Shown: piece by piece, positions 1 through 64,000 of the stretch
Layout of the letters: the number at the start of each line of letters is the position of its first letter
Numbering within the stretch: the first letter of the stretch is position 1
Assembly (NCBI GenBank): GCA_040754075.1
Contig: JBFMDH010000003.1
Location: 202,307-266,306 of the forward strand
From: Acidobacteriota bacterium
GTDB taxonomy: Bacteria; Acidobacteriota; Blastocatellia; UBA7656
Length of the DNA stretch: 64,000 nucleotides
Direction of reading: 5' to 3'
The notes under the pieces: generated by a model
What the model was told of the DNA's origin: nothing
Seen by the model: the letters and a program-made list of their open reading frames with translations, nothing else
Databases searched by the model: none
Translations under genes and position numbers: made by a program

Positions 1-492
1 GGCGGCGAAAACGGTTTAGACCTCATTCCTGAACTGCTCAACCTCGCAACTCAAGCGCGCATTGTCGTGCTGACGGGCGTGCGCGACCAGGCGGTTCATC
101 AACAAGCCATCAGCCTCGGCGCAATGGGCATCGTGCAAAAAGACCGCGCTTTTGAGGTGCTGGTCGGCGCTATCGAGCGCGTCAATGCCGGTGAAGCGTG
201 GCTTGACCCGACCTTGATGGCAAAGGTACTCAATCAAATGTCTGCCGCCGGGAAAGCCAAAAAGGTTGACCCGGAAGAAGCCAAAATCGCCACGCTGACC
301 GAGCGCGAACGCGAAGTGCTGGAGCATATCGGGCAGGGGTTAAAGAATAAGGAAATCGCTGATAAATTATTTATCAGCGAATGGACGGTGCGCCATCACA
401 TCACTTCGATTTTTTCCAAACTGGAAGTTTCCGACCGCGTGGAGTTGATTCTCTACGCCTATAAACGAGGGCTTGCCACGCCGCCCCGCTAA
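1..492 (+). CDS. NarL/FixJ-type response regulator, 5' truncated by window edge
   Basis: The reading frame is open from base 1 and ends at TAA 490-492, so this is the C-terminal 163 residues of a longer gene. The first ~60 residues are the end of a receiver domain: the strand ending in VVLTG carries the conserved Thr, and the Lys of GIVQKDRA fits the conserved receiver lysine. Residues ~97-160 are a LuxR-type helix-turn-helix, with the diagnostic LTEREREVL opening and the NKEIADKL and TVRHHI recognition segments. Proteins of this type are phosphorylated by a sensor kinase and bind DNA as dimers. The phosphoacceptor Asp and the partner kinase are outside the window. The GTG at 67 is internal, not a start. 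Confidence 0.93.
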   Translation, partial: GGENGLDLIPELLNLATQARIVVLTGVRDQAVHQQAISLGAMGIVQKDRAFEVLVGAIERVNAGEAWLDPTLMAKVLNQMSAAGKAKKVDPEEAKIATLTEREREVLEHIGQGLKNKEIADKLFISEWTVRHHITSIFSKLEVSDRVELILYAYKRGLATPPR

Positions 493-694
493 ATTTTTCA
501 TCCTCACTGATTTTTCGTTATAGCAGTTTGGTGCTACCCATTCTGGTTAGTTGTAGCCAGTGAAATTGGCACCGGCTGGCGATGACGAAGAAAATAAACA
601 ATGCTAGACTGTAGTTTCTTGAACAGGTGGTAAGAAAAACGTGGGGTGTCTGGCCTGTCTTAATATTCTAAACAATAGAGGAAAAGAGGTAGAG

Positions 695-1783
695 ATGGAC
701 AAGAGAGTTAGATTTCGTTCGTTTATCGTAGCAATTTTGGCTTTAACTGTCGGACTTGGAAATGGGTTTGCCGCCTTTGCGCAAAAAAAGACGACAACCA
801 CAACAAAGAAAACTTCAACAACCGCGAAAAGCGCGACCGCACAAAAAACCGCAACCAAACCTGCGGCTCCGGCAACGCCTTACGCCAAAGGTTATACCAG
901 CGGTTATTCGGATGGATTCGGGCAGGGCGGTCAGGACTGGCGCGCCAAGTATCCGCGCGATTATAAAAACTCGGATGCCTATCAACGCCGCGAGCGGCTC
1001 TATGACCCGCAACTCGCAGATTCCGATGAGTATCGTCAAGGTTACGATTTAGGCTATGAACTCGGCTACACCGATGGTTATTTCGGTCGCCTGCGCAATG
1101 CGGAAGTTCCGGTCAATGGCGAAGCGATTGCCCGCGCCGCCGCGCCGCGTGAAACGGAAAGACCGCGCGAGCCTGAGCCAACCCAACCGGTGCAACCGGC
1201 GCAACCACAGACGCGCCGCGATACCTCTTCGAGCCGCAATGCCATGTCGGTCAATATTCCGGTCGATACCAAGTTGCGCTTGCAACTCACATCGGAAATC
1301 AGCACCAAGACGGCGCGCGTCGGCGACCGCTTTACCGCCACCGTCACTTCGCCTGACACCTATGCCAATGCGGTGGTTGAAGGGCATGTTTCCAGCATCA
1401 ACAAATCCGGCAGAGTGAGCGGCAAAACCGAAATGAGTTTGACCTTTGATTCGATTTCCCTCGAAGACGGCAGAAAAGGACCCTTGACCGCAGACATCGA
1501 ACGCATCGTCGAATCCGACAGCGTCAAAACCATTGATGAAGAGGGTAACATTCAATCCGGCAGTCGCACGTCGGATTCGCAAAAACGCGGCGGCATCGGC
1601 GCGGCAGCCGGCGCAGTCATTGGCGGTATTGCCGGTGGCATCAAAGGCGCGATTTTAGGCGCAGTGCTTGGTGGCGGCGCAGGCGTTGCAACGGTTGCTA
1701 TCGAGGGCAGCAAGGATTTGGTTTTAGGCGTGGGAACCGAAATGGTCATTCGCACAGCAAAAAGCAGTTCGCGCGCGCAATAA
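695..1783 (+). CDS. Secreted glycine-zipper protein of unknown function
   Basis: The start is ATG 695, behind a purine-rich GAAAAGAGGTAGAG. The open frame begins earlier but only from 695 does it give a clean signal peptide (basic MDKRVRFR, hydrophobic core, cleavage near AFAQ at ~30). A Lys/Thr/Ala-rich linker is followed by Gly/Tyr-rich repeats (YAKGYTSGYSDGF, YDLGYELGYTDGY), then a beta-rich domain (~190-290, containing KLRLQLTSEISTKTARVGDRF). Next comes a GxxxG-rich hydrophobic stretch (~300-335, IGGIAGGIKGAILGAVLGG) of the glycine-zipper type. The domain layout suggests an exported envelope-associated protein, and no catalytic motif is visible. It stands alone, followed by a strong hairpin. 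Confidence 0.8.
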   Translation: MDKRVRFRSFIVAILALTVGLGNGFAAFAQKKTTTTTKKTSTTAKSATAQKTATKPAAPATPYAKGYTSGYSDGFGQGGQDWRAKYPRDYKNSDAYQRRERLYDPQLADSDEYRQGYDLGYELGYTDGYFGRLRNAEVPVNGEAIARAAAPRETERPREPEPTQPVQPAQPQTRRDTSSSRNAMSVNIPVDTKLRLQLTSEISTKTARVGDRFTATVTSPDTYANAVVEGHVSSINKSGRVSGKTEMSLTFDSISLEDGRKGPLTADIERIVESDSVKTIDEEGNIQSGSRTSDSQKRGGIGAAAGAVIGGIAGGIKGAILGAVLGGGAGVATVAIEGSKDLVLGVGTEMVIRTAKSSSRAQ

Positions 1784-1813
1784 TCCGAACGATTTTTTAG
1801 TCAACATTATTGT

Positions 1814-1856
1814 AAAAGCGGTCAGAGATTTCATTGGTTGATCTCTGACCGCTTTT
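1814..1856. terminator. 16-bp perfect hairpin of the GCGGTC family
   Basis: Bases 1814-1829 (AAAAGCGGTCAGAGAT) pair perfectly with 1841-1856 across an 11-nt loop, and the 3' arm ends in TTTT. It starts 30 bp after the stop of the glycine-zipper gene and can act as its terminator. The GCGGTC/GACCGC core is shared with the palindromes near 41.4, 60.2 and 61.6 kb. The rest of 1857-2074 shows no gene. Confidence 0.7.
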
Positions 1857-2074
1857 GATTTTAAAAATCATTTGTCACCTGATTCAACAACTTCTCTGAA
1901 CGTAAGATGCAATCACTCACCCGTTGCCTTGCGAAATTCATCACGGTTTAACAGGCGCGATAGCCAAGCAAAACGATAAGCATAGCAAGCACGATTAATG
2001 CGCCTCTTTGTTGAGTCGGGGTAAATCCTGAAGCTTTCATTGCCTGATGATTATGACCGCAGCCTTGTGATAAG

Positions 2075-2097
2075 CAAACCGTAAAACGGATGGTTTG
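2075..2097 (+). promoter_or_regulatory. Small inverted repeat upstream of metallothionein gene
   Basis: CAAACC (2075-2080) and GGTTTG (2092-2097) form an inverted repeat about 50 bp before the metallothionein start. Bacterial metallothionein genes are often controlled by a metal-sensing repressor bound upstream. The half-site here does not match a known ArsR/SmtB box well enough to assign a regulator, and no such regulator gene is in the window. Confidence 0.25.
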
Positions 2098-2146
2098 ATT
2101 GTTGCATAAAAGCTTTTGATGAAATTTACCTTGAAGGAGTCTCAAT

Positions 2147-2311
2147 ATGGCAGATGTTGACAACACTTGCGCTCATGAAAATTGTAATTGCGCGGTAGAC
2201 GAAAGTTCAAAATATTGCAGCGTACAATGCGAAACCGCTGAAGCCGCAAATACCACAAGTATGGCTTGCGAATGCGGGCATCCGGGCTGCGCCGGAGAAA
2301 TTACCGCTTAA
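2147..2311 (+). CDS. Bacterial metallothionein (54 aa)
   Basis: The ATG at 2147 follows a strong AAGGAGT (2134-2140) and the frame stops at TAA 2309-2311. The 54-residue product has eight cysteines (8, 13, 15, 24, 28, 41, 43, 48) and histidines at 10 and 45. The order is C-x4-C-x-C near the N-terminus, then a YCSVQC segment, then CECGHPGC at the C-terminus. That is the layout of SmtA/BmtA-type bacterial metallothioneins, cytosolic proteins that bind Zn, Cd or Cu through thiolate clusters. SmtA has the same YCS-x2-C and CGHxGC elements. The gene is monocistronic with its own terminator-like hairpin. It is shorter than the usual annotation cut-off and easily missed. Confidence 0.88.
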   Translation: MADVDNTCAHENCNCAVDESSKYCSVQCETAEAANTTSMACECGHPGCAGEITA

Positions 2312-2338
2312 TCAATGCAGAAAATTTTGGTTGGCGAA

Positions 2339-2379
2339 AGGATGGTTGATGATTGTGCTGTACGCAATTCAACCATCCT
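2339..2379 (+). terminator. Probable terminator of the metallothionein gene
   Basis: AGGATGGTTGA (2339-2349) pairs perfectly with TCAACCATCCT (2369-2379), followed after ACCTG by TCTTTT. It lies 28 bp past the metallothionein stop codon. The T-tract is slightly displaced, so strength is uncertain. Confidence 0.55.
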
Positions 2380-2521
2380 ACCTGTCTTTTCAACGGACGA
2401 TTATCTAAATTGATACACGGAGCGGCACCTCAATCAACAGACCGTAAAACCCGGCAACTGCATAATCATTTTCATTGTCGGATGAACAGGCACAAATTTC
2501 TTTAGAAATTTTGCGGAGTTC

Positions 2522-3754
2522 CTACATTCTGATTTTTTTCATTGTCCAACTGACTAATTGCCGTTTTTCATTAAACGAAAACCGGATGCGAAGTTCAAAC
2601 CTTGCATCTATGATGCGCTCGATTTCAGGAATGCTGGCATCGATTATGCCGCTGTTTTCCGACCGATTGTTGCGCACCTCAGAGGTCTCGACATAGTCAA
2701 GGTGTTCAATCTTATTCACATCAAGAAAAGCGATAACCTCGGTAATTGTCATCCCTTTGATGAGTTGTTGCTTGAGCAATTGCTTGATGTCATTGTAGGT
2801 ATATTTTTGAGCGTTGCCTTTAATGGTTGAAGCGCCGAAGCTCTGTAGCTTCTTCCATAAAATCGTGACGCTGCCGTTCTCATGAATGCGAATGACGCGA
2901 AATGCCACCAGCACATCCGACCCATCATATGCCAGATTATAGAGGCGTTTAAATCGGTGATACGGTTCATTCGGCTCAACCACAGCGCCATCTCTTTTGT
3001 AGAGGATTGAGCGAAAGAGGTAGGTTGTATCTGGCTTGACCTCGCTGACAAAACGGTAAGTGAAATCGCCGACCGTCAAGCCTTGAGCGAGGTCCTCAGT
3101 TAATTGCACGAAGCCGACATAATTTTTAGGAGGTGAAAGTTTAGTCAAAAAAACCACACCTGGAGTGCTTAGCGTAACCGACGCGAGCGGAATATCTCCA
3201 AGTTGGGTTAATGCTCCGACGGCGTAGCGCGAACGTACCGTGTATAAGCCATGACCGTCATTGCCGAGCGCCACATTATCCTGGTCGCTTAAAACCCCCA
3301 TTGTTTTACCGGTGACCGCGGCATAGAAACGATTATTTGCCAGGTACAGATCAGACCACGGCCCGAGTTTATTGGTTTTTTCGGTGAACGAGTAGTAGGC
3401 TGCGCCGCCGAGTATGGGAAGCCGCATCTTTACCGTCTCATGAACCGAAACTGTGCGACCGGTTATCGCATATCGTCCTTGAGGTTGCAGACGGGCGATA
3501 CCGGTATTTTTCTGCTTCAGGAACGATTCGTGTGCCGTTTGATCTTCGGGCAGGGGGGCGAGCAAGGCTTTCTGCTCCGGGGGTAACTTGGTGTCGTAAA
3601 AGTTCGGCCGCGTGTAAAACCAGTCGACCGCGCCGCGCGGCGACGGTGTAAAGTTCGGCGTAACCTCCAGGACATCCTGTCCAAAGATGCCGGTCGGAGA
3701 AAACGCGATCAAAAAGATGAACAGCCAGATTTTTGAGTAGGAGAGGTTTTTCAT
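2522..3754 (-). CDS. Secreted protein of unknown function
   Basis: The start is taken at ATG 3754 (MKNLSYSKIWLF), with a GAGGG about 13 bases upstream. A TTG two codons earlier is less likely. The 410-residue product has a signal peptide ending near IFGQ (~30), a central region with a GRYAITGRTV segment, and a C-terminal ~85-residue module with KGMTITEVIAFL and IRFSFNEKRQLVSWTMKKI. That last module resembles the C-terminus of the small protein at 56898-57305 (VRFYFNEKGELIDHTVRKI), suggesting a shared exported domain. The preceding region of that protein is also of the 'G-x-S/T-x-x-x-V-x-x-L' type seen in BamE-like lipoproteins, but this is weak. The function is not recognised. It lies just outside the left end of the metH-associated element. 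Confidence 0.75.
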   Translation of the reverse strand: MKNLSYSKIWLFIFLIAFSPTGIFGQDVLEVTPNFTPSPRGAVDWFYTRPNFYDTKLPPEQKALLAPLPEDQTAHESFLKQKNTGIARLQPQGRYAITGRTVSVHETVKMRLPILGGAAYYSFTEKTNKLGPWSDLYLANNRFYAAVTGKTMGVLSDQDNVALGNDGHGLYTVRSRYAVGALTQLGDIPLASVTLSTPGVVFLTKLSPPKNYVGFVQLTEDLAQGLTVGDFTYRFVSEVKPDTTYLFRSILYKRDGAVVEPNEPYHRFKRLYNLAYDGSDVLVAFRVIRIHENGSVTILWKKLQSFGASTIKGNAQKYTYNDIKQLLKQQLIKGMTITEVIAFLDVNKIEHLDYVETSEVRNNRSENSGIIDASIPEIERIIDARFELRIRFSFNEKRQLVSWTMKKIRM

Positions 3755-3896
3755 CGCCAATACACCCTCACAAACAGATTGATTATGGCAACGCCATGGT
3801 ACTGAAAAACACCCCTCATTTCAGTCGTGATGCTTAACTATACTGAACTTTTCAAATCCTGGATACACCAATGAACACAAATTATTGGACGAAGCT

Positions 3897-3983
3897 AATC
3901 TGCCGAGGCTTCCGCTGTCTCCTGAACCCCTACGGAAAAATAGGTCGCGTCCGGGTGATGGAAGACCAATGCCGAAACGCTCG
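3897..3983. repeat. Left copy of 87-bp direct repeat (metH 3'-end duplicate)
   Basis: Bases 3897-3983 are identical over 87 bp to 11456-11542, which are the last codons of metH. On the minus strand this copy still reads SVSALVFHHPDAT...EASAD and then a TAG stop, whereas the intact gene ends in TGA just outside the repeat. It is therefore a detached metH tail. It starts 143 bp past the start of the 410-residue secreted gene and ends 34 bp before the helicase stop codon. Confidence 0.95.
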
Positions 3984-4017
3984 TACTTTGAGATCGGTTG
4001 GACAATTCATTTGTGAC

Positions 4018-7000
4018 TTATTCAAAAAATTCTATTACACGATGACGACTCAACTTGTCGTGATGAGTCTGATTGCTAAAGTTTTTCAGACAATCATAAC
4101 AAGCAACTTCGCATTTACATTTCTCACAAACCTTCTGTGCAGACGCTACGGTTTGCTGCCAGTTATCAAAGCCTTCTTTAACAAACCCTGCGCCGCCTGG
4201 AGTGTTGTCGAAAAGTATTATCTCTGCTTTCGCATCAGCAATATTGCGATTTGCCAACCAACGCCAAGCAACACCAATATCTGATGTTTCGATTTCGAGC
4301 ATCTCACATAAGCCTTTTTGCAAAGCATAAGCTAAAGACTCAATTGGCGGTTTGGGTTCAATCGGACGCGCAATCAAACAAAAGCTTTGGAATTGATGAC
4401 CATAAGCCAAAGGCTTCGTCCATGGAGTTTCATTTGAACAATCTAAACTGCCTTGCATTGGGCGTAACTTTCTATGCTTCTTGCCAGCTTTAAAGAAGTG
4501 TAACGGCTCGCTGCATCCGCAATGCGCGCAGAGCATGAAGCCTTTATTTTGTGGACCTAAGTTGTATCGAAACAGACTGCCTGAAGTTTTTAACGCAATT
4601 TTAAATGCCCCTCTGTCTTCAAACTCATCATCATTTACTGAATCAATGAAATGTGTCAGCGATTGCCTTTGTCGAACTAACGAAGCTCGCCGATGTCTTG
4701 CTGCATTAACATTGCTTTTTTCAATTCGCACACTGAAGGTTGCTGGCTCAACGAAAGGTTTGATGTGTTGTGTTGTAATAGAGCGTCCGCAAACCTCACA
4801 ACTTGTTATCAAAGGGTCTTGTGTTCGTGAGGTACGAATTTGTAAACACTCAGGGCATTTTGAGTACCACCAACGCTCTGGTTTGTCTGTGCGACTGACG
4901 ACATATAAGCCTGAACTGGTGAAGACCTTTTTGTGAGCAATCACTTGCGCCCCCGGAGCGAACTCTGAAATAGCAATGGCTCTATCCCGATTGAGTTCAA
5001 CGTCGCTGTCACTCGACCATCGACTCCAACCCGTTTCCAAAGTGACAGTGTCCAACGGAAAAGCATAGCGTGGCAAGAAACCGCGTTTTGCCATAACTGC
5101 GACAATATCGCTATCAAGCAAATTCTTTACAGAGCGATCAATGTCGCCTGTCTCTTTACCCTCATTAAAAAATTTCTTGCGCTCGCTCATCAATTCAGAT
5201 AGCTCATCTGCAATGTTGCTTAAAACTTCTTTATAGGTTTCTTTCGACTTTTCTTTGCCCAACTCAAAACCATCAATCGCTCCAAGCAAAGACTGTCCGG
5301 CTGGTGAGCAAAAAATGTCGGCAACGCTTTGCGTTTCGAGCCAAGCAATAAAATCTAAATGCAAATCCGACGGATAAAGCTGCAACCAATCTTGTGGAAT
5401 GCCCACGCGGGAATCGGTTGGCAAAAAAGCTGCCAAACGGATTTTTTGTTTGACATCACGAAGAGCCTTTTCGTTAAGAATTTTGACGCGCAAGAAACGC
5501 GCAAAAACAACAGCGTTGAAATGTCTTTGCGCTATGACACGATTTTCTATAAAAACGGTTGGCGTGCGAACTTCGCCAGACATCAGACGCTGAGGCTCAC
5601 GCCACATATCTGCATCATACTTTGAACGCCGGCAGAGTGTGACGCACACAGCATTCTTATCTTGTCCGCGTCCCGCTCGCCCAACTCTCTGCACATAACT
5701 TGCGCTTGAAGGCGGCGCGTTTCGCAATAAGACTTTTTGCAAATCACCGATATTAATGCCCATCTCAAAAGTCGTCGTGCTGCTCAAAAGGTTTACTCCC
5801 TCAGCACGGAAATCATCTTCAATCTTCTTGGCAAGGTCTTTGTTGATTTGTGCTGTGTGTTCTTCAGATTTCAAAGTTGTAAACTGGGGTTCGCCAGTGC
5901 CTGCCACCCAACGAGCGATGATATTGGCTTGAGTTGCATCGAATGGTCGTTCTTCTAATTTCCCGCTACAGGCTTTGCGGGGACAACACTGTTTAGCGGC
6001 GTAAGCTGTCACCATACCGCAACGATTGCAAATATACCGCGCTGTATTTTTCACAACAGCTAATCGCTCGTGGTCAAGCCGATACCTACCAGTACCTTTT
6101 TTGTTGATAATCAAAAGGTCGTGCTTAGTTAAAAAAGTCCAAACCTCTTCAGCTAATTTGAGCGTTTCTGCATCTGATTGACCAAATAATCGACGCAAAT
6201 AGTCTGTGATAAAATTGTCATTGTAGCTACCATCTTTCTTAAGAAGCGGTAGCCAGCCGTTGGTGATTTTTTGACCCTCACGACGAAGCGCGTAACTGAT
6301 GTCAGCAGTCACTCGCCCGAATGCTGGCGCATCATGCGCGACACCATTAGGCAAAGTAAATGCTTTACGTTGACGCATAAAACCAAGCAAGGTTTGTAAA
6401 ACCGCTTTTGCTTCGACCAATGAAAGCTCAGGTAAGAGTGATTGAAACGCTTTCATCTCGGTTTCTTTGACTTCGTATTTGATTGCAACCAATCCTAAAT
6501 CTTCCGCTGATTCGCGGGCTGAATCAAGAATGCCGAAATAGCTGAGGGTTTCCGCGATCCAAAGATTGCCTTTCTCTTTTGCGCTTGGGTTTTCATCCGT
6601 ATAACGCGATACAGGCAGAAAGAATTCGGGATCGTGAATATCCGAATTGCGCTCTTCCGCAATCTCTGCAAGCAACTCTCCAAGATCACTCACTGTCAGA
6701 GGCTCATTTCTATTATGAATAAGTTTTACGATCTTGCGCCCCATATCGTGTGCGAAAGTTTCTTCCTCTAATAGTGACGGAAAAGCGGCTGCACGTTGGC
6801 GATGGTCAGTAAAACAAAGCAATTTGCGTGGCGGCTTGCCTTTGGTTTTTGGTTGACTGACTTGGAAATGCGACAAAGGAATTGCCATCGCCAAGCCTGT
6901 CTCATCGTCGGATTCTTGAAAACGACGCACAGGCTCTATGCCTGATCCGTTACGCGCTCCGCAATTGGGGCATGCAGCTAAAAGTTTTTTCTGTTGGCTG

Positions 7001-8904
7001 TAGATGTCTTGAAATCTCTCTGCTGCACATTGCCGATGAAAAATTTTGATTGGTCGCAAGTGTGGGGCTTCGCAACTGCAATTGTCTCCTTCACCCGAAT
7101 CGCTTTTCTTGCCACATACAACGCACCACTCCAGCGAAGCAGGATTAACTAACAATTTGTCCTGTTCTTCGTCTTCTTCATCAGCCTTTGCCTGTATGGG
7201 ATAAGGCAAATCATCCTCAACGCTAAAGTAAGACCAAAACGAATCTGATGCCCAACCAAGCTCTGTACTAAAAGAGTCGAAGGCAGGCTTTTGTATTTGC
7301 TCGTCGTTGTCAGGGTTTTGAGCGCGACGCGGCCCTAAATCCTGCAATGCGCCAAACAAGTAACCGCATTTGCGACAAGAAACGACTTCAACGAGTTGCG
7401 ATCTTTGTGCAGGATAACATTTCGGGCATAGACCTTCGGGGATGTCGCTGTCGTCGCTCTTGCGCGAAACGAAAAAGGCAGGTTTATCGTTGCTTGAGCG
7501 CCCCGGACAATTTCGGTGCAAACAAACGTGTAAGCCATCTTGCGCTCGCACGAAATAATGTAAACGAGTAGGCAGCAAATCTTCGTGTGCGTCATCCTGT
7601 TTGGCAGCAGCGACGATTTCCAACAATGCTTGTAGCCCATCTTCCGCCTGTTTGTTCCCTCCCCATAAACTCTTTGCTGCGTCTTTCAACAGAGTCGGTT
7701 TGGTTAAAATTTCTGCGCGCAAGCGATAGAGGTTCTCGTCGTAGTTGAATAAATCTGCCAAAGTTTTTGCCACGTGATTGTGCGATAAAACTGTTCGCAC
7801 ATCGGCTTCTTTATTTTGTTGCAAGATTTCTGCTGCTTTTATGTACTGTCCGGGAGTCGGACAAACTGATGGTTGCAAAAGGAGTGGCGGCGCAGGTGTG
7901 CCGTAAATCGGATTCGGTTCAATAAATTCTTCGCCAAACAGTGCAGACGCGAAGGCACGAACTCTGCGTTTGCTGTCTTCCTCGTTCGGATTGCCAAGCG
8001 TTGCTGATGTGGCGATGCAAGACAATTGCTCTAACCCTAGTCTGTCTTTGAGTCGTCGAACCAAGAAAGCAATCTCTGTTGCCTGCACGCCGCGATAGGC
8101 GTGGACTTCATCCAAAACTAAAAACCTGAGCCTTGCGTTTTCAAATATCGGGGCATCAACAGGACGTTCCATCAAGTATTCGAGCATTGAAAAATTGGTG
8201 ATGAGAATATGTGGCGGATTGGCGCGAATGTCATCCCGATGATTGAGGCGATTGGACGGATCATTTCTTAACTGTTCGTTCAGTTTGCGATTTACTTCAC
8301 GTTGCAATTCGTTTTGCATCAACCCTTGTTCGCGGAGTTGTGTTTCAAAAGTTTGCTTTAAACGTGATTCATAATCTTGCTGATTATTTGGAGTTTGTCC
8401 TGTGAATCGTGCAAAAGTAATATGCTGGTGCTTCTTCAACATAGTTTCCCATTCTTCGAGTTGGTCATTAACCAGAGCATTAAGCGGATAGATAATGATG
8501 GCACGTAATCCGGGCGACGAATCATGTAACAAATCATCAAGAATCGGGATTTGATAACAGAGCGTCTTGCCACTGCTTGTGCCAGTGGCGATGACCGCAT
8601 TCTGCCCATTCAAAATCAATTGTAAAGCGTCTGTTTGATGTTGATAAAGATTGCGCCCTTTCAATCTTTCATGGATAGTTGCTTTGGTTTTCTCATGCAG
8701 TGGCAGATTTTCTAAGCTTACACCTATTTTATACATCTGCGATTTTTCCAGAAATGCACCGTGAACCAATTCCGCCATCGTGAGTTTTTCATGCCAAGTT
8801 CTTTCAGCGTAGGCAAATTGCGGGTGGAAACGATATTCAGATTTGAGTAAATCCAAATACGGATTGAAAACTTCCTGCTCGAAACGATCTGTTAATGATT
8901 TCAT
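4018..8904 (-). CDS. Giant DEVH-box helicase with DUF1998-type zinc-binding C-terminus (DruE-like)
   Basis: The start is ATG 8904, seven bases after GGAGAG. An ATG at 8961 would overlap the upstream gene and has a poorer site. In the 1628-residue product a Walker A (ATGTSSGKT, ~106-114), DEVH (265-268) and ATSATLG (~298-304) define helicase domain 1. Motif V (TTFEMGINIGD, ~1045) and motif VI (QRVGRAGR, ~1075) define domain 2. The long insert between them carries several CxxC zinc ribbons. The C-terminus has a cysteine cluster (CEKCKCEVACYDC, ~1590-1604) typical of DUF1998/MrfA-type helicases. Such helicases are core to the Druantia (DruE) and DISARM (DrmA/DrmB) anti-phage systems and to DpdJ. 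The two-gene layout with the 731-residue partner best fits Druantia type III, but assignment needs a profile search. Confidence 0.85.
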   Translation of the reverse strand: MKSLTDRFEQEVFNPYLDLLKSEYRFHPQFAYAERTWHEKLTMAELVHGAFLEKSQMYKIGVSLENLPLHEKTKATIHERLKGRNLYQHQTDALQLILNGQNAVIATGTSSGKTLCYQIPILDDLLHDSSPGLRAIIIYPLNALVNDQLEEWETMLKKHQHITFARFTGQTPNNQQDYESRLKQTFETQLREQGLMQNELQREVNRKLNEQLRNDPSNRLNHRDDIRANPPHILITNFSMLEYLMERPVDAPIFENARLRFLVLDEVHAYRGVQATEIAFLVRRLKDRLGLEQLSCIATSATLGNPNEEDSKRRVRAFASALFGEEFIEPNPIYGTPAPPLLLQPSVCPTPGQYIKAAEILQQNKEADVRTVLSHNHVAKTLADLFNYDENLYRLRAEILTKPTLLKDAAKSLWGGNKQAEDGLQALLEIVAAAKQDDAHEDLLPTRLHYFVRAQDGLHVCLHRNCPGRSSNDKPAFFVSRKSDDSDIPEGLCPKCYPAQRSQLVEVVSCRKCGYLFGALQDLGPRRAQNPDNDEQIQKPAFDSFSTELGWASDSFWSYFSVEDDLPYPIQAKADEEDEEQDKLLVNPASLEWCVVCGKKSDSGEGDNCSCEAPHLRPIKIFHRQCAAERFQDIYSQQKKLLAACPNCGARNGSGIEPVRRFQESDDETGLAMAIPLSHFQVSQPKTKGKPPRKLLCFTDHRQRAAAFPSLLEEETFAHDMGRKIVKLIHNRNEPLTVSDLGELLAEIAEERNSDIHDPEFFLPVSRYTDENPSAKEKGNLWIAETLSYFGILDSARESAEDLGLVAIKYEVKETEMKAFQSLLPELSLVEAKAVLQTLLGFMRQRKAFTLPNGVAHDAPAFGRVTADISYALRREGQKITNGWLPLLKKDGSYNDNFITDYLRRLFGQSDAETLKLAEEVWTFLTKHDLLIINKKGTGRYRLDHERLAVVKNTARYICNRCGMVTAYAAKQCCPRKACSGKLEERPFDATQANIIARWVAGTGEPQFTTLKSEEHTAQINKDLAKKIEDDFRAEGVNLLSSTTTFEMGINIGDLQKVLLRNAPPSSASYVQRVGRAGRGQDKNAVCVTLCRRSKYDADMWREPQRLMSGEVRTPTVFIENRVIAQRHFNAVVFARFLRVKILNEKALRDVKQKIRLAAFLPTDSRVGIPQDWLQLYPSDLHLDFIAWLETQSVADIFCSPAGQSLLGAIDGFELGKEKSKETYKEVLSNIADELSELMSERKKFFNEGKETGDIDRSVKNLLDSDIVAVMAKRGFLPRYAFPLDTVTLETGWSRWSSDSDVELNRDRAIAISEFAPGAQVIAHKKVFTSSGLYVVSRTDKPERWWYSKCPECLQIRTSRTQDPLITSCEVCGRSITTQHIKPFVEPATFSVRIEKSNVNAARHRRASLVRQRQSLTHFIDSVNDDEFEDRGAFKIALKTSGSLFRYNLGPQNKGFMLCAHCGCSEPLHFFKAGKKHRKLRPMQGSLDCSNETPWTKPLAYGHQFQSFCLIARPIEPKPPIESLAYALQKGLCEMLEIETSDIGVAWRWLANRNIADAKAEIILFDNTPGGAGFVKEGFDNWQQTVASAQKVCEKCKCEVACYDCLKNFSNQTHHDKLSRHRVIEFFE

Positions 8905-8942
8905 ACGCTCTCTCCAATTTTTCTTTTCATCGACCACAGCAA

Positions 8943-11138
8943 TTAGGGTTCGGCATTCCATAAATCATCAACAATGCGAACTCCTTTTTTTTGCAGATAT
9001 GTTCGTATAAGTTTTTTCAGGTCTTTTTGCCAAGCCATATAGAAATAAGGCAAACAACGAGGCTCGGCTACTACCTCAATAACAGGCAACCCATATTGAG
9101 GAATATGTTTGCCGTTCTCAAATCTAAAAATAGTTTGTCGCTCAAGTAATCCTGGGTTTTCTTTAGAAATCTCCCTATATAAGCCCCAAAGCAAAGATGG
9201 GTCGCCACAGAAACTTAAATGACATTCGTTGGCTGTATCTATAACAGCGAGTGATTCAGCAATTTGCCATTTCTGACCGCGTTGTATAAGCAATCCGTAA
9301 GATTCATACTTGCGTAGCAAAGCCACTGAGAATCGTTGAGAGTTTGGCGCAAGAATCTCTTTAGCCAATATCATGTCTTCCCATTTCAGCCCTTCAACTG
9401 ATTGGCACAGTAAGAAAAAAGGAAGCATTTTGCCGGGCAAATTTTTCCAAAACTTTTCCAGTTTGGGAATCGGCTTAACCACTTCAATTTCCTTTTGAAA
9501 CTTGAGGCCCAATTTGGAAGAAGTCAGATAAATGCTTTTGCGATTGCCAGTCAGATCAGGAGGTGCTAAGTATGCTCCCAGTTCTGCAAATGGATTGATT
9601 CCATCAGAACTTCTAAGCGGTTTGCGTTTCAGGCGAACAGCCTCTTCGTCCCAAATCCAAAAATATATCTCGCGCTCATTGTCTTCGTATCGCTTTTTCC
9701 ATAAGCCATATAATTCATACTCATTAGACTCATCAATACTGACTTTGAATTCTCTTTCTAGCAGAGAAAGATTGTTATCAGAAAAACCTTGGGGAATAAC
9801 TACACACACGATAGGCAGGTGTGCGATTCTAGTCACCTCAGATTCATGTGAGAAATTTGCCATCTGTGCGCCTTCGCCAAAGTAGAAACGTGCATCGATG
9901 CGCGCACTATTGCGAAAACGAATTTGGTGTAAACCATCTCGACTTGTAAAACAGATTTGCGGGATTTTACCAATAGGGAATAGTTTGGTTACATAACAAA
10001 ATGTGCCATCTTCAAGTTCATACTTTTCATTTAGGGGATTTTCTTCCTCATCAAATCCTTCTCGTTTGAATTCAGTTAATGGTTGCTCAGCAATTAAAAT
10101 ATAGCTGCTGATTGGCAACTCCTGTCTTTCAGGATTGACGAATTTGTTTTTGACTATGTCAAATAGCCCATAAGGCGCAAGCCCCCGCAACATTTGCCTT
10201 TCGCTCAGTGTTTGATTATTGAGCGTAAGGAAGAGTTTCTTCGTAAAGGCGGCAGCATTTAAATTCAAACTATTTGAGTTGGCGCTGGCAACTTGCTTAA
10301 GATTCGCAATCTTCCAATCTGCAGGTAATTTGGCGCGCTCCACACCGGGTAAATCTAACCGGATTCTGCAAGGGTCTTCTTGCCAAACCAAAGACGCTCG
10401 ATTCTTAAAAAGTGATTCTGGGTTGCTCGGACGCAAAAACTCTGCGGTTTCAGGTACTTCTTCAAAATATTCTGCACGTAGCAAACTTGCTTGTTTTCTT
10501 TCTATGGTCTGCTTTTCGTTCTCGCTAAGAACGGCACGAGCGTCGAGAAGTTCTTGAATAAAACCAGAAGCGGCTTCGCGGTTGGCTAATAAAAAATTCT
10601 TCAATCTTGTGCGCCCTCCCGCTCGCCTTTCGATAGCTTCTTTCCACTGTGTTTCCGAAAAATCACGCCATTCATCATGCAACAAAGCCCACGCACAAAT
10701 TTTTAAGAAATCGTCCCACAACGAAAGCGGAATTCCTATGTAAAAAACGGCAGATCCTACATAGTCCATAGAAGTTTCTCTTTTGAGAATCTTTAAGCCT
10801 AAATTTTGTGCTGCGTCGGCGAAATAGCGATTAATATCTTGTTGTTGCTTAGCTGCAAGAGGTGGACAGCCAACGGCAGCGGCAAACGGCCTCCAAAAAT
10901 TTCTTTCGTTGTATTCATAAAAGGCTAGCCCGCCAAACAAAGCAACTAGACAATGAGGGTAGCGCAGATCAGCTTGCCAGTAACGCCACTCTGTTTTAAT
11001 AGAAAGAATGAAATCTTCCCACTCAGCACGGCTCGGCGTTATAGTCAACAACGCGCCTGCCGTTTGTCGCGCAGATAAACTAAGCTCTTTAAATTTGGCT
11101 TCAAATAAAGCATCCCAAGACGCCAAGCTATCCAACAC
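8943..11138 (-). CDS. 731-residue partner of the helicase, possible DruH-like protein
   Basis: The start is a GTG at 11138 preceded by GGGGAACCA. No better ATG is seen upstream. The stop lies 38 bp before the preferred helicase start, so the two form an operon. The sequence is soluble and Trp/Tyr/Phe-rich, with no signal peptide, membrane segment, Walker motif or obvious nuclease motif. Notable stretches are an N-terminal helical region (RYPHCLVALFGGLAFYEYN, ~60-80), a central beta-rich part (~380-560) and a C-terminal region ending in LIRTYLQKKGVRIVDDLWN. In Druantia type III a large uncharacterised protein (DruH) precedes DruE, and position and size make this a candidate. I do not recognise its fold. 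DISARM-like or DpdJ-associated partners are alternatives. Confidence 0.7.
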   Translation of the reverse strand: MLDSLASWDALFEAKFKELSLSARQTAGALLTITPSRAEWEDFILSIKTEWRYWQADLRYPHCLVALFGGLAFYEYNERNFWRPFAAAVGCPPLAAKQQQDINRYFADAAQNLGLKILKRETSMDYVGSAVFYIGIPLSLWDDFLKICAWALLHDEWRDFSETQWKEAIERRAGGRTRLKNFLLANREAASGFIQELLDARAVLSENEKQTIERKQASLLRAEYFEEVPETAEFLRPSNPESLFKNRASLVWQEDPCRIRLDLPGVERAKLPADWKIANLKQVASANSNSLNLNAAAFTKKLFLTLNNQTLSERQMLRGLAPYGLFDIVKNKFVNPERQELPISSYILIAEQPLTEFKREGFDEEENPLNEKYELEDGTFCYVTKLFPIGKIPQICFTSRDGLHQIRFRNSARIDARFYFGEGAQMANFSHESEVTRIAHLPIVCVVIPQGFSDNNLSLLEREFKVSIDESNEYELYGLWKKRYEDNEREIYFWIWDEEAVRLKRKPLRSSDGINPFAELGAYLAPPDLTGNRKSIYLTSSKLGLKFQKEIEVVKPIPKLEKFWKNLPGKMLPFFLLCQSVEGLKWEDMILAKEILAPNSQRFSVALLRKYESYGLLIQRGQKWQIAESLAVIDTANECHLSFCGDPSLLWGLYREISKENPGLLERQTIFRFENGKHIPQYGLPVIEVVAEPRCLPYFYMAWQKDLKKLIRTYLQKKGVRIVDDLWNAEP

Positions 11139-11453
11139 TGGTTCCCCAACCTCTTGATGAAAATTTGAGAGCGGACGTCCACTGTTTAGAAACCGCGAAA
11201 CCTGTTTTGATAAGCCGAAGAATGATTCAAAGATTGAAGTTATGAATCAATCGCCAGTTCTAACTTGTCGGTCAAAGTAGTCTGAGTTTTTCAGAAGGGT
11301 GGACGTCAACTAATAAATCAAGCACTGTTGGGAATAAGTGCGGTTCATTATTGCGAACAGATTAGTCGAGACTACTACGTCCACCAACGGCAGGAATAAT
11401 AAGACAGAAATAGTTTGATGTCTATTGACTTTGTGTACAGGAAATAACAGAAA
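11139..11453. promoter_or_regulatory. Helicase-cassette leader with three GTGGACGT motifs
   Basis: This 315-bp gene-free stretch lies between the 731-residue gene and the metH stop. It contains GGACGTCCAC (11173-11182), GGTGGACGT (11298-11306) and the inverted ACGTCCACC (11378-11386). An AGTAGTCT/AGACTACT pair sits alongside, so 11275-11386 can fold as a broken hairpin. The repeated motif upstream of the cassette's first gene is a candidate operator or element end. No open frame of note is present and no promoter hexamers were convincing. Confidence 0.35.
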
Positions 11454-14400
11454 TCAATCTGCCGAGGCTTCCGCTGTCTCCTGAACCCCTACGGAAAAAT
11501 AGGTCGCGTCCGGGTGATGGAAGACCAATGCCGAAACGCTCGCTTCCGGTTCCATCATAAATCCGTCCGTGAGTTCGACGCCGATGTCTTCAGGGTGGAG
11601 AAGTTTGAAAAGCCCTGCCTGCGATTCCAAATCGGGGCACGCCGGATAACCGAACGAATAACGCTTGCCGCGATAACGCGCCTGAAAAAGATTCTGGCGC
11701 GACAAATCTTCGCTGTCGGCAAATCCCCACGCGGCGCGAAGTCGCGCGTGCAACCATTCGGCGGCGGCTTCGGCGGTTTCAATCGCTAAAGCCTGCAAGG
11801 CATACGAGCGCAGATATTCGCCCTGTTGTTTGGCGGCTTCTGCAAGTTCACGTATGCCGCTGCCTGCCGTGGTGACAAACATCGCGATGTGGTCGCGGCG
11901 GATTTCGCCGTTATGAATTTCCAGCGGCAAAACATAATCGCTCAAACACAAGCCGTCATCTTTGCGTTGCCGTGGGAAAGTAAAGGTTTCAATCGGCATA
12001 TCGGAATTTTTATCGCTGAAAAGGTGAATGCGATTGCCGCTGGACTCGGCTGCAAAAAATTGCCACAAAACACGAACCTGCATCGCCCCTGCGCGACATT
12101 CTTCTTTCACCCGTTCGATTTTTTCTTCAAGCTCCAGGGCTTTCTTATCGCCCGCCGCCAGCATATCTTTGAAGCGCCCGCGAAAGCCCAGATGTTTGCC
12201 GTAGAGCATTTGCGGATTGATATAGCTCCAGATTTCATCAAGGTCTGTGACCGGTAAAATATGACGCTCCACATCGGGCACCGCAGGGATAGCGACATCA
12301 AGCGAAACGCGCGCGCTGCGCTGTTCGGTTTCAAGGGTTGCCGCTGGTGAAGTTTGCACCGTTGCGCCGTTCGCCTGCGCGTTCAATTCGGCAATCAGTT
12401 GGGCGCGCGCTCCCGCATCCATCAAACGATTTAAAATATCCAGCCCGCTCATCGCATCTTTCGCGTAGGCGACCGTGCCGTCATAAGCCGGAGCGATTTT
12501 CGTGCGGGTGAATTTATCGGAAAGCGCCGCGCCGCCAACCAGCATCGGCAGTTCAATGCCGGCGTCTTTTAAATCCGCAGCGGTGACCACCATCTGTTGC
12601 GCCGATTTGACGAGCAGACCCGAAAGCCCTATGGCGTCGGGTCGATGTTCACGCGCCGCAAGTATCAACGTCTCCGGCAAAACTTTAATGCCGAGATTGA
12701 TGACCTGATAGCCGTTATTTGAAAAAATGATGTCCACGAGATTTTTGCCAATGTCGTGAACATCGCCTTTGACGGTTGCCAGGATGACTTTGCCGCGCGA
12801 CGAGGTGTCGCTCTTTTCCATGAATTGTTCAAGGTGCGACACCGCGGCTTTCATGGCTTCGGCAGATTGCAACACTTCTGCGACGATGAGTTCGTTGGCG
12901 TTAAACAGTCGTCCGACCTCATCCATGCCGCGCATAAGCGCCCCGTTGATAATCTCAAGCGGCGCGGCTTCCTGTAACTTCAAATCCAAATCAGCAATCA
13001 GTCCGTCTTTGGTGCCTTCGATGATGTAATTCGCGAGCCGTTCATCAAGCGATAAATTCGATGCAGCGACTTTCACACGTGAAGTCTTATTGCGAAAATG
13101 CGCGGCAAACGCAGCAATCGGGTCATCGCCGCGATTCCACAACAGGTCTTCCGCGAGATGGCGTTCTTCTTCAGGGATAGAAGCATAGCGTTCAAGTTTT
13201 TCCGAATTGACGATGGCGAGGTCAAGCCCGGCTTTGGTGCAATGATACAAAAAGACCGAGTTTAAAACTTCGCGTCCGGCATCCGGCAATCCAAACGACA
13301 CATTGCTGATGCCTAAAATGGTTTTGCAAAGCGGCAACGCTTCTTTGATTAATCGCACGCCTTCGATGGTTTCAACGGCGCTGCCGATATAATTCGCGTC
13401 GCCGGTCGCGCAAGGAAATACCAGCGGGTCAAAGAGAATGTCTTCCGGGCGAATGCCAAAATCTTCGGTTAAAAGTTTGTGCGAACGCAAAGCGATTTCC
13501 AGTTTGCGATGGCGGGTGATGGCTTGCGCCTGTTCTTTGTCTTCGTCAATGCAACCGACAACTAAAGCTGCGCCGTAACGGCGAGCCAGCGGCGTCACCA
13601 GTTCAAATTTTTCCAAACCGTCTTCAAGGTTGATGGAATTGATAATGGATTTGCCCTGACAGAAAGTGAGGGCGCGCTCGATTGCCACCGCATCTGTGGT
13701 GTCAATCATAATCGGCACTTTGACGATGCGCATCAATTTGTCATAGAAGCGGTCAACATCTATGAGTTCATCACGGTCGGCGTTTTGCAAATTGACATCG
13801 ATGATGTGCGCGCCGCCTTTGACCTGCTGGCGTCCGATTTCGGCGGCTTCTTCGTATTTTTCTTCGCTGATGAGACGTTTGAATTTGCGCGAGCCGACTT
13901 CGTTGGTGCGCTCGCCGACTATCAGCGGGCGATTGTCATCGTTCGCCTCAACGATGTCCATGCCGGAAAAAAATGTGCGATGAATTTTTTTCGGAAGGCG
14001 CGGGCGTTTGCCTTCGAGCATTTGCGCGAGCGTGCGAATGTGTTCGTAAGTGGTGCCGCAACATCCACCAATCAGGTTTAACCAACCTTTATCAACAAAG
14101 TGTTCCAAGGTTGACGCGAATTCCGTAGGTGTTTCCAGATACTCGCCGGTCACCGTATCAGGCAAGCCGGCGTTCGGATAACACGAGATGCGATGTTCAC
14201 TAATCTCTGCAAGACTGCGGATATGATCCGTCATGTGTTCGGGTCCGGTCGCGCAATTGAGTCCCAGCGATAAGAGATCGGCATGCATCATTGAGACGGC
14301 GAGGGCTTCGGCAGTTTGTCCGGCAAGCATTGCCTGCCCGACCAACTCAACGGTTGCCGAAACCATCACCGGAACGCGCGTACCGATTTCATCAAATAAA

Positions 14401-14951
14401 CGTTCAATGCCGACGAGCGCGGCTTTGATATTGCGGGTGTCAATCATCGTCTCGACCAGCAAAATATCTGCGCCGCCGGCAACGAGTCCTGCCGCCTGGT
14501 CGTGAAATGCCGCGGAGAGTTCAGCAAAGGTAATGCCGCCGGTAAGTGAAATCGCTTTAGTTGTGGGACCGATAGAACCGGCGACGAATCGCGGTTTACT
14601 TACGGTCGAATATTCGGCGGCGGCTTGACAGGCGAGTTCGGCGGCGCGTTTGTTCTGCTCAAACGTCAACTCTTGCAGGTTGTATTCGGCAAGCACGATG
14701 GAGGTGCCGCCGAAGGTGTCGGTTTCGATGATGTCTGCGCCGACTTCGAGATATTGGCGGTGAATGCCGAGCACCACATCGGGGCGCGTGAAGACTAAAT
14801 TTTCGTTGCAGCCTTCGAGATGCGCGCCGCCAAAATCTTCGGCGTGCAGGTGACAGGCTTGCATAGCCGTGCCGGTCGCGCCATCCAGTAACAGGATGCG
14901 CTCGGCTAAAACTTCTTCGAGTAACTTGGTTCGTGACTGTCTATCGGTCAT
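11454..14951 (-). CDS. metH: Cobalamin-dependent methionine synthase MetH
   Basis: The 1165-residue product transfers the methyl group of 5-methyltetrahydrofolate through cobalamin to homocysteine, giving methionine. All modules are present. The homocysteine domain has the zinc-binding GGCCGTT (~297-302) plus an upstream Cys. A pterin-binding domain follows (IVGERTNEVGSRKF, ~345). The cap and B12-binding module has DVHDIGKNLV (~730, the cobalamin-ligating DxHxxG). The activation/SAM-binding domain spans ~900-1165 (GYPACPD and a HPDATYFSVG tail). The length is close to the E. coli enzyme. The ATG 14951 has CGGAG ~12 bases upstream and begins 17 bp after the methyltransferase stop, so metH may be cotranscribed with the restriction-modification genes. 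Its last ~28 codons form one copy of the 87-bp repeat. Confidence 0.97.
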   Translation of the reverse strand: MTDRQSRTKLLEEVLAERILLLDGATGTAMQACHLHAEDFGGAHLEGCNENLVFTRPDVVLGIHRQYLEVGADIIETDTFGGTSIVLAEYNLQELTFEQNKRAAELACQAAAEYSTVSKPRFVAGSIGPTTKAISLTGGITFAELSAAFHDQAAGLVAGGADILLVETMIDTRNIKAALVGIERLFDEIGTRVPVMVSATVELVGQAMLAGQTAEALAVSMMHADLLSLGLNCATGPEHMTDHIRSLAEISEHRISCYPNAGLPDTVTGEYLETPTEFASTLEHFVDKGWLNLIGGCCGTTYEHIRTLAQMLEGKRPRLPKKIHRTFFSGMDIVEANDDNRPLIVGERTNEVGSRKFKRLISEEKYEEAAEIGRQQVKGGAHIIDVNLQNADRDELIDVDRFYDKLMRIVKVPIMIDTTDAVAIERALTFCQGKSIINSINLEDGLEKFELVTPLARRYGAALVVGCIDEDKEQAQAITRHRKLEIALRSHKLLTEDFGIRPEDILFDPLVFPCATGDANYIGSAVETIEGVRLIKEALPLCKTILGISNVSFGLPDAGREVLNSVFLYHCTKAGLDLAIVNSEKLERYASIPEEERHLAEDLLWNRGDDPIAAFAAHFRNKTSRVKVAASNLSLDERLANYIIEGTKDGLIADLDLKLQEAAPLEIINGALMRGMDEVGRLFNANELIVAEVLQSAEAMKAAVSHLEQFMEKSDTSSRGKVILATVKGDVHDIGKNLVDIIFSNNGYQVINLGIKVLPETLILAAREHRPDAIGLSGLLVKSAQQMVVTAADLKDAGIELPMLVGGAALSDKFTRTKIAPAYDGTVAYAKDAMSGLDILNRLMDAGARAQLIAELNAQANGATVQTSPAATLETEQRSARVSLDVAIPAVPDVERHILPVTDLDEIWSYINPQMLYGKHLGFRGRFKDMLAAGDKKALELEEKIERVKEECRAGAMQVRVLWQFFAAESSGNRIHLFSDKNSDMPIETFTFPRQRKDDGLCLSDYVLPLEIHNGEIRRDHIAMFVTTAGSGIRELAEAAKQQGEYLRSYALQALAIETAEAAAEWLHARLRAAWGFADSEDLSRQNLFQARYRGKRYSFGYPACPDLESQAGLFKLLHPEDIGVELTDGFMMEPEASVSALVFHHPDATYFSVGVQETAEASAD
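11456..11542. repeat. Right copy of 87-bp direct repeat, inside metH
   Basis: This copy is identical to 3897-3983, offset 7559 bp. It encodes the final ~28 residues of MetH (from SVSALVFHH to EASAD). The repeat ends at the last sense codon, and the sequences diverge from the second base of the stop codon (TGA here, TAG in the left copy). Confidence 0.95.
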
Positions 14952-14967
14952 TAGCTAATGCTCCGTT

Positions 14968-16473
14968 TTAAAAACCATATAGATCTTTAATCAAATTATT
15001 GATTTCTGCTTCATGATTTTTGGGATATTCGTGATGGTTCTTTAAAGCAAACAAAATTATTTCTACTGCCGCATTAATTGCAGTCAAAATATCTTCGGGC
15101 GGCACAATGAACGGAATTTTTTTTATGTAGTTTGCCGAGTTGTTTGTCGTTGGGTTAATGGTACGAATCAGTTGATTACAAGTCGGTGAATTGAAGAAGG
15201 CTAATAGATAAAAAAGCCATCGTGCGTCTTTCGGAAAAACGCCGACGATAGATTGGTCGAATAACTGATTGTCAATTAATGCTGCGCTAATTGACGATGA
15301 TGAAACCATCGGCACGCCTACGCCGCGCTTGAAATAAAACTGTGAATTCTGGAATCGTGATTTCTTGTCCTGCTTAAAGTGTGCAACCGATTCGACGTGC
15401 CAATCCATAAACCAGCAATCCGGTTTGAAATAACGTAAACCACCGCCTTTCATAATCGGCACAAAACAGACAGACGCATCAATTCCATTGAATCGCTGTT
15501 CGTCGGTGATTGACGAACGAAAAACTGAGGTGGGATGCACCGTTTCATAATTTTTAGCATTTTTATGTTGCGCGGAAAGCGTTCGTAGAAATTTTTTATC
15601 ATTACCTGAATAAAATCCGGTTACGCAATCGGCAACATCACCGACGCGAGTTTGGCATTGATTTATTAACCGCAAAACTTTATCGCTGTGGGCTATAAAC
15701 AAAGCGTAATCAATATTGTTTTGAAGGTCGCTTTGCTTGAAAACGAATGAGGACGAATGCTCAGACTGCGCCAATTCATCAACATTTTTCAAATTGGTAA
15801 TGACTTTGAAGCGATTATCAGTTCGTTTATTTTCATCTCTGCATTTTTCCAGGGTGATGATGCACAGATTTGAATAACCGAAATTGACCTTTGGAAAAAA
15901 TGACGAGGGAAACAAACAAATTTCCTTTATACAAGTTGTCTGCAAAATAAACTTCCGCAATTGTGCATGACGATGAAGATTCAAAAAGGTATCGGGAATG
16001 ATGAAAACTAAAATCCCGGTTTCGCGCAATAATTCAATACAACGATACAAAAAGAGTGCATAGGTTTCTTTGACATACAGGTTGGGGAAAAGTTTTTTGA
16101 GATATTTGCGTTTATCAAAGTCTTGCCACGCGCCGTAAGGCGGATTACCGATAATGCGATCATATCCCCTCCCAAGGTTTGTAAGCAAAATCAAGGTTTG
16201 ACTGGTGAGAGTGTCATCACAGATTACATTGATGTTTTCTTGAAATTGATATTTTGCTTTAAGCGATTCACCGGCTTGCGGATTAAGTTCGTAAGCGTCC
16301 AGTGAAAGATTGATGCCTGAGTTGAGCAGGGCATCGACAAACACCCCATCGCCAGCACAGGGTTCCAGTACCCTGACGCTACCTGTGAGCGAAAGTTTTT
16401 TGACCATATAACTGACTATCGAAACGGATTTCGTATAGTGCGGTCGGTAAATTTGTTGACTCGGTTTTACCAT
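14968..16473 (-). CDS. Type II DNA adenine-N6 methyltransferase
   Basis: The 501-residue protein has the S-adenosylmethionine motif VLEPCAGDGVF (35-45) and the catalytic NPPY (110-113). This is the order of gamma-class N6-adenine methyltransferases of TaqI/Eco57I type. The N-terminal RPHYTKS fits motif X. The C-terminal half (~300-501) is the likely target-recognition region and includes an IKKIPFIVPP segment typical of TaqI-like families. The start ATG 16473 overlaps the end of the endonuclease gene by 7 bp, so the two are translationally coupled. Its job is to protect host DNA from the partner nuclease. The sequence is clearly more A+T-rich than metH, consistent with horizontal acquisition. 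Confidence 0.9.
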   Translation of the reverse strand: MVKPSQQIYRPHYTKSVSIVSYMVKKLSLTGSVRVLEPCAGDGVFVDALLNSGINLSLDAYELNPQAGESLKAKYQFQENINVICDDTLTSQTLILLTNLGRGYDRIIGNPPYGAWQDFDKRKYLKKLFPNLYVKETYALFLYRCIELLRETGILVFIIPDTFLNLHRHAQLRKFILQTTCIKEICLFPSSFFPKVNFGYSNLCIITLEKCRDENKRTDNRFKVITNLKNVDELAQSEHSSSFVFKQSDLQNNIDYALFIAHSDKVLRLINQCQTRVGDVADCVTGFYSGNDKKFLRTLSAQHKNAKNYETVHPTSVFRSSITDEQRFNGIDASVCFVPIMKGGGLRYFKPDCWFMDWHVESVAHFKQDKKSRFQNSQFYFKRGVGVPMVSSSSISAALIDNQLFDQSIVGVFPKDARWLFYLLAFFNSPTCNQLIRTINPTTNNSANYIKKIPFIVPPEDILTAINAAVEIILFALKNHHEYPKNHEAEINNLIKDLYGF

Positions 16474-17399
16474 TTCAAATATTGATCGAGATGATGTCTC
16501 CTGAGATGCTCAAAGGTATCGCTTCGTAAATCGTTGTCCCAATCTATATTGCTATCAATCCAAGCTTTCAAATCAAAGCCGGAGAGTTTTTTGATCGCTC
16601 CGTAGGTCTCATCGCCGCAATAAGCTTCCCAAATACCTGAGCGTTTAAGAGTTTGAAAGTAGTGATTATTCGTGTCTTCTGCGGCTCTCACCAAAAGCAG
16701 GCAACGATAGCGCGCTTCCAGATTTTTGTAGATGGTTGCGACTAATAACAACCGGTTGGTATTGCCTTTTTCATTTGAGCCGAACCCACTTTTGAAATCA
16801 ATAATGAATTTTTCTCTCCGTTGCTCAAAATGTAAATCCGATTCCAGCTTTATTTCCCCTGAATCAACTAAGCCCCAAACTTTAGCGTAGTATTTTTTTA
16901 ACTGTGATTTTTGATCAGGAGATAGCCCCAAAGCATCAATATAGTTTTCTATTTCATCGGTAAGGCTTTGCTTCACTTCTGAGAAAAGAGGCGGAATAAA
17001 TAAGGTGAGTTTCTTCAAAGGATGCTGAAAGCAAAGTTTGCAAAAAGGCTCCCATAATTCGCCGATTCTGCGTGAAAACGCCATATAATCATAAGCCCAA
17101 ACATCATTGCGAGACTCTATCATAACCACATAACTACAGTAGGCGATCATCAGGCAGCAGCGCAAAATAGCATCATTACTCCACTTCTCAGCGAGGGCTT
17201 TTTGCATAACCGCAGCGAGAATGTTGTCCTTTGTTGCAACGATAGCTTTGTTTATCGCCGCCGCTCGTTCTTTGAACTGAGTTGAGCCGTAAGAGAGTTT
17301 TATTTCGTCAAGCGATTCACTCGCTCTTTCTCTAAAGTAAGCAAGCAATTCCGCTTTTTTGTTATTCAAAGACCGGTCAATATTAAACATAATATGCAC
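16467..17399 (-). CDS. Probable type II restriction endonuclease
   Basis: This 310-residue soluble protein lies directly upstream of, and overlaps by 7 bp, the DNA methyltransferase. A candidate PD-(D/E)xK site is visible: KLESDLHFEQ (Glu186/Asp188), then a beta strand with FIIDFKSG, giving Asp201 and Lys203. The flanking regions are helical. Type II nucleases are poorly conserved, so the call rests on operon position, size and this motif. I cannot name the specificity or isoschizomer group. The start is ATG 17399 (MHIMFN) with a weak ribosome site, 15 bp after the membrane-protein stop; ATG 17390 is an alternative. It is A+T-rich like its partner. Confidence 0.75.
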   Translation of the reverse strand: MHIMFNIDRSLNNKKAELLAYFRERASESLDEIKLSYGSTQFKERAAAINKAIVATKDNILAAVMQKALAEKWSNDAILRCCLMIAYCSYVVMIESRNDVWAYDYMAFSRRIGELWEPFCKLCFQHPLKKLTLFIPPLFSEVKQSLTDEIENYIDALGLSPDQKSQLKKYYAKVWGLVDSGEIKLESDLHFEQRREKFIIDFKSGFGSNEKGNTNRLLLVATIYKNLEARYRCLLLVRAAEDTNNHYFQTLKRSGIWEAYCGDETYGAIKKLSGFDLKAWIDSNIDWDNDLRSDTFEHLRRHHLDQYLKW

Positions 17400-17413
17400 T
17401 GTTGCGATATGGT

Positions 17414-17809
17414 TTAATCAACTTCTTGCACTTCATAGCCCGATTTCCAGAAGGCGGTGAACCAGAAGATCACCCCGGAAAACGCGCCAACAATTAGCAA
17501 TAAAAAGAACGTGTTGATAAAAGACCAGACCCCAAATAACGGTGCGATGAGTCCGCTTATAAGCCCTGCAAGTGTGCCGCCCGAAACCGATGCGGTCAGC
17601 AGCCTGATGCCGCGATAACGCATGAGCGTTAGACAGGGCACAGCAATGAACAGTTGGGCGATGAGGGCAAACAAAAAGAGCCGCAGCATCGGCGATGAAC
17701 TGCTGCCAACCCAGCTTTGTTCATCACGATAAACGCTTGCTGAAAATACCAGGACTGCCGCAATCATCGGCGTGGTGATTAAACTTAAAATAAATCTTCG
17801 TCCGGTCAT
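17414..17809 (-). CDS. Small four-helix membrane protein, unknown function
   Basis: The 131-residue product has about four hydrophobic segments (approx. 8-25, 42-62, 70-92, 97-118) separated by short charged loops and ends in a charged tail, EVQEVD. ATG 17809 is preceded by AAAGAGAAG. No family is recognised. It is the first gene of a same-strand run ending in metH and abuts the restriction endonuclease (15 bp). Its base composition is closer to the chromosomal background than to the restriction pair, so it is probably the resident gene beside which the pair inserted. Confidence 0.7.
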   Translation of the reverse strand: MTGRRFILSLITTPMIAAVLVFSASVYRDEQSWVGSSSSPMLRLFLFALIAQLFIAVPCLTLMRYRGIRLLTASVSGGTLAGLISGLIAPLFGVWSFINTFFLLLIVGAFSGVIFWFTAFWKSGYEVQEVD

Positions 17810-17884
17810 GTCAATCGCTTCTCTTTAGGCAACTCAAAATTTCCAATAGCCAAAATTGCTATAGGCAATAGACTATTGAAATAT

Positions 17885-17905
17885 TTTTGCCTTTTAACTT
17901 TTGCC
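17885..17905. repeat. Three tandem 7-bp units (TTTTGCC/TTTTAAC)
   Basis: TTTTGCC-TTTTAAC-TTTTGCC lies just past the stop codon of the 200-residue secreted protein. The same unit recurs at 26070-26083, and in the reverse orientation (AAAGGCA) at 44873-44904. It is a single arm without a matching partner. The upstream CAATAG...CTATTG (17844-17878) forms a separate small inverted repeat. Confidence 0.6.
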
Positions 17906-17908
17906 TTC

Positions 17909-18511
17909 TTATCGAGTCGGCGGTTTATCTTCGGCGGCTTTCTTGGGGTCTAAAGGTTTATCGGGTTCAAGCCCCAGGAGTTTGCGAATCTCCGGTTTAT
18001 GTTCGCGTTCGGTCGCGAGCATTGAAAGATAAATCGTATCGAACGCGCTTTTGGTAATCGTCGTGCCGACATTGATGATGTATTTGTAACCGATGTCATC
18101 TTCATCATCGACGAAAAACGAACCGATAGAAATTTTATCGTTGGTCGAAAGCAGATAACGATAGACCTCATCTTTGTTGGGAAGGTCGCGGACATTGCCG
18201 AAATTATAAATATAAAAACTGAGCAGCGTCTTATTTTTGCTTTGTAAAATGACGATGTTGGTTTTGAGACTGGTCTTGGGGTCAAGGTAATTTGAAACCA
18301 CCATCGCCGGGCTGCTTTTCGATTCATCGACCGTCGCTCCGGCTTTTGCGACCAACTCTTTGACCTGCTCAATCAAGGTTTTGGGTTTTGGCGGCGCGGC
18401 TTTGGGCTTGGGTCGATCAATCTGGGTTTGAGTGATTTCGACCTGCGCGGCGGCTTGAACGGCAAACAGCGTGAGAATAACCAGCACCGCATAAATTATT
18501 TTCCTGTTCAT
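17909..18511 (-). CDS. Secreted YbjN-like protein A
   Basis: The 200-residue product starts at ATG 18511 behind GAGGGAATTGTA. It has a signal peptide (MNRKIIYAVLVILTLFAVQ, cut near AAAQ ~22), a Pro/Lys linker, and a ~120-residue alpha/beta domain (VDESKSSPAMVVSNYL to KSAFDTIYLSML). This is followed by a Pro/Lys-rich tail. The domain pattern resembles YbjN / type III secretion chaperone-like folds, which bind partner proteins; that is inference from the strand and helix order. A paralogue with the same domain and tail is the next gene upstream, so the pair arose by tandem duplication. Confidence 0.7.
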   Translation of the reverse strand: MNRKIIYAVLVILTLFAVQAAAQVEITQTQIDRPKPKAAPPKPKTLIEQVKELVAKAGATVDESKSSPAMVVSNYLDPKTSLKTNIVILQSKNKTLLSFYIYNFGNVRDLPNKDEVYRYLLSTNDKISIGSFFVDDEDDIGYKYIINVGTTITKSAFDTIYLSMLATEREHKPEIRKLLGLEPDKPLDPKKAAEDKPPTR

Positions 18512-18575
18512 TACAATTCCCTCTTCGTCGTTTTATCGCGCACCCAAGACGATGCGCTTATGCCAGGTATAAAAA

Positions 18576-19142
18576 TTAATTCTTGATTTTCGGCGTATCT
18601 TTCGCCGCTTTATCCTTATCGGATTTATCTCCGGACTTATCGGCTTCGGGTTTCTGCATATAGGTTTCCATTTTCGGCGTGAACTGGTCGGCAATTCTCA
18701 ACACTTCGTTGACAGCGGCATTGAAGGCTTCATAGCCGATGCCGTTTTCGCTGGTAAACGTGAAGCGTGTGCCGATGTCGCCTTGCCGGTCAACAAAAAA
18801 AGTTGTGAATCCCGCGTAATTTTCTTCGAGTAATTTTTGAAAAAGTTTTTCCTTGTCAGCGACTCGCGACAGGTTGAAATATCTGCCTTTGGATTTTGCA
18901 TAGACAGTTAAAATTACCGTCAAGTCTTTGCGAATTTCAACATAAAGGTCGAGCCGTTCCGCCGCTTCATTCTCGCGCGTGGTGACCACCAGGGTGTTGT
19001 CATTTTTCGGATGCACCACATATTTCAAACCGATTTTATCGAGATAGCCTTGAAGCTGTTTGATGTTTACCGCATCTTGCGCCTCAGCCGACGACGCAAA
19101 AAATAAAAATAGAAAAATAAATGTCAAATATCGTTTTTTCAT
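18576..19142 (-). CDS. Secreted YbjN-like protein B
   Basis: The 188-residue product from ATG 19142 has a signal peptide (MKKRYLTFIFLFLFFASS, cut near AEAQ ~22). The single domain runs KQLQGYLDKIGLKYVV to EAFNAAVNEVLRIAD and matches the layout of the downstream paralogue, including a 'FFVDRQGDIG' segment equivalent to 'FFVDDEDDIG'. The C-terminus is a Lys/Asp-rich disordered tail. The two genes are 64 bp apart and likely cotranscribed. The function is unknown; a periplasmic or extracellular binding role is plausible. Confidence 0.7.
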   Translation of the reverse strand: MKKRYLTFIFLFLFFASSAEAQDAVNIKQLQGYLDKIGLKYVVHPKNDNTLVVTTRENEAAERLDLYVEIRKDLTVILTVYAKSKGRYFNLSRVADKEKLFQKLLEENYAGFTTFFVDRQGDIGTRFTFTSENGIGYEAFNAAVNEVLRIADQFTPKMETYMQKPEADKSGDKSDKDKAAKDTPKIKN

Positions 19143-19154
19143 AAAACCTCAAAA

Positions 19155-19304
19155 CCAGTCTGGAGTCTGGAGTCTGGCGTCAGAAGAAGAGCGATGAAGG
19201 ATGAAGTATGAACGCTGAACTTGGCGGATAGCAACTCTGTTCATCCTCCATCGCTCATATTTTCTTGCTTGGACTCCAGACTCCAGACACCCGACTCCAG
19301 ACTG
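19155..19304. repeat. Heptamer-array palindrome A
   Basis: The left arm has (AGTCTGG)x3 at 19157-19177 and the right arm has ACTCCAG units at 19273-19303. Nested inside are GATGAAG-GATGAAG-TATGAAC-GCTGAAC (19193-19220) and GTTCATCCTCCATCGC (19239-19254). It fills the gap between the methyltransferase/reductase stop (19310) and the YbjN-like gene. The inner GATGAAC unit is shared with palindromes B and F, while the outer unit is different. Confidence 0.85.
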
Positions 19305-19309
19305 TTTGA

Positions 19310-21139
19310 TTATAAAACCGAAAACACATCAAGCGCATATTTCACATTGCCGAAGGGCGCAGAGACCTGTACGCCTTGCACCAGGTCGCGCACTTCCGTA
19401 AGCGTTTCGCGGGCAATCGCCAAGCCTTCTTCGCGGGCAGCATCTTTGTCTGTCACTTTCGCCATGCGTTTTAAAATCGCTTCGGGCACCACGACGCCCG
19501 GCACTTCGTTTGCCAAAAATTCGGCATTGCGATAACTCACCAGCGGCCAGATGCCTGCAATCACCGGAATCCGGCAGTGCTCGATGCGTTTTAAGAAATT
19601 CTTGAGTTGTTCAACATCAAAGGTCGGTTGGGTGATGGCAAATTCCGCGCCCGCTTCGACCTTCCATTCAAACCGCCGCAGTTCATACTCCAAATCTACC
19701 GCGCAAGGGTTGACGCCGACGCCCATAAAAAAAGAGGTCGGACTGCCAATCGGGTTGCCGCCAATATCCAAACCGTGATTCAAACGATTGACCATATTCA
19801 CCAGACCGATGGAATCAATATCAAACACGGCAGTGGCTTCCGGGTAAGGTCCCATCTTAGGCGGGTCGCCGGTGATGATTAACAGGTTTTTAAGTCCGAG
19901 TCCCGCTGCGCCGAGCAAATCGCTTGTCATACCGAGCAGGTTTCTATCGCGACAACAATAATGCACGACGGCTTCCATGCCGACGCGCTGTTCAATCAAA
20001 GTCGAAACCGCCAGCGCCCCCATGCGTGATTGGGCGCGCGGACCATCAGGGACATTGACGGCACTGACGCCCGCGTCTTTTAAAAGCTTAACGCTTTCCA
20101 GCATCTTCGACGGATCGCTGCCTTTGGGCGGCACGATTTCAACCGAAGTGACGAATTTACCTTGGCAAATGCTGCGGGCAAACTGTGATTTTTCGGCGCG
20201 CGGCGTGACCTTCACATCTGCGGGTTTATCATCGTGTGAAAGCACATGAACCGTCGTGCGACCGGGCGACATGGCGGCGACGGCGTTGGCAATTTCTTTG
20301 ATATGTTTGGGCGTCGTGCCGCAACAACCGCCGATAAATTTCGCGCCCGATTGAATGAGTCGCTTGGCGTATTTCGCCATGTAATCGGGTGACGCCATGT
20401 ACATCAAACGCCCTTCGTATTGACGGGGAAGTCCGCCGTTGGGTTGCGCAGACAATTTGCGGTCGGTGACTTCGCGCATCTTTTCCAGCGCGTCAAGCAT
20501 GGCGTGGGGACCGACCGAACAATTCAAACCGATAACGTCCGCGCCCCATTCATCCAATCGTTGCGTGAAGAGTTCAGGCGACGTGCCGTAACTGGTGTTG
20601 CCATCGTTTTGAATGGTCATCTGCGCAACGATGGGCAAATCGCAAAGCGACCGCACGGCTTTGATGGCTTGTTGGATTTCGGCAATGTCGGAAAAGGTTT
20701 CGAGAATGAATAAATCGACGCCGCCTTCAAGCAGGGCGCTCGCCTGTTCGCGAAAGAGTTCCTGTGCCTCTTCGTTTGAAGTTGCTCCGTAAGGCTCGAT
20801 GCGAATACCTAAAGGGCCAATCGCACCGGCAACAAAAGCCCGTTCGCCGGCGGCTTCGCGCGCCAGGCGCACACCCGCGAGATTGATGTCGCGGATTTTA
20901 TCTTCGAGTCCGTAGTGTCGCAGCTTGACGCGGGTCGCGCCAAAAGTGTTGGTTTCGATAATATCTGCGCCCGCTTTAATGTATTCGCGGTGAATCCCTA
21001 AAATTAAATCGGGTTGCGCGACGTTCAATTCATCGTAGCATTTGTTGATGTATACGCCACGCGAATAAATCATGGTGCCCATTGCGCCATCAAAAACATA
21101 AACGCGGTCATCGGTAACGGCTTTGCGAAAATCTTTCAT
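19310..21139 (-). CDS. Bifunctional homocysteine S-methyltransferase / 5,10-methylenetetrahydrofolate reductase
   Basis: The 609-residue fusion is of YitJ type. The N-terminal ~300 residues are a homocysteine methyltransferase barrel (FDGAMGTM at ~18, zinc site GGCCGTT ~269-275 plus an upstream Cys in GLNCSVGP). The C-terminal ~280 residues are MetF-like, with TSVEIVPPKGSDP near 330, a LLIITGDPP flavin/folate segment and a final TQPTFD. It would make 5-methyltetrahydrofolate by reduction and may methylate homocysteine, feeding or paralleling MetH. The leader contains a SAM-II riboswitch with a terminator. ATG 21139 lacks a Shine-Dalgarno because palindrome B ends 6 bp upstream; an AAGGAG lies on the far side of it. 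Confidence 0.93.
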   Translation of the reverse strand: MKDFRKAVTDDRVYVFDGAMGTMIYSRGVYINKCYDELNVAQPDLILGIHREYIKAGADIIETNTFGATRVKLRHYGLEDKIRDINLAGVRLAREAAGERAFVAGAIGPLGIRIEPYGATSNEEAQELFREQASALLEGGVDLFILETFSDIAEIQQAIKAVRSLCDLPIVAQMTIQNDGNTSYGTSPELFTQRLDEWGADVIGLNCSVGPHAMLDALEKMREVTDRKLSAQPNGGLPRQYEGRLMYMASPDYMAKYAKRLIQSGAKFIGGCCGTTPKHIKEIANAVAAMSPGRTTVHVLSHDDKPADVKVTPRAEKSQFARSICQGKFVTSVEIVPPKGSDPSKMLESVKLLKDAGVSAVNVPDGPRAQSRMGALAVSTLIEQRVGMEAVVHYCCRDRNLLGMTSDLLGAAGLGLKNLLIITGDPPKMGPYPEATAVFDIDSIGLVNMVNRLNHGLDIGGNPIGSPTSFFMGVGVNPCAVDLEYELRRFEWKVEAGAEFAITQPTFDVEQLKNFLKRIEHCRIPVIAGIWPLVSYRNAEFLANEVPGVVVPEAILKRMAKVTDKDAAREEGLAIARETLTEVRDLVQGVQVSAPFGNVKYALDVFSVL

Positions 21140-21145
21140 AAGGTT

Positions 21146-21276
21146 GAGAACTGAGTGCTGAGGACTGAGTTGTAGAAACGATGAAGGATGAACGCGGAAC
21201 GATGAACTGGAAGATTTCTAATTTGACTTCATCTGTTCATCCTTCATCGTCCCTACAACTCAGTCCTCAGCACTCC
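21146..21276. repeat. Heptamer-array palindrome B, between riboswitch terminator and start codon
   Basis: The arms 21146-21193 and 21235-21276 are near-perfect complements of about 40 bp, differing by a short AAA/GG interruption. The outer units are ACTGAG-type (ACTGAGT-GCTGAGG-ACTGAGT) and the inner ones GATGAAG-GATGAAC. On the minus-strand transcript it separates AAGGAG (21273-21278) from the AUG at 21139. Folding of the hairpin would bring the two to within about 14 nt. Confidence 0.85.
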
Positions 21277-21285
21277 TTACTTAAA

Positions 21286-21320
21286 AATTAAAAGCCTCGC
21301 GCTAAACGAACGCGAGGCTT
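21286..21320 (-). terminator. Riboswitch-linked intrinsic terminator
   Basis: On the minus strand AAGCCTCGCG (21320-21311) pairs with CGCGAGGCTT (21301-21292) around a 9-nt loop, followed by TTAATTTTT. It lies ten bases downstream of the SAM-II aptamer. Its GTTTAGC (21307-21301), in the loop and stem base, is complementary to GCTAAAC in the aptamer, providing an anti-terminator. Confidence 0.85.
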
Positions 21321-21329
21321 AAAAACTCT

Positions 21330-21385
21330 CAGGCTGTTTAGCAGTTTTTTAAGTGGAGCAATTCGACCTTAAATCGCCACATTCG
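21330..21385 (-). ncRNA. SAM-II riboswitch aptamer
   Basis: Read on the minus strand, GTGG (21381-21378) and CCAC (21355-21352) form the P1 stem. The P1 loop contains CGATTTAA and ends in ATTGCT, and is followed by an A-rich stretch (TTAAAAAACT) and GCTAAACAG (21342-21334). This is the order and conserved sequence of the SAM-II (metA) pseudoknot: GATTT, TTGC, the P1 closure, the A-rich linker and GCTAAA. It precedes a methionine-cycle gene on the same strand and is followed at once by a terminator. SAM binding should stabilise the pseudoknot, free the terminator and lower expression. Confidence 0.85.
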
Positions 21386-21449
21386 GTTATCAACGCTTCA
21401 AGCATACACGCCGCGTCAAAGTGAGTCAATTAACAATACCTTGGTCAAT

Positions 21450-22166
21450 TCAATGCGAATTCAAACGCCTCCAGACATATTTTGCGCCGGTGTAGTAAAG
21501 AAAACCGGGCTTGCCGTCAAGCGTTTGTTGAATCACCTCGCCGCGCAACTGCGGAAAGCTTTTTATGCGCCGGGCAGTTTTAATCAAAGCTTTTGGGTCT
21601 TGAAGCATCATTTGATTGCCCACAGCATTTTTCAGCAGGTAAGTTTGAATCGCCTGAGGGCTGCGCCAGCCTTCTTGCCCGAATCCATGCAAAATCGCCA
21701 GCAAGCGGTCCGCAGGTTCGACGCGCACAGGGGCAGGGGCAGGCGGAAAAGGTTGAACGGGTTTTGTCGGGTCTGGCAGCGGGATGTTTTGCGGGTCTTC
21801 CAGAATCCAATTGGCAACCTCGCTACTCAGTTCTTGGTGTTTACCCGCAGCCGGTTTGACGATAACCGCGAGGTCTTGGGAATGGTCGCCGTTGAAATCG
21901 CCAACCAGGAATTGATGGGCTTCAATCATCACCGTGTCTTTATAGAGGCGGTTGACTGCCTGTTGTAATTCAGTCGGAGTAGGCGGTGGCAGTTTCAAAG
22001 TTAAATCAATCGGCTGAGGTTCGGCTGCCGGTAACACCGGTTGAGCAATTTCGACGGGAACTTCGCGTGTCGTGGTTTCAGGTTTGGCGCAACCACCTAG
22101 CAAAATAAACACACTCAAAAGGACACTCAGACGCAAAAATATCGCATAGCTTTGTTTAGCTGACAT
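21450..22166 (-). CDS. Lipoprotein with FG-GAP-like segment
   Basis: The start is ATG 22166, directly after AAAGGAGAACGCC. The longer open frame upstream has no ribosome site. The 238-residue product has a lipoprotein signal with lipobox LLGGC (Cys ~26) and a proline-rich linker. A calcium-loop-like DFNGDHSQDLAVIV follows, and the C-terminal part ends in PGFLYYTGAKYVWRRL. It is probably an outer-membrane or periplasmic lipoprotein. The FG-GAP-like loop suggests a calcium-binding or propeller-like fragment, but there is only one copy. The specific function is unknown. Confidence 0.75.
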   Translation of the reverse strand: MSAKQSYAIFLRLSVLLSVFILLGGCAKPETTTREVPVEIAQPVLPAAEPQPIDLTLKLPPPTPTELQQAVNRLYKDTVMIEAHQFLVGDFNGDHSQDLAVIVKPAAGKHQELSSEVANWILEDPQNIPLPDPTKPVQPFPPAPAPVRVEPADRLLAILHGFGQEGWRSPQAIQTYLLKNAVGNQMMLQDPKALIKTARRIKSFPQLRGEVIQQTLDGKPGFLYYTGAKYVWRRLNSH

Positions 22167-22200
22167 GGCGTTCTCCTTTGTAGAAAGTGAGGGCGGGTGG

Positions 22201-22238
22201 CGAAGCATCCCCGATGCATGCCGTTCGAGGATGCTTCG
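22201..22238. repeat. Hairpin between cytochrome and lipoprotein genes
   Basis: CGAAGCATCC (22201-22210) pairs perfectly with GGATGCTTCG (22229-22238). It lies in the 123-bp gap between the di-haem protein stop and the lipoprotein start. There is no T-tract on either strand, so it may modulate or process the transcript rather than end it. Confidence 0.5.
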
Positions 22239-22289
22239 GTTATAGCTGATCATTATGCATTCAACCGAATGAATGCAGCGTCGCAAAGT

Positions 22290-23507
22290 TTAGAGTGAAT
22301 TGAGAAATTTGATCAGCCGGTTTTTCTGCGTATTCGAGAGCGCGTTGTAATTCGAGATGACATTATTCGCTTCGCCCGCGTGACGCAAAATGGCTTCGTT
22401 GCGGTTGACGGTTTCGCCATCGTGCATCAGGCGGTTGCGACTGCGCATGCCCCAGAGCGGCGGCGTGCGCACTTTGTTGCGGGTTGATTGTCCGCCATTT
22501 TGCACAATGCCATCGCCTGTGCCGACATTGTGGAGCAGAAAATCGCTGAACGGGTGAATGATTTTGTTGCCAAGCGCCGCAGGAACCGTAAACGCGCCAC
22601 CGTTAATAACCGTGCCGACAGGTGAGGTAGTGATGGTGCGAACGTGACAGATGTTGCAGCCCACTTGATTGAAAAGGTTGGAACCGGCAACGATGTCGGG
22701 GTCGGGACTGCTCGAATTTTCCGCGCCGGGACCGCGCGCCGGGGCTTTGGTGGCGCGCATGAAACGCGCGAAAATTTCGATGTCTTCGCCATCATCTTCG
22801 GGGTCAGCCACCGTATCATATGCTGCAATCGAGTTGCCATTGGAAGTATTTTCGGTTGGCTGCAATGGGCTGGTGATACCCATTTCATTCAAATAAGCAT
22901 CGGCAGAAAACGAAACCAGACTGGCATGTTGATTTTTCCAGCCGAACCGCCCGCCGCGATTGTTGCCTGGGGCTTCGAGCACCGGCACTTGAATGAATTG
23001 CCCGCGCATCCCCGGCGGTTGATTGTTGGCAATCGCCACCAGAGTGTTACTGTCTATACATTCAATGTAACCATCGCCCAGAGTGTTTAGCGAGGTGCGA
23101 AAGGTGCGCACTTCATTGCCGCCAAGCACACGTTCTTGAATATCGGCATTGATGGCGCGGTCATTGATGAGCGAACCGCCGGGATGGTCAATGAAAATCG
23201 AGCCGTTGTAATGTCCTGCCCGCAGTTCGGTAATCTGGCTGATGCCACCGGTCACAGGGTTTTGATGGCATTCGCCACAGGCTTGAGCGTTGTAAACCGG
23301 ACCCAGCCCTTCGGCAATCGATTCACGCTCGTCAAAGACTTCTTTATCTGCGTCAAAGGTCGCCTGGTCTACCAGCCCATTGGTTAAGTTATCGAAACCG
23401 CTTGGCGCTTCGGTTGCCGACTGACTCTCAACCGGCTGTGTCGATACGATGGAAAAGGTGAATAGCACAAAAAAAGAGACGAGAAGGGATATTTTTAGGG
23501 TTCTCAT
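22290..23507 (-). CDS. Di-haem thiol-oxidoreductase-like c-type cytochrome (DHOR family)
   Basis: The 405-residue exported protein has a signal peptide (cut near ~28) and two haem c sites: CGECH (77-81) and CNICH (~284-288). Conserved PGNNRGGRFGWKNQHASL and RTPPLWGMRSR segments are characteristic of the DUF1111/DHOR family related to MauG and bacterial di-haem peroxidases. It probably carries out periplasmic electron transfer or oxidation. The lipoprotein downstream lies on the same strand 123 bp away. ATG 23507 follows AAAGGAGGAAACCTGAAG, giving a strong ribosome site. Confidence 0.88.
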   Translation of the reverse strand: MRTLKISLLVSFFVLFTFSIVSTQPVESQSATEAPSGFDNLTNGLVDQATFDADKEVFDERESIAEGLGPVYNAQACGECHQNPVTGGISQITELRAGHYNGSIFIDHPGGSLINDRAINADIQERVLGGNEVRTFRTSLNTLGDGYIECIDSNTLVAIANNQPPGMRGQFIQVPVLEAPGNNRGGRFGWKNQHASLVSFSADAYLNEMGITSPLQPTENTSNGNSIAAYDTVADPEDDGEDIEIFARFMRATKAPARGPGAENSSSPDPDIVAGSNLFNQVGCNICHVRTITTSPVGTVINGGAFTVPAALGNKIIHPFSDFLLHNVGTGDGIVQNGGQSTRNKVRTPPLWGMRSRNRLMHDGETVNRNEAILRHAGEANNVISNYNALSNTQKNRLIKFLNSL

Positions 23508-23835
23508 CTTCAGGTTTCCTCCTTTAAGAATGTCTGTGAAGAAACAGGTGAGGAAAGCTTCTTCGGTTAAACGAAAAAGGTGAGGTTGTTTGATTTTGCA
23601 GATAGGTTAATGGTTTTGCTTCTCTTTTGGTGACGCTATCTTGAGAAACAAGTTTGACGCGGAGGCGATAATACTCCCATTCAATTTCCGGCGCAATAGC
23701 CTGAAAAAATTCTCCGAATATTTTTTCGATTCGGAAATGTAAAAACCAAAAGGCTGGTGAAATGAAAATTGATATGCCGGATGGCTGCTAAAAATTTAGC
23801 AGCGCAAAGCATCTGCCTTACGCTGCTAAAGTTGT
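23508..23835 (-). terminator. Gene-free interval with lysC terminator at 23788-23830
   Basis: On the minus strand TTTAGCAGCG (23830-23821 complement) and CGCTGCTAAA (23804-23795 complement) form a 10-bp stem followed by TTTTTAG. It begins 6 bp past the aspartate kinase stop. The remaining ~280 bp should contain the promoter of the di-haem protein, but no clear hexamers or open frame are seen. Confidence 0.7.
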
Positions 23836-25221
23836 TTAAGCAAATACGGCGGGATCGATTTCGGTGAAAAATTCGCTGTGCAATTTGCGCGCAACCTGTT
23901 CGACATCGCGGTCTTCTATCACGAAGGTCAAATTAATTTCCGACGCCCCCTGGCTAATCATGTGAATGTTGACGTCGCCCAAGGCGCTGAACAATTTTCC
24001 GGCGACCCCCGGTTTGAATTTCAAATTGTCACCGACGACACAAACAATCGCTTTATGGGTTTCTATGCTCAGTTCGCCGTAGCCGCGCAAATCCGCTTTG
24101 ATGGCTTCAAGGCGTTCGGTGCTGTCGAGGGTCATCGAAACCGAAACTTCAGAAGTCGTGACCACGTCAACCGAAGTTTGATGGCGTTCAAAGACTTCAA
24201 ACAGGGCGCGCAAAAAACCATGCGCCATCAGCATTCGCGTCGAATTGACATTGACCACCGTGACCTTGCGTTTAAAAGCAATCGCCTTGATGGAATTTTT
24301 TGACGGCGGCGACTCGGCTAAAATCACCGTGCCTTCACAACTCGGATTTTTGGTGTTGAAGATATGCACCGGAATGCCTTTTTCAACCGCGGGCAAAACC
24401 GTACTCGGATGCAAGACTTTTGCGCCGAAATAAGAAAGCTCGGCGGCTTCTTCAAATGAAATGACGCGAATGCGCCGCACATCGCTAACGACTCGCGGGT
24501 CTGAGGTCAGAAGCCCGTCAACATCTGTCCAGATTTCGATGGCATCGGCAGCGAGCGCCGCGCCGATAATCGCCGCCGAATAATCGCTGCCGCCGCGTCC
24601 GATGGTGGTTGTGATGCCGTCTGTCGTTGAACCGATGAACCCTTGCGCTACGGGAACGCGACCGCTTTCGATGATGTGGGCGAGCGCCGCGCGTGTGCGC
24701 ATCTCTGTGGCTTCCAGACGCGGCGCGGCGCTGGTGAATTTATCGTCGGTGATGACGAAACTGCGCGAATCGACGAGTTCCGCGTGAATGCCGTTTGCCT
24801 GAAAGGCGGCGCTGATGATGAGCGATGACAGGCGTTCGCCGAACGACACAATCGCGTCCTGACTGCGCGGCGTCAGTTCGCCAAGCGTGGCAACCGAATG
24901 CGCCAGGTTATCGAGTTCGGAAAAATATTTATGAATGTTTTGTTCAACGTATTCGAGCAGATTGGCGGAACCTGCCGACGATAAAAGTTCACGCGCGGTT
25001 GCCAGATGTCTCGTGAGCAGGTCATCGATAACGACGCGCGCTTCATCATAACGCCGAGACTGGGCGGTATGAGCAATCTTGAGTAGCGCGTCGGTGACCC
25101 GCGACATCGCCGACACCACGACTACGGGTTTTTGCGAAAGTTTGCTCTTAACAATTTCAGTGGTTTGGTTAATCGCTGCGGCATCCTGCACAGAAGTGCC
25201 GCCAAATTTCATGACAATCAT
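23836..25221 (-). CDS. lysC: Aspartate kinase
   Basis: The 461-residue protein phosphorylates aspartate at the entry to the lysine, threonine and methionine pathway. It opens with VMKFGGTSVQD, the aspartokinase nucleotide motif. The kinase core includes GRGGSDYSA and WTDVDGLLTSDPR. The C-terminus (~310-461) holds two ACT-type regulatory domains (VTVVNVNSTRMLMAHGF and VVGDNL...VNIHMISQGASEINLTF). The length and lack of a homoserine dehydrogenase domain fit the E. coli LysC/monofunctional class. ATG 25221 follows AAAGAGAAAATG-type purines. It supplies the carbon skeleton for the methionine genes in this region. Confidence 0.95.
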   Translation of the reverse strand: MIVMKFGGTSVQDAAAINQTTEIVKSKLSQKPVVVVSAMSRVTDALLKIAHTAQSRRYDEARVVIDDLLTRHLATARELLSSAGSANLLEYVEQNIHKYFSELDNLAHSVATLGELTPRSQDAIVSFGERLSSLIISAAFQANGIHAELVDSRSFVITDDKFTSAAPRLEATEMRTRAALAHIIESGRVPVAQGFIGSTTDGITTTIGRGGSDYSAAIIGAALAADAIEIWTDVDGLLTSDPRVVSDVRRIRVISFEEAAELSYFGAKVLHPSTVLPAVEKGIPVHIFNTKNPSCEGTVILAESPPSKNSIKAIAFKRKVTVVNVNSTRMLMAHGFLRALFEVFERHQTSVDVVTTSEVSVSMTLDSTERLEAIKADLRGYGELSIETHKAIVCVVGDNLKFKPGVAGKLFSALGDVNIHMISQGASEINLTFVIEDRDVEQVARKLHSEFFTEIDPAVFA

Positions 25222-25263
25222 TTTCTCTTTTCAATACCCGTTTCGTTTTTTTAGTCGGTAAGA

Positions 25264-25905
25264 TTAAATCAATCCCCAGGTTTTCACGACATCGAGAATC
25301 GGGGGCAAGCTCTCTTGCCACAACCAATCGACTTTCAAAGTTAATCCTGCAAGCGTGCGACTGTGATAGACGCCGGTTTCATCCGGGGTTATGGCTTCGT
25401 AGGTTTTATCTTCCCCCAGACAATAAAACTCGGCTTTTTTGCGCATCGGGTCAATCAACCAATATTCGCGCACGCCGCCTTCTTCGTACTCGTAAAATTT
25501 TTCGCCGCGATCACGCACGCGACTTTCGGGGCTGATGATTTCAACCACCAAATCGGCAGGTCCTTCGAGATAATTCTTTTTGAGTCGCGCGAGATTTTCT
25601 TTAGCAACAAACAGAATGTCGGGTGAGCGACCATTCAAATGCGGCGCAGTTTTCATATTGAAGGGGTCGTAACGAATCTCTCCCAGATTTTTCGTTTCAA
25701 CCCAGATACGAAATAATGCAATCAGAAAACTCCCAATGATTTGATGCAAACTTGAAACTGTTCCCATAAACACCACCTCGCCGTTTACCCATTCAACATG
25801 TTGTTTATCATCCGCCCATTGCAAAAATTCTTCATAAGTCATCTTGAGCGGAGAAACGACGGTTGGCAGATTCTTGGATGATGCAACTTTTAATTCCTGA
25901 ACCAT
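25264..25905 (-). CDS. Uma2 family (DUF820) putative endonuclease
   Basis: The start is ATG 25905, after a strong AAGGAGGCTTT. The upstream in-frame ATG would add 16 residues without a ribosome site. The 213-residue product has the Uma2 nuclease-fold signature: SPDILFV, then LVVEIISPES and a following KFYEYEEGGVREYWLIDP, giving the PD-...-E-x-K-type residues. Uma2 proteins are abundant in cyanobacteria and acidobacteria and their biological role is not settled. A second, frameshifted member is at 47822-48407. Confidence 0.88.
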   Translation of the reverse strand: MVQELKVASSKNLPTVVSPLKMTYEEFLQWADDKQHVEWVNGEVVFMGTVSSLHQIIGSFLIALFRIWVETKNLGEIRYDPFNMKTAPHLNGRSPDILFVAKENLARLKKNYLEGPADLVVEIISPESRVRDRGEKFYEYEEGGVREYWLIDPMRKKAEFYCLGEDKTYEAITPDETGVYHSRTLAGLTLKVDWLWQESLPPILDVVKTWGLI

Positions 25906-26039
25906 AAAGCCTCCTTGAACCGGAGATTCGCCAAAGACGAAAGCCATCGTCATTGTAGCACGATTTTTTGCTTCCGCTTTTGGCGGTTGCTGAGTGCCCT
26001 GTAAAAACCGTTGATTGAATCAACCAACTTACAAGATAA

Positions 26040-26083
26040 AATCCGCAATTCGCAATCCGCAATTGCAGCTTTTGCCTTTTGTG
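26040..26083. repeat. Tandem 7-bp units (AATCCGC and TTTTGCC)
   Basis: AATCCGC-AATTCGC-AATCCGC-AATTGC (26040-26066) is followed by TTTTGCC-TTTTGTG (26070-26083). It lies in the divergent gap between the Uma2 gene and the small cytochrome. It is one arm only, with no complementary partner seen nearby. Confidence 0.6.
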
Positions 26084-26138
26084 AGCCTTTTTGTTACTCT
26101 CGCATATCAATAAACCTGCTCTTCACACACGGGTTTTT

Positions 26139-26483
26139 ATGAAAAAAAAAGACCTTTATTTCATCATCGGCGCGATTGTCATCATCGGCATTTTCGTTTA
26201 TCTGTCTTACATCGGACGAAAAGCCAAACCGCTGACGGCGATTACTGAACACGCAGGCATCACCGACAAAACCGAACCGGCTTCATGTCTTCCGTGTCAC
26301 GCGCCGGATTCCAACGTCAAACCGATGCCGGAACACCATCCGAAGAAGGGTCGTCCGCCCGACAAATCCAGTTGTTTTATGTGTCATAAACCGCCCGCGT
26401 CAGCGAGCGCCCTATTTTTACCTACTTTTTCTAAAGCTATATCGGAGGGAAAATTTAAATGGCAAAGCCAGCAGCAAAAATAA
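26139..26483 (+). CDS. Membrane-anchored small di-haem c-type cytochrome
   Basis: Start ATG 26139 gives [17 protein letters not shown], an uncleaved N-terminal anchor (~5-25). Two haem-binding sites follow, CLPCH (~51-55) and CFMCH (~79-83), separated by a His/Pro-rich segment. The product is 114 residues, the size of a periplasm-facing electron carrier. No Shine-Dalgarno is evident. The last 25 bp overlap the start of the aldehyde dehydrogenase, so the frame may end later than the functional protein needs, and coupled translation is likely. An electron-acceptor role for a neighbour is possible, but the aldehyde dehydrogenase downstream is NAD(P)-type. Confidence 0.7.
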
Positions 26484-27967
26484 AACATGAATGCAATTTT
26501 ATAAACGGCAAGTGGGTCGCCCCCGCTTCCGGTGAGTACCTTGAAAACCGCAACCCCGCAGATACGCGCGAACTCGTCGGGCGTTTTCCGGCTTCAAACG
26601 CCGAAGACGTCAATCAGGCGGTCGCCGCCGCCAAAGCCGCTTTTCAAATATGGCGCAAAACTCCTGCGCCGCGTCGCGCCGAAATTCTTTTCAAAGCCGG
26701 TGAAATTTTAATCCGTCGCAAAGATGAATTCGCCCGCGCTATGACCCGCGAAATGGGCAAAGTTCTTAAAGAGACCAGCGGCGATGTGCAGGAAGCCATC
26801 GATATGACTTACTTCATCGCCGGTGAAGGTCGCCGCCTGCACGGGTACACCACGAAAGCGGAACTGCCGAACAAAACCGCGATGTGCGTGCGCGAACCCA
26901 TAGGCGTTTGCGGACTGATTACGCCGTGGAATTTTCCAATGGCAATTCCGTCGTGGAAAATTTTACCGGCGCTCATTTGCGGCAATACCGTGGTCATCAA
27001 ACCCGCAGAAGACACGCCGCTTTCGACCTATAATTTCGTCGAAGCCTTAATTGAAGCAGGCGTTCCCGCAGGCGTCGTCAACATCGTTTCCGGTTACGGC
27101 GAAGCGGCAGGCGCGGCGCTTACCAATCACCCCGATGTGCGCTTGATTTCGTTTACGGGTTCAACCGACACCGGGCGCATTGTGGCAACCGCCGCCGCGC
27201 AAACCGACAAGATTTGCTCGCTTGAGATGGGCGGCAAAAATGTCGTGATGGTGATGGAAGACGCCGACCTTGAACTCGCGGTTGAAGGCGTTTTGTGGGG
27301 CGCGTTTGGCACTTCGGGTCAACGTTGCACCGCAGCCTCGCGCGTCGTAGTGCATAAACGGGTCGCCAAAAAATTCACCCAGATGTTAGTCGAAGGCGCA
27401 AAAACTTTGCGACTCGGCAATGGACTCGGCAATAAAACCGATGTCGGTCCGGTCATCAACGAAGAGGCGATGAATAAAATTCTCGGCTACATCGAAATCG
27501 GCAAAACCGCAGACCGCGCTAAACTCTTGTGTGGCGGCAATCGCGCCACCAAAGGCGAGTTGAAATACGGTTATTTCATCGAGCCGACCATATTTGGCGG
27601 CGTCAAGCCTGCGATGCGCATCGCCCAGGAAGAGATTTTCGGACCCGTGCTTTCGATTATCGAATGCAAAGATTTGCAAGACGCCGTCACCATTGCCAAC
27701 AGCGTGAAATATGGGCTTTCGGCTTCGATTTACACGCGTGATGTCAATCGCGCTTACCAGGCAATGGAAGATTTGCAGACCGGAATTTTTTATGTCAACG
27801 CTTCGACCATCGGCGCAGAAGTTCACTTGCCGTTTGGCGGCGTGAAAGCCACCGGCAACGGTCATCGCGAAGGCGGCTTACAGGTCTTGGATATTTTCTC
27901 CGAGTGGAAAGCCGTTTACGTCGATTATTCGGGCAAATTGCAACGCGCCCAGATTGATAACCAGTGA
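26459..27967 (+). CDS. NAD(P)-dependent aldehyde dehydrogenase
   Basis: The 502-residue protein oxidises an aldehyde to the acid. It has the Rossmann segment [14 protein letters not shown] with the active-site Asn. FTGSTDTGR, the general-base Glu in LEMGGKN (~256) and the nucleophile Cys in GQRCTA (~289) complete the site. The C-terminal [16 protein letters not shown] is typical of the family. ATG 26459 follows ATCGGAGGGAAAATTTAA. The sequence is closest in style to piperideine-6-carboxylate/2,5-dioxovalerate-type dehydrogenases, but the substrate cannot be fixed from sequence. Alanine dehydrogenase follows on the same strand after a long non-coding gap. Confidence 0.93.
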
Positions 27968-27970
27968 ATT

Positions 27971-28076
27971 AGTTCGTAGTCCGTAGTCCGTAGCCTTTGT
28001 TTTTGAGTTTTTTGCCGTAAACGAAAGATTGTGATGATGAAATAACTATGGACTATGGACTACGGACTACGGACTT
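27971..28076. repeat. Heptamer-array palindrome C
   Basis: The left arm (GTAGTCC-GTAGTCC-GTAG, 27976-27993) faces a right arm of TGGACTA/CGGACTA units (28045-28076). The loop is about 50 nt. It begins only 4 bp after the aldehyde dehydrogenase stop. A single further unit (AGTCCGTAG) occurs at 28102-28110. Confidence 0.85.
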
Positions 28077-28114
28077 CCTGCTTATTCAACTTAGGTCTGG
28101 AAGTCCGTAGCGCA

Positions 28115-28225
28115 ATGCAGGCATTTCGTGAAACCGAATTGGCAAAAAGCCTGAACGCGGTTTATCAAATCGAAGGCAATAAGCGCGTTGACATTTCTGA
28201 AGTGACTCAAGTGCTGCGCGATTGA
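28115..28225 (+). pseudogene. Possible short coding remnant (36 codons)
   Basis: An ATG at 28115 opens a 36-residue frame (MQAFRETELAKSLNAVYQI..., ending VTQVLRD) with codon usage like the neighbouring genes, and the frame continues upstream without a start. There is no ribosome site, and the upstream edge runs into palindrome C. It could be the C-terminal remnant of a gene cut by the palindrome, or chance. The rest of 28226-28363 shows nothing except the leader of alanine dehydrogenase. Confidence 0.3.
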
Positions 28226-28363
28226 AATAGAAACCCCCCTTCACCATGCAACGGGCTTCAACTTATAAAAATCTCTCCGCGCCGTTTCGTTATTCCTGCA
28301 AAACATCGTAAAATCGAAACTCATAAATCAGCCTTATTACAAAATAAATCTGGAGACTTACGA

Positions 28364-29473
28364 ATGAAAATCGGACTACCAAAGGAAGTGAAAGATAATG
28401 AAAATCGCGTCGGACTCACGCCTGCCGGGGTCAAAGCCCTCACCGACGCCGGACACGCTGTCCTGGTGCAGAAATCCGCAGGCGAAGGTTCGGGCATCAC
28501 CGACGCCGAATACGCGCAAGCGGGCGGGCACCTGGTTGACCCCGCCGCCGAAGCCTGGGACGTCGATATGGTCGTCAAGGTCAAAGAACCGATCCCTGCG
28601 GAATACGGTTTTTTGCGTGAAAATCTTTTGCTTTTTACTTACTTGCATCTGGCTCCCGCGCGTGAACTCACCAAAGCATTACTTGATAGCGGCACCATCG
28701 GCGTCGCTTATGAAACCGTCACCAACGACAAAGGTCATCTGCCACTGTTGACCCCGATGAGCGAAGTCGCAGGTCGTATGGCTGTGCAAATCGGCGCGTA
28801 TTATCTAGAAAAAGTCAACGGCGGACGCGGCGTATTGATGGGCGGCGTTCCCGGAGTTGAACCGGCGCAGGTGACCATCTTGGGCGGCGGCGTGGTCGGC
28901 ACCAACGCCTGCAAGATGGCAGTGGGACTTGGCGCAGCCGTCACGCTGATTGACCGCGACCTCGACCGATTGCGCTACCTTGATGATATTTTCGGAAGCC
29001 GCATTCGCACGCTGGCTTCCAATCCTTACACCATTGCCGCATCGGTAGCGCAATCGGATTTGGTTATCGGCGGCGTTCTCGTGCCGGGGGCGGCGGCTCC
29101 GCGACTGGTCACCCGCGATATGCTTAAAACCATGCCGACGGCTTCGGTGATTGTTGACGTTGCGGTTGACCAGGGCGGTTGCATCGAAACTACCAAAGTC
29201 ACAACCCACAGCAACCCGACTTACTTTGTTGACGGGGTGTTGCATTACGGCGTCGCGAATATGCCGGGCGCGGTGCCGCGCACCTCGACCTTTGCGCTGA
29301 CGAATGTGACCATGCCGTTTGCCGTGAAGCTTGCCAATCTCGGTGTGGTTGAAGCCATCAAACGCGACCCGCATCTCAAACGCGGCGTCAATACTTTTAA
29401 AGGCAAATGCGTTTACGAAGCTGTCGCCATTGATCAAGGCATCGAATACACGCCGATTGACAGTTTGATTTAA
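28364..29473 (+). CDS. ald: Alanine dehydrogenase
   Basis: The 369-residue enzyme reversibly deaminates L-alanine to pyruvate with NAD. It shows the family start [20 protein letters not shown], the substrate-binding Lys in VKVKEP (~75) and TYLHLAP with the catalytic His (~96). The dinucleotide fold is [13 protein letters not shown] (~170-182). The length is standard (about 370). ATG 28364 has a weak GGAGACTTACGA leader. A perfect 16-bp hairpin follows 24 bp after the stop. The gene is probably monocistronic. Confidence 0.96.
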
Positions 29474-29497
29474 TCCAGGTTGTCGGTTGTTCAAAAA

Positions 29498-29534
29498 GGG
29501 GATTAGCCTGTGGTAAAGCCACAGGCTAATCCCC
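29498..29534. terminator. Perfect 16-bp hairpin after ald
   Basis: GGGGATTAGCCTGTGG (29498-29513) pairs perfectly with CCACAGGCTAATCCCC (29519-29534) across TAAAG. There is no T-tract after it on the plus strand, although A5 precedes it. It is either a factor-assisted terminator, a transcript stabiliser or a REP-type element. The remaining ~165 bp to the esterase gene show no gene. Confidence 0.55.
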
Positions 29535-29701
29535 GCAGCGCCTCCCGCGCCTTTCTTTGCGTTTTGGCGTGAAATAGCTTTTATTCACCTACACCAGCCT
29601 GGTTGTTGTTCCTTCTTGAACTTTTACCTTGCCCGATACTTTTTAAGACTTTTTCGGTCGCATTCAAATCAAAACCTTGAAACTGATTTCAGGAGATATT
29701 T

Positions 29702-30532
29702 ATGCGATTGATGAGAGCCGCGTTTATTGTCACTCTACTTTCGGTTATCGCCGTCGGTTTAACCATCAAATTCAAATCCGGAGCGCACGCATTCAGATTC
29801 AACGAAGGCGGTCAAAATAAGACCTTCACGGTTGATGGCGTCGAACGAACCGCGATTATCTACGCCAATACGGAAGCCGCGCCGAAAGCGGGCGTGCCGG
29901 TGGTGTTTTTCTTTCACGGACACGGCGGCAATTCACGCAACATTGACCGTCGCTACCAGCTAAACACCCTCTGGCGTGAAGCGGTGTGTGTTTATCCGCA
30001 AGGACTCACGGGCGTGCAAGGCATTACCGACCCGGAAGGCAAAAAAACCGGCTGGCAAAAAAATCCCGGTGAACTCGGCGACCGCGATGTGAAATTTTTT
30101 GACGCCATGCTTGCCGGACTGCAAAAAGCTTACCGGATTGATATGAATCGCATTTATGTGATGGGGCATTCAAACGGCGGGCGGTTCGTCAATGTCTTGT
30201 GGAAGATGCGCGGCGAACAACTTGCCGCCATTTGTTCCGTAGCCGGGCAGGGCGGCTTGATGATTCAAAACGCGGTGCCGAAATCCATCTTCATGATTGC
30301 CGGGGAGCGTGACCCGCTGGTGCCCTTTGAAGGACAAAAACGCAGCATGGATGTGGTTCGCAAAGTGTTAAAGACCGACTCAACAAAAGCCAAAACCGAA
30401 GGTTTGATGACCACAGAACCCGGCACGAATGGCACAGAGCTTGTCACCTACCTGCATCCCGGCGGGCACGAATTTCCTCAAGAGACCTTGCCGGCGATTA
30501 TCAGTTTTTTTAAACGTCATCCCAAAGCCTGA
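29702..30532 (+). CDS. Exported PHB-depolymerase/feruloyl-esterase-like hydrolase (LpqC type)
   Basis: The 276-residue alpha/beta hydrolase has an N-terminal hydrophobic export signal (MRLMRAAFIVTLLSVIAVGL). The oxyanion region is VVFFFHGHGGN, the nucleophile elbow GHSNGG (Ser ~158) and a late His in LHPGGHEFPQ. The acid is probably Asp in GERDPLVPF. This domain layout matches the poly(3-hydroxybutyrate) depolymerase/feruloyl esterase group. ATG 29702 follows AGGAGATATTT. It would hydrolyse an ester outside the cytoplasm, but the substrate is unknown. Confidence 0.88.
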   Translation: MRLMRAAFIVTLLSVIAVGLTIKFKSGAHAFRFNEGGQNKTFTVDGVERTAIIYANTEAAPKAGVPVVFFFHGHGGNSRNIDRRYQLNTLWREAVCVYPQGLTGVQGITDPEGKKTGWQKNPGELGDRDVKFFDAMLAGLQKAYRIDMNRIYVMGHSNGGRFVNVLWKMRGEQLAAICSVAGQGGLMIQNAVPKSIFMIAGERDPLVPFEGQKRSMDVVRKVLKTDSTKAKTEGLMTTEPGTNGTELVTYLHPGGHEFPQETLPAIISFFKRHPKA

Positions 30533-30596
30533 ACGTTGAACCGGCGGGTTTATTGGTCTATCTTCTCTGCGACGAATTCACAGGGAGGCACAGACC

Positions 30597-30806
30597 ATGA
30601 GAGATGAAAGCCAGGAGTGGCAATTGCGTTGTCCAAAATGTGGACGCGCTAAAACCTACGCGGAACTCGGCGGCTACCGCGCGGGCGCAGCTTCAAAAGG
30701 TAAACGCCTGCTCGGTTGGTGCAGCCAGTGTCGCTGGTTTCGCTGGGCGATTGTTGAACGGGTCCCCGCCAAAGATAATGTTGCAAATACCCCGGCAAGC
30801 GATTGA
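30597..30806 (+). CDS. Small zinc-ribbon protein (69 aa)
   Basis: ATG 30597 follows CAGGGAGGCACAGACC. The 69-residue product has CPKCG near residue 12 and CSQC near 42, four cysteines that can form one zinc ribbon, and it has a basic centre. No export signal is visible. The size and fold type suggest a nucleic-acid or protein-binding accessory role, but no family is recognised. It is 64 bp after the esterase on the same strand. Confidence 0.65.
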   Translation: MRDESQEWQLRCPKCGRAKTYAELGGYRAGAASKGKRLLGWCSQCRWFRWAIVERVPAKDNVANTPASD

Positions 30807-31120
30807 GCAGGCATTTCTTTCAAAACTTCGTTTCCACTGAATGAGCGAATCAATTGGTTTTTATAGAAGAAATCGTTCTTGCCTGAATGGGAAAATTTAC
30901 TTCGCGGATTGGGAGCTTGACTGAGAAAAACCAATCCTGCAAATCCGTTTCATCCGCTGAATCCGAGGATAAATTATCGCCTTTCGCAACTGTGCGCTTG
31001 CGCTTTTAGCGACACCTGTGAAATCCCCTGGAATATAAAGCCCAACCGAATGATTTATTCTCAAGATTGCCAGCGCGAATTCTATGAGGCAAAATTTCCG
31101 AGAAAAATCAGGAGAACGCC
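30807..31120. other. Gene-free interval
   Basis: 314 bp between the zinc-ribbon gene and msrA. No open frame, strong hairpin or tandem repeat was found. A GATTGGG/CCAATC pair around 30909-30945 is too weak to call. It presumably holds the msrA promoter; the AGGAG before msrA lies at its right end. Confidence 0.5.
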
Positions 31121-31810
31121 ATGCGTAAATTATTTTTTAGCTTTTTAATCCTGCCGCTTTTTGTAGCCGCGCAAATCAGTTGCGCCGCCGCGCAATCTTC
31201 AACCTCAGAAGGCAAAGAATCAACCAAAGCCGCAACCAGTGAAACCACTGCAACCGCAGAAGGCAAACAGGTCGCCACCCTTGCGGGCGGCTGTTTCTGG
31301 TGCACCGAAGCAATCTTTAAAGAACTGCGCGGCGTCGAGCGGGTGGAATCGGGCTATTCGGGCGGCTCGGTTAAAAATCCGACCTATGAACAGGTTTCAA
31401 GCGGGACGACCGGACATGCCGAAGTCATTCAAATCACCTTTGACCCGACAGTCGTTTCATTCAAGGAACTTCTTGAAGTTTTCTTTGTCACCCACGACCC
31501 GACGACTTTAGACCGGCAGGGCGCAGACATCGGCACGCAATATCGTTCAGCAGTTTTTTACCATTCAAAGGAACAGAAAAAAATTGCCGAAGAGGTCATC
31601 AAAGATTTCACCGCGCAGAAGCTTTACCCAAACCCGATTGTCACCAAACTTGAACCCTTCAACGCATTTTATAAAGCCGAGGAATATCACCAGAATTATT
31701 ACGAGCGCAATCCTGAAAAAGGTTATTGTCGCATCGTCATCGAGCCGAAGGTTTTGAAGTTTCGCAAACAGTTTATCAATAAGCTCAAAAAAACCGAGCA
31801 GTCGCAATAA
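31121..31810 (+). CDS. msrA: Exported peptide-methionine (S)-S-oxide reductase
   Basis: The 229-residue enzyme reduces methionine-S-sulfoxide in damaged proteins. The catalytic GCFWC is at 57-61, with Cys58 the nucleophile. The GYSGG, HAEVIQI, DPTTLDRQG and QYRSA blocks are all present. Unlike cytoplasmic MsrA, it has an N-terminal signal (MRKLFFSFLILPLFVA; a Cys at 21 could be lipidated but the lipobox is poor) and a Ser/Thr/Glu linker. It therefore acts in the periplasm or at the envelope. ATG 31121 follows AGGAGAACGCC. Confidence 0.95.
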   Translation: MRKLFFSFLILPLFVAAQISCAAAQSSTSEGKESTKAATSETTATAEGKQVATLAGGCFWCTEAIFKELRGVERVESGYSGGSVKNPTYEQVSSGTTGHAEVIQITFDPTVVSFKELLEVFFVTHDPTTLDRQGADIGTQYRSAVFYHSKEQKKIAEEVIKDFTAQKLYPNPIVTKLEPFNAFYKAEEYHQNYYERNPEKGYCRIVIEPKVLKFRKQFINKLKKTEQSQ

Positions 31811-31857
31811 ACCCGTTCAACGAAAAGCTGCACGAAAATCAATTTCCGGAGTGATTG

Positions 31858-33054
31858 ATGGTGAAAAAGGCGAGCCGTTGTTTAGCAATTTTTATAACCT
31901 TGCTTTCGCTTACGGTTTCGCTTTTTTCAAAGCAATCATCAACCGATAAATCGCCGCTTGCGCCGGATGCCTCCGGCAAAAACCAGGCGCAAAAACAATC
32001 CGAAAAGCAAACCGCACCTGCGGCATTCACCTATCAAAGCGAAACCGCAGACCGCGACATTGCCGCAATCTACGCGCCCGATTTTTATCAAGCCTATGCC
32101 GAAAAGCGTTTCGATTACCTCACCAATTTTGACTTCGATGGCGACTGGCGCGGCGACAACAACTGGGCGAATGCCGGTAAAGCGGAATTTGCGATGAAGG
32201 CGTTCATCTATTTCGCGGTGAGCGAAACCGCTACCCATTACTTCATTCACTACGCGGTCTTTCATCCACGCGATTACAAAGGCGGTGAACGGCGCGGCAT
32301 GATTTTGAGCGAAATGATTCGCGAAGGCGCGAAAATCGGCACTCAGTATGACCCCACCGGCAAACTTGATGAAGCAGTCCTGGCGCACGAAAACGACATG
32401 GAAGGCTGTCTGGTCGTGGTGGAAAAAAATCTCAACAAACCGAAAAAATCCCGCGTCGCTTATGTTGAAACCCTCGCGCATAACAAGTTTTTGAAGTATG
32501 CGCCGGACACAAAAAATCTCAAAGGCGTACAGACAATTCAATTTGAAGGCAAGCGCCCGCGATTGTTCATCGAAGCCAAAGGTCACGGCATGGCGGCTTA
32601 CACAGGCAAAGAGAAAGAGGTCGTTGAGAAAAAATATTTGCTCTATTCCTTCACCGGCGAATCCGAAAACCCCGAAGAAAAAAATAGTCCGGCTGTCGGG
32701 TATGATTTGCTGCCGCTTTACAGCACGCTCTGGAGTCGCGCACAGAATACGCCCAACGAGACGTTTGGCGAAGCGCAGGAATACCAAGGTGTAAAGCTGG
32801 TCAAGTCGTTGAACGAAACCAAAGCGGATGAAAAATCCGTGGAGTTGAATAAACTCGGTTCGGCGTTTTCAGGTAAAGTCGGCGCAGAAAACATGGCGCG
32901 ACCGCCCTGGGGTTGGTTCGATAGCAGTGAACGCGAGAGACCTCTGGGCGAATGGTTTTTTAACCCTGCCGAAACTATCAAACGCCATTTCAAACAGGAT
33001 GAAAAATTTGCCCTGACCTATACGCACAATCCCTTTTCAGGCGTATTTCGTTAA
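31858..33054 (+). CDS. Exported protein of unknown function
   Basis: The start is ATG 31858 behind CCGGAGTGATTG; a TTG one codon earlier is unlikely. The 398-residue product has a signal peptide (MVKKASRCLAIFITLLSLTVS) and a Gln/Lys-rich linker. A Tyr/Asp-rich domain (ADRDIAAIYAPDFYQAY to TNFDFDGDWRGDNNW) and a HYFIHYAVFHPRDYKGG segment with clustered His/Asp follow. The C-terminus contains ARPPWGWFDSSERERP. The His/Asp pattern could bind metal. I do not recognise the family. It follows msrA by 47 bp and may be cotranscribed with it. Confidence 0.75.
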   Translation: MVKKASRCLAIFITLLSLTVSLFSKQSSTDKSPLAPDASGKNQAQKQSEKQTAPAAFTYQSETADRDIAAIYAPDFYQAYAEKRFDYLTNFDFDGDWRGDNNWANAGKAEFAMKAFIYFAVSETATHYFIHYAVFHPRDYKGGERRGMILSEMIREGAKIGTQYDPTGKLDEAVLAHENDMEGCLVVVEKNLNKPKKSRVAYVETLAHNKFLKYAPDTKNLKGVQTIQFEGKRPRLFIEAKGHGMAAYTGKEKEVVEKKYLLYSFTGESENPEEKNSPAVGYDLLPLYSTLWSRAQNTPNETFGEAQEYQGVKLVKSLNETKADEKSVELNKLGSAFSGKVGAENMARPPWGWFDSSERERPLGEWFFNPAETIKRHFKQDEKFALTYTHNPFSGVFR

Positions 33055-33157
33055 ATTGACCGCGACAAAATTTTCCGTCGCGTGTAAGCTTGCTTTTCCA
33101 GCCGTCATGGCAACGACCTGCTGCGAGTTCAATGTCGAAAAATAATCGCTGAAATAA

Positions 33158-33265
33158 AATTCTCTGCGACCTCTGTGAAAGCCTCTGGGTTCTCTGCGGT
33201 TACTTTCAACCGGAAATATGAATCGCAAAGAATACAGAGGAAACCTCAGAGGACGCGGAGGTATT
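33158..33265. repeat. Imperfect palindrome built on TCTG units
   Basis: The left arm 33158-33202 repeats TCTGCGACC/TCTGTG/TCTGGGTTC/TCTGCGG. The right arm 33219-33265 is its imperfect complement (ACAGAGG, TCAGAGGACGCGGAGG). The repeat spacing is 9 or 13 bp rather than 7, so it is a different subtype from the heptamer palindromes. It lies 75 bp before the peptidase start. Confidence 0.7.
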
Positions 33266-33339
33266 CGCGGCGCGCGTCACTTGTCGAATTCGCAGTTCAT
33301 TAAAATTTGCATGACAACATTACTTCTCGGAGAAAATTT

Positions 33340-35598
33340 ATGAATCGCCAACGCCACTTTCTGGTTTTGCTAATTATCTTGTTCATCGCGCAAATGGGTT
33401 TCGCGCAACAAACGGCAACCGACCCGTCGCGCCTCACGCTTGAGCGCATCTACAGTTCAAATGAATTCACTCCTAATTTTTTGCCGCAATCGCGCTGGAT
33501 TGACGGGGGCGCGGGCTACACGACGCTTGAAGCTTCAAAGACTGCACAAGGACGCGACATTGTGCGTTACGACACGGCAACCGGCGGGCGCGCGATTTTG
33601 GTTGCCGCAGAAAAATTGATTCCCGCAGGACAAAATGCGCCGCTGGCGATTCACAACTACATCTGGTCGCCCAGCGGCAAACTGCTGATGATTTATACGA
33701 ATTCGCAAAAAGTCTGGCGACTCAATACGCGCGGCGATTACTGGGTATTGGATTTAAACACCGGCAAATTATCCAAACTCGGCGGCGACGCCAAGCCCGC
33801 GACCTTGATGTTTGCCAAATTTTCCCCCGACAACACCCGCGTCGCTTATGTGCGCGAAAATAATTTGTATGTTGAAAACCTCGCTGATCATCGCATCACC
33901 CAACTTACCTCTGACGGTTCGCGCACCATCATCAACGGGACATTCGATTGGGTCTATGAAGAAGAGTTGGATTTGCGCGACGGTTGGCGTTGGAGTCCCG
34001 ACAGTAAACAAATTGCTTACTGGCAACTTGATGCTGAAGGCGTGAAAAATTTCAACCTCATCAACTACACCGACGAACTCTATTCCAAAGTCATTCCCAT
34101 TCAATACCCGAAAGCCGGTGAAAGCAATTCGGCGGCGCGCATCGGCGTGGTGAGCGCCGTAGGCGGCGCGACCCGTTGGATGCAGGTTCCGGGCGACGCG
34201 CGCAACAATTACCTGGCGCGCATGGATTGGGCGGAAAGCGCGGCTGAACTCATCATTCAACAACTCAATCGCCTGCAAAACACCAACACCGTGATGCTCG
34301 CTGATGCGAAAACCGGAGGTGTGCGCGCGGTTTTAACCGAAGTGGATAAAGCGTGGGTGGATATTTACGGTGATGAAGTGACCTGGTTTGATGGCGGCAA
34401 AAGTTTTTTGTGGGTGAGTGAACGCGATGGCTGGCGACACGTCTATGTGATTTCGCGTGATGGCAAAACGACGCGCCTGGTGACCAAAGGCGAATATGAT
34501 GTGGTGAGCATTCAAAGCGTCGATGATGCGCAGGGATGGTTATATTTCATCGCTTCGCCGGAAAATGCTACGCAACGGTATTTGTATCGCGCGAAACTCG
34601 ATGCGAGCGGTAAAGCCGAACGCCTGTCGCCTGCAAGTCAATCCGGGTGGCATTCGTATAACATTGCGCCGAATTCCAGTTGGGCATTTCATACCTATTC
34701 ATCATTTGGCGCACCGCCGCGCACAGAACTGGTGCGACTGCCGGAACACACCGTGGCGCGGGTGATGGTTGATAACGCGGCGTTGCAGGCGAAAGTTAAA
34801 CAACTCAAATTGGGAGCCAGCGAATTTTTCCGCGTCGATATTGGCGAGGGGCTGCAACTTGATGGCTGGATGATTAAACCGCCGGATTTCGACGCGTCGA
34901 AAAAATATCCGGTGCTGTTTTATGTTTACGGCGAACCGGCGGCGCAAACCGTCACCGATAACTGGGGCGGTGGAAATTATCTCTGGCATCAGATGCTTGC
35001 CGGTGAAGGTTACATCGTGATGAGCGTCGATAATCGCGGCACACCTGCGCCGCGCGGACGCGAATGGCGAAAAATTATTTATCGTCAATTCGGGCTGGTG
35101 GCTTCGCAGGATGAAGCAAATGCCGTTCGCGCGATTTCGCGCTGGCCATTTGTTGATGCAACGCGCATCGGCATATGGGGATGGAGCGGCGGCGGTTCAT
35201 CTACGCTGAATGCGCTGTTTCGTTTTCCCGAGGTTTATCGTATGGGCATGGCGGTTGCGCCCGTAGGCGACCCGCGTTATTACGACACGATTTATCAGGA
35301 ACGTTATATGGGACTTCCGCAAGACCACCCGGACGAATATAAACGTGGCGCACCCGTGACCTTTGCTCATCAGTTGAAAGGTGACCTGTTAATCGTGCAT
35401 GGAACGGGCGATGATAACGTGCATTATCAAAATTCGGAGGCGGTGATTAACGCGCTCATCAAAGCCAACAAACCATTTACCATGATGGCTTATCCGAATC
35501 GCACACATGGAATTTTTGAAGGCGAGAATACCACGCGCCATCTGTTTGAACTGCTCACCAGATTTTTGCGCGAGAAGTTACCGGCGGGCGGGCGATGA
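33340..35598 (+). CDS. Exported dipeptidyl-peptidase IV-type serine peptidase (S9B)
   Basis: The start is ATG 33340 behind TCGGAGAAAATTT. The 752-residue product has a signal peptide (to ~MGFAQ). An N-terminal beta-propeller follows, with the DPP IV double-Glu motif DWVYEEEL (~205-212) that binds the substrate N-terminus. The C-terminal alpha/beta hydrolase has nucleophile GWSGGG (~613), Asp in HGTGDDNVHY and His in RTHGIFEG. It would remove dipeptides, typically X-Pro, in the periplasm. A strong terminator follows 44 bp after the stop. Confidence 0.93.
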   Translation: MNRQRHFLVLLIILFIAQMGFAQQTATDPSRLTLERIYSSNEFTPNFLPQSRWIDGGAGYTTLEASKTAQGRDIVRYDTATGGRAILVAAEKLIPAGQNAPLAIHNYIWSPSGKLLMIYTNSQKVWRLNTRGDYWVLDLNTGKLSKLGGDAKPATLMFAKFSPDNTRVAYVRENNLYVENLADHRITQLTSDGSRTIINGTFDWVYEEELDLRDGWRWSPDSKQIAYWQLDAEGVKNFNLINYTDELYSKVIPIQYPKAGESNSAARIGVVSAVGGATRWMQVPGDARNNYLARMDWAESAAELIIQQLNRLQNTNTVMLADAKTGGVRAVLTEVDKAWVDIYGDEVTWFDGGKSFLWVSERDGWRHVYVISRDGKTTRLVTKGEYDVVSIQSVDDAQGWLYFIASPENATQRYLYRAKLDASGKAERLSPASQSGWHSYNIAPNSSWAFHTYSSFGAPPRTELVRLPEHTVARVMVDNAALQAKVKQLKLGASEFFRVDIGEGLQLDGWMIKPPDFDASKKYPVLFYVYGEPAAQTVTDNWGGGNYLWHQMLAGEGYIVMSVDNRGTPAPRGREWRKIIYRQFGLVASQDEANAVRAISRWPFVDATRIGIWGWSGGGSSTLNALFRFPEVYRMGMAVAPVGDPRYYDTIYQERYMGLPQDHPDEYKRGAPVTFAHQLKGDLLIVHGTGDDNVHYQNSEAVINALIKANKPFTMMAYPNRTHGIFEGENTTRHLFELLTRFLREKLPAGGR

Positions 35599-35642
35599 CG
35601 CTGAGGTGTGAAAAGTTAATGCTTGATTAGAAAATAGCGAGT

Positions 35643-35680
35643 AACGCGAAACCGGCTACTGTAGCCGGTTTCGCGTTTTA
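35643..35680 (+). terminator. Intrinsic terminator after the S9 peptidase
   Basis: AACGCGAAACCGGCTA (35643-35658) pairs perfectly with TAGCCGGTTTCGCGTT (35662-35677) across CTG, followed by TTAA. It is a compact, strong hairpin. Confidence 0.85.
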
Positions 35681-35808
35681 AGGTTGAGGTGATGTTCGCC
35701 GCACGCTCCAATGAAATGCCACCGGGCTTTGGTCGTTTTATGAGGGGTCGCGATGTGCAACAACCGCAACCCTGACGCTCTGATGCTTTCTTGTTATACT
35801 GAAAGCTT

Positions 35809-37176
35809 ATGTACAGCGAATTATTCGAGACTCTCTATCCCATCAACCTGCTCAAGCGCGAAAAGGGCGTGGTGGTATCGGGCGTTGACCCTTTTGCGAT
35901 TGGCGAAGAAATCGGCATCGAAGTTGGCGACAAAATCCTGAAGGTCAATGATAATGAGGTGCGCGACTTTCTCGATTTTCAATACTTCACCGGCTCTGAG
36001 GATTTCGTCTCGCTCGACATCATTAAAAAATCCGGTGAGCCTGTGAACCTCGAGGTTGAAATCGGTGAAGGCGAGATTTGGGGATTGGATTTTGAATACT
36101 TCACGCCGCGTCAATGCGCCAACGATTGCATCTTCTGTTTCTGTAATCAAAACCCGAAGGGGGCGCGCGAATCGCTGTTTTTTAAAGACGAAGACACGCG
36201 CCTTTCGTTCCTGCACGGCAACTACACCACTATGTCTTCGATATCGAAGATGGAACTTGACCGCATCGTCAGTCAACGCTTGTCGCCGCAATATGTCTCG
36301 GTGCATGCGACCGACCCGGAGGTGCGCCGTTATCTGCTCGGACGTAAACGCCCTGATGATATTCTCGGCAAAATGCGCTATCTCAAGGAGCAGGGCATTG
36401 AACTGCACGCGCAAATTGTTCTGTGTCCGACCATCAATGATGGCGAGGTGTTGAAGCGCACAGTCAATGATTTGGCGGAACTCTTTCCTGAACTCAGCTC
36501 GGTTGCAGTGGTGCCGGTAGTGTTTACCAAATTGCATAACTATGCGCATTTGATGACTGCCGTAACCCCTGAGTTTTGTCGTTCGCTGATTAAAGAAGCA
36601 GGTCGTTGGCAAAAAGAATTTCGCCAACGCCTGGGTTCGACCTTTGTATTCTTAGCGGATGAATTTTATTTGCGCGCCGGACAGCCTCTGCCTTCGCGTA
36701 AACATTATGGCGAGTATCCGCAGATTGAAGATGGCGTCGGCATGGTGCGGCGTTTTGTTGAAAGTTCTAAGAAAACCCTGCAAAAAGCGCGTCCATCATT
36801 CATCAAACGCGGCGGCTTATACGGCACCGTGGCGACGGGCGAATTGTTTTACCCGATTCTTTCCCGGTTTGTTGATGAAATGAATGAGCGTTGGCAGACC
36901 CGTTTAAAAACCGTTCCGGTAAAGAATCATTTTTTTGGTGAAGAGGTAACCGTTGCGGGACTCCTGGCGGGCGGCGATTTTCTCCAAGCGAAAGATAATG
37001 TCGCAGGTGAATTTTTAATTGTTCCCGAACAATCTTGCTTGAAAGCAAATCATATTTTTCTTGATGATTTAACCCTTGAAGATTTAGCGCGCGAATTGAA
37101 TCTTCCGGTCGTTTCAGGCGGGGCAACGCTGATGGATATGGTGGAAACCGCTGCAAGCCTTGGCGACCCACAATAG
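35809..37176 (+). CDS. DUF512 / radical-SAM-like protein with N-terminal PDZ
   Basis: The 455-residue protein begins with a PDZ-like domain (PFAIGEEIGIEVGDKILKVND, ~20-75). An iron-sulfur site CANDCIFCFC (~103-112) and a radical-SAM-like barrel follow. The C-terminal DUF512 region contains RPSFIKRGGLYGTVATGELF and VPEQSCLKANHIFLDDL. This is the architecture of the TIGR03279/DUF512 family, widespread in Firmicutes, cyanobacteria and acidobacteria, of unproven function. The ATG 35809 has only a weak site (GAAAGCTT). It is a single gene. Confidence 0.88.
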   Translation: MYSELFETLYPINLLKREKGVVVSGVDPFAIGEEIGIEVGDKILKVNDNEVRDFLDFQYFTGSEDFVSLDIIKKSGEPVNLEVEIGEGEIWGLDFEYFTPRQCANDCIFCFCNQNPKGARESLFFKDEDTRLSFLHGNYTTMSSISKMELDRIVSQRLSPQYVSVHATDPEVRRYLLGRKRPDDILGKMRYLKEQGIELHAQIVLCPTINDGEVLKRTVNDLAELFPELSSVAVVPVVFTKLHNYAHLMTAVTPEFCRSLIKEAGRWQKEFRQRLGSTFVFLADEFYLRAGQPLPSRKHYGEYPQIEDGVGMVRRFVESSKKTLQKARPSFIKRGGLYGTVATGELFYPILSRFVDEMNERWQTRLKTVPVKNHFFGEEVTVAGLLAGGDFLQAKDNVAGEFLIVPEQSCLKANHIFLDDLTLEDLARELNLPVVSGGATLMDMVETAASLGDPQ

Positions 37177-37486
37177 CCTCAAGTTGATGACGCGGCTTTT
37201 CACAACCCGGTTTATTAATCAATCCGTATCCAATTTTTCGTAGAGCTATCCAGATTTTTGGAGAAATTCCTTGTCTTCGGGTTTCCGAAAGATTGCCAAT
37301 TTTTAGCATTAAGGGTGTTAGCTACAGCGATTTTGCTGGCATATCTTTTGCTGGTTTGTAGTTTTCCATTTCTTTCGTAAAGCAATCAGAACTCAATTTA
37401 CATAGGCGGAATGTATCAGTCTCCTGATGATAAAGTCTCCGCACCAGTATTATCCAATCGGTTTTATATCTATTAAGGAGGAAAGT

Positions 37487-40400
37487 ATGAAGCAACTTCG
37501 CAAAATGAAGATGTTGTCCCGGACAACACTATTTCTCATCGTTGCAACTTTGGTCTTTCCCTTTACCACCCTGTCGGTAATGGCGCAGGCAACAACGGGT
37601 GGACTCACGGGTTCTGTGATGGACGCCAGTAACGCGGTCATTGCTGATGCTGATGTGACGGCAAAAAACGTCGGCACCGGAATTGAAACCAAAACCAAAA
37701 CCAACAGCGATGGTATCTATAATTTTCCGAGACTAGCTCCGGGCATCTATTTGCTCACAGTTGAAAAACAAGGGTTCAAACGCCAGGAGTTTCAAGAGGT
37801 CACTATCAACGCCGGTCAGGTAGCAACCATTGATGCCAATCTGCAAGCCGGTCAAATCACCGAAACCGTATCGGTCACCGCTGAGGGGCAAGAGTTGATT
37901 CAAAAAGAGCAGGTGCAGGTTTCTTCAACTTTTGAAAGCCGCAAAGTGGCGGAATTACCGAAAAACGCTGTAGGCGCGGGTATCGACACGCTGGCGCTAC
38001 TTGCACCGGGTGTGGTTCCCGGCTTTGGTAACGTCAACTCCAACGGCGCGACCCTTTCAGTAAACGGCAACCGCGCGCGCTCCAATAACTTTACGATTGA
38101 CGGACAGGATAATAATGACCTCTCTATCGGCGGGCCCAATTACTTTGTCAATAACAACGAAATCGTTGCCGAGTTTCAAGTGGTCACCAATAATTTCTCT
38201 GCCGAGTACGGACGCAATCAAGGCGCGATTGTCAACGTCGTCACCAAGAGCGGCACCAATGATTTGCACGGCAGCCTCGCGTGGTTTCATAGAGATCGAA
38301 AATTATTTGACACGATGAACAACCTTGAGCGCCGTACCAATAATCAGGGCAAAGGCGAAGCCAATCCATTCCTCAATAATGTTTACACGGGCGCGGTGGG
38401 CGGCCCAATTAAGAAAGACAGACTCTTTTATTTCGGCAGCTATCAGTTGGTCACTAACCGACAGACTGCAAACCCTGGTTCCAATTCACCCACCATTGCT
38501 CCTGAAGAACTGAGCCGTTTGAAAGCCGATTTTCCGAATAATGGCGCGATTCAGGCGCTGGCGAATTTTTCTGCCTTTGCGCTCACTGATGTGGGCACAG
38601 TAACTGAAAATACCGACTTGAAAAACTTTCCGAATAATGAAAGGGTGACCATCGGTGGTAGAACTTATCGCCTGGCATACCCCGTGCGCACCGTGCCCAT
38701 CACTTCCGACCAGCACCAATTCAGCATTCGCGGCGATTACAGAATCAATGACAAGCATTCGTTCTGGTATCGTCATCTCTATCAGACGGTAGATAATGTG
38801 AATGCTTTGGTGAGTGTAGACGGTTCAACCGGCAATCAACCGGCTTCAAGTAACCTTGGCGGATTGCAGTTTACCAGTCAGCTTTCAAACAGCGCCGTCA
38901 ATGAATTTCGTTTTGTGTTCAACCGTTTGGACGTCATCTTCGGTGGCGGTTGTGAAAGTGTTAAGAATTGTATTCCCGACCCGGCAGACATCGGCAATAC
39001 GGTCACCCGTATTACCTATGGTGGTCTAATTAGCAGTCTGACCTCACGCTCTTTATTGGCTATCGGTCCGGCAACCAACCTGCCACAAGGTCGTATCGTC
39101 AGCATCTATCAATTCAGCGATAACTTCTCAAAGACTCTCGGACGCCATCAACTGAGATTGGGCGCGGACGTGCGACGGTTGACCAATACCGTTCCCTTCC
39201 TGCCTAACGTGAATGGCTCCTACGCCTTCAACACGGGTGCTGCGGTTGCCAGCGGAACGCCAAGCACCTTGACGGTGGCTGCCGGTACAGTGCAAATCTC
39301 CTATGACGAAACCGATCAATTTTACTATGTGCAGGATGACTGGCGTATTCGCGACAATCTCACGCTTAATATCGGCGCTCGTTACGAATACACCGGGCAG
39401 CCGATCAACACGCTTTACAACCTGACCAAAGATCGCGAGTCAGACCCGGCGCAGGCATTGTGGAAACAATCATTGCCGCTTGAAGCCCGCATCTTCCCGA
39501 AGATTCCGGCTGATAAAAACAACTTCGCCCCACGACTTGGTTTTGCCTGGCGTCCCGGATTTACAGGGCTGGCGGGTAAACTGTTCGGTGAGGGTGACAG
39601 CACGGTAATCTCCGGCGGCTATTCCATCGCCTATGACCCGGCGTTCTATAACATCATGCTCAACATCTCGACTTCGGCGCCAGGTGTGTTCTTAAATACG
39701 CTAACCAGCCCAAGCATCGGTGTGCCGTTGAATCCGGTGGGTTCTGAAGTTTTAGCAGCCGCTTCCAGTTTGTTGCAAAAGAATACCTTTGATCCGAGAT
39801 TTTTGGCATACACCAATGTCTCAGGCGATTTCTATTCACCCTATTCGCAACAATATTCTTTGCGTTGGCAACGCGAAATCAGCCGCCGCAATGTGGTTGA
39901 AGTGCGTTATGTCGCCACCAAAGGAACCGGATTGTTTATGACCACCAATCGCAATCCGCGCATCGACCGTTTGATTAGCGGTTTCACCGCTCCCGTCGTA
40001 ATTGGGAGGGTTCCTATAACTAACGCGGCTATTACTCAAAACTTCACCTTCAAAGGCTTCCCAAATTTTGTGCCGCTTGGTGTCACACCGCAAACCTGCA
40101 CCGACAACCCGGCAACCCCGGATAGAGACCAAGATTGTCAGGGGCGTGTGCTGAGACAAAATGTCATCCGCACCCGCGAAAACGGCGGCAGTTCGATTTA
40201 TCACGGATTGCAAAGCCGCTGGCAGGCGAATTTCTCCAATCGCTATATGGGTAATGTCAACTTCGGCATGTCCTATAGCTGGTCAAAAGCGCTTGATAAT
40301 GCCAGCGAAATTTTCTCATTCTTTGAAGCCATCGGCGCGCAAGACCCATTTAATATCGGTAGAGCCGAACGCGGTTATTCGGGCTTTGATCGCAAGCATT

Positions 40401-41131
40401 CCTATTCGCTGAATTTCATTTGGGATGTGCCGGGATTCAAAGACCAGCAAGGTGTCGTCGGTCGCGTGCTTGGCGGGTGGCAATTCAATGGCACCTATCT
40501 CCTTGCCAGCGGTCAACGCTACACACCGCAAATGAATGTAAACACTTTCTTCTTCGGCAACACCTATATGGATAGAACCTGGGAACAGACCTTCCTTGGG
40601 GTTGATACCTTCCGCCCGTTTGCTGGCAACCTCAATGCGCCGCGCAATGCCATCGGTATCAATCAGGTTGATGCGGCATTGCTGTTTGCCAGATTCGCGG
40701 CATTTGTTACCAGTTTCATTCCGATTCAAGACCCGAATGGGTTCTATTCGGTCAATGATTTGAATAATGGAAAGATTACGGTTGTGACCAAAGACCAGGT
40801 GCGTTATATCGTCAATGGTCCGGGCGCTGCACAGGTCTTCAACAGTCCTTATGGGACGGCGACCCGTGGCGAAGAGAAGGGGCCAAAACTCAATAACCTG
40901 AACCTCGGTCTTTTCAAGAACATTCGCATCAATGAAGGTATTCGTCTGCAATTCCGTATGGAAGCCTTCAATGCCTTGAACCATCCCAACACCGGTGTGG
41001 GCATTATCGAATCAGGACGTGTACCTCCGGTGAATATTCTCACTGCCGGACAGCGTGACGGTTATGGCGATTTCACCGCCATTAGCTTTGCGCGACGCGC
41101 TGTACAGATGGGTTTGCGATTGACCTTCTAA
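37487..41131 (+). CDS. TonB-dependent receptor, Oar-like, with carboxypeptidase-regulatory domain
   Basis: The start is ATG 37487, behind AAGGAGGAAAGT. The 1214-residue outer-membrane protein has a signal peptide (cut near VMAQA ~32). A carboxypeptidase-regulatory-like fold follows (GGLTGSVMDASNAVI to ITETVSVTAEG), then a plug domain (~140-260, NNFTIDGQDNND, GTNDLHGS). A large beta-barrel ends in the aromatic-terminated VQMGLRLTF expected for BAM recognition. This architecture, expanded in Acidobacteriota, is usually linked to uptake of large or complex substrates. No ligand can be assigned and no substrate-binding lipoprotein lies beside it. A strong terminator follows 27 bp after the stop. 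Confidence 0.93.
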   Translation: MKQLRKMKMLSRTTLFLIVATLVFPFTTLSVMAQATTGGLTGSVMDASNAVIADADVTAKNVGTGIETKTKTNSDGIYNFPRLAPGIYLLTVEKQGFKRQEFQEVTINAGQVATIDANLQAGQITETVSVTAEGQELIQKEQVQVSSTFESRKVAELPKNAVGAGIDTLALLAPGVVPGFGNVNSNGATLSVNGNRARSNNFTIDGQDNNDLSIGGPNYFVNNNEIVAEFQVVTNNFSAEYGRNQGAIVNVVTKSGTNDLHGSLAWFHRDRKLFDTMNNLERRTNNQGKGEANPFLNNVYTGAVGGPIKKDRLFYFGSYQLVTNRQTANPGSNSPTIAPEELSRLKADFPNNGAIQALANFSAFALTDVGTVTENTDLKNFPNNERVTIGGRTYRLAYPVRTVPITSDQHQFSIRGDYRINDKHSFWYRHLYQTVDNVNALVSVDGSTGNQPASSNLGGLQFTSQLSNSAVNEFRFVFNRLDVIFGGGCESVKNCIPDPADIGNTVTRITYGGLISSLTSRSLLAIGPATNLPQGRIVSIYQFSDNFSKTLGRHQLRLGADVRRLTNTVPFLPNVNGSYAFNTGAAVASGTPSTLTVAAGTVQISYDETDQFYYVQDDWRIRDNLTLNIGARYEYTGQPINTLYNLTKDRESDPAQALWKQSLPLEARIFPKIPADKNNFAPRLGFAWRPGFTGLAGKLFGEGDSTVISGGYSIAYDPAFYNIMLNISTSAPGVFLNTLTSPSIGVPLNPVGSEVLAAASSLLQKNTFDPRFLAYTNVSGDFYSPYSQQYSLRWQREISRRNVVEVRYVATKGTGLFMTTNRNPRIDRLISGFTAPVVIGRVPITNAAITQNFTFKGFPNFVPLGVTPQTCTDNPATPDRDQDCQGRVLRQNVIRTRENGGSSIYHGLQSRWQANFSNRYMGNVNFGMSYSWSKALDNASEIFSFFEAIGAQDPFNIGRAERGYSGFDRKHSYSLNFIWDVPGFKDQQGVVGRVLGGWQFNGTYLLASGQRYTPQMNVNTFFFGNTYMDRTWEQTFLGVDTFRPFAGNLNAPRNAIGINQVDAALLFARFAAFVTSFIPIQDPNGFYSVNDLNNGKITVVTKDQVRYIVNGPGAAQVFNSPYGTATRGEEKGPKLNNLNLGLFKNIRINEGIRLQFRMEAFNALNHPNTGVGIIESGRVPPVNILTAGQRDGYGDFTAISFARRAVQMGLRLTF

Positions 41132-41158
41132 TCGGCAAATTCATTCAAGCAGTAAAGC

Positions 41159-41195
41159 AAAAGGGGAAGAGCTTTCAGGCTCTTCCCCTTTTTGT
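41159..41195 (+). terminator. Intrinsic terminator of the TonB receptor
   Basis: AAAAGGGGAAGAGC (41159-41172) pairs perfectly with GCTCTTCCCCTTTT (41179-41192), followed by further T. It is a canonical Rho-independent terminator. Confidence 0.92.
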
Positions 41196-41351
41196 GCTTG
41201 GATGGCAAAGCAATTTCAACGACCCCTCAAGTTTTGCGGTTGCCTTTACTCAAAGCCTGCTTTACCGCTGTTGGCGGCACAGCCGCAAACCGACGATTAC
41301 CAAATACTGCACGCCACTAGAGCGGTTTGCGATTGAGTTTACTCAGCCTCG

Positions 41352-41413
41352 GTTGAGGAAGCGGTCTTTGACCGCGTATGACGGGAAACGCGGTCAAAGA
41401 CCGCTTCCTCAAC
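41352..41413. repeat. REP-like long palindrome, 26-bp arms
   Basis: Bases 41352-41377 and 41388-41413 are perfect complements, and each arm contains the smaller palindrome GCGGTC-TTT-GACCGC or its reverse. A third, imperfect copy (GCGGTCAAAGACCG) is at 41474-41487. It lies between the convergent TonB-receptor and VWFA genes, in a 418-bp stretch with no gene. The 41196-41350 part shows nothing else. Confidence 0.85.
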
Positions 41414-41549
41414 TTGAGTAAATCGTTTTGCAAACTGCTATATACAGGCTTTGATAGCGATTCATTTAACGACGCGGTCAAAGACCGTTCACTCAACATC
41501 GATTAATTGCCAACAAAGACCACGCGCCCCACAATCTTTGCCAACCGCT

Positions 41550-43673
41550 TTAATTGACCACCACAAAATCCATGCTGCGCACGATGGTTTGCGCTTTTTT
41601 ATCCGCCAGCCCATCCGTGATAGTCAGTGTCAGTGTGTAGCGACCGGGTTTTACGCCGCCCAGTCCCAGTTGTCCAACCTTAATCAATTGTCCGCCGCTT
41701 GCTTCAAGCGCTATTTCCTCTTCTTTAAAAATCTCTTTGCCATTGTGACTGATAGTGAGTTGCGTCTTAACCTGTGGTTTGTTGTCTTTCACTTTGGCGT
41801 TATAGATAACCACTGCATAGCGCAAATCGCTTTTACGCGAAATCTGCCGGTTGCCATTGATTGGCACAGGATTAACCGCTTTCATATCATTGGCAGGAGC
41901 CGCGCCCAGCAGCAAAGTGCTTGCCGTGAGCCGACCTTTGGTTAAATCAGGAACCTCAATGTATCGCGACAGGGTGCCAATCTTGCCGGTCTTGTTGTCG
42001 CGCACAGCGATGCGGATTTGGTAAATGCCAGCCGGGAGATTGGTGTTGGCAGAATAAGCGATGCCGCCTTGATTTAACTTCGCCATATCCTGTGGCAAAA
42101 CCCCGACCGCGACATTTTCACTGAAACCGCCACGCAATTTGCCGAGTTCATCGAAGACAAAACCGGCAACTTCCAAATCTGCCTTCTGTTTATCTTCACT
42201 GGTTTCAAACTCGACTTTCCTGGGGTCAATCGCCAGATGAATATCAATCGCGCCGGTAGTCGGCGATGCCGATTTGTAAAGCAGCATGGCGTCAATATCA
42301 ATATCGCGTCGGGCAAGCGGCGCTTTGATTGCCGCAAGCAACTGTTCCTGTCTGGTTGCGGGCGCTCCCGTGGGCGCGTCGGCGCGCGCCATATAGCCCC
42401 GACGACTATAAACTTTCAAGCCTTCGCCTTTGACTTTGATTTCAACCTTGCGAAACTTGTTATCGAATTTCGTATCCATTGGCGTATAAGCCAACAGATA
42501 AAAGCCATCGTTGGCAGAGATGATTTTATCCAGTCCATCAATGAAATTATTTTTTTCAAGCACCGAAATGCCGCCGGTAGCTGCCGAGAGCGTTTTAAGT
42601 CCCATATGCCCTTCCAACTGGTCGAAAGGATTTTTATCGCCGAACTGGGTTTCATCCGGCACTCGTCCAAAGCCTCCGGCGGCTCCTGTACTGCCAACAC
42701 CCGCAACCGCGCTTCTGCCTGGCGTCATATCGAAACTCGCGACTCCCGAAAACGCCTGCAATCCGCGTACATCCATCGTGTGAATGGCAACCCCCGCGCG
42801 CGTCGCATTATCGGAAAGCCTTTCGAGAAAGTAAGAGACATTGCCGAGGGTTTTGCTGGGATTGGCGCTCAGAATCGGCAAGCCGCCGGAAAACAGCACC
42901 AGCGATTTGCGTCCCGGCAACTGGGTCATGCTATCGACAACGAAATTTGCGGTTCCAAGACTCATCAAGGCGCGCAAGGCTTTATTGGTATCATCCTGCG
43001 GGCTGTCAATATCAATCTCTTCGCCTGAAGTCTCTGTCGCGGAACCGGCAGTCGCGCCCGCCGCACCGGGTTCGGCAACTAAATCATTCAATTTTATTGG
43101 CTGAATATCTTTGTCAAAAACCCGGAAAGCATGAGTGGTTGGCGTAAGCGATGCAATGGCGCGTTTGAGAAGGTTTTTGTCCGTCGTGAATTGTTGCAAT
43201 AAACCTTTGCCGCCGACGGTTCGCACAATGGCGATGAGGTCGCCCGGCTGCATACGGTTTTCAACAAAATTCAAGAGCATCTGTCGAATGAAAATCAAAT
43301 CTTCAAAACGAATGGTTAAATCATCAACCACAAAAGCAAAGATGCGATTGACATCGGCAATCGTAGTCTCGGCATTCAGGGCAGCGGGTTGTGTCGGTTT
43401 GGCGGTGTCGGTTGTGACTTGCTGTTTTTTAGCGACATCAACAAACTCAAAAAAACCGATTTGCTGCTTTTTACCATTCTCAATAATCTCAAAGTCCTCT
43501 TTCTTCAACCCGTTGACTATCCGACCTGCTTTATCGGTGACCACAGCATCAAGTTGAATCAAATCGGTGCCGATGCGAATGATTTTTTCGTCATCGTTTT
43601 TGGGGTTGGTTTGCGCGAGCGCAGAACAAGTCAGAAGAGCTATTGAGAATAAAGAAAAAATTTTCCTTCTCAT
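41550..43673 (-). CDS. Exported VWFA-related protein of acidobacterial type
   Basis: The start is ATG 43673, after AAGGAGGCACAGATT. The 707-residue product has a signal peptide (MRRKIFSLFSIALLTCSALAQ). An N-terminal ~60-residue domain (DLIQLDAVVTDKAGRIVNGLKKEDF) and a von Willebrand-type domain with a degenerate metal site (VDDLTIRFEDL, LVLFSGGLP) follow. The C-terminal beta domains contain GIYQIRIAVRDN and PGRYTLTLTITD. This matches TIGR03436 (VWFA-related Acidobacterial domain), a family greatly expanded in this phylum and of unknown function. It is probably a surface or periplasmic adhesion/binding protein. It is convergent with the TonB receptor. Confidence 0.92.
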   Translation of the reverse strand: MRRKIFSLFSIALLTCSALAQTNPKNDDEKIIRIGTDLIQLDAVVTDKAGRIVNGLKKEDFEIIENGKKQQIGFFEFVDVAKKQQVTTDTAKPTQPAALNAETTIADVNRIFAFVVDDLTIRFEDLIFIRQMLLNFVENRMQPGDLIAIVRTVGGKGLLQQFTTDKNLLKRAIASLTPTTHAFRVFDKDIQPIKLNDLVAEPGAAGATAGSATETSGEEIDIDSPQDDTNKALRALMSLGTANFVVDSMTQLPGRKSLVLFSGGLPILSANPSKTLGNVSYFLERLSDNATRAGVAIHTMDVRGLQAFSGVASFDMTPGRSAVAGVGSTGAAGGFGRVPDETQFGDKNPFDQLEGHMGLKTLSAATGGISVLEKNNFIDGLDKIISANDGFYLLAYTPMDTKFDNKFRKVEIKVKGEGLKVYSRRGYMARADAPTGAPATRQEQLLAAIKAPLARRDIDIDAMLLYKSASPTTGAIDIHLAIDPRKVEFETSEDKQKADLEVAGFVFDELGKLRGGFSENVAVGVLPQDMAKLNQGGIAYSANTNLPAGIYQIRIAVRDNKTGKIGTLSRYIEVPDLTKGRLTASTLLLGAAPANDMKAVNPVPINGNRQISRKSDLRYAVVIYNAKVKDNKPQVKTQLTISHNGKEIFKEEEIALEASGGQLIKVGQLGLGGVKPGRYTLTLTITDGLADKKAQTIVRSMDFVVVN

Positions 43674-44060
43674 AATCTGTGCCTCCTTGATGGGTCGTTT
43701 CAGAAGCTGCAATGGATGCTTGGCATTATATCACCAAAGCAATTGGTGCGAATAAAGAAAAGCCGCCGCTAGAATTTTTCCTGCAAATCACAAACAAAAA
43801 GGCTTCGCCGCAATGGAGATTTCCAATTTTTCGTAAATGATTCCAGAAACATGGAAAGATTAATGCCGCGGGCATCCCAGAGATTTTAGTTAAAGGCTTG
43901 AAAAACCACAGGTTGAGTTGTGTGGCACATTGCGGCATTGCGATTGCCTATGTAAACAGTGCACATCCTTAGAATCTCTACCATTCTGTTCTGAACTTGG
44001 AGAGGGGTCGCCACCCGGGCACGGTTGCGACCTCTAATTTTTTTGTCCATTCAGAAAAAA
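43674..44060 (+). other. Gene-free interval with plus-strand terminator at 44003-44044
   Basis: AGGGGTCGC (44003-44011) and GCGACCTCT (44027-44035) form a 9-bp stem with one G-U, followed by AATTTTTTT. This is an intrinsic terminator reading rightward. No plus-strand gene precedes it: the nearest frame is a 42-codon one at 43712-43840 without a convincing ribosome site. A small RNA or short peptide transcript starting opposite the VWFA gene is therefore possible. Confidence 0.5.
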
Positions 44061-44717
44061 TCATTTGGCATTTTCGGCTTCAAGCGATTTTCCCCACACC
44101 CCCAAAAAACCAAGGTCGCGGGTTGCGCGCCGCGAACGCAAACCTAATTCTCTGGTTCGGGTCTTGTCATCGAGTTGGCTTAAATCAGCTTTAAAGGGGT
44201 AGCCAATGGCAATCATCGCCATCGGCGTGTAACCTTCGGGAATTTGAAATTCGCTGCGCGCGCGTTCGGCATCGTAGCCCGCCATTTGATGAGCCATCAA
44301 ACCGAGTTCAACAGCCTGCAAGACCATATACCCGGTTGCCGCGCCGGTGTCGTATTGGGCGTGGCGATTAGGCGCGCCATTATGCGAGAAATTTTCTTTG
44401 GCAACTGAAAGCAATAATAACGGAGCCTCGCGCGCCCAGGCATTGCCTTCCATCAAACACTGGCGCGCGCGTTCAAACGCCGCCGGGTCTCGCTGGTCAA
44501 AGACCAGATAATACCAGGGTTGTTCATTGAAACAGGATGGTGCCCAACGCGCCGCTTCCAGTAAGGACATCAGTTTCTCCGGTTCCACTGTGCGCCCTTC
44601 TTCAAATAATCGCGGACTCCACCGCTGTTTAATCAATTCATTGATGGGATAATCGTGGTTTGCCGGTTTTTCGGGATAGGTGGTTTCGCCAGGGTGTGTG
44701 CTGGTTTTCGACATCAT
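44061..44717 (-). CDS. Nitroreductase-family flavoprotein
   Basis: The 218-residue protein has the nitroreductase fold signatures: RWSPRLFEEG, the FMN-phosphate segment AARWAPSCFNEQPW (~56-69) and a C-terminal YPFKADLS. Members bind FMN and reduce nitro compounds, quinones or other electron acceptors with NAD(P)H. This one has the 'SCFNEQPW' variant common in putative oxidoreductases. ATG 44717 follows TAAGGAGGAG; a second ATG is the next codon. It is monocistronic and divergent from the metalloprotease gene. Confidence 0.92.
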   Translation of the reverse strand: MMSKTSTHPGETTYPEKPANHDYPINELIKQRWSPRLFEEGRTVEPEKLMSLLEAARWAPSCFNEQPWYYLVFDQRDPAAFERARQCLMEGNAWAREAPLLLLSVAKENFSHNGAPNRHAQYDTGAATGYMVLQAVELGLMAHQMAGYDAERARSEFQIPEGYTPMAMIAIGYPFKADLSQLDDKTRTRELGLRSRRATRDLGFLGVWGKSLEAENAK

Positions 44718-45019
44718 CTCCTCCTTAGGATTAAAATGATAATTCGCTCTACCATTTATTTATCGCACGCCTTTGGGCGCTAGGCAAAGTCAGGTCGGCG
44801 AAAGCCGACCCTGCCGCGCTTGACTTGTTCGCTGCTGGCTCATAGCATTCGCCAAGAAACTCGAAGTCGAGGAAAGGCAAAAGGCAAAAGTAAAAAGGCA
44901 AAAGTATAGCGCGAGATTCGCCATCCGGTTGTCAATTTACAGCAACACAAAACCTGAGCATTTCACCTCAGTGGAAGAAATCATCACTTCAACAAATCTC
45001 AAAATCATAGGGGTCAACG
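44718..45019. repeat. Divergent intergenic region with GNRA hairpin and AAAGGCA heptamers
   Basis: GGTCGGC-GAAA-GCCGACC (44793-44810) is a perfect short hairpin capped by a GAAA tetraloop. AAAGGCA-AAAGGCA-AAAGTAA-AAAGGCA-AAAG (44873-44904) is a tandem 7-bp array, the reverse complement of the TTTTGCC units at 17.9 and 26.1 kb. No gene is present. Confidence 0.6.
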
Positions 45020-47575
45020 ATGCAATTCGGTTTAATGAACTTATTCAGGCAAAAAATTTTTCTCAGTACAATTTTGATTCTATTTGCGACGGCGATTTCC
45101 AGCTTCGCGCAAGGCGGCACCCTTGCCGCAAAGACCGCTAACCTGCAAAAGCTTGATGGCTATATGCCGCTCTATTGGGACGCGACCAACGGCAAAATGT
45201 TGATGGAAATTTCGCGCTTCAATAAAGAATTGCTTTATCAAGTTTCACTGCCAACAGGCGTTGGTTCCAATCCGCTCGGTTTAGATCGCGGCGAACTCGG
45301 CGGTACACGCATCGTCTATTTCGAGCGCATCGGGCAGAAAGTTTTAATGATTCAACCGAACTATCGTTACCGCGCCATCACCAATAATGCTGCCGAACGT
45401 CGCGCCGTCGAAGAATCGTTTGCGCGTTCGGTCATCTGGGGTTTTAAAGTCGAAGCCAGCGACGGCGAAAAAATTCTCGTCGATGCGACACCATTGTTTA
45501 TGCGTGATGCGCACGGCGTGCTTGATGCTTTGCGAGGCACGCGACAGGGAACCTATCGAATGGACGAATCGCGCAGCGCATTTTATTTGCCGCGCACCAA
45601 AGCCTTTCCGAAAAACACCGAAGTCGAAGTGATGTTGACTTTCGTATCCGATGGCGAAACCGGCAACCTGGTGCGCGGCGTAACCCCTACGCCACAAGCC
45701 GTCACGGTGCGCCAACATCATTCGTTTGTCGAACTCCCCGATGATAATTACCAGCCGCGTAAATTCGACCCGCGTGTTGGTGTAAACGGCATGGATTTTC
45801 ATGACTACGCCTCGCCAATCACCGAACCCATAGAAAAGAAATGGGTGGTGCGCCATCGCCTTCAGAAAAAAGACCCCTCGGCGGCGATTTCCGAACCCAT
45901 CAAAGCGATTGTTTATTATGTTGATAACGGCGCACCCGAAGCGATTCGCAACGCCCTTGTTGAAGGCGCGTCGTGGTGGAATCAGGCATTTGAAGCCGCC
46001 GGTTTCAAAAATGGTTTTCAGGTCAAAGTCTTGCCCGAAGGCGCAGACCCGATGGACATTCGTTACAACATGATTAACTGGGTGCATCGCTCGACGCGCG
46101 GTTGGTCTTACGGCGCAAGCGTGGTTGACCCGCGCACCGGTGAAATCATTAAAGGCAATGTCACACTCGGCTCATTGCGCGTGCGCCAGGATTATACGAT
46201 TGGCACAGGTTTGATTCCGTCTTACAGAGACCGCAGTCAAGGACAGGGCGACCCGTCATTTGCAATTGATGAATGCGATTTTGCAATCTTGCCCGATGCC
46301 GCATACTTGACGGAAACCGCAACCGATGCGGAAGCCATGTCGCTGGCGCGCATACGCCAACTTTCGGCGCACGAAGTCGGACACACCCTGGGACTGGCGC
46401 ACAATTTTGCGGCAAGCAGTTATGGACGCGCCTCGGTGATGGATTATCCTGCGCCGATGGTCGAAATTAAAAATGGCAAACTTGATTTATCGCAGGCTTA
46501 TGCGGCAGGCATCGGCGACTATGACAAATTCGCGATTCGGTATGGCTACGCGCAATTTGCTACGGGGCTAAACGAAGCCGCCGAACTCGAACGCCTGTTA
46601 AGCGAAGGCGCGGAAAAATATTTATTCATTTCAGATTCCGATACGCGCCCGCCCGGCGCGGCACATCCGCTTTCAAGTCTCTGGGACAATGGCGATGATG
46701 CGATTGCCAATCTGCGACACGAAATGAAAGTCCGCGAAATCGGTTTACAGGATTTCGGTTTGCAAAGCGTTCCCACAGGCACGCCGCTTTCCATGCTTGA
46801 GGCAAAGCTCTTGCCGCTCTATTTGCACCATCGCTATCAACTGACGGCGGCAATCAAATCTCTGGGCGGAGTTTATTACACCTACGCTGTGAAAACGCCG
46901 AGTGGCGCAAGCCCTGCGCGATTTAATGAAATCGTTCCGGCGGCGCGTCAACGCGATGCCTTGAATGCTGCGCTTGAAACTCTTGATGTGCAGGCACTGG
47001 CAATTTCGCCAAAACTTTTAGCGATGTTGCCGCCACGCGCTTACGGATATGGCGGCGGCGCGACCGAGCTATTCGAGAAGCGCACTGACCCGACGTTTGA
47101 CCCGATTGGCGCAACGACGATTGCCGCTGATTTTGCCGTTTCGGGTCTGTTGCAATATGAACGCGCCGCGCGCCTCATTCAATTTCATTCGATGGATGCA
47201 AAGAATCCCGATTTTAAAGAGGTGATTGATGCGCTCATTGCGAAAACCTGGAAAGCGCCGACGCCGAAAGACGCTTATCATGCGGCAATTGTTCGCGCCG
47301 TGCAGAGTCTGGTGGTCACGCGACTGATGGACACGGCAGCCAATGACAATGCCTCGCCGGAAGTGCGCGCGACCGCCACGGAAGCTTTACGTGAACTTGG
47401 CGCGATGTTGAAACAGCCGGCGCGGGTTGCGGCAGAGCGTGCCCATCGCCGCGCTGTGCGCGATGACATCGAACGTTTCCTCACGCGCCCCGATGATAAT
47501 CACAAACGCACCGCGCCGCTACCGATGCCACCGGGCGACCCGATTGGTTCACCAGGTCACAGCCGAAGTAATTAA
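45020..47575 (+). CDS. Exported zinc metalloprotease with DUF5117-like domains
   Basis: The 851-residue protein has a signal peptide (cut near SSFAQ ~31). An N-terminal DUF5118/DUF5117-like region ([33 protein letters not shown]) is followed by a metzincin catalytic domain with [11 protein letters not shown] (~450-460), three His ligands and the catalytic Glu. A helical C-terminal region follows. It probably acts in the periplasm or outside the cell. ATG 45020 follows AGGGGTCAACG; MNLF five codons later is the alternative. The final His/Arg/Pro-rich tail is probably disordered. Confidence 0.9.
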
Positions 47576-47600
47576 CTACTTTGTAAAAGCTCAGGAAGAT

Positions 47601-47674
47601 AACGGAACAGACGAAAATAACGGAACAGATGGAAAGGCGATCAAAAAATATTTCTGTTTGTTCCGTTCATTCCG
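47601..47674. repeat. Imperfect palindrome with AACGGAACAG units
   Basis: AACGGAACAG occurs at 47601-47610 and 47619-47628, and the complement (CTGTTTGTTCCGTTCATTCCG) lies at 47654-47674. It fills the gap between the metalloprotease and the Uma2 remnant. The unit spacing is 18 bp, so it is related in form but not strictly heptameric. Confidence 0.55.
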
Positions 47675-47821
47675 AGTGTTGCGTATTCTTTTTTTACTTC
47701 GATGAAAAGCGAATAACTTGGGTGAGGGTTAAGAGATTCGGTCATCTCAAAAGCCTTGCGCCATCAAAATACCTGGTAGAATCGTCGGCAGAAAAATTTG
47801 ATTATTGGGAGAAGTAAAACC

Positions 47822-48407
47822 ATGTCAACACCACCGAAAACCCGACTGACAATGGAAGAATACATTGAGTTGGACAAAGTTTCCGAAGAGAAATTTGAAT
47901 ATTTCGATGGCGAAATTTTTAATATGAGCGGCGTGCATCCCAATCATGCGCTACTTGAAAGTCGTTTGATTACCACACTCAATAATCAAACGGCTAAACG
48001 CGGATGTTTTATTTACCCATCGAACCTGCGCGTCAAAGTTCCAAGTATGCCGCCCTATCGATACCCGGATTTATCGGCGTTATGTGGCAAGCCGGAGTTT
48101 GAAGAACACAGCGGCTTGCTCTGTTTAACCAACCCCGTGCTGCTTGCAGAAATTCTTTCACCGTCAACCGAAGCCTTTGATCGCGGCGACAACTTCACTC
48201 ATTACAAATCAATTCCCACTTTTCGCGAATACCTGCTCATCGCACAGAACAAAAAAAATATTACCCATTATTTAAAACAATCGGCGCGCCTGGTTGCAGA
48301 CCGAATATAGCGCGGGAGAAATTTTGCAAATCGTTTCGCTTGAATGTGAATTGGATGTTGATGCCCTATACGACGGAATTAATTTTGAATCGGAAACCGG
48401 TTTTTAA
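47822..48407 (+). pseudogene. Uma2 family gene with +1 frameshift
   Basis: ATG 47822 follows GGGAGAAGTAAAACC. The first 155 codons encode a normal Uma2 protein (MEEYIELDKVSEEKFEYFDGE, YPDLSALCGKPEF, LLAEILSPSTEAFDRGDNF). The frame then ends early at 48308-48310. Dropping one C in the GCGCGCC run at 48284-48290 restores a frame that reads WLQTEYSAGEILQIVSLE and stops at 48407. That is the expected Uma2 C-terminus and length. The core Asp/Glu/Lys residues lie before the shift, so partial activity is conceivable. A sequencing or assembly error in the GC run is the main alternative. Confidence 0.8.
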
Positions 48408-48611
48408 CCCTCACGCGATTGGGTAAACCCTACGTCTGCTTATAAAAAATGCCCGGAAAATTAACAGAAATTTAATGCGCCTGCCGATATGATGGTTTTA
48501 GAAATCTTTCATTAATGGCTTAAAATGATTCTCACTCAAGCAGTTGATATTGACTTTTTCCATTTCCCCGTTCTACTTGAGTTGAAAGAAACCGAAATAG
48601 AATGAAGCAAA

Positions 48612-49259
48612 ATGTTTAATCAGGATTTAACCCAACTGCGCGATAAGCTGCTGATGATGGGCGGGGCGGCTGAACGAGCGATTGCCCAAGTAACCCGCGC
48701 CCTCGTTGAACGCGACGCTGATTTAGCCGAGCGCGTCATCACCGAAGACGACGCCATTGATCAATTTGAACTGGAAATTGATGCGATGTGCGCCGAGATG
48801 CTTTTAAAAAAATCGCTCACCTCCGCTGAACTTCGGTTGGTGCTGACGATTGCGCGCACGGCTCCCGGCGTTGAACGCATTGCCGACCACGCCGTCAACA
48901 TCGCCAAACATGGGTTGGTGATTAATAGTGAACCGGAATTGGAGTTGCGAATCGATATTGCAAGGCTTGCGAGAATCGTTCGTGAAATGTTAATCGCCGG
49001 ACTTGACGCCTTCACCTCAGGCGACATCGAACGCGCCCAGACAACCATTGCGCGTGATGATGAAGTCGATTCGCTTTACGATATTTTTTATTCTCAGGTC
49101 ATTGACACCATGCGGCAGGACGCGATGAATGTCAGTCGCGGAGCCGAATGGCTGTTTATCTTGAAACACTTTGAAAGAATTGCCGATTACGCCACCAATA
49201 TATGCGAACAGACAGTCTTTTTAGCGAGAGGTCAAGTTATCAAACACACGATATGGTAA
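48612..49259 (+). CDS. phoU: PhoU phosphate-signalling regulator
   Basis: The 215-residue all-helical protein has two PhoU repeats, with the metal-binding motifs ERIADHAVNIAKH (~92-104) and RIADYATNICEQ (~190-202). PhoU links the phosphate transporter state to the PhoR kinase and keeps the Pho response off when phosphate is plentiful. Its stop overlaps the start of the response-regulator gene (ATGGTAA at 49253-49259), so the two are translationally coupled. No pst transporter genes are in the window. The 204-bp leader (48408-48611) holds no gene. Confidence 0.95.
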   Translation: MFNQDLTQLRDKLLMMGGAAERAIAQVTRALVERDADLAERVITEDDAIDQFELEIDAMCAEMLLKKSLTSAELRLVLTIARTAPGVERIADHAVNIAKHGLVINSEPELELRIDIARLARIVREMLIAGLDAFTSGDIERAQTTIARDDEVDSLYDIFYSQVIDTMRQDAMNVSRGAEWLFILKHFERIADYATNICEQTVFLARGQVIKHTIW

Positions 49260-49957
49260 CTCACACAGATGACAGCAAAGTCCGCAGCATCGTTATTGTC
49301 GAAGACGATGACGATATTGCCGACACCATTAAATATAACCTGGAACGCGAAGGGTTTCGCGTGCGCACGGCAGCCACCGGCGAAGCGGCGCTCAATATCA
49401 TTTTGGAACGCACCCCCAATCTGATTTTGCTCGATTTGAATTTGCCGCAGATGAGCGGGTTTGAATTGTGCCGTCGGTTACGCGCCGAAGCCACCACTGC
49501 GCGTGTGCCGGTGTTGATGCTCACCGCCCGCACGGATGAATCCGACAAAGTGCTCGGACTCAATCTGGGCGCAGATGATTACATCACCAAACCGTTCAGC
49601 GTTCGCGAACTCATCGCGCGGGTGCGCGCCGTGTTGCGGCGCACCGAAGGCAGCGACACTGGACAACAGGTTTACGATAACGGCATTCTCCGAATCGACC
49701 CCTCGACATTTGCCGTTACCTGTCACGGCAAAGAGGTGAAACTGACGCGCAAGGAATTTGCCCTGTTGCAGGAACTGGCGCGCAATGAAGGACGTGTGCT
49801 GACGCGCGAAGTTCTGCTCGACCGCGTCTGGGGAATGATTTATTACGGTGACTCGCGCACTCTTGATGTTCACATTCGTCGCCTCAGACAAAAACTCGGC
49901 GACCCTTCGCTCATTGAAACTGTTACAGGCATCGGCTATCGTCTCATCAGTCAGTAG
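49253..49957 (+). CDS. phoB: OmpR/PhoB-family response regulator
   Basis: The start is ATG 49253, overlapping the phoU stop by 7 bp. The 234-residue protein has a receiver domain (EDDDDIADT acidic pocket, phosphoacceptor Asp in LILLDLNLPQ ~62, Lys in DDYITKPFSV). The winged-helix DNA-binding domain ends with RTLDVHIRRLRQKLG and TGIGYRL. The order phoU-regulator-kinase fits PhoB of the phosphate-starvation regulon. The symbol is by context. Its stop codon TAG (49955-49957) lies inside the first units of palindrome E. Confidence 0.9.
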   Translation: MVTHTDDSKVRSIVIVEDDDDIADTIKYNLEREGFRVRTAATGEAALNIILERTPNLILLDLNLPQMSGFELCRRLRAEATTARVPVLMLTARTDESDKVLGLNLGADDYITKPFSVRELIARVRAVLRRTEGSDTGQQVYDNGILRIDPSTFAVTCHGKEVKLTRKEFALLQELARNEGRVLTREVLLDRVWGMIYYGDSRTLDVHIRRLRQKLGDPSLIETVTGIGYRLISQ

Positions 49958-50075
49958 TCGGTAGCTGGTAGCCGGCAGTCGGTAGTTCTTAGCTGGTGGC
50001 GCTGAAGGATTCGCCATCGACGGTTAATATCTACTGACTACCGGCTACCAGTTACTGACTGTCGACTACCGACTA
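49948..50075. repeat. Heptamer-array palindrome E inside the pho operon
   Basis: The left arm (49948-49986) is AGTCGGT-AGCTGGT-AGCCGGC-AGTCGGT and the right arm (50031-50074) is its complement with slightly different units. It fills the whole gap between phoB and phoR. It provides the phoB stop codon and ends four bases before the kinase start, leaving only TAAAG as a ribosome site. Confidence 0.85.
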
Positions 50076-50078
50076 AAG

Positions 50079-51410
50079 ATGAATAATCTGGCGAAAAGAG
50101 TTTGGATAGTCACCTTTGCAGCGGTCGCTTTATTTGCGGTTTACGAGACTGCAAAAACGCTTCTGTTTCCGCACATGACCGTCGTGGTATCGCATGTCGT
50201 GACCACGATTGTCGTAGGCATTATCAGTTTTTTTATTTCGCGTTATGCGCTTCATCGGTATGGTATGGCTCTCGCGCAGATTGAAGAGCAAAAAGAATTT
50301 TCCGAAGAAACCAACCGCCTGCTTTCGGGTGTGCTCGCAACCATGCGCGAAGGCGTCGTCATCGTCAACCGGCAATTGGAAGTCGTGCTCTATAACGATG
50401 CCGCAACCCGTATTGTCAATCTGCAAACCGACAAGAGCTTGCTGCCGACGCGCAAACGTTTGATTGAAGCCACCCGCGACCCGCTGATTAATAACGCTTT
50501 TCGTGGCGTCTTAAATGATAAGCAACAGGTCGAGTTGCGCATTGAAATGGCAGACCTCGAAGCGCGTTGCTTTCAACTCAATGTCGCGCCGTTAGGGAGT
50601 GACCTCGCGGTCGGCGTCTTTTTCGACATCACCCAACTTGAAAAACTCGAACGTGTCCGCAGAGAATTTTTCGCCAACCTGTCACACGAACTGCGAACCC
50701 CGCTTACGGCAATCCTGGCTTATGCGGAAACCTTGCTGAATGGCGGTATCAACGACAGAGAAAACAGCGTTCGCTTTGTTGAAAAACTTTTCAAACATTC
50801 GGCGCGAATGCGCGATTTGATTTCCGATATTTCGGATTTATCGGCGATTGAATCCGGCAAAGTGAAACTGACGCTTGCCGCTGTGCGCCTCAAACATGTG
50901 GTCAGCGATGTCGTAACGCTTACGGAATCGCGCCGCAAAGAAAGCGGCGTGGTGTTTAATATCAATGTGCCTGAAACCATTCTGGTGCGCGCCGACCGCA
51001 CCCGCCTGGAACAAATTCTTTATAACCTGATTGACAATGCCGTGAAATTCAATCTACCGAATGGCACAGTTACGGTGACCGCGCAGGAGAGCGACAACCT
51101 GGTGACGATTACCGTTGAAGACACCGGCATCGGCATAACCGAAGCCGACCTCACGCGTATCTTTGAACGCCTCTATCGCGCCGACAAATCGCGTTCACGC
51201 AAAATCGAAGGCACAGGACTTGGACTTGCCATCGTCAAACATCTGGTGCAGGCGCACGGCGGCGAAATCTCTGTCCTGAGCGAAGTCGGACGCGGCTCGC
51301 GTTTCGTTTTCACTTTGCCGAAAGCCATCGCGCAAACGGAAACACCGATTGAACCTGCAACCGATAAATCCCTTGAGCCTGAAGTCGCTTTATCAAGTAT
51401 TGAACCTTAA
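50079..51410 (+). CDS. phoR: PhoR-like sensor histidine kinase
   Basis: The 443-residue kinase has two N-terminal membrane helices (~7-24 and ~30-55) and a PAS-like segment ([19 protein letters not shown], ~90-180). The dimerisation/phosphoacceptor domain carries [17 protein letters not shown] (His ~207). The ATPase has the N box [10 protein letters not shown]1 VEDTGIGI and G2 [13 protein letters not shown]. The absence of a large periplasmic domain matches PhoR kinases that sense phosphate through PhoU. It follows phoU and phoB on the same strand, separated only by palindrome E. Confidence 0.9.
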
Positions 51411-51526
51411 ACACCTTTTCATCTGTTCTGCACGCCACATATAAAATGTCACTTGCTTGCTCTTCATCTTTATTTTGTTTTGTACTATCCTTCGCAGAGG
51501 GATTATAAGGTAATGAGGTGTTCGAC

Positions 51527-51745
51527 ATGGCGGTTAATGAAGATTATTACAAACAAGCTATTGAAGCTGTGAAATATCTTTCGCCGGAACAAAGGCAACA
51601 GCTTATAGAAGAATTGTCTGAGCAGGTTGATGATTCCGTCATCCCGCTTGCCTTAGTTGGCACCTGGCAGGGAGTGTCGTTGAGTGAAGAGGAGATTAAC
51701 GAAGCACGCCGTGAGTGCTGGGCAAGCTTGGGAGTTGATGAGTGA
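51527..51745 (+). CDS. Putative antitoxin of a VapC-type pair
   Basis: Start ATG 51527, eight bases after GAGG, gives a 72-residue acidic protein (MAVNEDYYKQAIEAVKYL). It has a helical N-terminus (SPEQRQQLIEELSEQ) and a C-terminal segment with EEEINEARRECWASLG. The stop overlaps the PIN-domain gene (GAGTGAATC, 4-bp overlap), which is the standard antitoxin-toxin coupling. The sequence is reminiscent of addiction-module components, but a DNA-binding domain is not evident. Confidence 0.75.
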   Translation: MAVNEDYYKQAIEAVKYLSPEQRQQLIEELSEQVDDSVIPLALVGTWQGVSLSEEEINEARRECWASLGVDE

Positions 51746-52146
51746 ATCGCTACGTAACCGATACCCATCCGATGATTTGGGCTTTGAGCGATGACCCTCG
51801 ATTAAGCTCACCAGCGAAATCTGTTTTTGTCGAGGCTGATACTGGCAAGGCAATCATTATCATCCCGCCAATCGTCATCGTTGAGATGATTTATTTGAGT
51901 GAAAAAGGTCGCATTCCTCTTCACCTTGTAGATGATTTCATGAACAAAATTGCACAGCTTGGAAGAAGCTACCGTCTGACGCTACTTGGCAAAGCAGTCA
52001 TTAAAGCTTTGCGACAAATCCCGCGTGACCAAATCCCTGAAATGCCTGACCGCATCATTGCTGCAACTGCCAAAGCTTATAATTGTCCCTTGATTACTCG
52101 TGATGGAATGATTACAAGTTTTGGCGCTGTGGCGGTGCTTTGGTAA
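51742..52146 (+). CDS. PIN-domain toxin, VapC type
   Basis: The 134-residue product starts at GTG 51742, overlapping the antitoxin stop. PIN-domain acidic residues are in order: Asp7 in VTDTHPMIW, Glu in IVIVEMIYL (~48), Asp in MPDRIIAATA (~103) and Asp in LITRDGMI (~121). Such proteins are Mg-dependent ribonucleases that halt translation when not bound by antitoxin. The TxxAxxW-like start and the PDRIIAATA segment match the VapC 'type II PIN' group in which the helix before the third Asp is short. The pair lies between phoR and the metallophosphatase. Confidence 0.88.
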   Translation: MNRYVTDTHPMIWALSDDPRLSSPAKSVFVEADTGKAIIIIPPIVIVEMIYLSEKGRIPLHLVDDFMNKIAQLGRSYRLTLLGKAVIKALRQIPRDQIPEMPDRIIAATAKAYNCPLITRDGMITSFGAVAVLW

Positions 52147-52164
52147 AAGAAAAGGAGTCGCTGA

Positions 52165-53514
52165 ATGTTCAATCGAATACTGATGAGTCTGGCGCTGATT
52201 TTTGCCTTTGCGTTGATTGCCTGCGGGCAGAGTGCCACGCCGCAAACCCCGCAAAAACCTACAGCGTTTTTAAATCAACTGCCGCCCGATATAAAAGAAA
52301 AAGCCGCAACCTTGCTCAATCAGGAAGAAGGTGAATTGCGCCGCGTTCGACTGGTCGGTGAAATTGCCGCGAAAAATACCGATGCGACGCGCGATTTTCT
52401 CATCAGTGTTTATGACTCGGAAAAATCGGTGCGCATCAGGCGCGCAATTGTTGATAGTCTTGGCAGAATCAACCACCCGAAAATTCGCGAGTTTCTTGAG
52501 CGCGCGATTTTAAATGACGCCGATGCGACCGTATCAAGAGTTGCGCTTGAGCGATTGCGCGTACAAAAAAATATCGAGATGCGCGAAATGCTGATGCGAC
52601 GTTTGGAAACCGCCCGCGCGCAAAATGATGCGGAAGGTTTAAAGTTACTTGCCGAAGAGCAGGAGCGTTGGATTGCCTTGGTTCGCGGCGCGATGCTGCC
52701 TTCGTTTTTACGGCGTCCGCCCGAAGTCTTTTCCGTGAAAGCCGAAAACCAGCCGGTTCGCGTGCTGGCATTCGGCGATTTCGGCACCGGCTCGAAAGCC
52801 CAAAAAGAAACGGCAGCGGCGATGCTCGCTTTCCATCGCAAAACCCCTTTCGATTTCGGCGTCACGCTTGGCGATAATTTTTATGACGCGGGGATGGCAA
52901 GCCCTGCGGATGCGCGCTGGAAAATCTGGTGGGAAGAGTTGTATACGCCGCTCGGCATAAAATTTTATGCGTCGCTCGGCAATCACGATTGGGGATTGGC
53001 AGACAGCCCCGCCGCAGAAATTCTTTATTCAAGCGCATCCTGGAAAATGCCTGCGCTCTATTACACCTTTACTGCCGGAGCCGCGCAATTTTTTGCGCTC
53101 GACACCAACGAAATGTCCGAAGCGCAACTCGCCTGGCTCAAAGACCAACTCGATAAAAGCAAAGCGCGTTGGAAAATCGTTTACGGGCATCACCCGATTT
53201 ATTCGGATGGCGAGCACGGCGATAGCCTCGTGCTCGCGCAAAAACTTTTGCCGGTCATCGAAGGCAGAGCCGATATTTATTTAGTTGGGCACGACCACAT
53301 CATCGAACACCTCAAACCCTCGGACAGTAAAATTCATTACCTGATTGCCGGGGGCGGTGGCGCGACACTTTACAAACTCAAAGAGAGCAAGCGTGCCTAT
53401 TTCGCTGAGTCAGTGAATGGCTTTGCGGTGCTCGAGGCGACCGCCGAAGAAATCAAAGTTCGCTTTATCGGCGTGGATGGCAAACAATTGTACGAATACC
53501 CGATTCGCAAATAA
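52165..53514 (+). CDS. Exported metallophosphoesterase with N-terminal HEAT-like region
   Basis: The 449-residue product has a signal peptide, possibly lipidated (LIACG, Cys ~20). HEAT-like helices (~45-165, RRVRLVGEIAAKNTDATRDFL, RRAIVDSLGRINHPKIREFL) come before the phosphoesterase domain. Its metal motifs are in order: GDFGTG (~205), GDNFY (~235), GNHDW (~272), GHHP (~338) and GHDH (~375). This order is that of purple acid/tartrate-resistant acid phosphatases. A start ATG 52165 follows AAAGGAGTCGCTGA. Being close to pho regulators suggests a role in phosphate release, which is inference. Confidence 0.9.
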   Translation: MFNRILMSLALIFAFALIACGQSATPQTPQKPTAFLNQLPPDIKEKAATLLNQEEGELRRVRLVGEIAAKNTDATRDFLISVYDSEKSVRIRRAIVDSLGRINHPKIREFLERAILNDADATVSRVALERLRVQKNIEMREMLMRRLETARAQNDAEGLKLLAEEQERWIALVRGAMLPSFLRRPPEVFSVKAENQPVRVLAFGDFGTGSKAQKETAAAMLAFHRKTPFDFGVTLGDNFYDAGMASPADARWKIWWEELYTPLGIKFYASLGNHDWGLADSPAAEILYSSASWKMPALYYTFTAGAAQFFALDTNEMSEAQLAWLKDQLDKSKARWKIVYGHHPIYSDGEHGDSLVLAQKLLPVIEGRADIYLVGHDHIIEHLKPSDSKIHYLIAGGGGATLYKLKESKRAYFAESVNGFAVLEATAEEIKVRFIGVDGKQLYEYPIRK

Positions 53515-53601
53515 TTTGCAAAAGCGCGGTGATTTACTTGACACCGATACTCCCACAGGAATAAACCTTGCTCATACGAGAGAAATCTCTTGCAGTAAAA
53601 A

Positions 53602-55635
53602 ATGAGCAAAGAAATATCACATTACAGGCTTGAGGACGAACTCGGTCAAGGGGGCATGGGGCGTGTGTACAAAGCCTTCGATACGACGCTTGACCGCACG
53701 GTTGTGTTAAAACTGCTTGCGCCTGAACTGGTCGCCGAAGAAGCATCAAGGCAGCGATTCCTGCGTGAAGCGCGACTCGCGTCATCACTCGACCACCCGA
53801 ATATCTGCACGATTTACGAAATTGCCGAAGCCGACAAACAGTATTTCATCGCCATGCAATACCTGCCGGGTAAGACCTTGAAAAAACTCATCGGCAGTAA
53901 AGCTTTCAGTCTGGATTCGGTTTTATCTATCGGATTGCAGGTTGGCGATGCGCTTGCCGCCGCTCATGCGAAAGGCATTGTGCATCGCGACATCAAATCC
54001 TCGAACATCATTATCACCCCACGCGGGCAGGCAAAAGTGCTGGATTTCGGACTGGCGAAATTGCTCAATGAAAAAGGGCGCAACCATGATAGCGGCAATT
54101 TACCGAATGATGATTTGACCAAACTCGGCGCGCCGCTTGGCACCCCGACTTATATGTCGCCTGAACAGGCGCGCGGCGAACGGGTTGACCATCGCAGCGA
54201 TATTTATTCGTTCGGCGTCGTGCTTTATGAAATGGCGACCGGGCGGTTGCCCCTGAAAGGCAACACCACCGTCGATACCATGCACGCCGTCTTGCACAAC
54301 ACGCAAAAGTCCGCCAATGAAATTAATCCCAACGTGCCGCAGGAACTTTCCGACATCATTGACACGGCGCTTGCGAAAAAACCGGGCGACCGTTATCAAA
54401 CGGTGCAGAAGATGCTCGAAGATTTACAGCGTGTGAGCCTGAGTCTGCATTATGGCGGGCAGGGCGTCCCCGATGGCATCACTGTGCCGTATGTTGCGCC
54501 GCAACGGGCGGGCGGAAAACTGACAAAATTTTTCGGGCGACTGTTTGCGCGTGACGGCAACCTGGAAACCTTGCGCGCGCCGTCGCCGATTCAACCATCG
54601 GTTAACCGGGAAACTGTTAAACGGGAAACCAATCAGGATTTTTCCATTACTCAGGGCGCGAAAAAGTTTTTGGCGGTTCTGCCGTTTCGTAATCTGAGCG
54701 GCGACCCGCAATCCGATTTTTACGGACTCTCGCTCGCCGACAGTTTGATTACCGAGCTTGCCGCCACCAATCAGGTCATCGTCACGCCATCGAGTCGCGT
54801 GCTGCAATATCAGAATCAATCGGTTGACCCGGCGGATGTGCGCGCCGAACTGAATGTCGAAGTCATCCTGATGGGCAATTTTTTGAAAGCCGGCGACCGG
54901 CTTCGCGTCACTGCCCAACTGATTGATGCAACCGGCGGCGGCATCCTGTGGAGCGAAAAAATCGATGCCGATGCGACCGATGCGCTCGCCATTCAAGACC
55001 GCATCTGTGGGCGAATCATTGCCGGACTTGCAGGTGGGCAAAGACCGGTTGACCCGACGCAGCTATTAAAAGATGAAGACGAAATGATTCGCATCGACGC
55101 GGTGCGCACCCTGGAATTTTCGCACGACCCGCGCGCCCTTTCCGCACTGCTTGATGCGCTCCGGGATAAAAGTTTGAAAGTCAAAGCCGAAGCCGCGCGG
55201 GTGATTGTTAAATTGCGCGAGCAGGCGACCGGGCCATTGATTCGACTCCTGAATGACGCGGTTGATGAAGGCGATAATTTGACAGCGCGGTTTGCCGCAA
55301 AAGCCTTGGGACTGATTGGCGACCGCAGCATCGCCAACGTCCTTGAGATGTTGCTCACCAGCGAAGATAAATATGTCGCCTGCGAAGCGGCGCTGGCGCT
55401 CGGACGATTGAAAGACGCCAAAGCGGTTCCCGATTTAATTCAAATGCTCGAAGACGCCAACGGCAATGTGCGTTTTGCCACCGCCGAAGCCTTGGGGCAA
55501 ATCTGCGATGTGCGGGCGATTGACGCATTGACCGCGCGGCTCAAGGATGAAGATGAAGGCGTGCGCGCCAAAGCCCGTTGGGCATTGAGCCGTTTGAAAA
55601 AAATCAAACTGAAAGCGACCAGCACAACGGCTTAG
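53602..55635 (+). CDS. Ser/Thr protein kinase with TolB-like and HEAT domains
   Basis: The 677-residue product has a Hanks-type kinase (1-~275: glycine loop GQGGMG at 15-20, Lys37, HRDIKSSN ~127, DFGLAK ~148, SPEQARGE). A short linker lacks a membrane helix, so it is cytosolic. A TolB-N/CsgG-like domain follows (~350-490, FLAVLPFRNLSGDPQSDFYG, GNFLKAGDRLRVTAQLID), then four or so HEAT repeats (~495-677, ending ARWALSRLKKIKLK). TolB-like segments after kinases occur in acidobacterial and myxobacterial kinases. The added HEAT tail suggests a scaffold. ATG 53602 has a weak site. Its TAG stop (55633-55635) begins palindrome F. Confidence 0.9.
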   Translation: MSKEISHYRLEDELGQGGMGRVYKAFDTTLDRTVVLKLLAPELVAEEASRQRFLREARLASSLDHPNICTIYEIAEADKQYFIAMQYLPGKTLKKLIGSKAFSLDSVLSIGLQVGDALAAAHAKGIVHRDIKSSNIIITPRGQAKVLDFGLAKLLNEKGRNHDSGNLPNDDLTKLGAPLGTPTYMSPEQARGERVDHRSDIYSFGVVLYEMATGRLPLKGNTTVDTMHAVLHNTQKSANEINPNVPQELSDIIDTALAKKPGDRYQTVQKMLEDLQRVSLSLHYGGQGVPDGITVPYVAPQRAGGKLTKFFGRLFARDGNLETLRAPSPIQPSVNRETVKRETNQDFSITQGAKKFLAVLPFRNLSGDPQSDFYGLSLADSLITELAATNQVIVTPSSRVLQYQNQSVDPADVRAELNVEVILMGNFLKAGDRLRVTAQLIDATGGGILWSEKIDADATDALAIQDRICGRIIAGLAGGQRPVDPTQLLKDEDEMIRIDAVRTLEFSHDPRALSALLDALRDKSLKVKAEAARVIVKLREQATGPLIRLLNDAVDEGDNLTARFAAKALGLIGDRSIANVLEMLLTSEDKYVACEAALALGRLKDAKAVPDLIQMLEDANGNVRFATAEALGQICDVRAIDALTARLKDEDEGVRAKARWALSRLKKIKLKATSTTA

Positions 55636-55797
55636 GATATAGGATTCAGGATTCAGGGAAAGGAAAGTATGAAGTAGGAACGATGAACGATGAACAAAAA
55701 CGTTTTGCAGTTGTTCATCCTTCATATTTCAGCCTTCATCGTTTCTTCTCCCCTGAATCCTGAATCCTGAATCCTGAATCCTGAATCCTGAATTAAA
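55633..55797. repeat. Heptamer-array palindrome F
   Basis: The left arm has GGATTCA-GGATTCA units (55642-55656) and the right arm CTGAATC repeated six times (55753-55793). Nested are TATGAAG-TAGGAAC-GATGAAC-GATGAAC (55669-55696) and GTTCATCCTTCATA. It touches the kinase stop on the left and ends two bases before the ROK start codon. Confidence 0.9.
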
Positions 55798-55799
55798 TT

Positions 55800-56774
55800 A
55801 TGTCCACCGAAGAACATCTTTATATCGGCTTAGACGTCGGGCGCACCATTCGCGGCGCGTTAATCAATAATGCAGGCGCGATTATCAAGCAACAGAAAGT
55901 CGTCGCCGAAGTCAAAGACCCGCGATTGTTTGTCGCGCAACTCATTGAGGTCATCAACGGGCTGCGACTTTCCGATGAAGCCGCAGAGCGCGCGGCTGCG
56001 GTTGGCATCGGTTGGGCTGGCATGGTCAACCACAAACAACAGCGCATTGAAATCACCCCCAATATCGTTGATGTTTCGGTTTTCGATTTGCACGAAGAGG
56101 TGCAACAGGCGACCAAACTGCCGGTGGTTTTTGATAATGATGCGAACGTTGCGGCATACGGCGAGTGGCAATGCGGCGCGGCGCGGGGTTATGAAGATGT
56201 TTTCTACATCACCATCGGCACAGGCATCGGCGCGGGATTGATTCTGGGCGGCGAATTGCAGCGCGGCAGTCGCGGATTTGCCGGCGAATTCGGACATTTC
56301 AAGATTGGCTTTGATGGATTGGAATGCGCTTGCGGCAGCACCGGGTGTTTGGAAACCGTCGCCTCGGGTCCCAATATCGTGCGCCGCGTGCGTGAACAAT
56401 TATTCAGTGACCCGGTGTTTTCGGTGTCGCAACTGGCGCGCGATATGGAAGGCGTGTTGACTTGCGAGCGCGTCTTTCAAGCGGCGATGGAACGCGACCA
56501 ATTGGCGGTGCAGGTGTTAAAAGAGACCGCGAAAATTTTAGGCGCAGCCATCTCGAATGTGATTAATCTGCTCAACGTCGAAGTCGTGGTGATGGGTGGC
56601 GGCGTGATGTCCGCAGGCGAGTTGGTCATTCGTTACGTGCGAAAAGAGATTCTCAAAGACGCCATCGCGCCCGCCCGCGAAGCTTGCCAAATCCTTCCCG
56701 CCAAACTCGGACAAGACGCCGGCATCATCGGCGCGGCGCTGCTTGCCCGCGATTCCCTGCACGAATATGAATAG
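55800..56774 (+). CDS. ROK-family sugar kinase
   Basis: The 324-residue protein has the N-terminal phosphate motif YIGLDVGRTIRGALI and the ROK ATP-binding/zinc segment: GTGIGAGLILGGELQRGSRG, EFGHF, and CACGSTGCLE (~178-187, three Cys plus His). The last part is GGGVMSAGEL. The family includes glucokinase, N-acetylglucosamine kinase and some repressors. With no helix-turn-helix N-terminus, this is a kinase rather than a repressor. The sugar cannot be assigned. No Shine-Dalgarno is visible before ATG 55800 because the palindrome abuts it. Confidence 0.92.
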   Translation: MSTEEHLYIGLDVGRTIRGALINNAGAIIKQQKVVAEVKDPRLFVAQLIEVINGLRLSDEAAERAAAVGIGWAGMVNHKQQRIEITPNIVDVSVFDLHEEVQQATKLPVVFDNDANVAAYGEWQCGAARGYEDVFYITIGTGIGAGLILGGELQRGSRGFAGEFGHFKIGFDGLECACGSTGCLETVASGPNIVRRVREQLFSDPVFSVSQLARDMEGVLTCERVFQAAMERDQLAVQVLKETAKILGAAISNVINLLNVEVVVMGGGVMSAGELVIRYVRKEILKDAIAPAREACQILPAKLGQDAGIIGAALLARDSLHEYE

Positions 56775-57415
56775 AGCGGAAGAAGGGGAAGGCGGAAGAA
56801 GGGGAGACGGGGAGAAAGGGAGAAGAGGAGACGGTAAATTATCTACATTTTCCAGAGCATTCTATGAATCTGATTTTCAAAGATTGATTTTCGATCTATG
56901 AATGAAAGAATAAAAAAGCGAAAAAAAGTCATTGCTGTTTTAGCAATAATTACGTTTCTATTGTCTATTTCTGCGCTGTGGACATATACAACTCGCTGGA
57001 CAGTTGAAAAGGTAGAAAAAATTATAAAAAAAGAAACACCTCTTGGCTCAAGTAAAGAATCCGTCGACGCACTATTAACCAAATACAATTTTGAGTTTTC
57101 TTCATACGTTGAGGCATTAGATTCAGGGAATTTTGACGACAAACCAAATACCCTTAAAGGAATTGCCAAAGGATATATATCCGGGTTCAAAAAGAATGTA
57201 GGTTGGAGTTTATTAATTCGTTGGGACATTGCAGTCAGATTCTATTTCAATGAGAAGGGCGAATTGATTGACCATACAGTCAGAAAAATAGGAACTGCCC
57301 CATAGGTTATTTGCCCAACAATTATTTGTAGATGTGTGTGTAGTATTCGGCAATATTCAATTATTAAGTCAGCTCCTGTCTCCCTTTCTCCCCTTCTTCT
57401 TTTCCCTTTTTCTTT
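56774..57415. repeat. Polypurine/polypyrimidine inverted arms flanking a small gene
   Basis: The left arm 56774-56834 is a GGGGAGA/GGAAGAA-rich purine run and the right arm 57369-57415 is its approximate complement (CTCCTGTCTCCC TTTCTCC). Together they bracket a 0.5-kb A+T-rich insert with the 135-residue gene. The form is the same as in the heptamer palindromes, but here a gene lies in the loop. Confidence 0.6.
56898..57305 (+). CDS. Small membrane-anchored protein, unknown function
   Basis: The 135-residue product has one N-terminal helix (~10-28, VIAVLAIITFLLSISALW). A soluble domain follows with LGSSKESVDALLTKY and a C-terminal IAVRFYFNEKGELIDHTVRKI. The final segment resembles the C-terminus of the 410-residue secreted protein at 2522-3754. 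BamE-like folds share the 'G-x-S/T-x-x-x-V-x-x-L' start and the FYFN-strand end, but this is tentative. The gene is strikingly A+T-rich compared with both neighbours and sits between inverted polypurine arms, so it is probably acquired. Confidence 0.7.
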   Translation: MNERIKKRKKVIAVLAIITFLLSISALWTYTTRWTVEKVEKIIKKETPLGSSKESVDALLTKYNFEFSSYVEALDSGNFDDKPNTLKGIAKGYISGFKKNVGWSLLIRWDIAVRFYFNEKGELIDHTVRKIGTAP

Positions 57416-57486
57416 TTGGAACTTTTTTCCCGCCCAAGGTGAATAATAGGTGATGCACGAGGGATAATTCGCTTGTAAAGGTTTTC

Positions 57487-58107
57487 ATGGATTTACGCAA
57501 AGAAGCCAGCGACGTCGAATTACTGAAACGAATGCTTGCCGGAGAAGAGCGGGCATTCGTCTCGCTCTATGCGCGACATCAGGCGAAGGTTTATAAATTC
57601 GCCTATCAAATGAGCGGGTCGCCTGCGTTAGCCGATGATGTCACCCAGGAAGTCTTTATAACGCTGATGCGCGATGGCGCAAATTATGACGCGAAGCGCG
57701 GCGCGGTTTCGGCTTTTCTTTACGGCATCGCGCGCAATTTTGTTTTAAGGAAACTTGCGAAAGAGAACCGCTTTGTGGCGATTGATGAAGATGATAAAAG
57801 CCTGTTGGCAATAAATGGCAAACCGCAAAATTTTAATGACCCGCTTCAGGATTTGACCCGCAAAGAAACCCTCGATGCCTTGAGGCAAGCCATATTAGCT
57901 TTGCCCGCGCATTATCGTGAGGTAGTGGTGCTTTGCGATTTGCACGAGATGAGTTACGCAGAGGTTGCCGATGCGTTGGAATGCGCGATTGGCACGGTGC
58001 GTTCGCGATTGAGCCGCGCGCGCACGTTGCTTGCCCAAAGGCTTCGCGGCGCAGAAGAGGTGAACGCGCAAAAAAAAGCGATTAGCGCGGAAAGGATTTT
58101 TATATGA
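57487..58107 (+). CDS. ECF sigma factor
   Basis: The 206-residue product has sigma region 2 (LYARHQAKVYKFAYQM, ADDVTQEVFITLM, ~25-60). Region 4 follows (LPAHYREVVVLCDLHEMSYAEVADAL, GTVRSRLSRARTLL, ~135-185). No region 3 is present, as expected for ECF sigma factors that direct RNA polymerase to a stress or envelope regulon. The anti-sigma factor gene begins 4 bp before its stop (ATGA), giving tight coupling. ATG 57487 follows a weak AAAGG. Confidence 0.93.
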   Translation: MDLRKEASDVELLKRMLAGEERAFVSLYARHQAKVYKFAYQMSGSPALADDVTQEVFITLMRDGANYDAKRGAVSAFLYGIARNFVLRKLAKENRFVAIDEDDKSLLAINGKPQNFNDPLQDLTRKETLDALRQAILALPAHYREVVVLCDLHEMSYAEVADALECAIGTVRSRLSRARTLLAQRLRGAEEVNAQKKAISAERIFI

Positions 58108-58910
58108 ACTGCGAGAAATTCGACCAGTCAGTCACTGACCTTGCTCGCGGACAATTGATGGAAAGCGGTGTGCGTGATGAAGCCTTGGCGCACCTGAAAA
58201 CTTGCGCCGCTTGTGAAGCGCGTTACGAACAGGAGCAAAACCTGAGTGTTGCTTTACGAGTGCTGGCGGTGCTTGATGAAAACCGTCAGGCAAGTCAGCA
58301 CATTGAAGTAAATTTACTCGCCGCGTTTCGTCAACAGGCGAAAACCAATGCAGCCTCAAGTGCATCGGGCGGACAATTCGCTCAACGCGCATCGCGAAAA
58401 AATCTGGCGCTTTACTGGTTAGCGGCAGCCGCTTTGTTATTAATCGCGATTACGATTTTCGCTTTGCGCCCCAAACCGGTTTCTCCACAACCACAGGCGA
58501 GGGATAACGCCGTTCAACCGCCACAACCTGAAAAGCAACCGAACGAGGTTAGCCCTCAACCGAAGAACGATGCGCCGCAACGCGATGCGGTCGGATATGC
58601 GCCGAAGAAAAATCGTCGGGATATTAACCGGCAAATAGCGAACCACTCATCAACAACTGACAGGCGCAATAATCATCGGAACATCACCGGTACGGATGGC
58701 AAAACGAATGCGGAAATCGCTACCGATTTTATTGTGTTACACAACCTGCCGATGAATGAAGGCGGGCAACTGGTGCGCGTCGAGTTGCCGAGTTCGGCGC
58801 TCGCTTCGTTCGGGCTGCCGGTCAACTATGAAAATGCGAATCAGCGCGTGAAAGCCGACGTTGTACTGGGTAATGATGGCATTGCGCGCGCCATCCGCTT
58901 CGTGCGCTAA
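58104..58910 (+). CDS. Membrane-bound anti-sigma factor with zinc-finger N-terminus
   Basis: The 268-residue protein begins with a zinc anti-sigma domain (MNCEKFDQ, then ALAHLKTCAACEARY, giving H-x3-C-x2-C at ~29-36). A single helix (~95-115, LALYWLAAAALLLIAITIF) is followed by a Pro/Gln-rich and a basic periplasmic region. The C-terminal domain runs FIVLHNLPMNEGGQLVRV to GIARAIRFVR. It overlaps the sigma gene by 4 bp and presumably sequesters that factor until an envelope signal. The cognate secreted gene follows 51 bp downstream. Confidence 0.88.
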   Translation: MNCEKFDQSVTDLARGQLMESGVRDEALAHLKTCAACEARYEQEQNLSVALRVLAVLDENRQASQHIEVNLLAAFRQQAKTNAASSASGGQFAQRASRKNLALYWLAAAALLLIAITIFALRPKPVSPQPQARDNAVQPPQPEKQPNEVSPQPKNDAPQRDAVGYAPKKNRRDINRQIANHSSTTDRRNNHRNITGTDGKTNAEIATDFIVLHNLPMNEGGQLVRVELPSSALASFGLPVNYENANQRVKADVVLGNDGIARAIRFVR

Positions 58911-58961
58911 AAAGTTTGATTAAGAAAAATCCAGCAAGTTAATGATTAAGGAGATCAGTCA

Positions 58962-60077
58962 ATGAAAAATCGAAAGCAAATGATTCTGGCGTTGGTGTGC
59001 GCTGTAACCCTGTTGTCATCAACCGGCGCGTCAATGGCGCAAACCGCCAAACAGGAAAAAGCCACTAAAGCGCAAGGCGAAAAAGATGTCGTTGTCGTTG
59101 GCGCACAGGCTCCGATGCGTGAGCGCGTCGGGGGTGTGACCTTTGTCAGCGGCGCGGATACTTTTACTTATATCGCATCGGAAGCGAGTTTCGGCGGTAA
59201 AATCGTCAAAGGCGCGCCCTATTCGGCGCAGGCTGTAACCGAAAACATTCAGGTCTTAAACGACGGCAACCGCATAATCCAAAAAACCACACAGGATATT
59301 TATCGCGACAGCGAAGGCCGCACACGTCAGGATCAAACCATCGGCGGCATCGGTCCCTTTGCCGCCGCAGGCGAACCGCCGCAAACCGTTTTCATTCACG
59401 ATCCGGTTGCCGGAACCACATACATTCTCGACCAACGTTCCAAATCAGCCCGCAAAATCGCCACTTTCATTCGCGAAGATCGCCCAGAAGGTAAAGAGGG
59501 CGAAGGCGCAACCTTCATCTACAAACAGAGCGAAGGCAGCACAGTGCATTGGAAAAGTGCTGATAAAGTGGACGCCGAGATGAAGGCGAAAATTGACGAG
59601 AAGATGAAAGCGAGTAAAGAAATGGCGAGGACTGAAGCCGAATTTGCAGCCGGAGTCGCAGCCGGAGCCAAGTTTGACATCAGCGCCGACGGCTCGCACT
59701 TCCGCGTTGGAAAAATGAAACGCGAAGTTACGACGGAATCGCTCGGTACACAAAACATTGAAGGCGTCATGGCTGAAGGTAAACGCACAACCTTTACCAT
59801 TCCTGCGGGTGAAATCGGTAACGAAAGACCGATTAACGTGGTGACCGAAGAGTGGTACTCACCGGAACTGCAAGTCGTGGTGATGCGCAAGCACACCGAT
59901 CCGCGACAAGGTGAAATGACTTATCGCTTGACCAACATCAACCGTTTGGAGCCGGCGCGGTCGCTTTTTGAAGTGCCTGCGGATTACACGGTTAAAGAGT
60001 CCGTCTCGCCAAAAATGAAATTGGATTTGGAAAGAGAAATGGTGCGGGAAAAGGTCAAAAGGAATAATGAACAATAA
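58962..60077 (+). CDS. Exported protein downstream of ECF sigma/anti-sigma pair
   Basis: The 371-residue product starts at ATG 58962, after TTAAGGAGATCAGTCA. It has a signal peptide (cut near SMAQ ~26). The body holds a repeated beta-rich pattern (QDIYRDSEGRTRQDQTIGGIG, FIHDPVAGTTYILDQRS). A charged helical insert (ADKVDAEMKAKIDEKMKASKE) precedes WYSPELQVVVMRKHTDPRQGEMTYRLTNI. The latter is typical of an acidobacterial family seen beside sigma/anti-sigma genes. The function is unknown; an envelope-stress sensor or target is likely. A terminator follows. Confidence 0.78.
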   Translation: MKNRKQMILALVCAVTLLSSTGASMAQTAKQEKATKAQGEKDVVVVGAQAPMRERVGGVTFVSGADTFTYIASEASFGGKIVKGAPYSAQAVTENIQVLNDGNRIIQKTTQDIYRDSEGRTRQDQTIGGIGPFAAAGEPPQTVFIHDPVAGTTYILDQRSKSARKIATFIREDRPEGKEGEGATFIYKQSEGSTVHWKSADKVDAEMKAKIDEKMKASKEMARTEAEFAAGVAAGAKFDISADGSHFRVGKMKREVTTESLGTQNIEGVMAEGKRTTFTIPAGEIGNERPINVVTEEWYSPELQVVVMRKHTDPRQGEMTYRLTNINRLEPARSLFEVPADYTVKESVSPKMKLDLEREMVREKVKRNNEQ

Positions 60078-60111
60078 AGTTTGAAAGCTACGGCATTGTT
60101 TACCCCATCCC

Positions 60112-60143
60112 GGGCGAGGCAAAATTTGCTTCGCCCTTTTTTT
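60112..60143 (+). terminator. Intrinsic terminator of the sigma operon
   Basis: GGGCGAGGCAAA (60112-60123) pairs with TTTGCTTCGCCC (60125-60136) with one G-U, followed by TTTTTTT. It lies 35 bp after the last gene of the operon. Confidence 0.9.
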
Positions 60144-60187
60144 ATTAGAGCCGTTTTCGATAGAAAAAATTAAACACCGTTTAGTGA

Positions 60188-60261
60188 GCGGTCTCTGACC
60201 GCGTCGTTGGGAAATCGCAATCACAGGCTGAGGGAGTGTTGAGGGAGCGGTCTTTGACGGC
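60188..60261. repeat. Two REP-like GCGGTC palindromes
   Basis: GCGGTCTCTGACCGC (60188-60202) is a perfect short palindrome. GCGGTCTTTGACGGC (60247-60261) is a slightly decayed copy. Both lie between the convergent sigma operon and creatininase gene, in the same orientation class as the copies at 41.4 and 61.6 kb. Confidence 0.75.
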
Positions 60262-60298
60262 GACGCTTACGTGGCGGTGATGAGTAAAAGCAATCGCA

Positions 60299-61057
60299 CT
60301 AGGCGTCTATTTCAGCAAGCGTTTCAAGCGTTGCGGTGACCAGCATATCCGAAAGCGTGTCATAAGTCGTTTCGCCCTCGGCGCACGAAGCTTCAGCGGG
60401 GTTGCCGAAATAAGCTTCACTTGCGCCCGCCTGGTTAAAGGTCGTCACGCCTTCACGAATTTTATCGGCAATCGAAATATTCACAGGCTCAAGTTGCTCG
60501 CGTATTGGTTCGCGCACCAACTCAGGCGCGGCAACCATCACCAACGAAGTTTCATAAGCGCCCGCGTGACAATCGCCACGCCGAAATTCTTGGGTGAGTT
60601 TTTCTGCAAAGCGGCGACGGCGTTTATCCGGGAAAGCCACTTTGCGCCGGGTTTCCTGTTCAACTAGGGCGATGGCTTCATTGATAGAGGCAATGTGTTC
60701 GGGTTCAAGATGCGAATTGGCGATGACCACGAGGCGCGCGCCCTGTTGGTATAACGACACGCAGATGTCGCGAATCAACGCCGTAGCGGTGGCTTTGCGG
60801 ATTGAAATGGTGCCGGCAAAATCGCTGCTGAAATCGGTGACGCTGTAAGAAAGTGGCGGCAGCACCAGGGCGTCGATGCCTTGTCGGGTGAGTTTTTCGG
60901 CGGCGCGTATGGACATCTCCTCAGAAATAATCACATCGGTTGCAAGCGGCAGATGCGGCCCGTGCGCTTCGGTTGACCCGACGGGCAATATCGCCACCAC
61001 ACCGTTTTGCAAACGTTTTCGCGCTTCTTTCCAGGTTAGCTTTTGAAATGCTGTCAT
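60299..61057 (-). CDS. Creatininase-family amidohydrolase
   Basis: The 252-residue protein has the family metal-binding blocks: ILPVGSTEAHGPHLPLATD (Glu and two His plus Asp, ~25-43), then VIANSHLEPEH and RRGDCHAGAYETSLVM (~155-170, His and Glu). Members hydrolyse cyclic amides (creatinine) or cleave peptides, as MftE does in mycofactocin maturation. In the second block the usual NGHGGN is replaced by ANSHLEPEH, so the substrate probably differs from creatinine. No mycofactocin genes are nearby. ATG 61057 has only weak purines upstream. Confidence 0.9.
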   Translation of the reverse strand: MTAFQKLTWKEARKRLQNGVVAILPVGSTEAHGPHLPLATDVIISEEMSIRAAEKLTRQGIDALVLPPLSYSVTDFSSDFAGTISIRKATATALIRDICVSLYQQGARLVVIANSHLEPEHIASINEAIALVEQETRRKVAFPDKRRRRFAEKLTQEFRRGDCHAGAYETSLVMVAAPELVREPIREQLEPVNISIADKIREGVTTFNQAGASEAYFGNPAEASCAEGETTYDTLSDMLVTATLETLAEIDA

Positions 61058-61205
61058 ACCTGTAAATCAAAATCGAATCCGGCGCGTGTGTCAAATCAAT
61101 CAGGGTCAATGGCTTTTGCGTGAGCGAGTGGTCATCAAACACCTTTCGATTTGGAAAAACAATCTGTCTTGACGCGACCTTGCGGTTTCACATAGTTTTC
61201 GCATC

Positions 61206-61592
61206 GTGAAGACACAGAAAATCAGAAAAATTATTTGGCGGGCTTTGCGGTTGAAATGCCCCGATTGCGGTTGCGATTCGCTTTACCGGCGCATTTATCA
61301 AATCAAGCACCACTGCGAAATTTGCGGATTGATTTTTGAGCGCGAGCAGGGCTATTTCGTCGGCGCGATTTATATCAATGTGCTGATGACCAATGCGCTG
61401 ATACTGGGAACCTTGATTACTTATATCGTCGTGACCGGAACCGTGAGTCAGAAAATTTTACTGGTTTTGTTCGCGATGGGCGCAACCTTGCCTTTTTTAT
61501 TCTTCCGTCACAGTCGCAGTTTCTGGATAGGCTTTGACCATTATTTCGACCCGCTGAAAGAACGCTTCGATTTGCGCGACGATAGTTTTTAG
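61206..61592 (+). CDS. DUF983 membrane protein
   Basis: The 128-residue product starts at GTG 61206. It has a zinc ribbon (CPDCGCDSLYRRI, then CEICGLIFEREQG, ~19-47) followed by two transmembrane helices (~53-76 and ~82-103). It ends in RSFWIGFDHYFDPLKERFDL. This is the DUF983 layout, found beside respiratory genes in many bacteria, of unknown function. It is divergent from the creatininase gene and convergent with the VWA gene. Confidence 0.88.
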   Translation: MKTQKIRKIIWRALRLKCPDCGCDSLYRRIYQIKHHCEICGLIFEREQGYFVGAIYINVLMTNALILGTLITYIVVTGTVSQKILLVLFAMGATLPFLFFRHSRSFWIGFDHYFDPLKERFDLRDDSF

Positions 61593-61618
61593 AGAAGTTT
61601 ACAAAGTTATTTTATGAA

Positions 61619-61681
61619 GTTGAACAAGCGGTCTTTGACCACGAACGACCGGAAGACGCGGTCAAAGACCGCTTGTTCAAC
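61619..61681. repeat. REP-like long palindrome, 22-bp arms
   Basis: Bases 61619-61640 and 61660-61681 are perfect complements across a 19-bp centre, and each arm contains GCGGTCTTTGACC or its reverse. It lies between the convergent DUF983 and VWA genes, 26 bp from the former's stop. Its position suggests a bidirectional transcript end. Confidence 0.85.
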
Positions 61682-61764
61682 GGGCGCTGAGGAAACGCAA
61701 TTGCAAACGCCCATGAGTTCGATGTCCTCAAAGTCAGATTATGGAAATAAGGTCACGACAGTAG

Positions 61765-64000
61765 TCATTCGCGCCGTTTTTTGCGCGCTTCGAGCAAACG
61801 GCTGGATAAAGGCTTCGCGGTTTCGGTTTGTGCGGCAGTTGCTTCTTTTGCGGTTGCCGGCGTGGAAATCCGGGTTTCTTCTTGTGCAGGTTTTTCACTC
61901 TCTTTTTGACGGATGATTTCAATTCTTTCCTGAGCGATGAAAGCGGGCGGTTGAGTGGATTTTGATTCGCCAATCGGCACAGGTGTCTGGGTGGTCGTTT
62001 CATCTTCGCTCAAGCGCACACGCGACCGCGATTTTTTTAGCTGGGTGTGCGCAAGCGTCGCTTCATGGGTTTCAACTGCAACCTGACGACGCAATTTCGC
62101 TTGTAACCACTCACGCGCCTGCGCCAGTTGTTCGCGTGTAAGGTTCACGCGGCGAATGCCGACATCAAGAGGTAAAAGCAAAACAGCAAGCAACAATAGA
62201 CTTTCAAAAATTTCTCGCGGTTTGGTTTTGTCTGTGCGACGTTCAAATAAATTCGCTTGACTGGTTGTTTCGTTTGTCTGTGTATCAGCAGTTAATTGAA
62301 CGCCGCCGGTCGCTTCGCTGATTTCGGCAAGCAAATTGGTATCGGCATTGGTGATATTGAATTCGGGTGAATAAGAGTTCACCGATCCGGTGACCGGCGC
62401 AACCGCGCCGCCCGCCTCGGTGACACTAACGAGATATGCGCCGCGCCCGGTTGCCGTGAAATCGCCTTCATAACGCCCCGATGAAGTCTGTTCGAGCGGT
62501 ACATCCAAAGTCGTAAAATCGGGCGTGACGATATGCGCGTTCAGGCGCAAATTATTTTTGAATCCGCCCTCCGGCGTAACGGCTTCAACCGTGATGTGAC
62601 CTTTGCCTGCGTTAATTTCGACGCGCGGTTGTAAATCGCTTGCGCCTTGCCTTCTTAATGTATCGCGCAACACCTGCGTCCAGAATTGCCCGAACCCTGA
62701 CCAGTTCAACCAACTCGCAGCCCAGCGCCCTTTGGCATCCGATGTAAATGCCGCGGCGCGACCCAACCCGTATTGCCAGACCGCATAAACCGGGTCGTCT
62801 TTGTCAGACACCAGCGAGGTAATCGCAGGAGAGTTCAACGAATCGCGCTCGGCGGTTCCGACATAACCGCCAAGTGGTGGTGATTGCGTCCAATCGACGC
62901 CTTCGGTTGCCTGCGTTGAACGCACCAGTCGCGCTTGAAAAGGTTCTTCGATAATCGTCGAACGCGAGGCGAGGAAAGCTTCGCGGGTGAAAATCTGCGG
63001 CAAAGTTTCGGCGCGGTCGGTGAAATAAAAACGCCCGCCGCCGATTTTGGCGATGGTTTGCATCCCGGCTACATCCGCATCATTACCGACAGCGATGGTC
63101 GATAGCGTCATCCCGGCTTGATTCACGGTTTGCGCGATGTCTGCAAAATCGCCCGGTTCGCTTTGCCCGTCCGACAAAACAATAATGTGTTTGATCTGCG
63201 CGTCACTGGTTTGCAGGGTCTCGAATGCCTGCTTGATTCCGGGGTACATCACTGTGCCGCCGCCCGCTTGAATGGTTTGAATGTCGCCGATGATCTTCTT
63301 TTTGTTTTCGACTTTGGTGAGCGGAACCACCGTTTGCGGTTCGCTATCGAAAGCGATGATCGTCACTCCGTCGCGTTCCGATAAAAAATCAACTGCCGTG
63401 GAAGCGGCTTCCAGAGCCAGTTCCAGCTTGTTGCGCCCACCGCCCTCGACCTGTAACATCGAACCCGATTTATCAATTACCAGCGCCAGCGCCAGCGCCG
63501 GAAAATGTTTTTTCTGCCGGACATCGAGTGAAACCGGCAAGACTTCTTCGACAGGAGTTTTGTAATACCCGCCGGGTCCAAAACTCTGTTCGCCGCCAAT
63601 CATCAGAAAGCCGCCGCCCAAATCTTTGACATAAGCCTGCGTCATGCGCATCTGCTCTTTGGTGAGTTGCGTTGCCGGAAGATTATCGAAAATCACCAGG
63701 TCATAATTTTGAAACCCGGCAAGTGAAGCGGGCGCGGCGCGGCTCAGGTCGGCAACGAAATTGCCTTCGCTCAGCACCCGCATCAATGCCGATGAAGGTT
63801 GCGCGTCGCCCGTCACATAAAGCACTTTCGGACGACCTTCGACAAATGAAAAGGCTTCGCGGGAATTGTTCTGCACGAAGGTATCGACGTTCGGTGATTC
63901 GATTTCGGCGCGATAGGTATAAAAGCCTTTCTGTTCGATGCGCTCAGGCAATACAAAAACATTTTCACCGGCGGCGGTCAGTTGCACTTCGCGTTCGGCA
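61765..64000 (-). CDS. Membrane VWA / glutamine-amidotransferase-like protein, truncated at window edge
   Basis: The frame runs into the right edge (GAACGCGAAGTG continues it beyond the apparent GTG at 63987), so the N-terminus is missing. About 745 residues are visible. A beta domain (RIEQKGFYTYRAEI) is followed by a type I glutamine-amidotransferase-like fold (PKVLYVTGD, GGGFLMIGGEQSFGPGG). A VWA domain then has an intact metal site (VIDKSGSM, then a Thr and Asp). Next come one hydrophobic helix (LLLLAVLLLPLDVGIRRV) and a charged cytoplasmic tail ending in RKKRRE. Such proteins occur beside MoxR/BatA-type genes, but those would be to the right of the window. Confidence 0.85.
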   Translation of the reverse strand, partial: AEREVQLTAAGENVFVLPERIEQKGFYTYRAEIESPNVDTFVQNNSREAFSFVEGRPKVLYVTGDAQPSSALMRVLSEGNFVADLSRAAPASLAGFQNYDLVIFDNLPATQLTKEQMRMTQAYVKDLGGGFLMIGGEQSFGPGGYYKTPVEEVLPVSLDVRQKKHFPALALALVIDKSGSMLQVEGGGRNKLELALEAASTAVDFLSERDGVTIIAFDSEPQTVVPLTKVENKKKIIGDIQTIQAGGGTVMYPGIKQAFETLQTSDAQIKHIIVLSDGQSEPGDFADIAQTVNQAGMTLSTIAVGNDADVAGMQTIAKIGGGRFYFTDRAETLPQIFTREAFLASRSTIIEEPFQARLVRSTQATEGVDWTQSPPLGGYVGTAERDSLNSPAITSLVSDKDDPVYAVWQYGLGRAAAFTSDAKGRWAASWLNWSGFGQFWTQVLRDTLRRQGASDLQPRVEINAGKGHITVEAVTPEGGFKNNLRLNAHIVTPDFTTLDVPLEQTSSGRYEGDFTATGRGAYLVSVTEAGGAVAPVTGSVNSYSPEFNITNADTNLLAEISEATGGVQLTADTQTNETTSQANLFERRTDKTKPREIFESLLLLAVLLLPLDVGIRRVNLTREQLAQAREWLQAKLRRQVAVETHEATLAHTQLKKSRSRVRLSEDETTTQTPVPIGESKSTQPPAFIAQERIEIIRQKESEKPAQEETRISTPATAKEATAAQTETAKPLSSRLLEARKKRRE

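Follow-up and report, generated by a model that had tools for sequence, protein, structure and literature searches.

How a two-gene cassette came to lie between two identical copies of the end of metH, the gene for B12-dependent methionine synthase, is the question raised by this part of the window (the whole stretch of DNA analysed, 64 kb). An earlier note had read the arrangement as integration into the 3' end of metH with regeneration of that end. The features on which the answer depends are listed below.

3761..3896, no strand assigned: host flank predicted to follow metH directly in an empty site
3897..3983, minus strand: detached copy of the metH end, same frame, TAG stop (sequence comparison)
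3984..4017, no strand assigned: left end of the insert, 34 bp from the helicase stop to the detached tail (from coordinates)
4018..8961, minus strand: DruE-like helicase, 1647 aa, with DEAD, Helicase_C and MZB zinc-binding domains (PADLOC DruE3, 2.9e-169; Pfam)
8943..11138, minus strand: partner protein, 731 aa, distantly related to upstream-encoded proteins at other DruE loci
11139..11455, minus strand: leader of the pair, inside the insert, with a promoter-like site (11424-11396) and three ACGTCCAC copies
11456..11542, minus strand: functional 87-bp copy, the metH end up to the first base of its TGA stop (sequence comparison)
11454..14951, minus strand: intact metH, 1165 aa, with five Pfam domains including Met_synt_B12, 82% identical to family relative G001
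14968..17399, minus strand: type II restriction-modification pair outside the repeat-bounded insert (Eco57I-like methylase, 14968-16473; REase_II, 16467-17399)

Direct comparison of 3897-3983 with 11456-11542 gave 100% identity over 87 bp, as the earlier note had described, and the 87-bp sequence is present in exactly two copies in the 7.58-Mb genome. Within the 64-kb window, the pair is the sole exact direct repeat of at least 20 bp with copies at least 1.5 kb apart. About 1e-43 pairs matching over 87 bp would be expected by chance if equal base use is assumed, which excludes a chance origin. The repeat corresponds to metH from -88 to -2 when bases are numbered from the final one of the stop codon, and includes just the first base of that codon. 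Beyond it the right copy reads TGA and the left copy TAG, so that the divergence falls inside the stop codon and both copies terminate at the same codon. The left copy sits in a 40-aa open frame in which the metH reading frame is kept; the right copy is the working metH end and the left a detached tail with a stop. The further suggestion that the insertion is recent agrees with the lack of differences over the 87 bp, but the age is bounded loosely, as 0/87 differences limits divergence to at most ~3.4% (95% upper limit).

Between the copies lie two large ORFs (4018-8961 and 8943-11138, both on the minus strand), the end of the partner ORF overlapping the start of the helicase ORF by 19 bp. All remaining listed ORFs in the interval are shorter and overlap these two, which upholds the view of helicase and partner as the sole cargo, and scans with Pfam, NCBIfam and PADLOC detected no integrase in the two-gene cassette, also as previously claimed. 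The GC content of the cassette is 0.41-0.48, compared with 0.51-0.55 for metH. Six family relatives, whose metH proteins are 58-82% identical to that of the window, have neither the pair nor the restriction-modification genes nor any of three left-flank genes beside metH in the stretches compared (3.5-20 kb), and the DNA after metH in these six genomes, judged by eye and with no genome of the same genus among the relatives drawn, is unrelated to that of the window. In G001, one of the left-flank genes has a homologue on a contig other than that of metH. Taken together, the Druantia-III-like cargo, the lower GC content, the absence from six family relatives and the recurrence behind other metH genes argue for an insertion, and by its sequence the cassette looks like one that was placed behind metH and left a duplicated metH end. 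For this lineage we infer the insertion event itself, which tail came in, the route and the donor. It is very improbable that the arrangement is an assembly artefact or a local duplication without transfer: repeat-bounded segments are prone to misassembly, but this one is internal to a 395-kb contig, the genome's listed completeness is 100% and its contamination 0.11%, the composition of the cassette differs from that of metH, and independent cases are present in other genomes.

These cases were found by searching the last 87 residues of metH against 396 genomes of the phylum (E up to 0.1). Matches were obtained in 318 genomes, the weakest of which are perhaps not metH, and all 42 genomes with several matches were searched again. 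In four of the 318 (G000, which is the genome of the window, G200, G209 and G347), a second metH tail lies on the same strand of the same contig, 0.9 to 7.6 kb downstream of metH. Nucleotide comparison showed that all four tail repeats run into or past the stop codon; besides the 87 bp of the window, they extend from -99 to +15 in G200 (115 bp, 97.4% identical), from -153 to +4 in G347 (158 bp, 88.0%) and from -424 to +6 in G209 (432 bp, 91.9%). Detached tails appear to decay, given the 88% identity in G347 and a 1-bp deletion in that of G200. Among the 58 genomes of the relatives set, no recurrence was found besides G000. A 70-bp metH remnant lies 2.4 kb downstream in G368, and an apparent tail in G046 sits at the edge of a contig and was not counted. 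To gauge sensitivity, metH ends were compared with their own downstream DNA (up to ~12 kb) at 40 further loci, 20 from relatives of the positives and 20 others, five of them from the G314 genus and one with 362 bp downstream. No tail of at least 80 bp was found at these loci; the G368 remnant was recovered, along with six weak matches of 27-61 bp at 74-89%, one of which (G081) touches the stop. All 40 loci came from single-match genomes, so the check gives no estimate of a rate. The sequences suggest that new genes have repeatedly been gained at the spot behind metH, with no insertion enzyme in evidence.

The metH gene of G314 is cut short by the end of its contig. A second copy of the C-terminal part, matching it at 87% over 625 bp, is on another contig, and past the metH end common to both the sequence continues in two different ways; we infer a fifth detached-tail case, divided across contigs. 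The second contig (G314:C85, locus L200) is 3644 bp long, its ends overlap by 119 bp, and it holds the insert and one metH C-terminal copy; it may be an excised circle or result from a long repeat that was collapsed during assembly. A circle would bear on a Campbell-type single crossover, in which general recombination acts through a circular intermediate already carrying a metH tail. Such a crossover yields exactly the order tail, insert, tail, and 100% identity between the copies would be natural if the circle came from the same species. The G314 contig can be counted in its favour but is explained equally well by collapse of the repeat, no circle was seen, and 87 bp is short for efficient crossover. 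For the window we consider entry of a circle by this route quite unlikely.

The contents of the other inserts are mixed. That of G347 encodes a HicB-family antitoxin and, upstream of it, a small ORF with no Pfam match, which we take to be HicA-like. PADLOC PD-T4-6 models match the kinase domain of a serine/threonine kinase encoded in the G200 insert, and the G314 insert encodes a protein with a bacterial Ig-like domain; the inserts of G209 and G223 gave no clear family assignment, and in G368 a Phd/YefM match fell below the curated cut-off. None of ten insert proteins scanned with Pfam, a subset of the ORFs of the inserts, is a recombinase. Other cargo between metH-tail repeats, which the earlier note had proposed looking for in relatives, is present in G200, G209 and G347. 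Its idea of metH as an integration site for defence modules is supported as regards recurrence behind metH, but "defence" is too narrow a term for a HicB-family antitoxin, a kinase and unassigned genes.

An empty site, with the flank following metH directly, could be recognized for the parallel case G209, in agreement with the prediction made for the window. There, nine of twelve sister loci carry the DNA from beyond the detached tail at a distance of 8-101 bp behind metH; the same flank lies 4.5 kb after metH in G223 and 3.6 kb after it in G368, and one sister contig is too short for the comparison. In the family of G314, a common flank is located at +44 to +3929 after metH in 10 of 14 loci, all ten belonging to the same genus as G314. 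These distances in the G209 and G314 groups mark the region behind metH as a spot of turnover in two genera or more. The relatives compared for G200 and G347 showed no flank match directly behind metH. Within the G209 genus, metH ends are mosaics of different relatives: over its last 226 bp the detached tail matches G180 exactly, and the fused tail is closest to G164 (0.937), then to G180 and G172 (0.919). Such mosaics would be expected if metH recombines often. The G209 insert (L198) contains, about 3.6 kb in, a further copy (~240 bp) of the DNA found behind metH in sister species, an arrangement that suggests two successive insertions.

Based on these observations, we lean towards insertion of the window's pair behind metH by general (RecA-type) recombination without a dedicated integrase. 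The incoming DNA would have carried a metH end followed by the Druantia-III-like pair; one side would have been anchored by homologous pairing in metH, and the other joined illegitimately inside the resident metH, 88 bases before its end. A single integrase would give a single tail start, and the junctions in the four genomes, at -88, -99, -153 and -424, differ and have no common motif by eye, which favours homologous anchoring with illegitimate joining. The circle entering by one crossover is the nearest rival to this course of events. Homology-facilitated insertion has been proposed for displaced 3' genes in Vibrio cholerae; according to the excerpted account, ordinary homologous recombination is more frequent than such joining by orders of magnitude (PMC5361080). 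Several points count against general recombination here: neither a donor nor an empty site was found for this lineage, two copies identical at all 87 bp call for a very closely related donor or for subsequent conversion, and the recurrence at metH hints at a site preference that random joining leaves unexplained.

Site-specific integration, with the 87 bp as attL and attR of a small island that has lost its integrase or is served by one encoded elsewhere in the genome, would account for clean direct repeats at the 3' end of a gene and for regeneration of that end. An integrase acting in trans is conceivable, as the genome itself has nine tyrosine-recombinase domain matches, and an excerpted precedent is the microcin H47 island, which moves without an integrase of its own (PMC3191183, PMC5426353). 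However, no integrase is encoded in the insert and no resolvase-family match was found genome-wide; the junctions vary between genomes, though different integrases could account for the variation; and in the 87 bp no inverted repeat was found with arms of 9-12 bp matching over two-thirds and a spacer of 5-9 bp, a search in which shuffles gave no useful control. A 30-bp exact pattern from the repeat was absent from viral contigs, and the insert has no similar DNA in plasmids or phages. We regard site-specific integration as unlikely. The earlier reading accordingly holds in part: the cassette is insertion-like with a duplicated gene end, but the lack of a recombinase, the differing junctions and the missing inverted repeat speak against a site-specific event. 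CIMEs are the comparable island type for an att-bounded element without an integrase. Of the features of integrase-encoding islands, a recombinase inside the element is absent, and the attachment site is not constant (-88, -99, -153, -424) if the four cases are one family.

Whether metH is favoured was examined against other genes. Among 979 genes in 176 loci, tail repeats of at least 80 bp reaching the stop were found for four, all of them metH; the loci were chosen around metH, DruE and the genome's own integrases, positives included, and so provide a rough background for other genes but no rate for metH. Three further repeats end 22-25 bp short of a stop. Those in L133 and L118 reflect DnaB-like paralogues and neighbouring proteins with shared ends, respectively. 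In L128 (15021-18221, a Methanosarcinales MAG), hisS lies directly behind a DruE gene and a 128-bp copy of its end, 89% identical, is found ~1.8 kb downstream, with one 575-aa gene in between; the copy ends 22 bp before the hisS stop would be reached, and from its sequence this looks like a real case at a gene other than metH. The same screen also gave a 46-bp match behind a doubtful ORF in L198, short tandem repeats in L080 and the 70-bp metH remnant of G368 (L217).

An rpoB control (PF04560) matched 357 of the 396 genomes, 14 of them with two matches. Bar one split gene with overlapping pieces (G216), none of the 357 has a second copy on the same strand of the contig in the 20 kb that follow the gene. 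Tail-like rpoB C-terminal copies are present on other contigs in G074, G227, G310, G381 and G398 and may be tail duplications, contamination or strain mixture; the other second matches were weak, came from split genes or lay within other large ORFs. The comparison of 4/318 for metH with 0/357 for rpoB gives a one-sided p of ~0.05, a contrast weakened by the five rpoB copies on other contigs. In view of the hisS case and the rpoB control, metH is at most enriched and not unique; with a hisS tail in a Methanosarcinales MAG, the process that displaces tails is probably general and metH perhaps favoured. A stronger proposal, that the metH 3' end serves throughout the phylum as a docking point for small cassettes without a recombinase (defence, toxin-antitoxin, kinase), which are tagged with a metH end, move between genomes by tail-tail recombination and regenerate the gene each time, appears distinctly doubtful.

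The pattern is already known as insertion with long target duplication, which by definition involves no transposase or integrase in the insert; what is new is the Druantia-like cargo and the recurrence behind metH. Nobusato et al. (2000) reportedly described such insertions for restriction-modification genes of Helicobacter pylori. In the present case, a bounding repeat (87 bp, 100%) was found, the insert holds no transposase or integrase, and an empty site is seen for the parallel G209. As far as excerpts of the H. pylori reports extend, insertion of restriction-modification genes with long target duplication likewise leaves a defence unit between long direct copies of host sequence, whereas here the cargo is Druantia-like, the target is the metH end and that target recurs in other genomes of the phylum (PMC1643837, PMC4978471). 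The T6SS immunity arrays of V. cholerae, again from an excerpt, share a conserved upstream anchor, a new module behind it and an old 3' part pushed downstream, but there an immunity gene is displaced and here the tail of a housekeeping gene (PMC5361080). The microcin H47 island of Escherichia coli resembles the insert as a small integrase-less island between direct repeats; in the sections available, excision and integration are demonstrated, the repeats are extensive and imperfect and the cargo is different (PMC3191183, PMC5426353). Many variable chromosome spots have no integrases, and recombination at flanking core genes is indicated for them in the part of Oliveira et al. available (PMC5635113). 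Detached gene tails are direct, roughly datable scars of recombination at core genes, and a gene that repeatedly collected them would make the mechanism testable. No report of metH as a target of such insertions was found among the papers listed by literature searches, some of which also matched "meth" and in which subscription journals were mostly absent.

On the other side of metH, the restriction-modification pair (GC ~0.40) is placed between the metH start and a 131-aa ORF; in G001 the corresponding interval is occupied by another gene, of 142 aa. Around 14968-17399, neither an exact nor a long repeat was conspicuous. With this pair on one side and the Druantia-like pair on the other, metH lies between two sets of defence genes that both appear to be acquired.

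For the cargo itself, relatives of the helicase, which carries an MrfA zinc-binding domain (Pfam), were collected using a four-sequence helicase alignment against genome contigs, and the best 80 of 575 confirmed loci were kept. Among these best 80, the closest helicases are from a Ca. Brocadia MAG (68%, best segment) and an Acidobacteriaceae MAG (64%), followed by a Dadabacteria MAG (62%) and Brevifollis (46%). The partner had no match in Pfam, NCBIfam or PADLOC, but a homologue is encoded directly upstream of DruE in all four closest relatives, at 40-43% in three and 28% in one. These homologues were reached via the helicase loci; a pattern search of genome contigs missed them. A profile of five partners detects larger proteins upstream of other DruE relatives (best 1.6e-12, 63-sequence set), and four upstream proteins of other DruE loci are likewise unnamed by PADLOC. 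A search for close relatives of the partner gave only its own copy in the 396 phylum genomes, and none in plasmids. Homologues beside the closest DruE genes, together with the reach of the profile, indicate a conserved, scattered, Druantia-III-like pair. Of the features of Druantia III, DruE is recognized (PADLOC DruE3), and the upstream partner has a remote profile link and no PADLOC match. Judged by these similarities, the cassette is a Druantia-III-like pair of a DruE-like helicase and a remote DruH-like partner, and is probably antiviral. Druantia type III, in excerpts of two reports, likewise has two genes, a DruE-family helicase and a protein encoded just upstream, with DruH the likely sensor and DruE a helicase-nuclease (PMC13316683, PMC13192584); the window's pair probably acts in the same manner. 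In comparison with DruE-adjacent upstream proteins (mostly ~900-1350 aa, n = 63), the partner in the window is shorter (731 aa) and remotely related. The case thus adds a compact Druantia-III-like pair with a divergent partner.

Flanking repeats as a trait of the helicase pair were considered and rejected. No exact repeat of at least 24 bp flanks the helicase at any of the 80 DruE-related loci (best 80 of 575), so the 87-bp repeat belongs to this insertion and not to the defence system. The test used helicase match coordinates, 62 of the 80 loci hold at least 3.5 kb on the partner side plus 0.5 kb beyond, and the routine recovers the 87 bp of the window. Among loci with a partner homologue, L067 and L069 have no repeat of at least 15 bp and the L068 sequence is too short for this test; L066 (Ca. 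Brocadia) holds a gapped repeat pair of ~50 bp (21 bp exact) with inverted-repeat character, taken for a dispersed element.

In the leader, sites like the promoter-like one at 11424-11396 are no commoner in the region than in shuffles. The motif ACGTCCAC occurs at 11175-11182, 11299-11306 and 11377-11384, so that all three copies in the 64-kb window fall within 210 bp of the leader, in alternating orientation; three copies per window are reached in 7 of 100 shuffles. The trio may be a candidate operator or protein-binding site.
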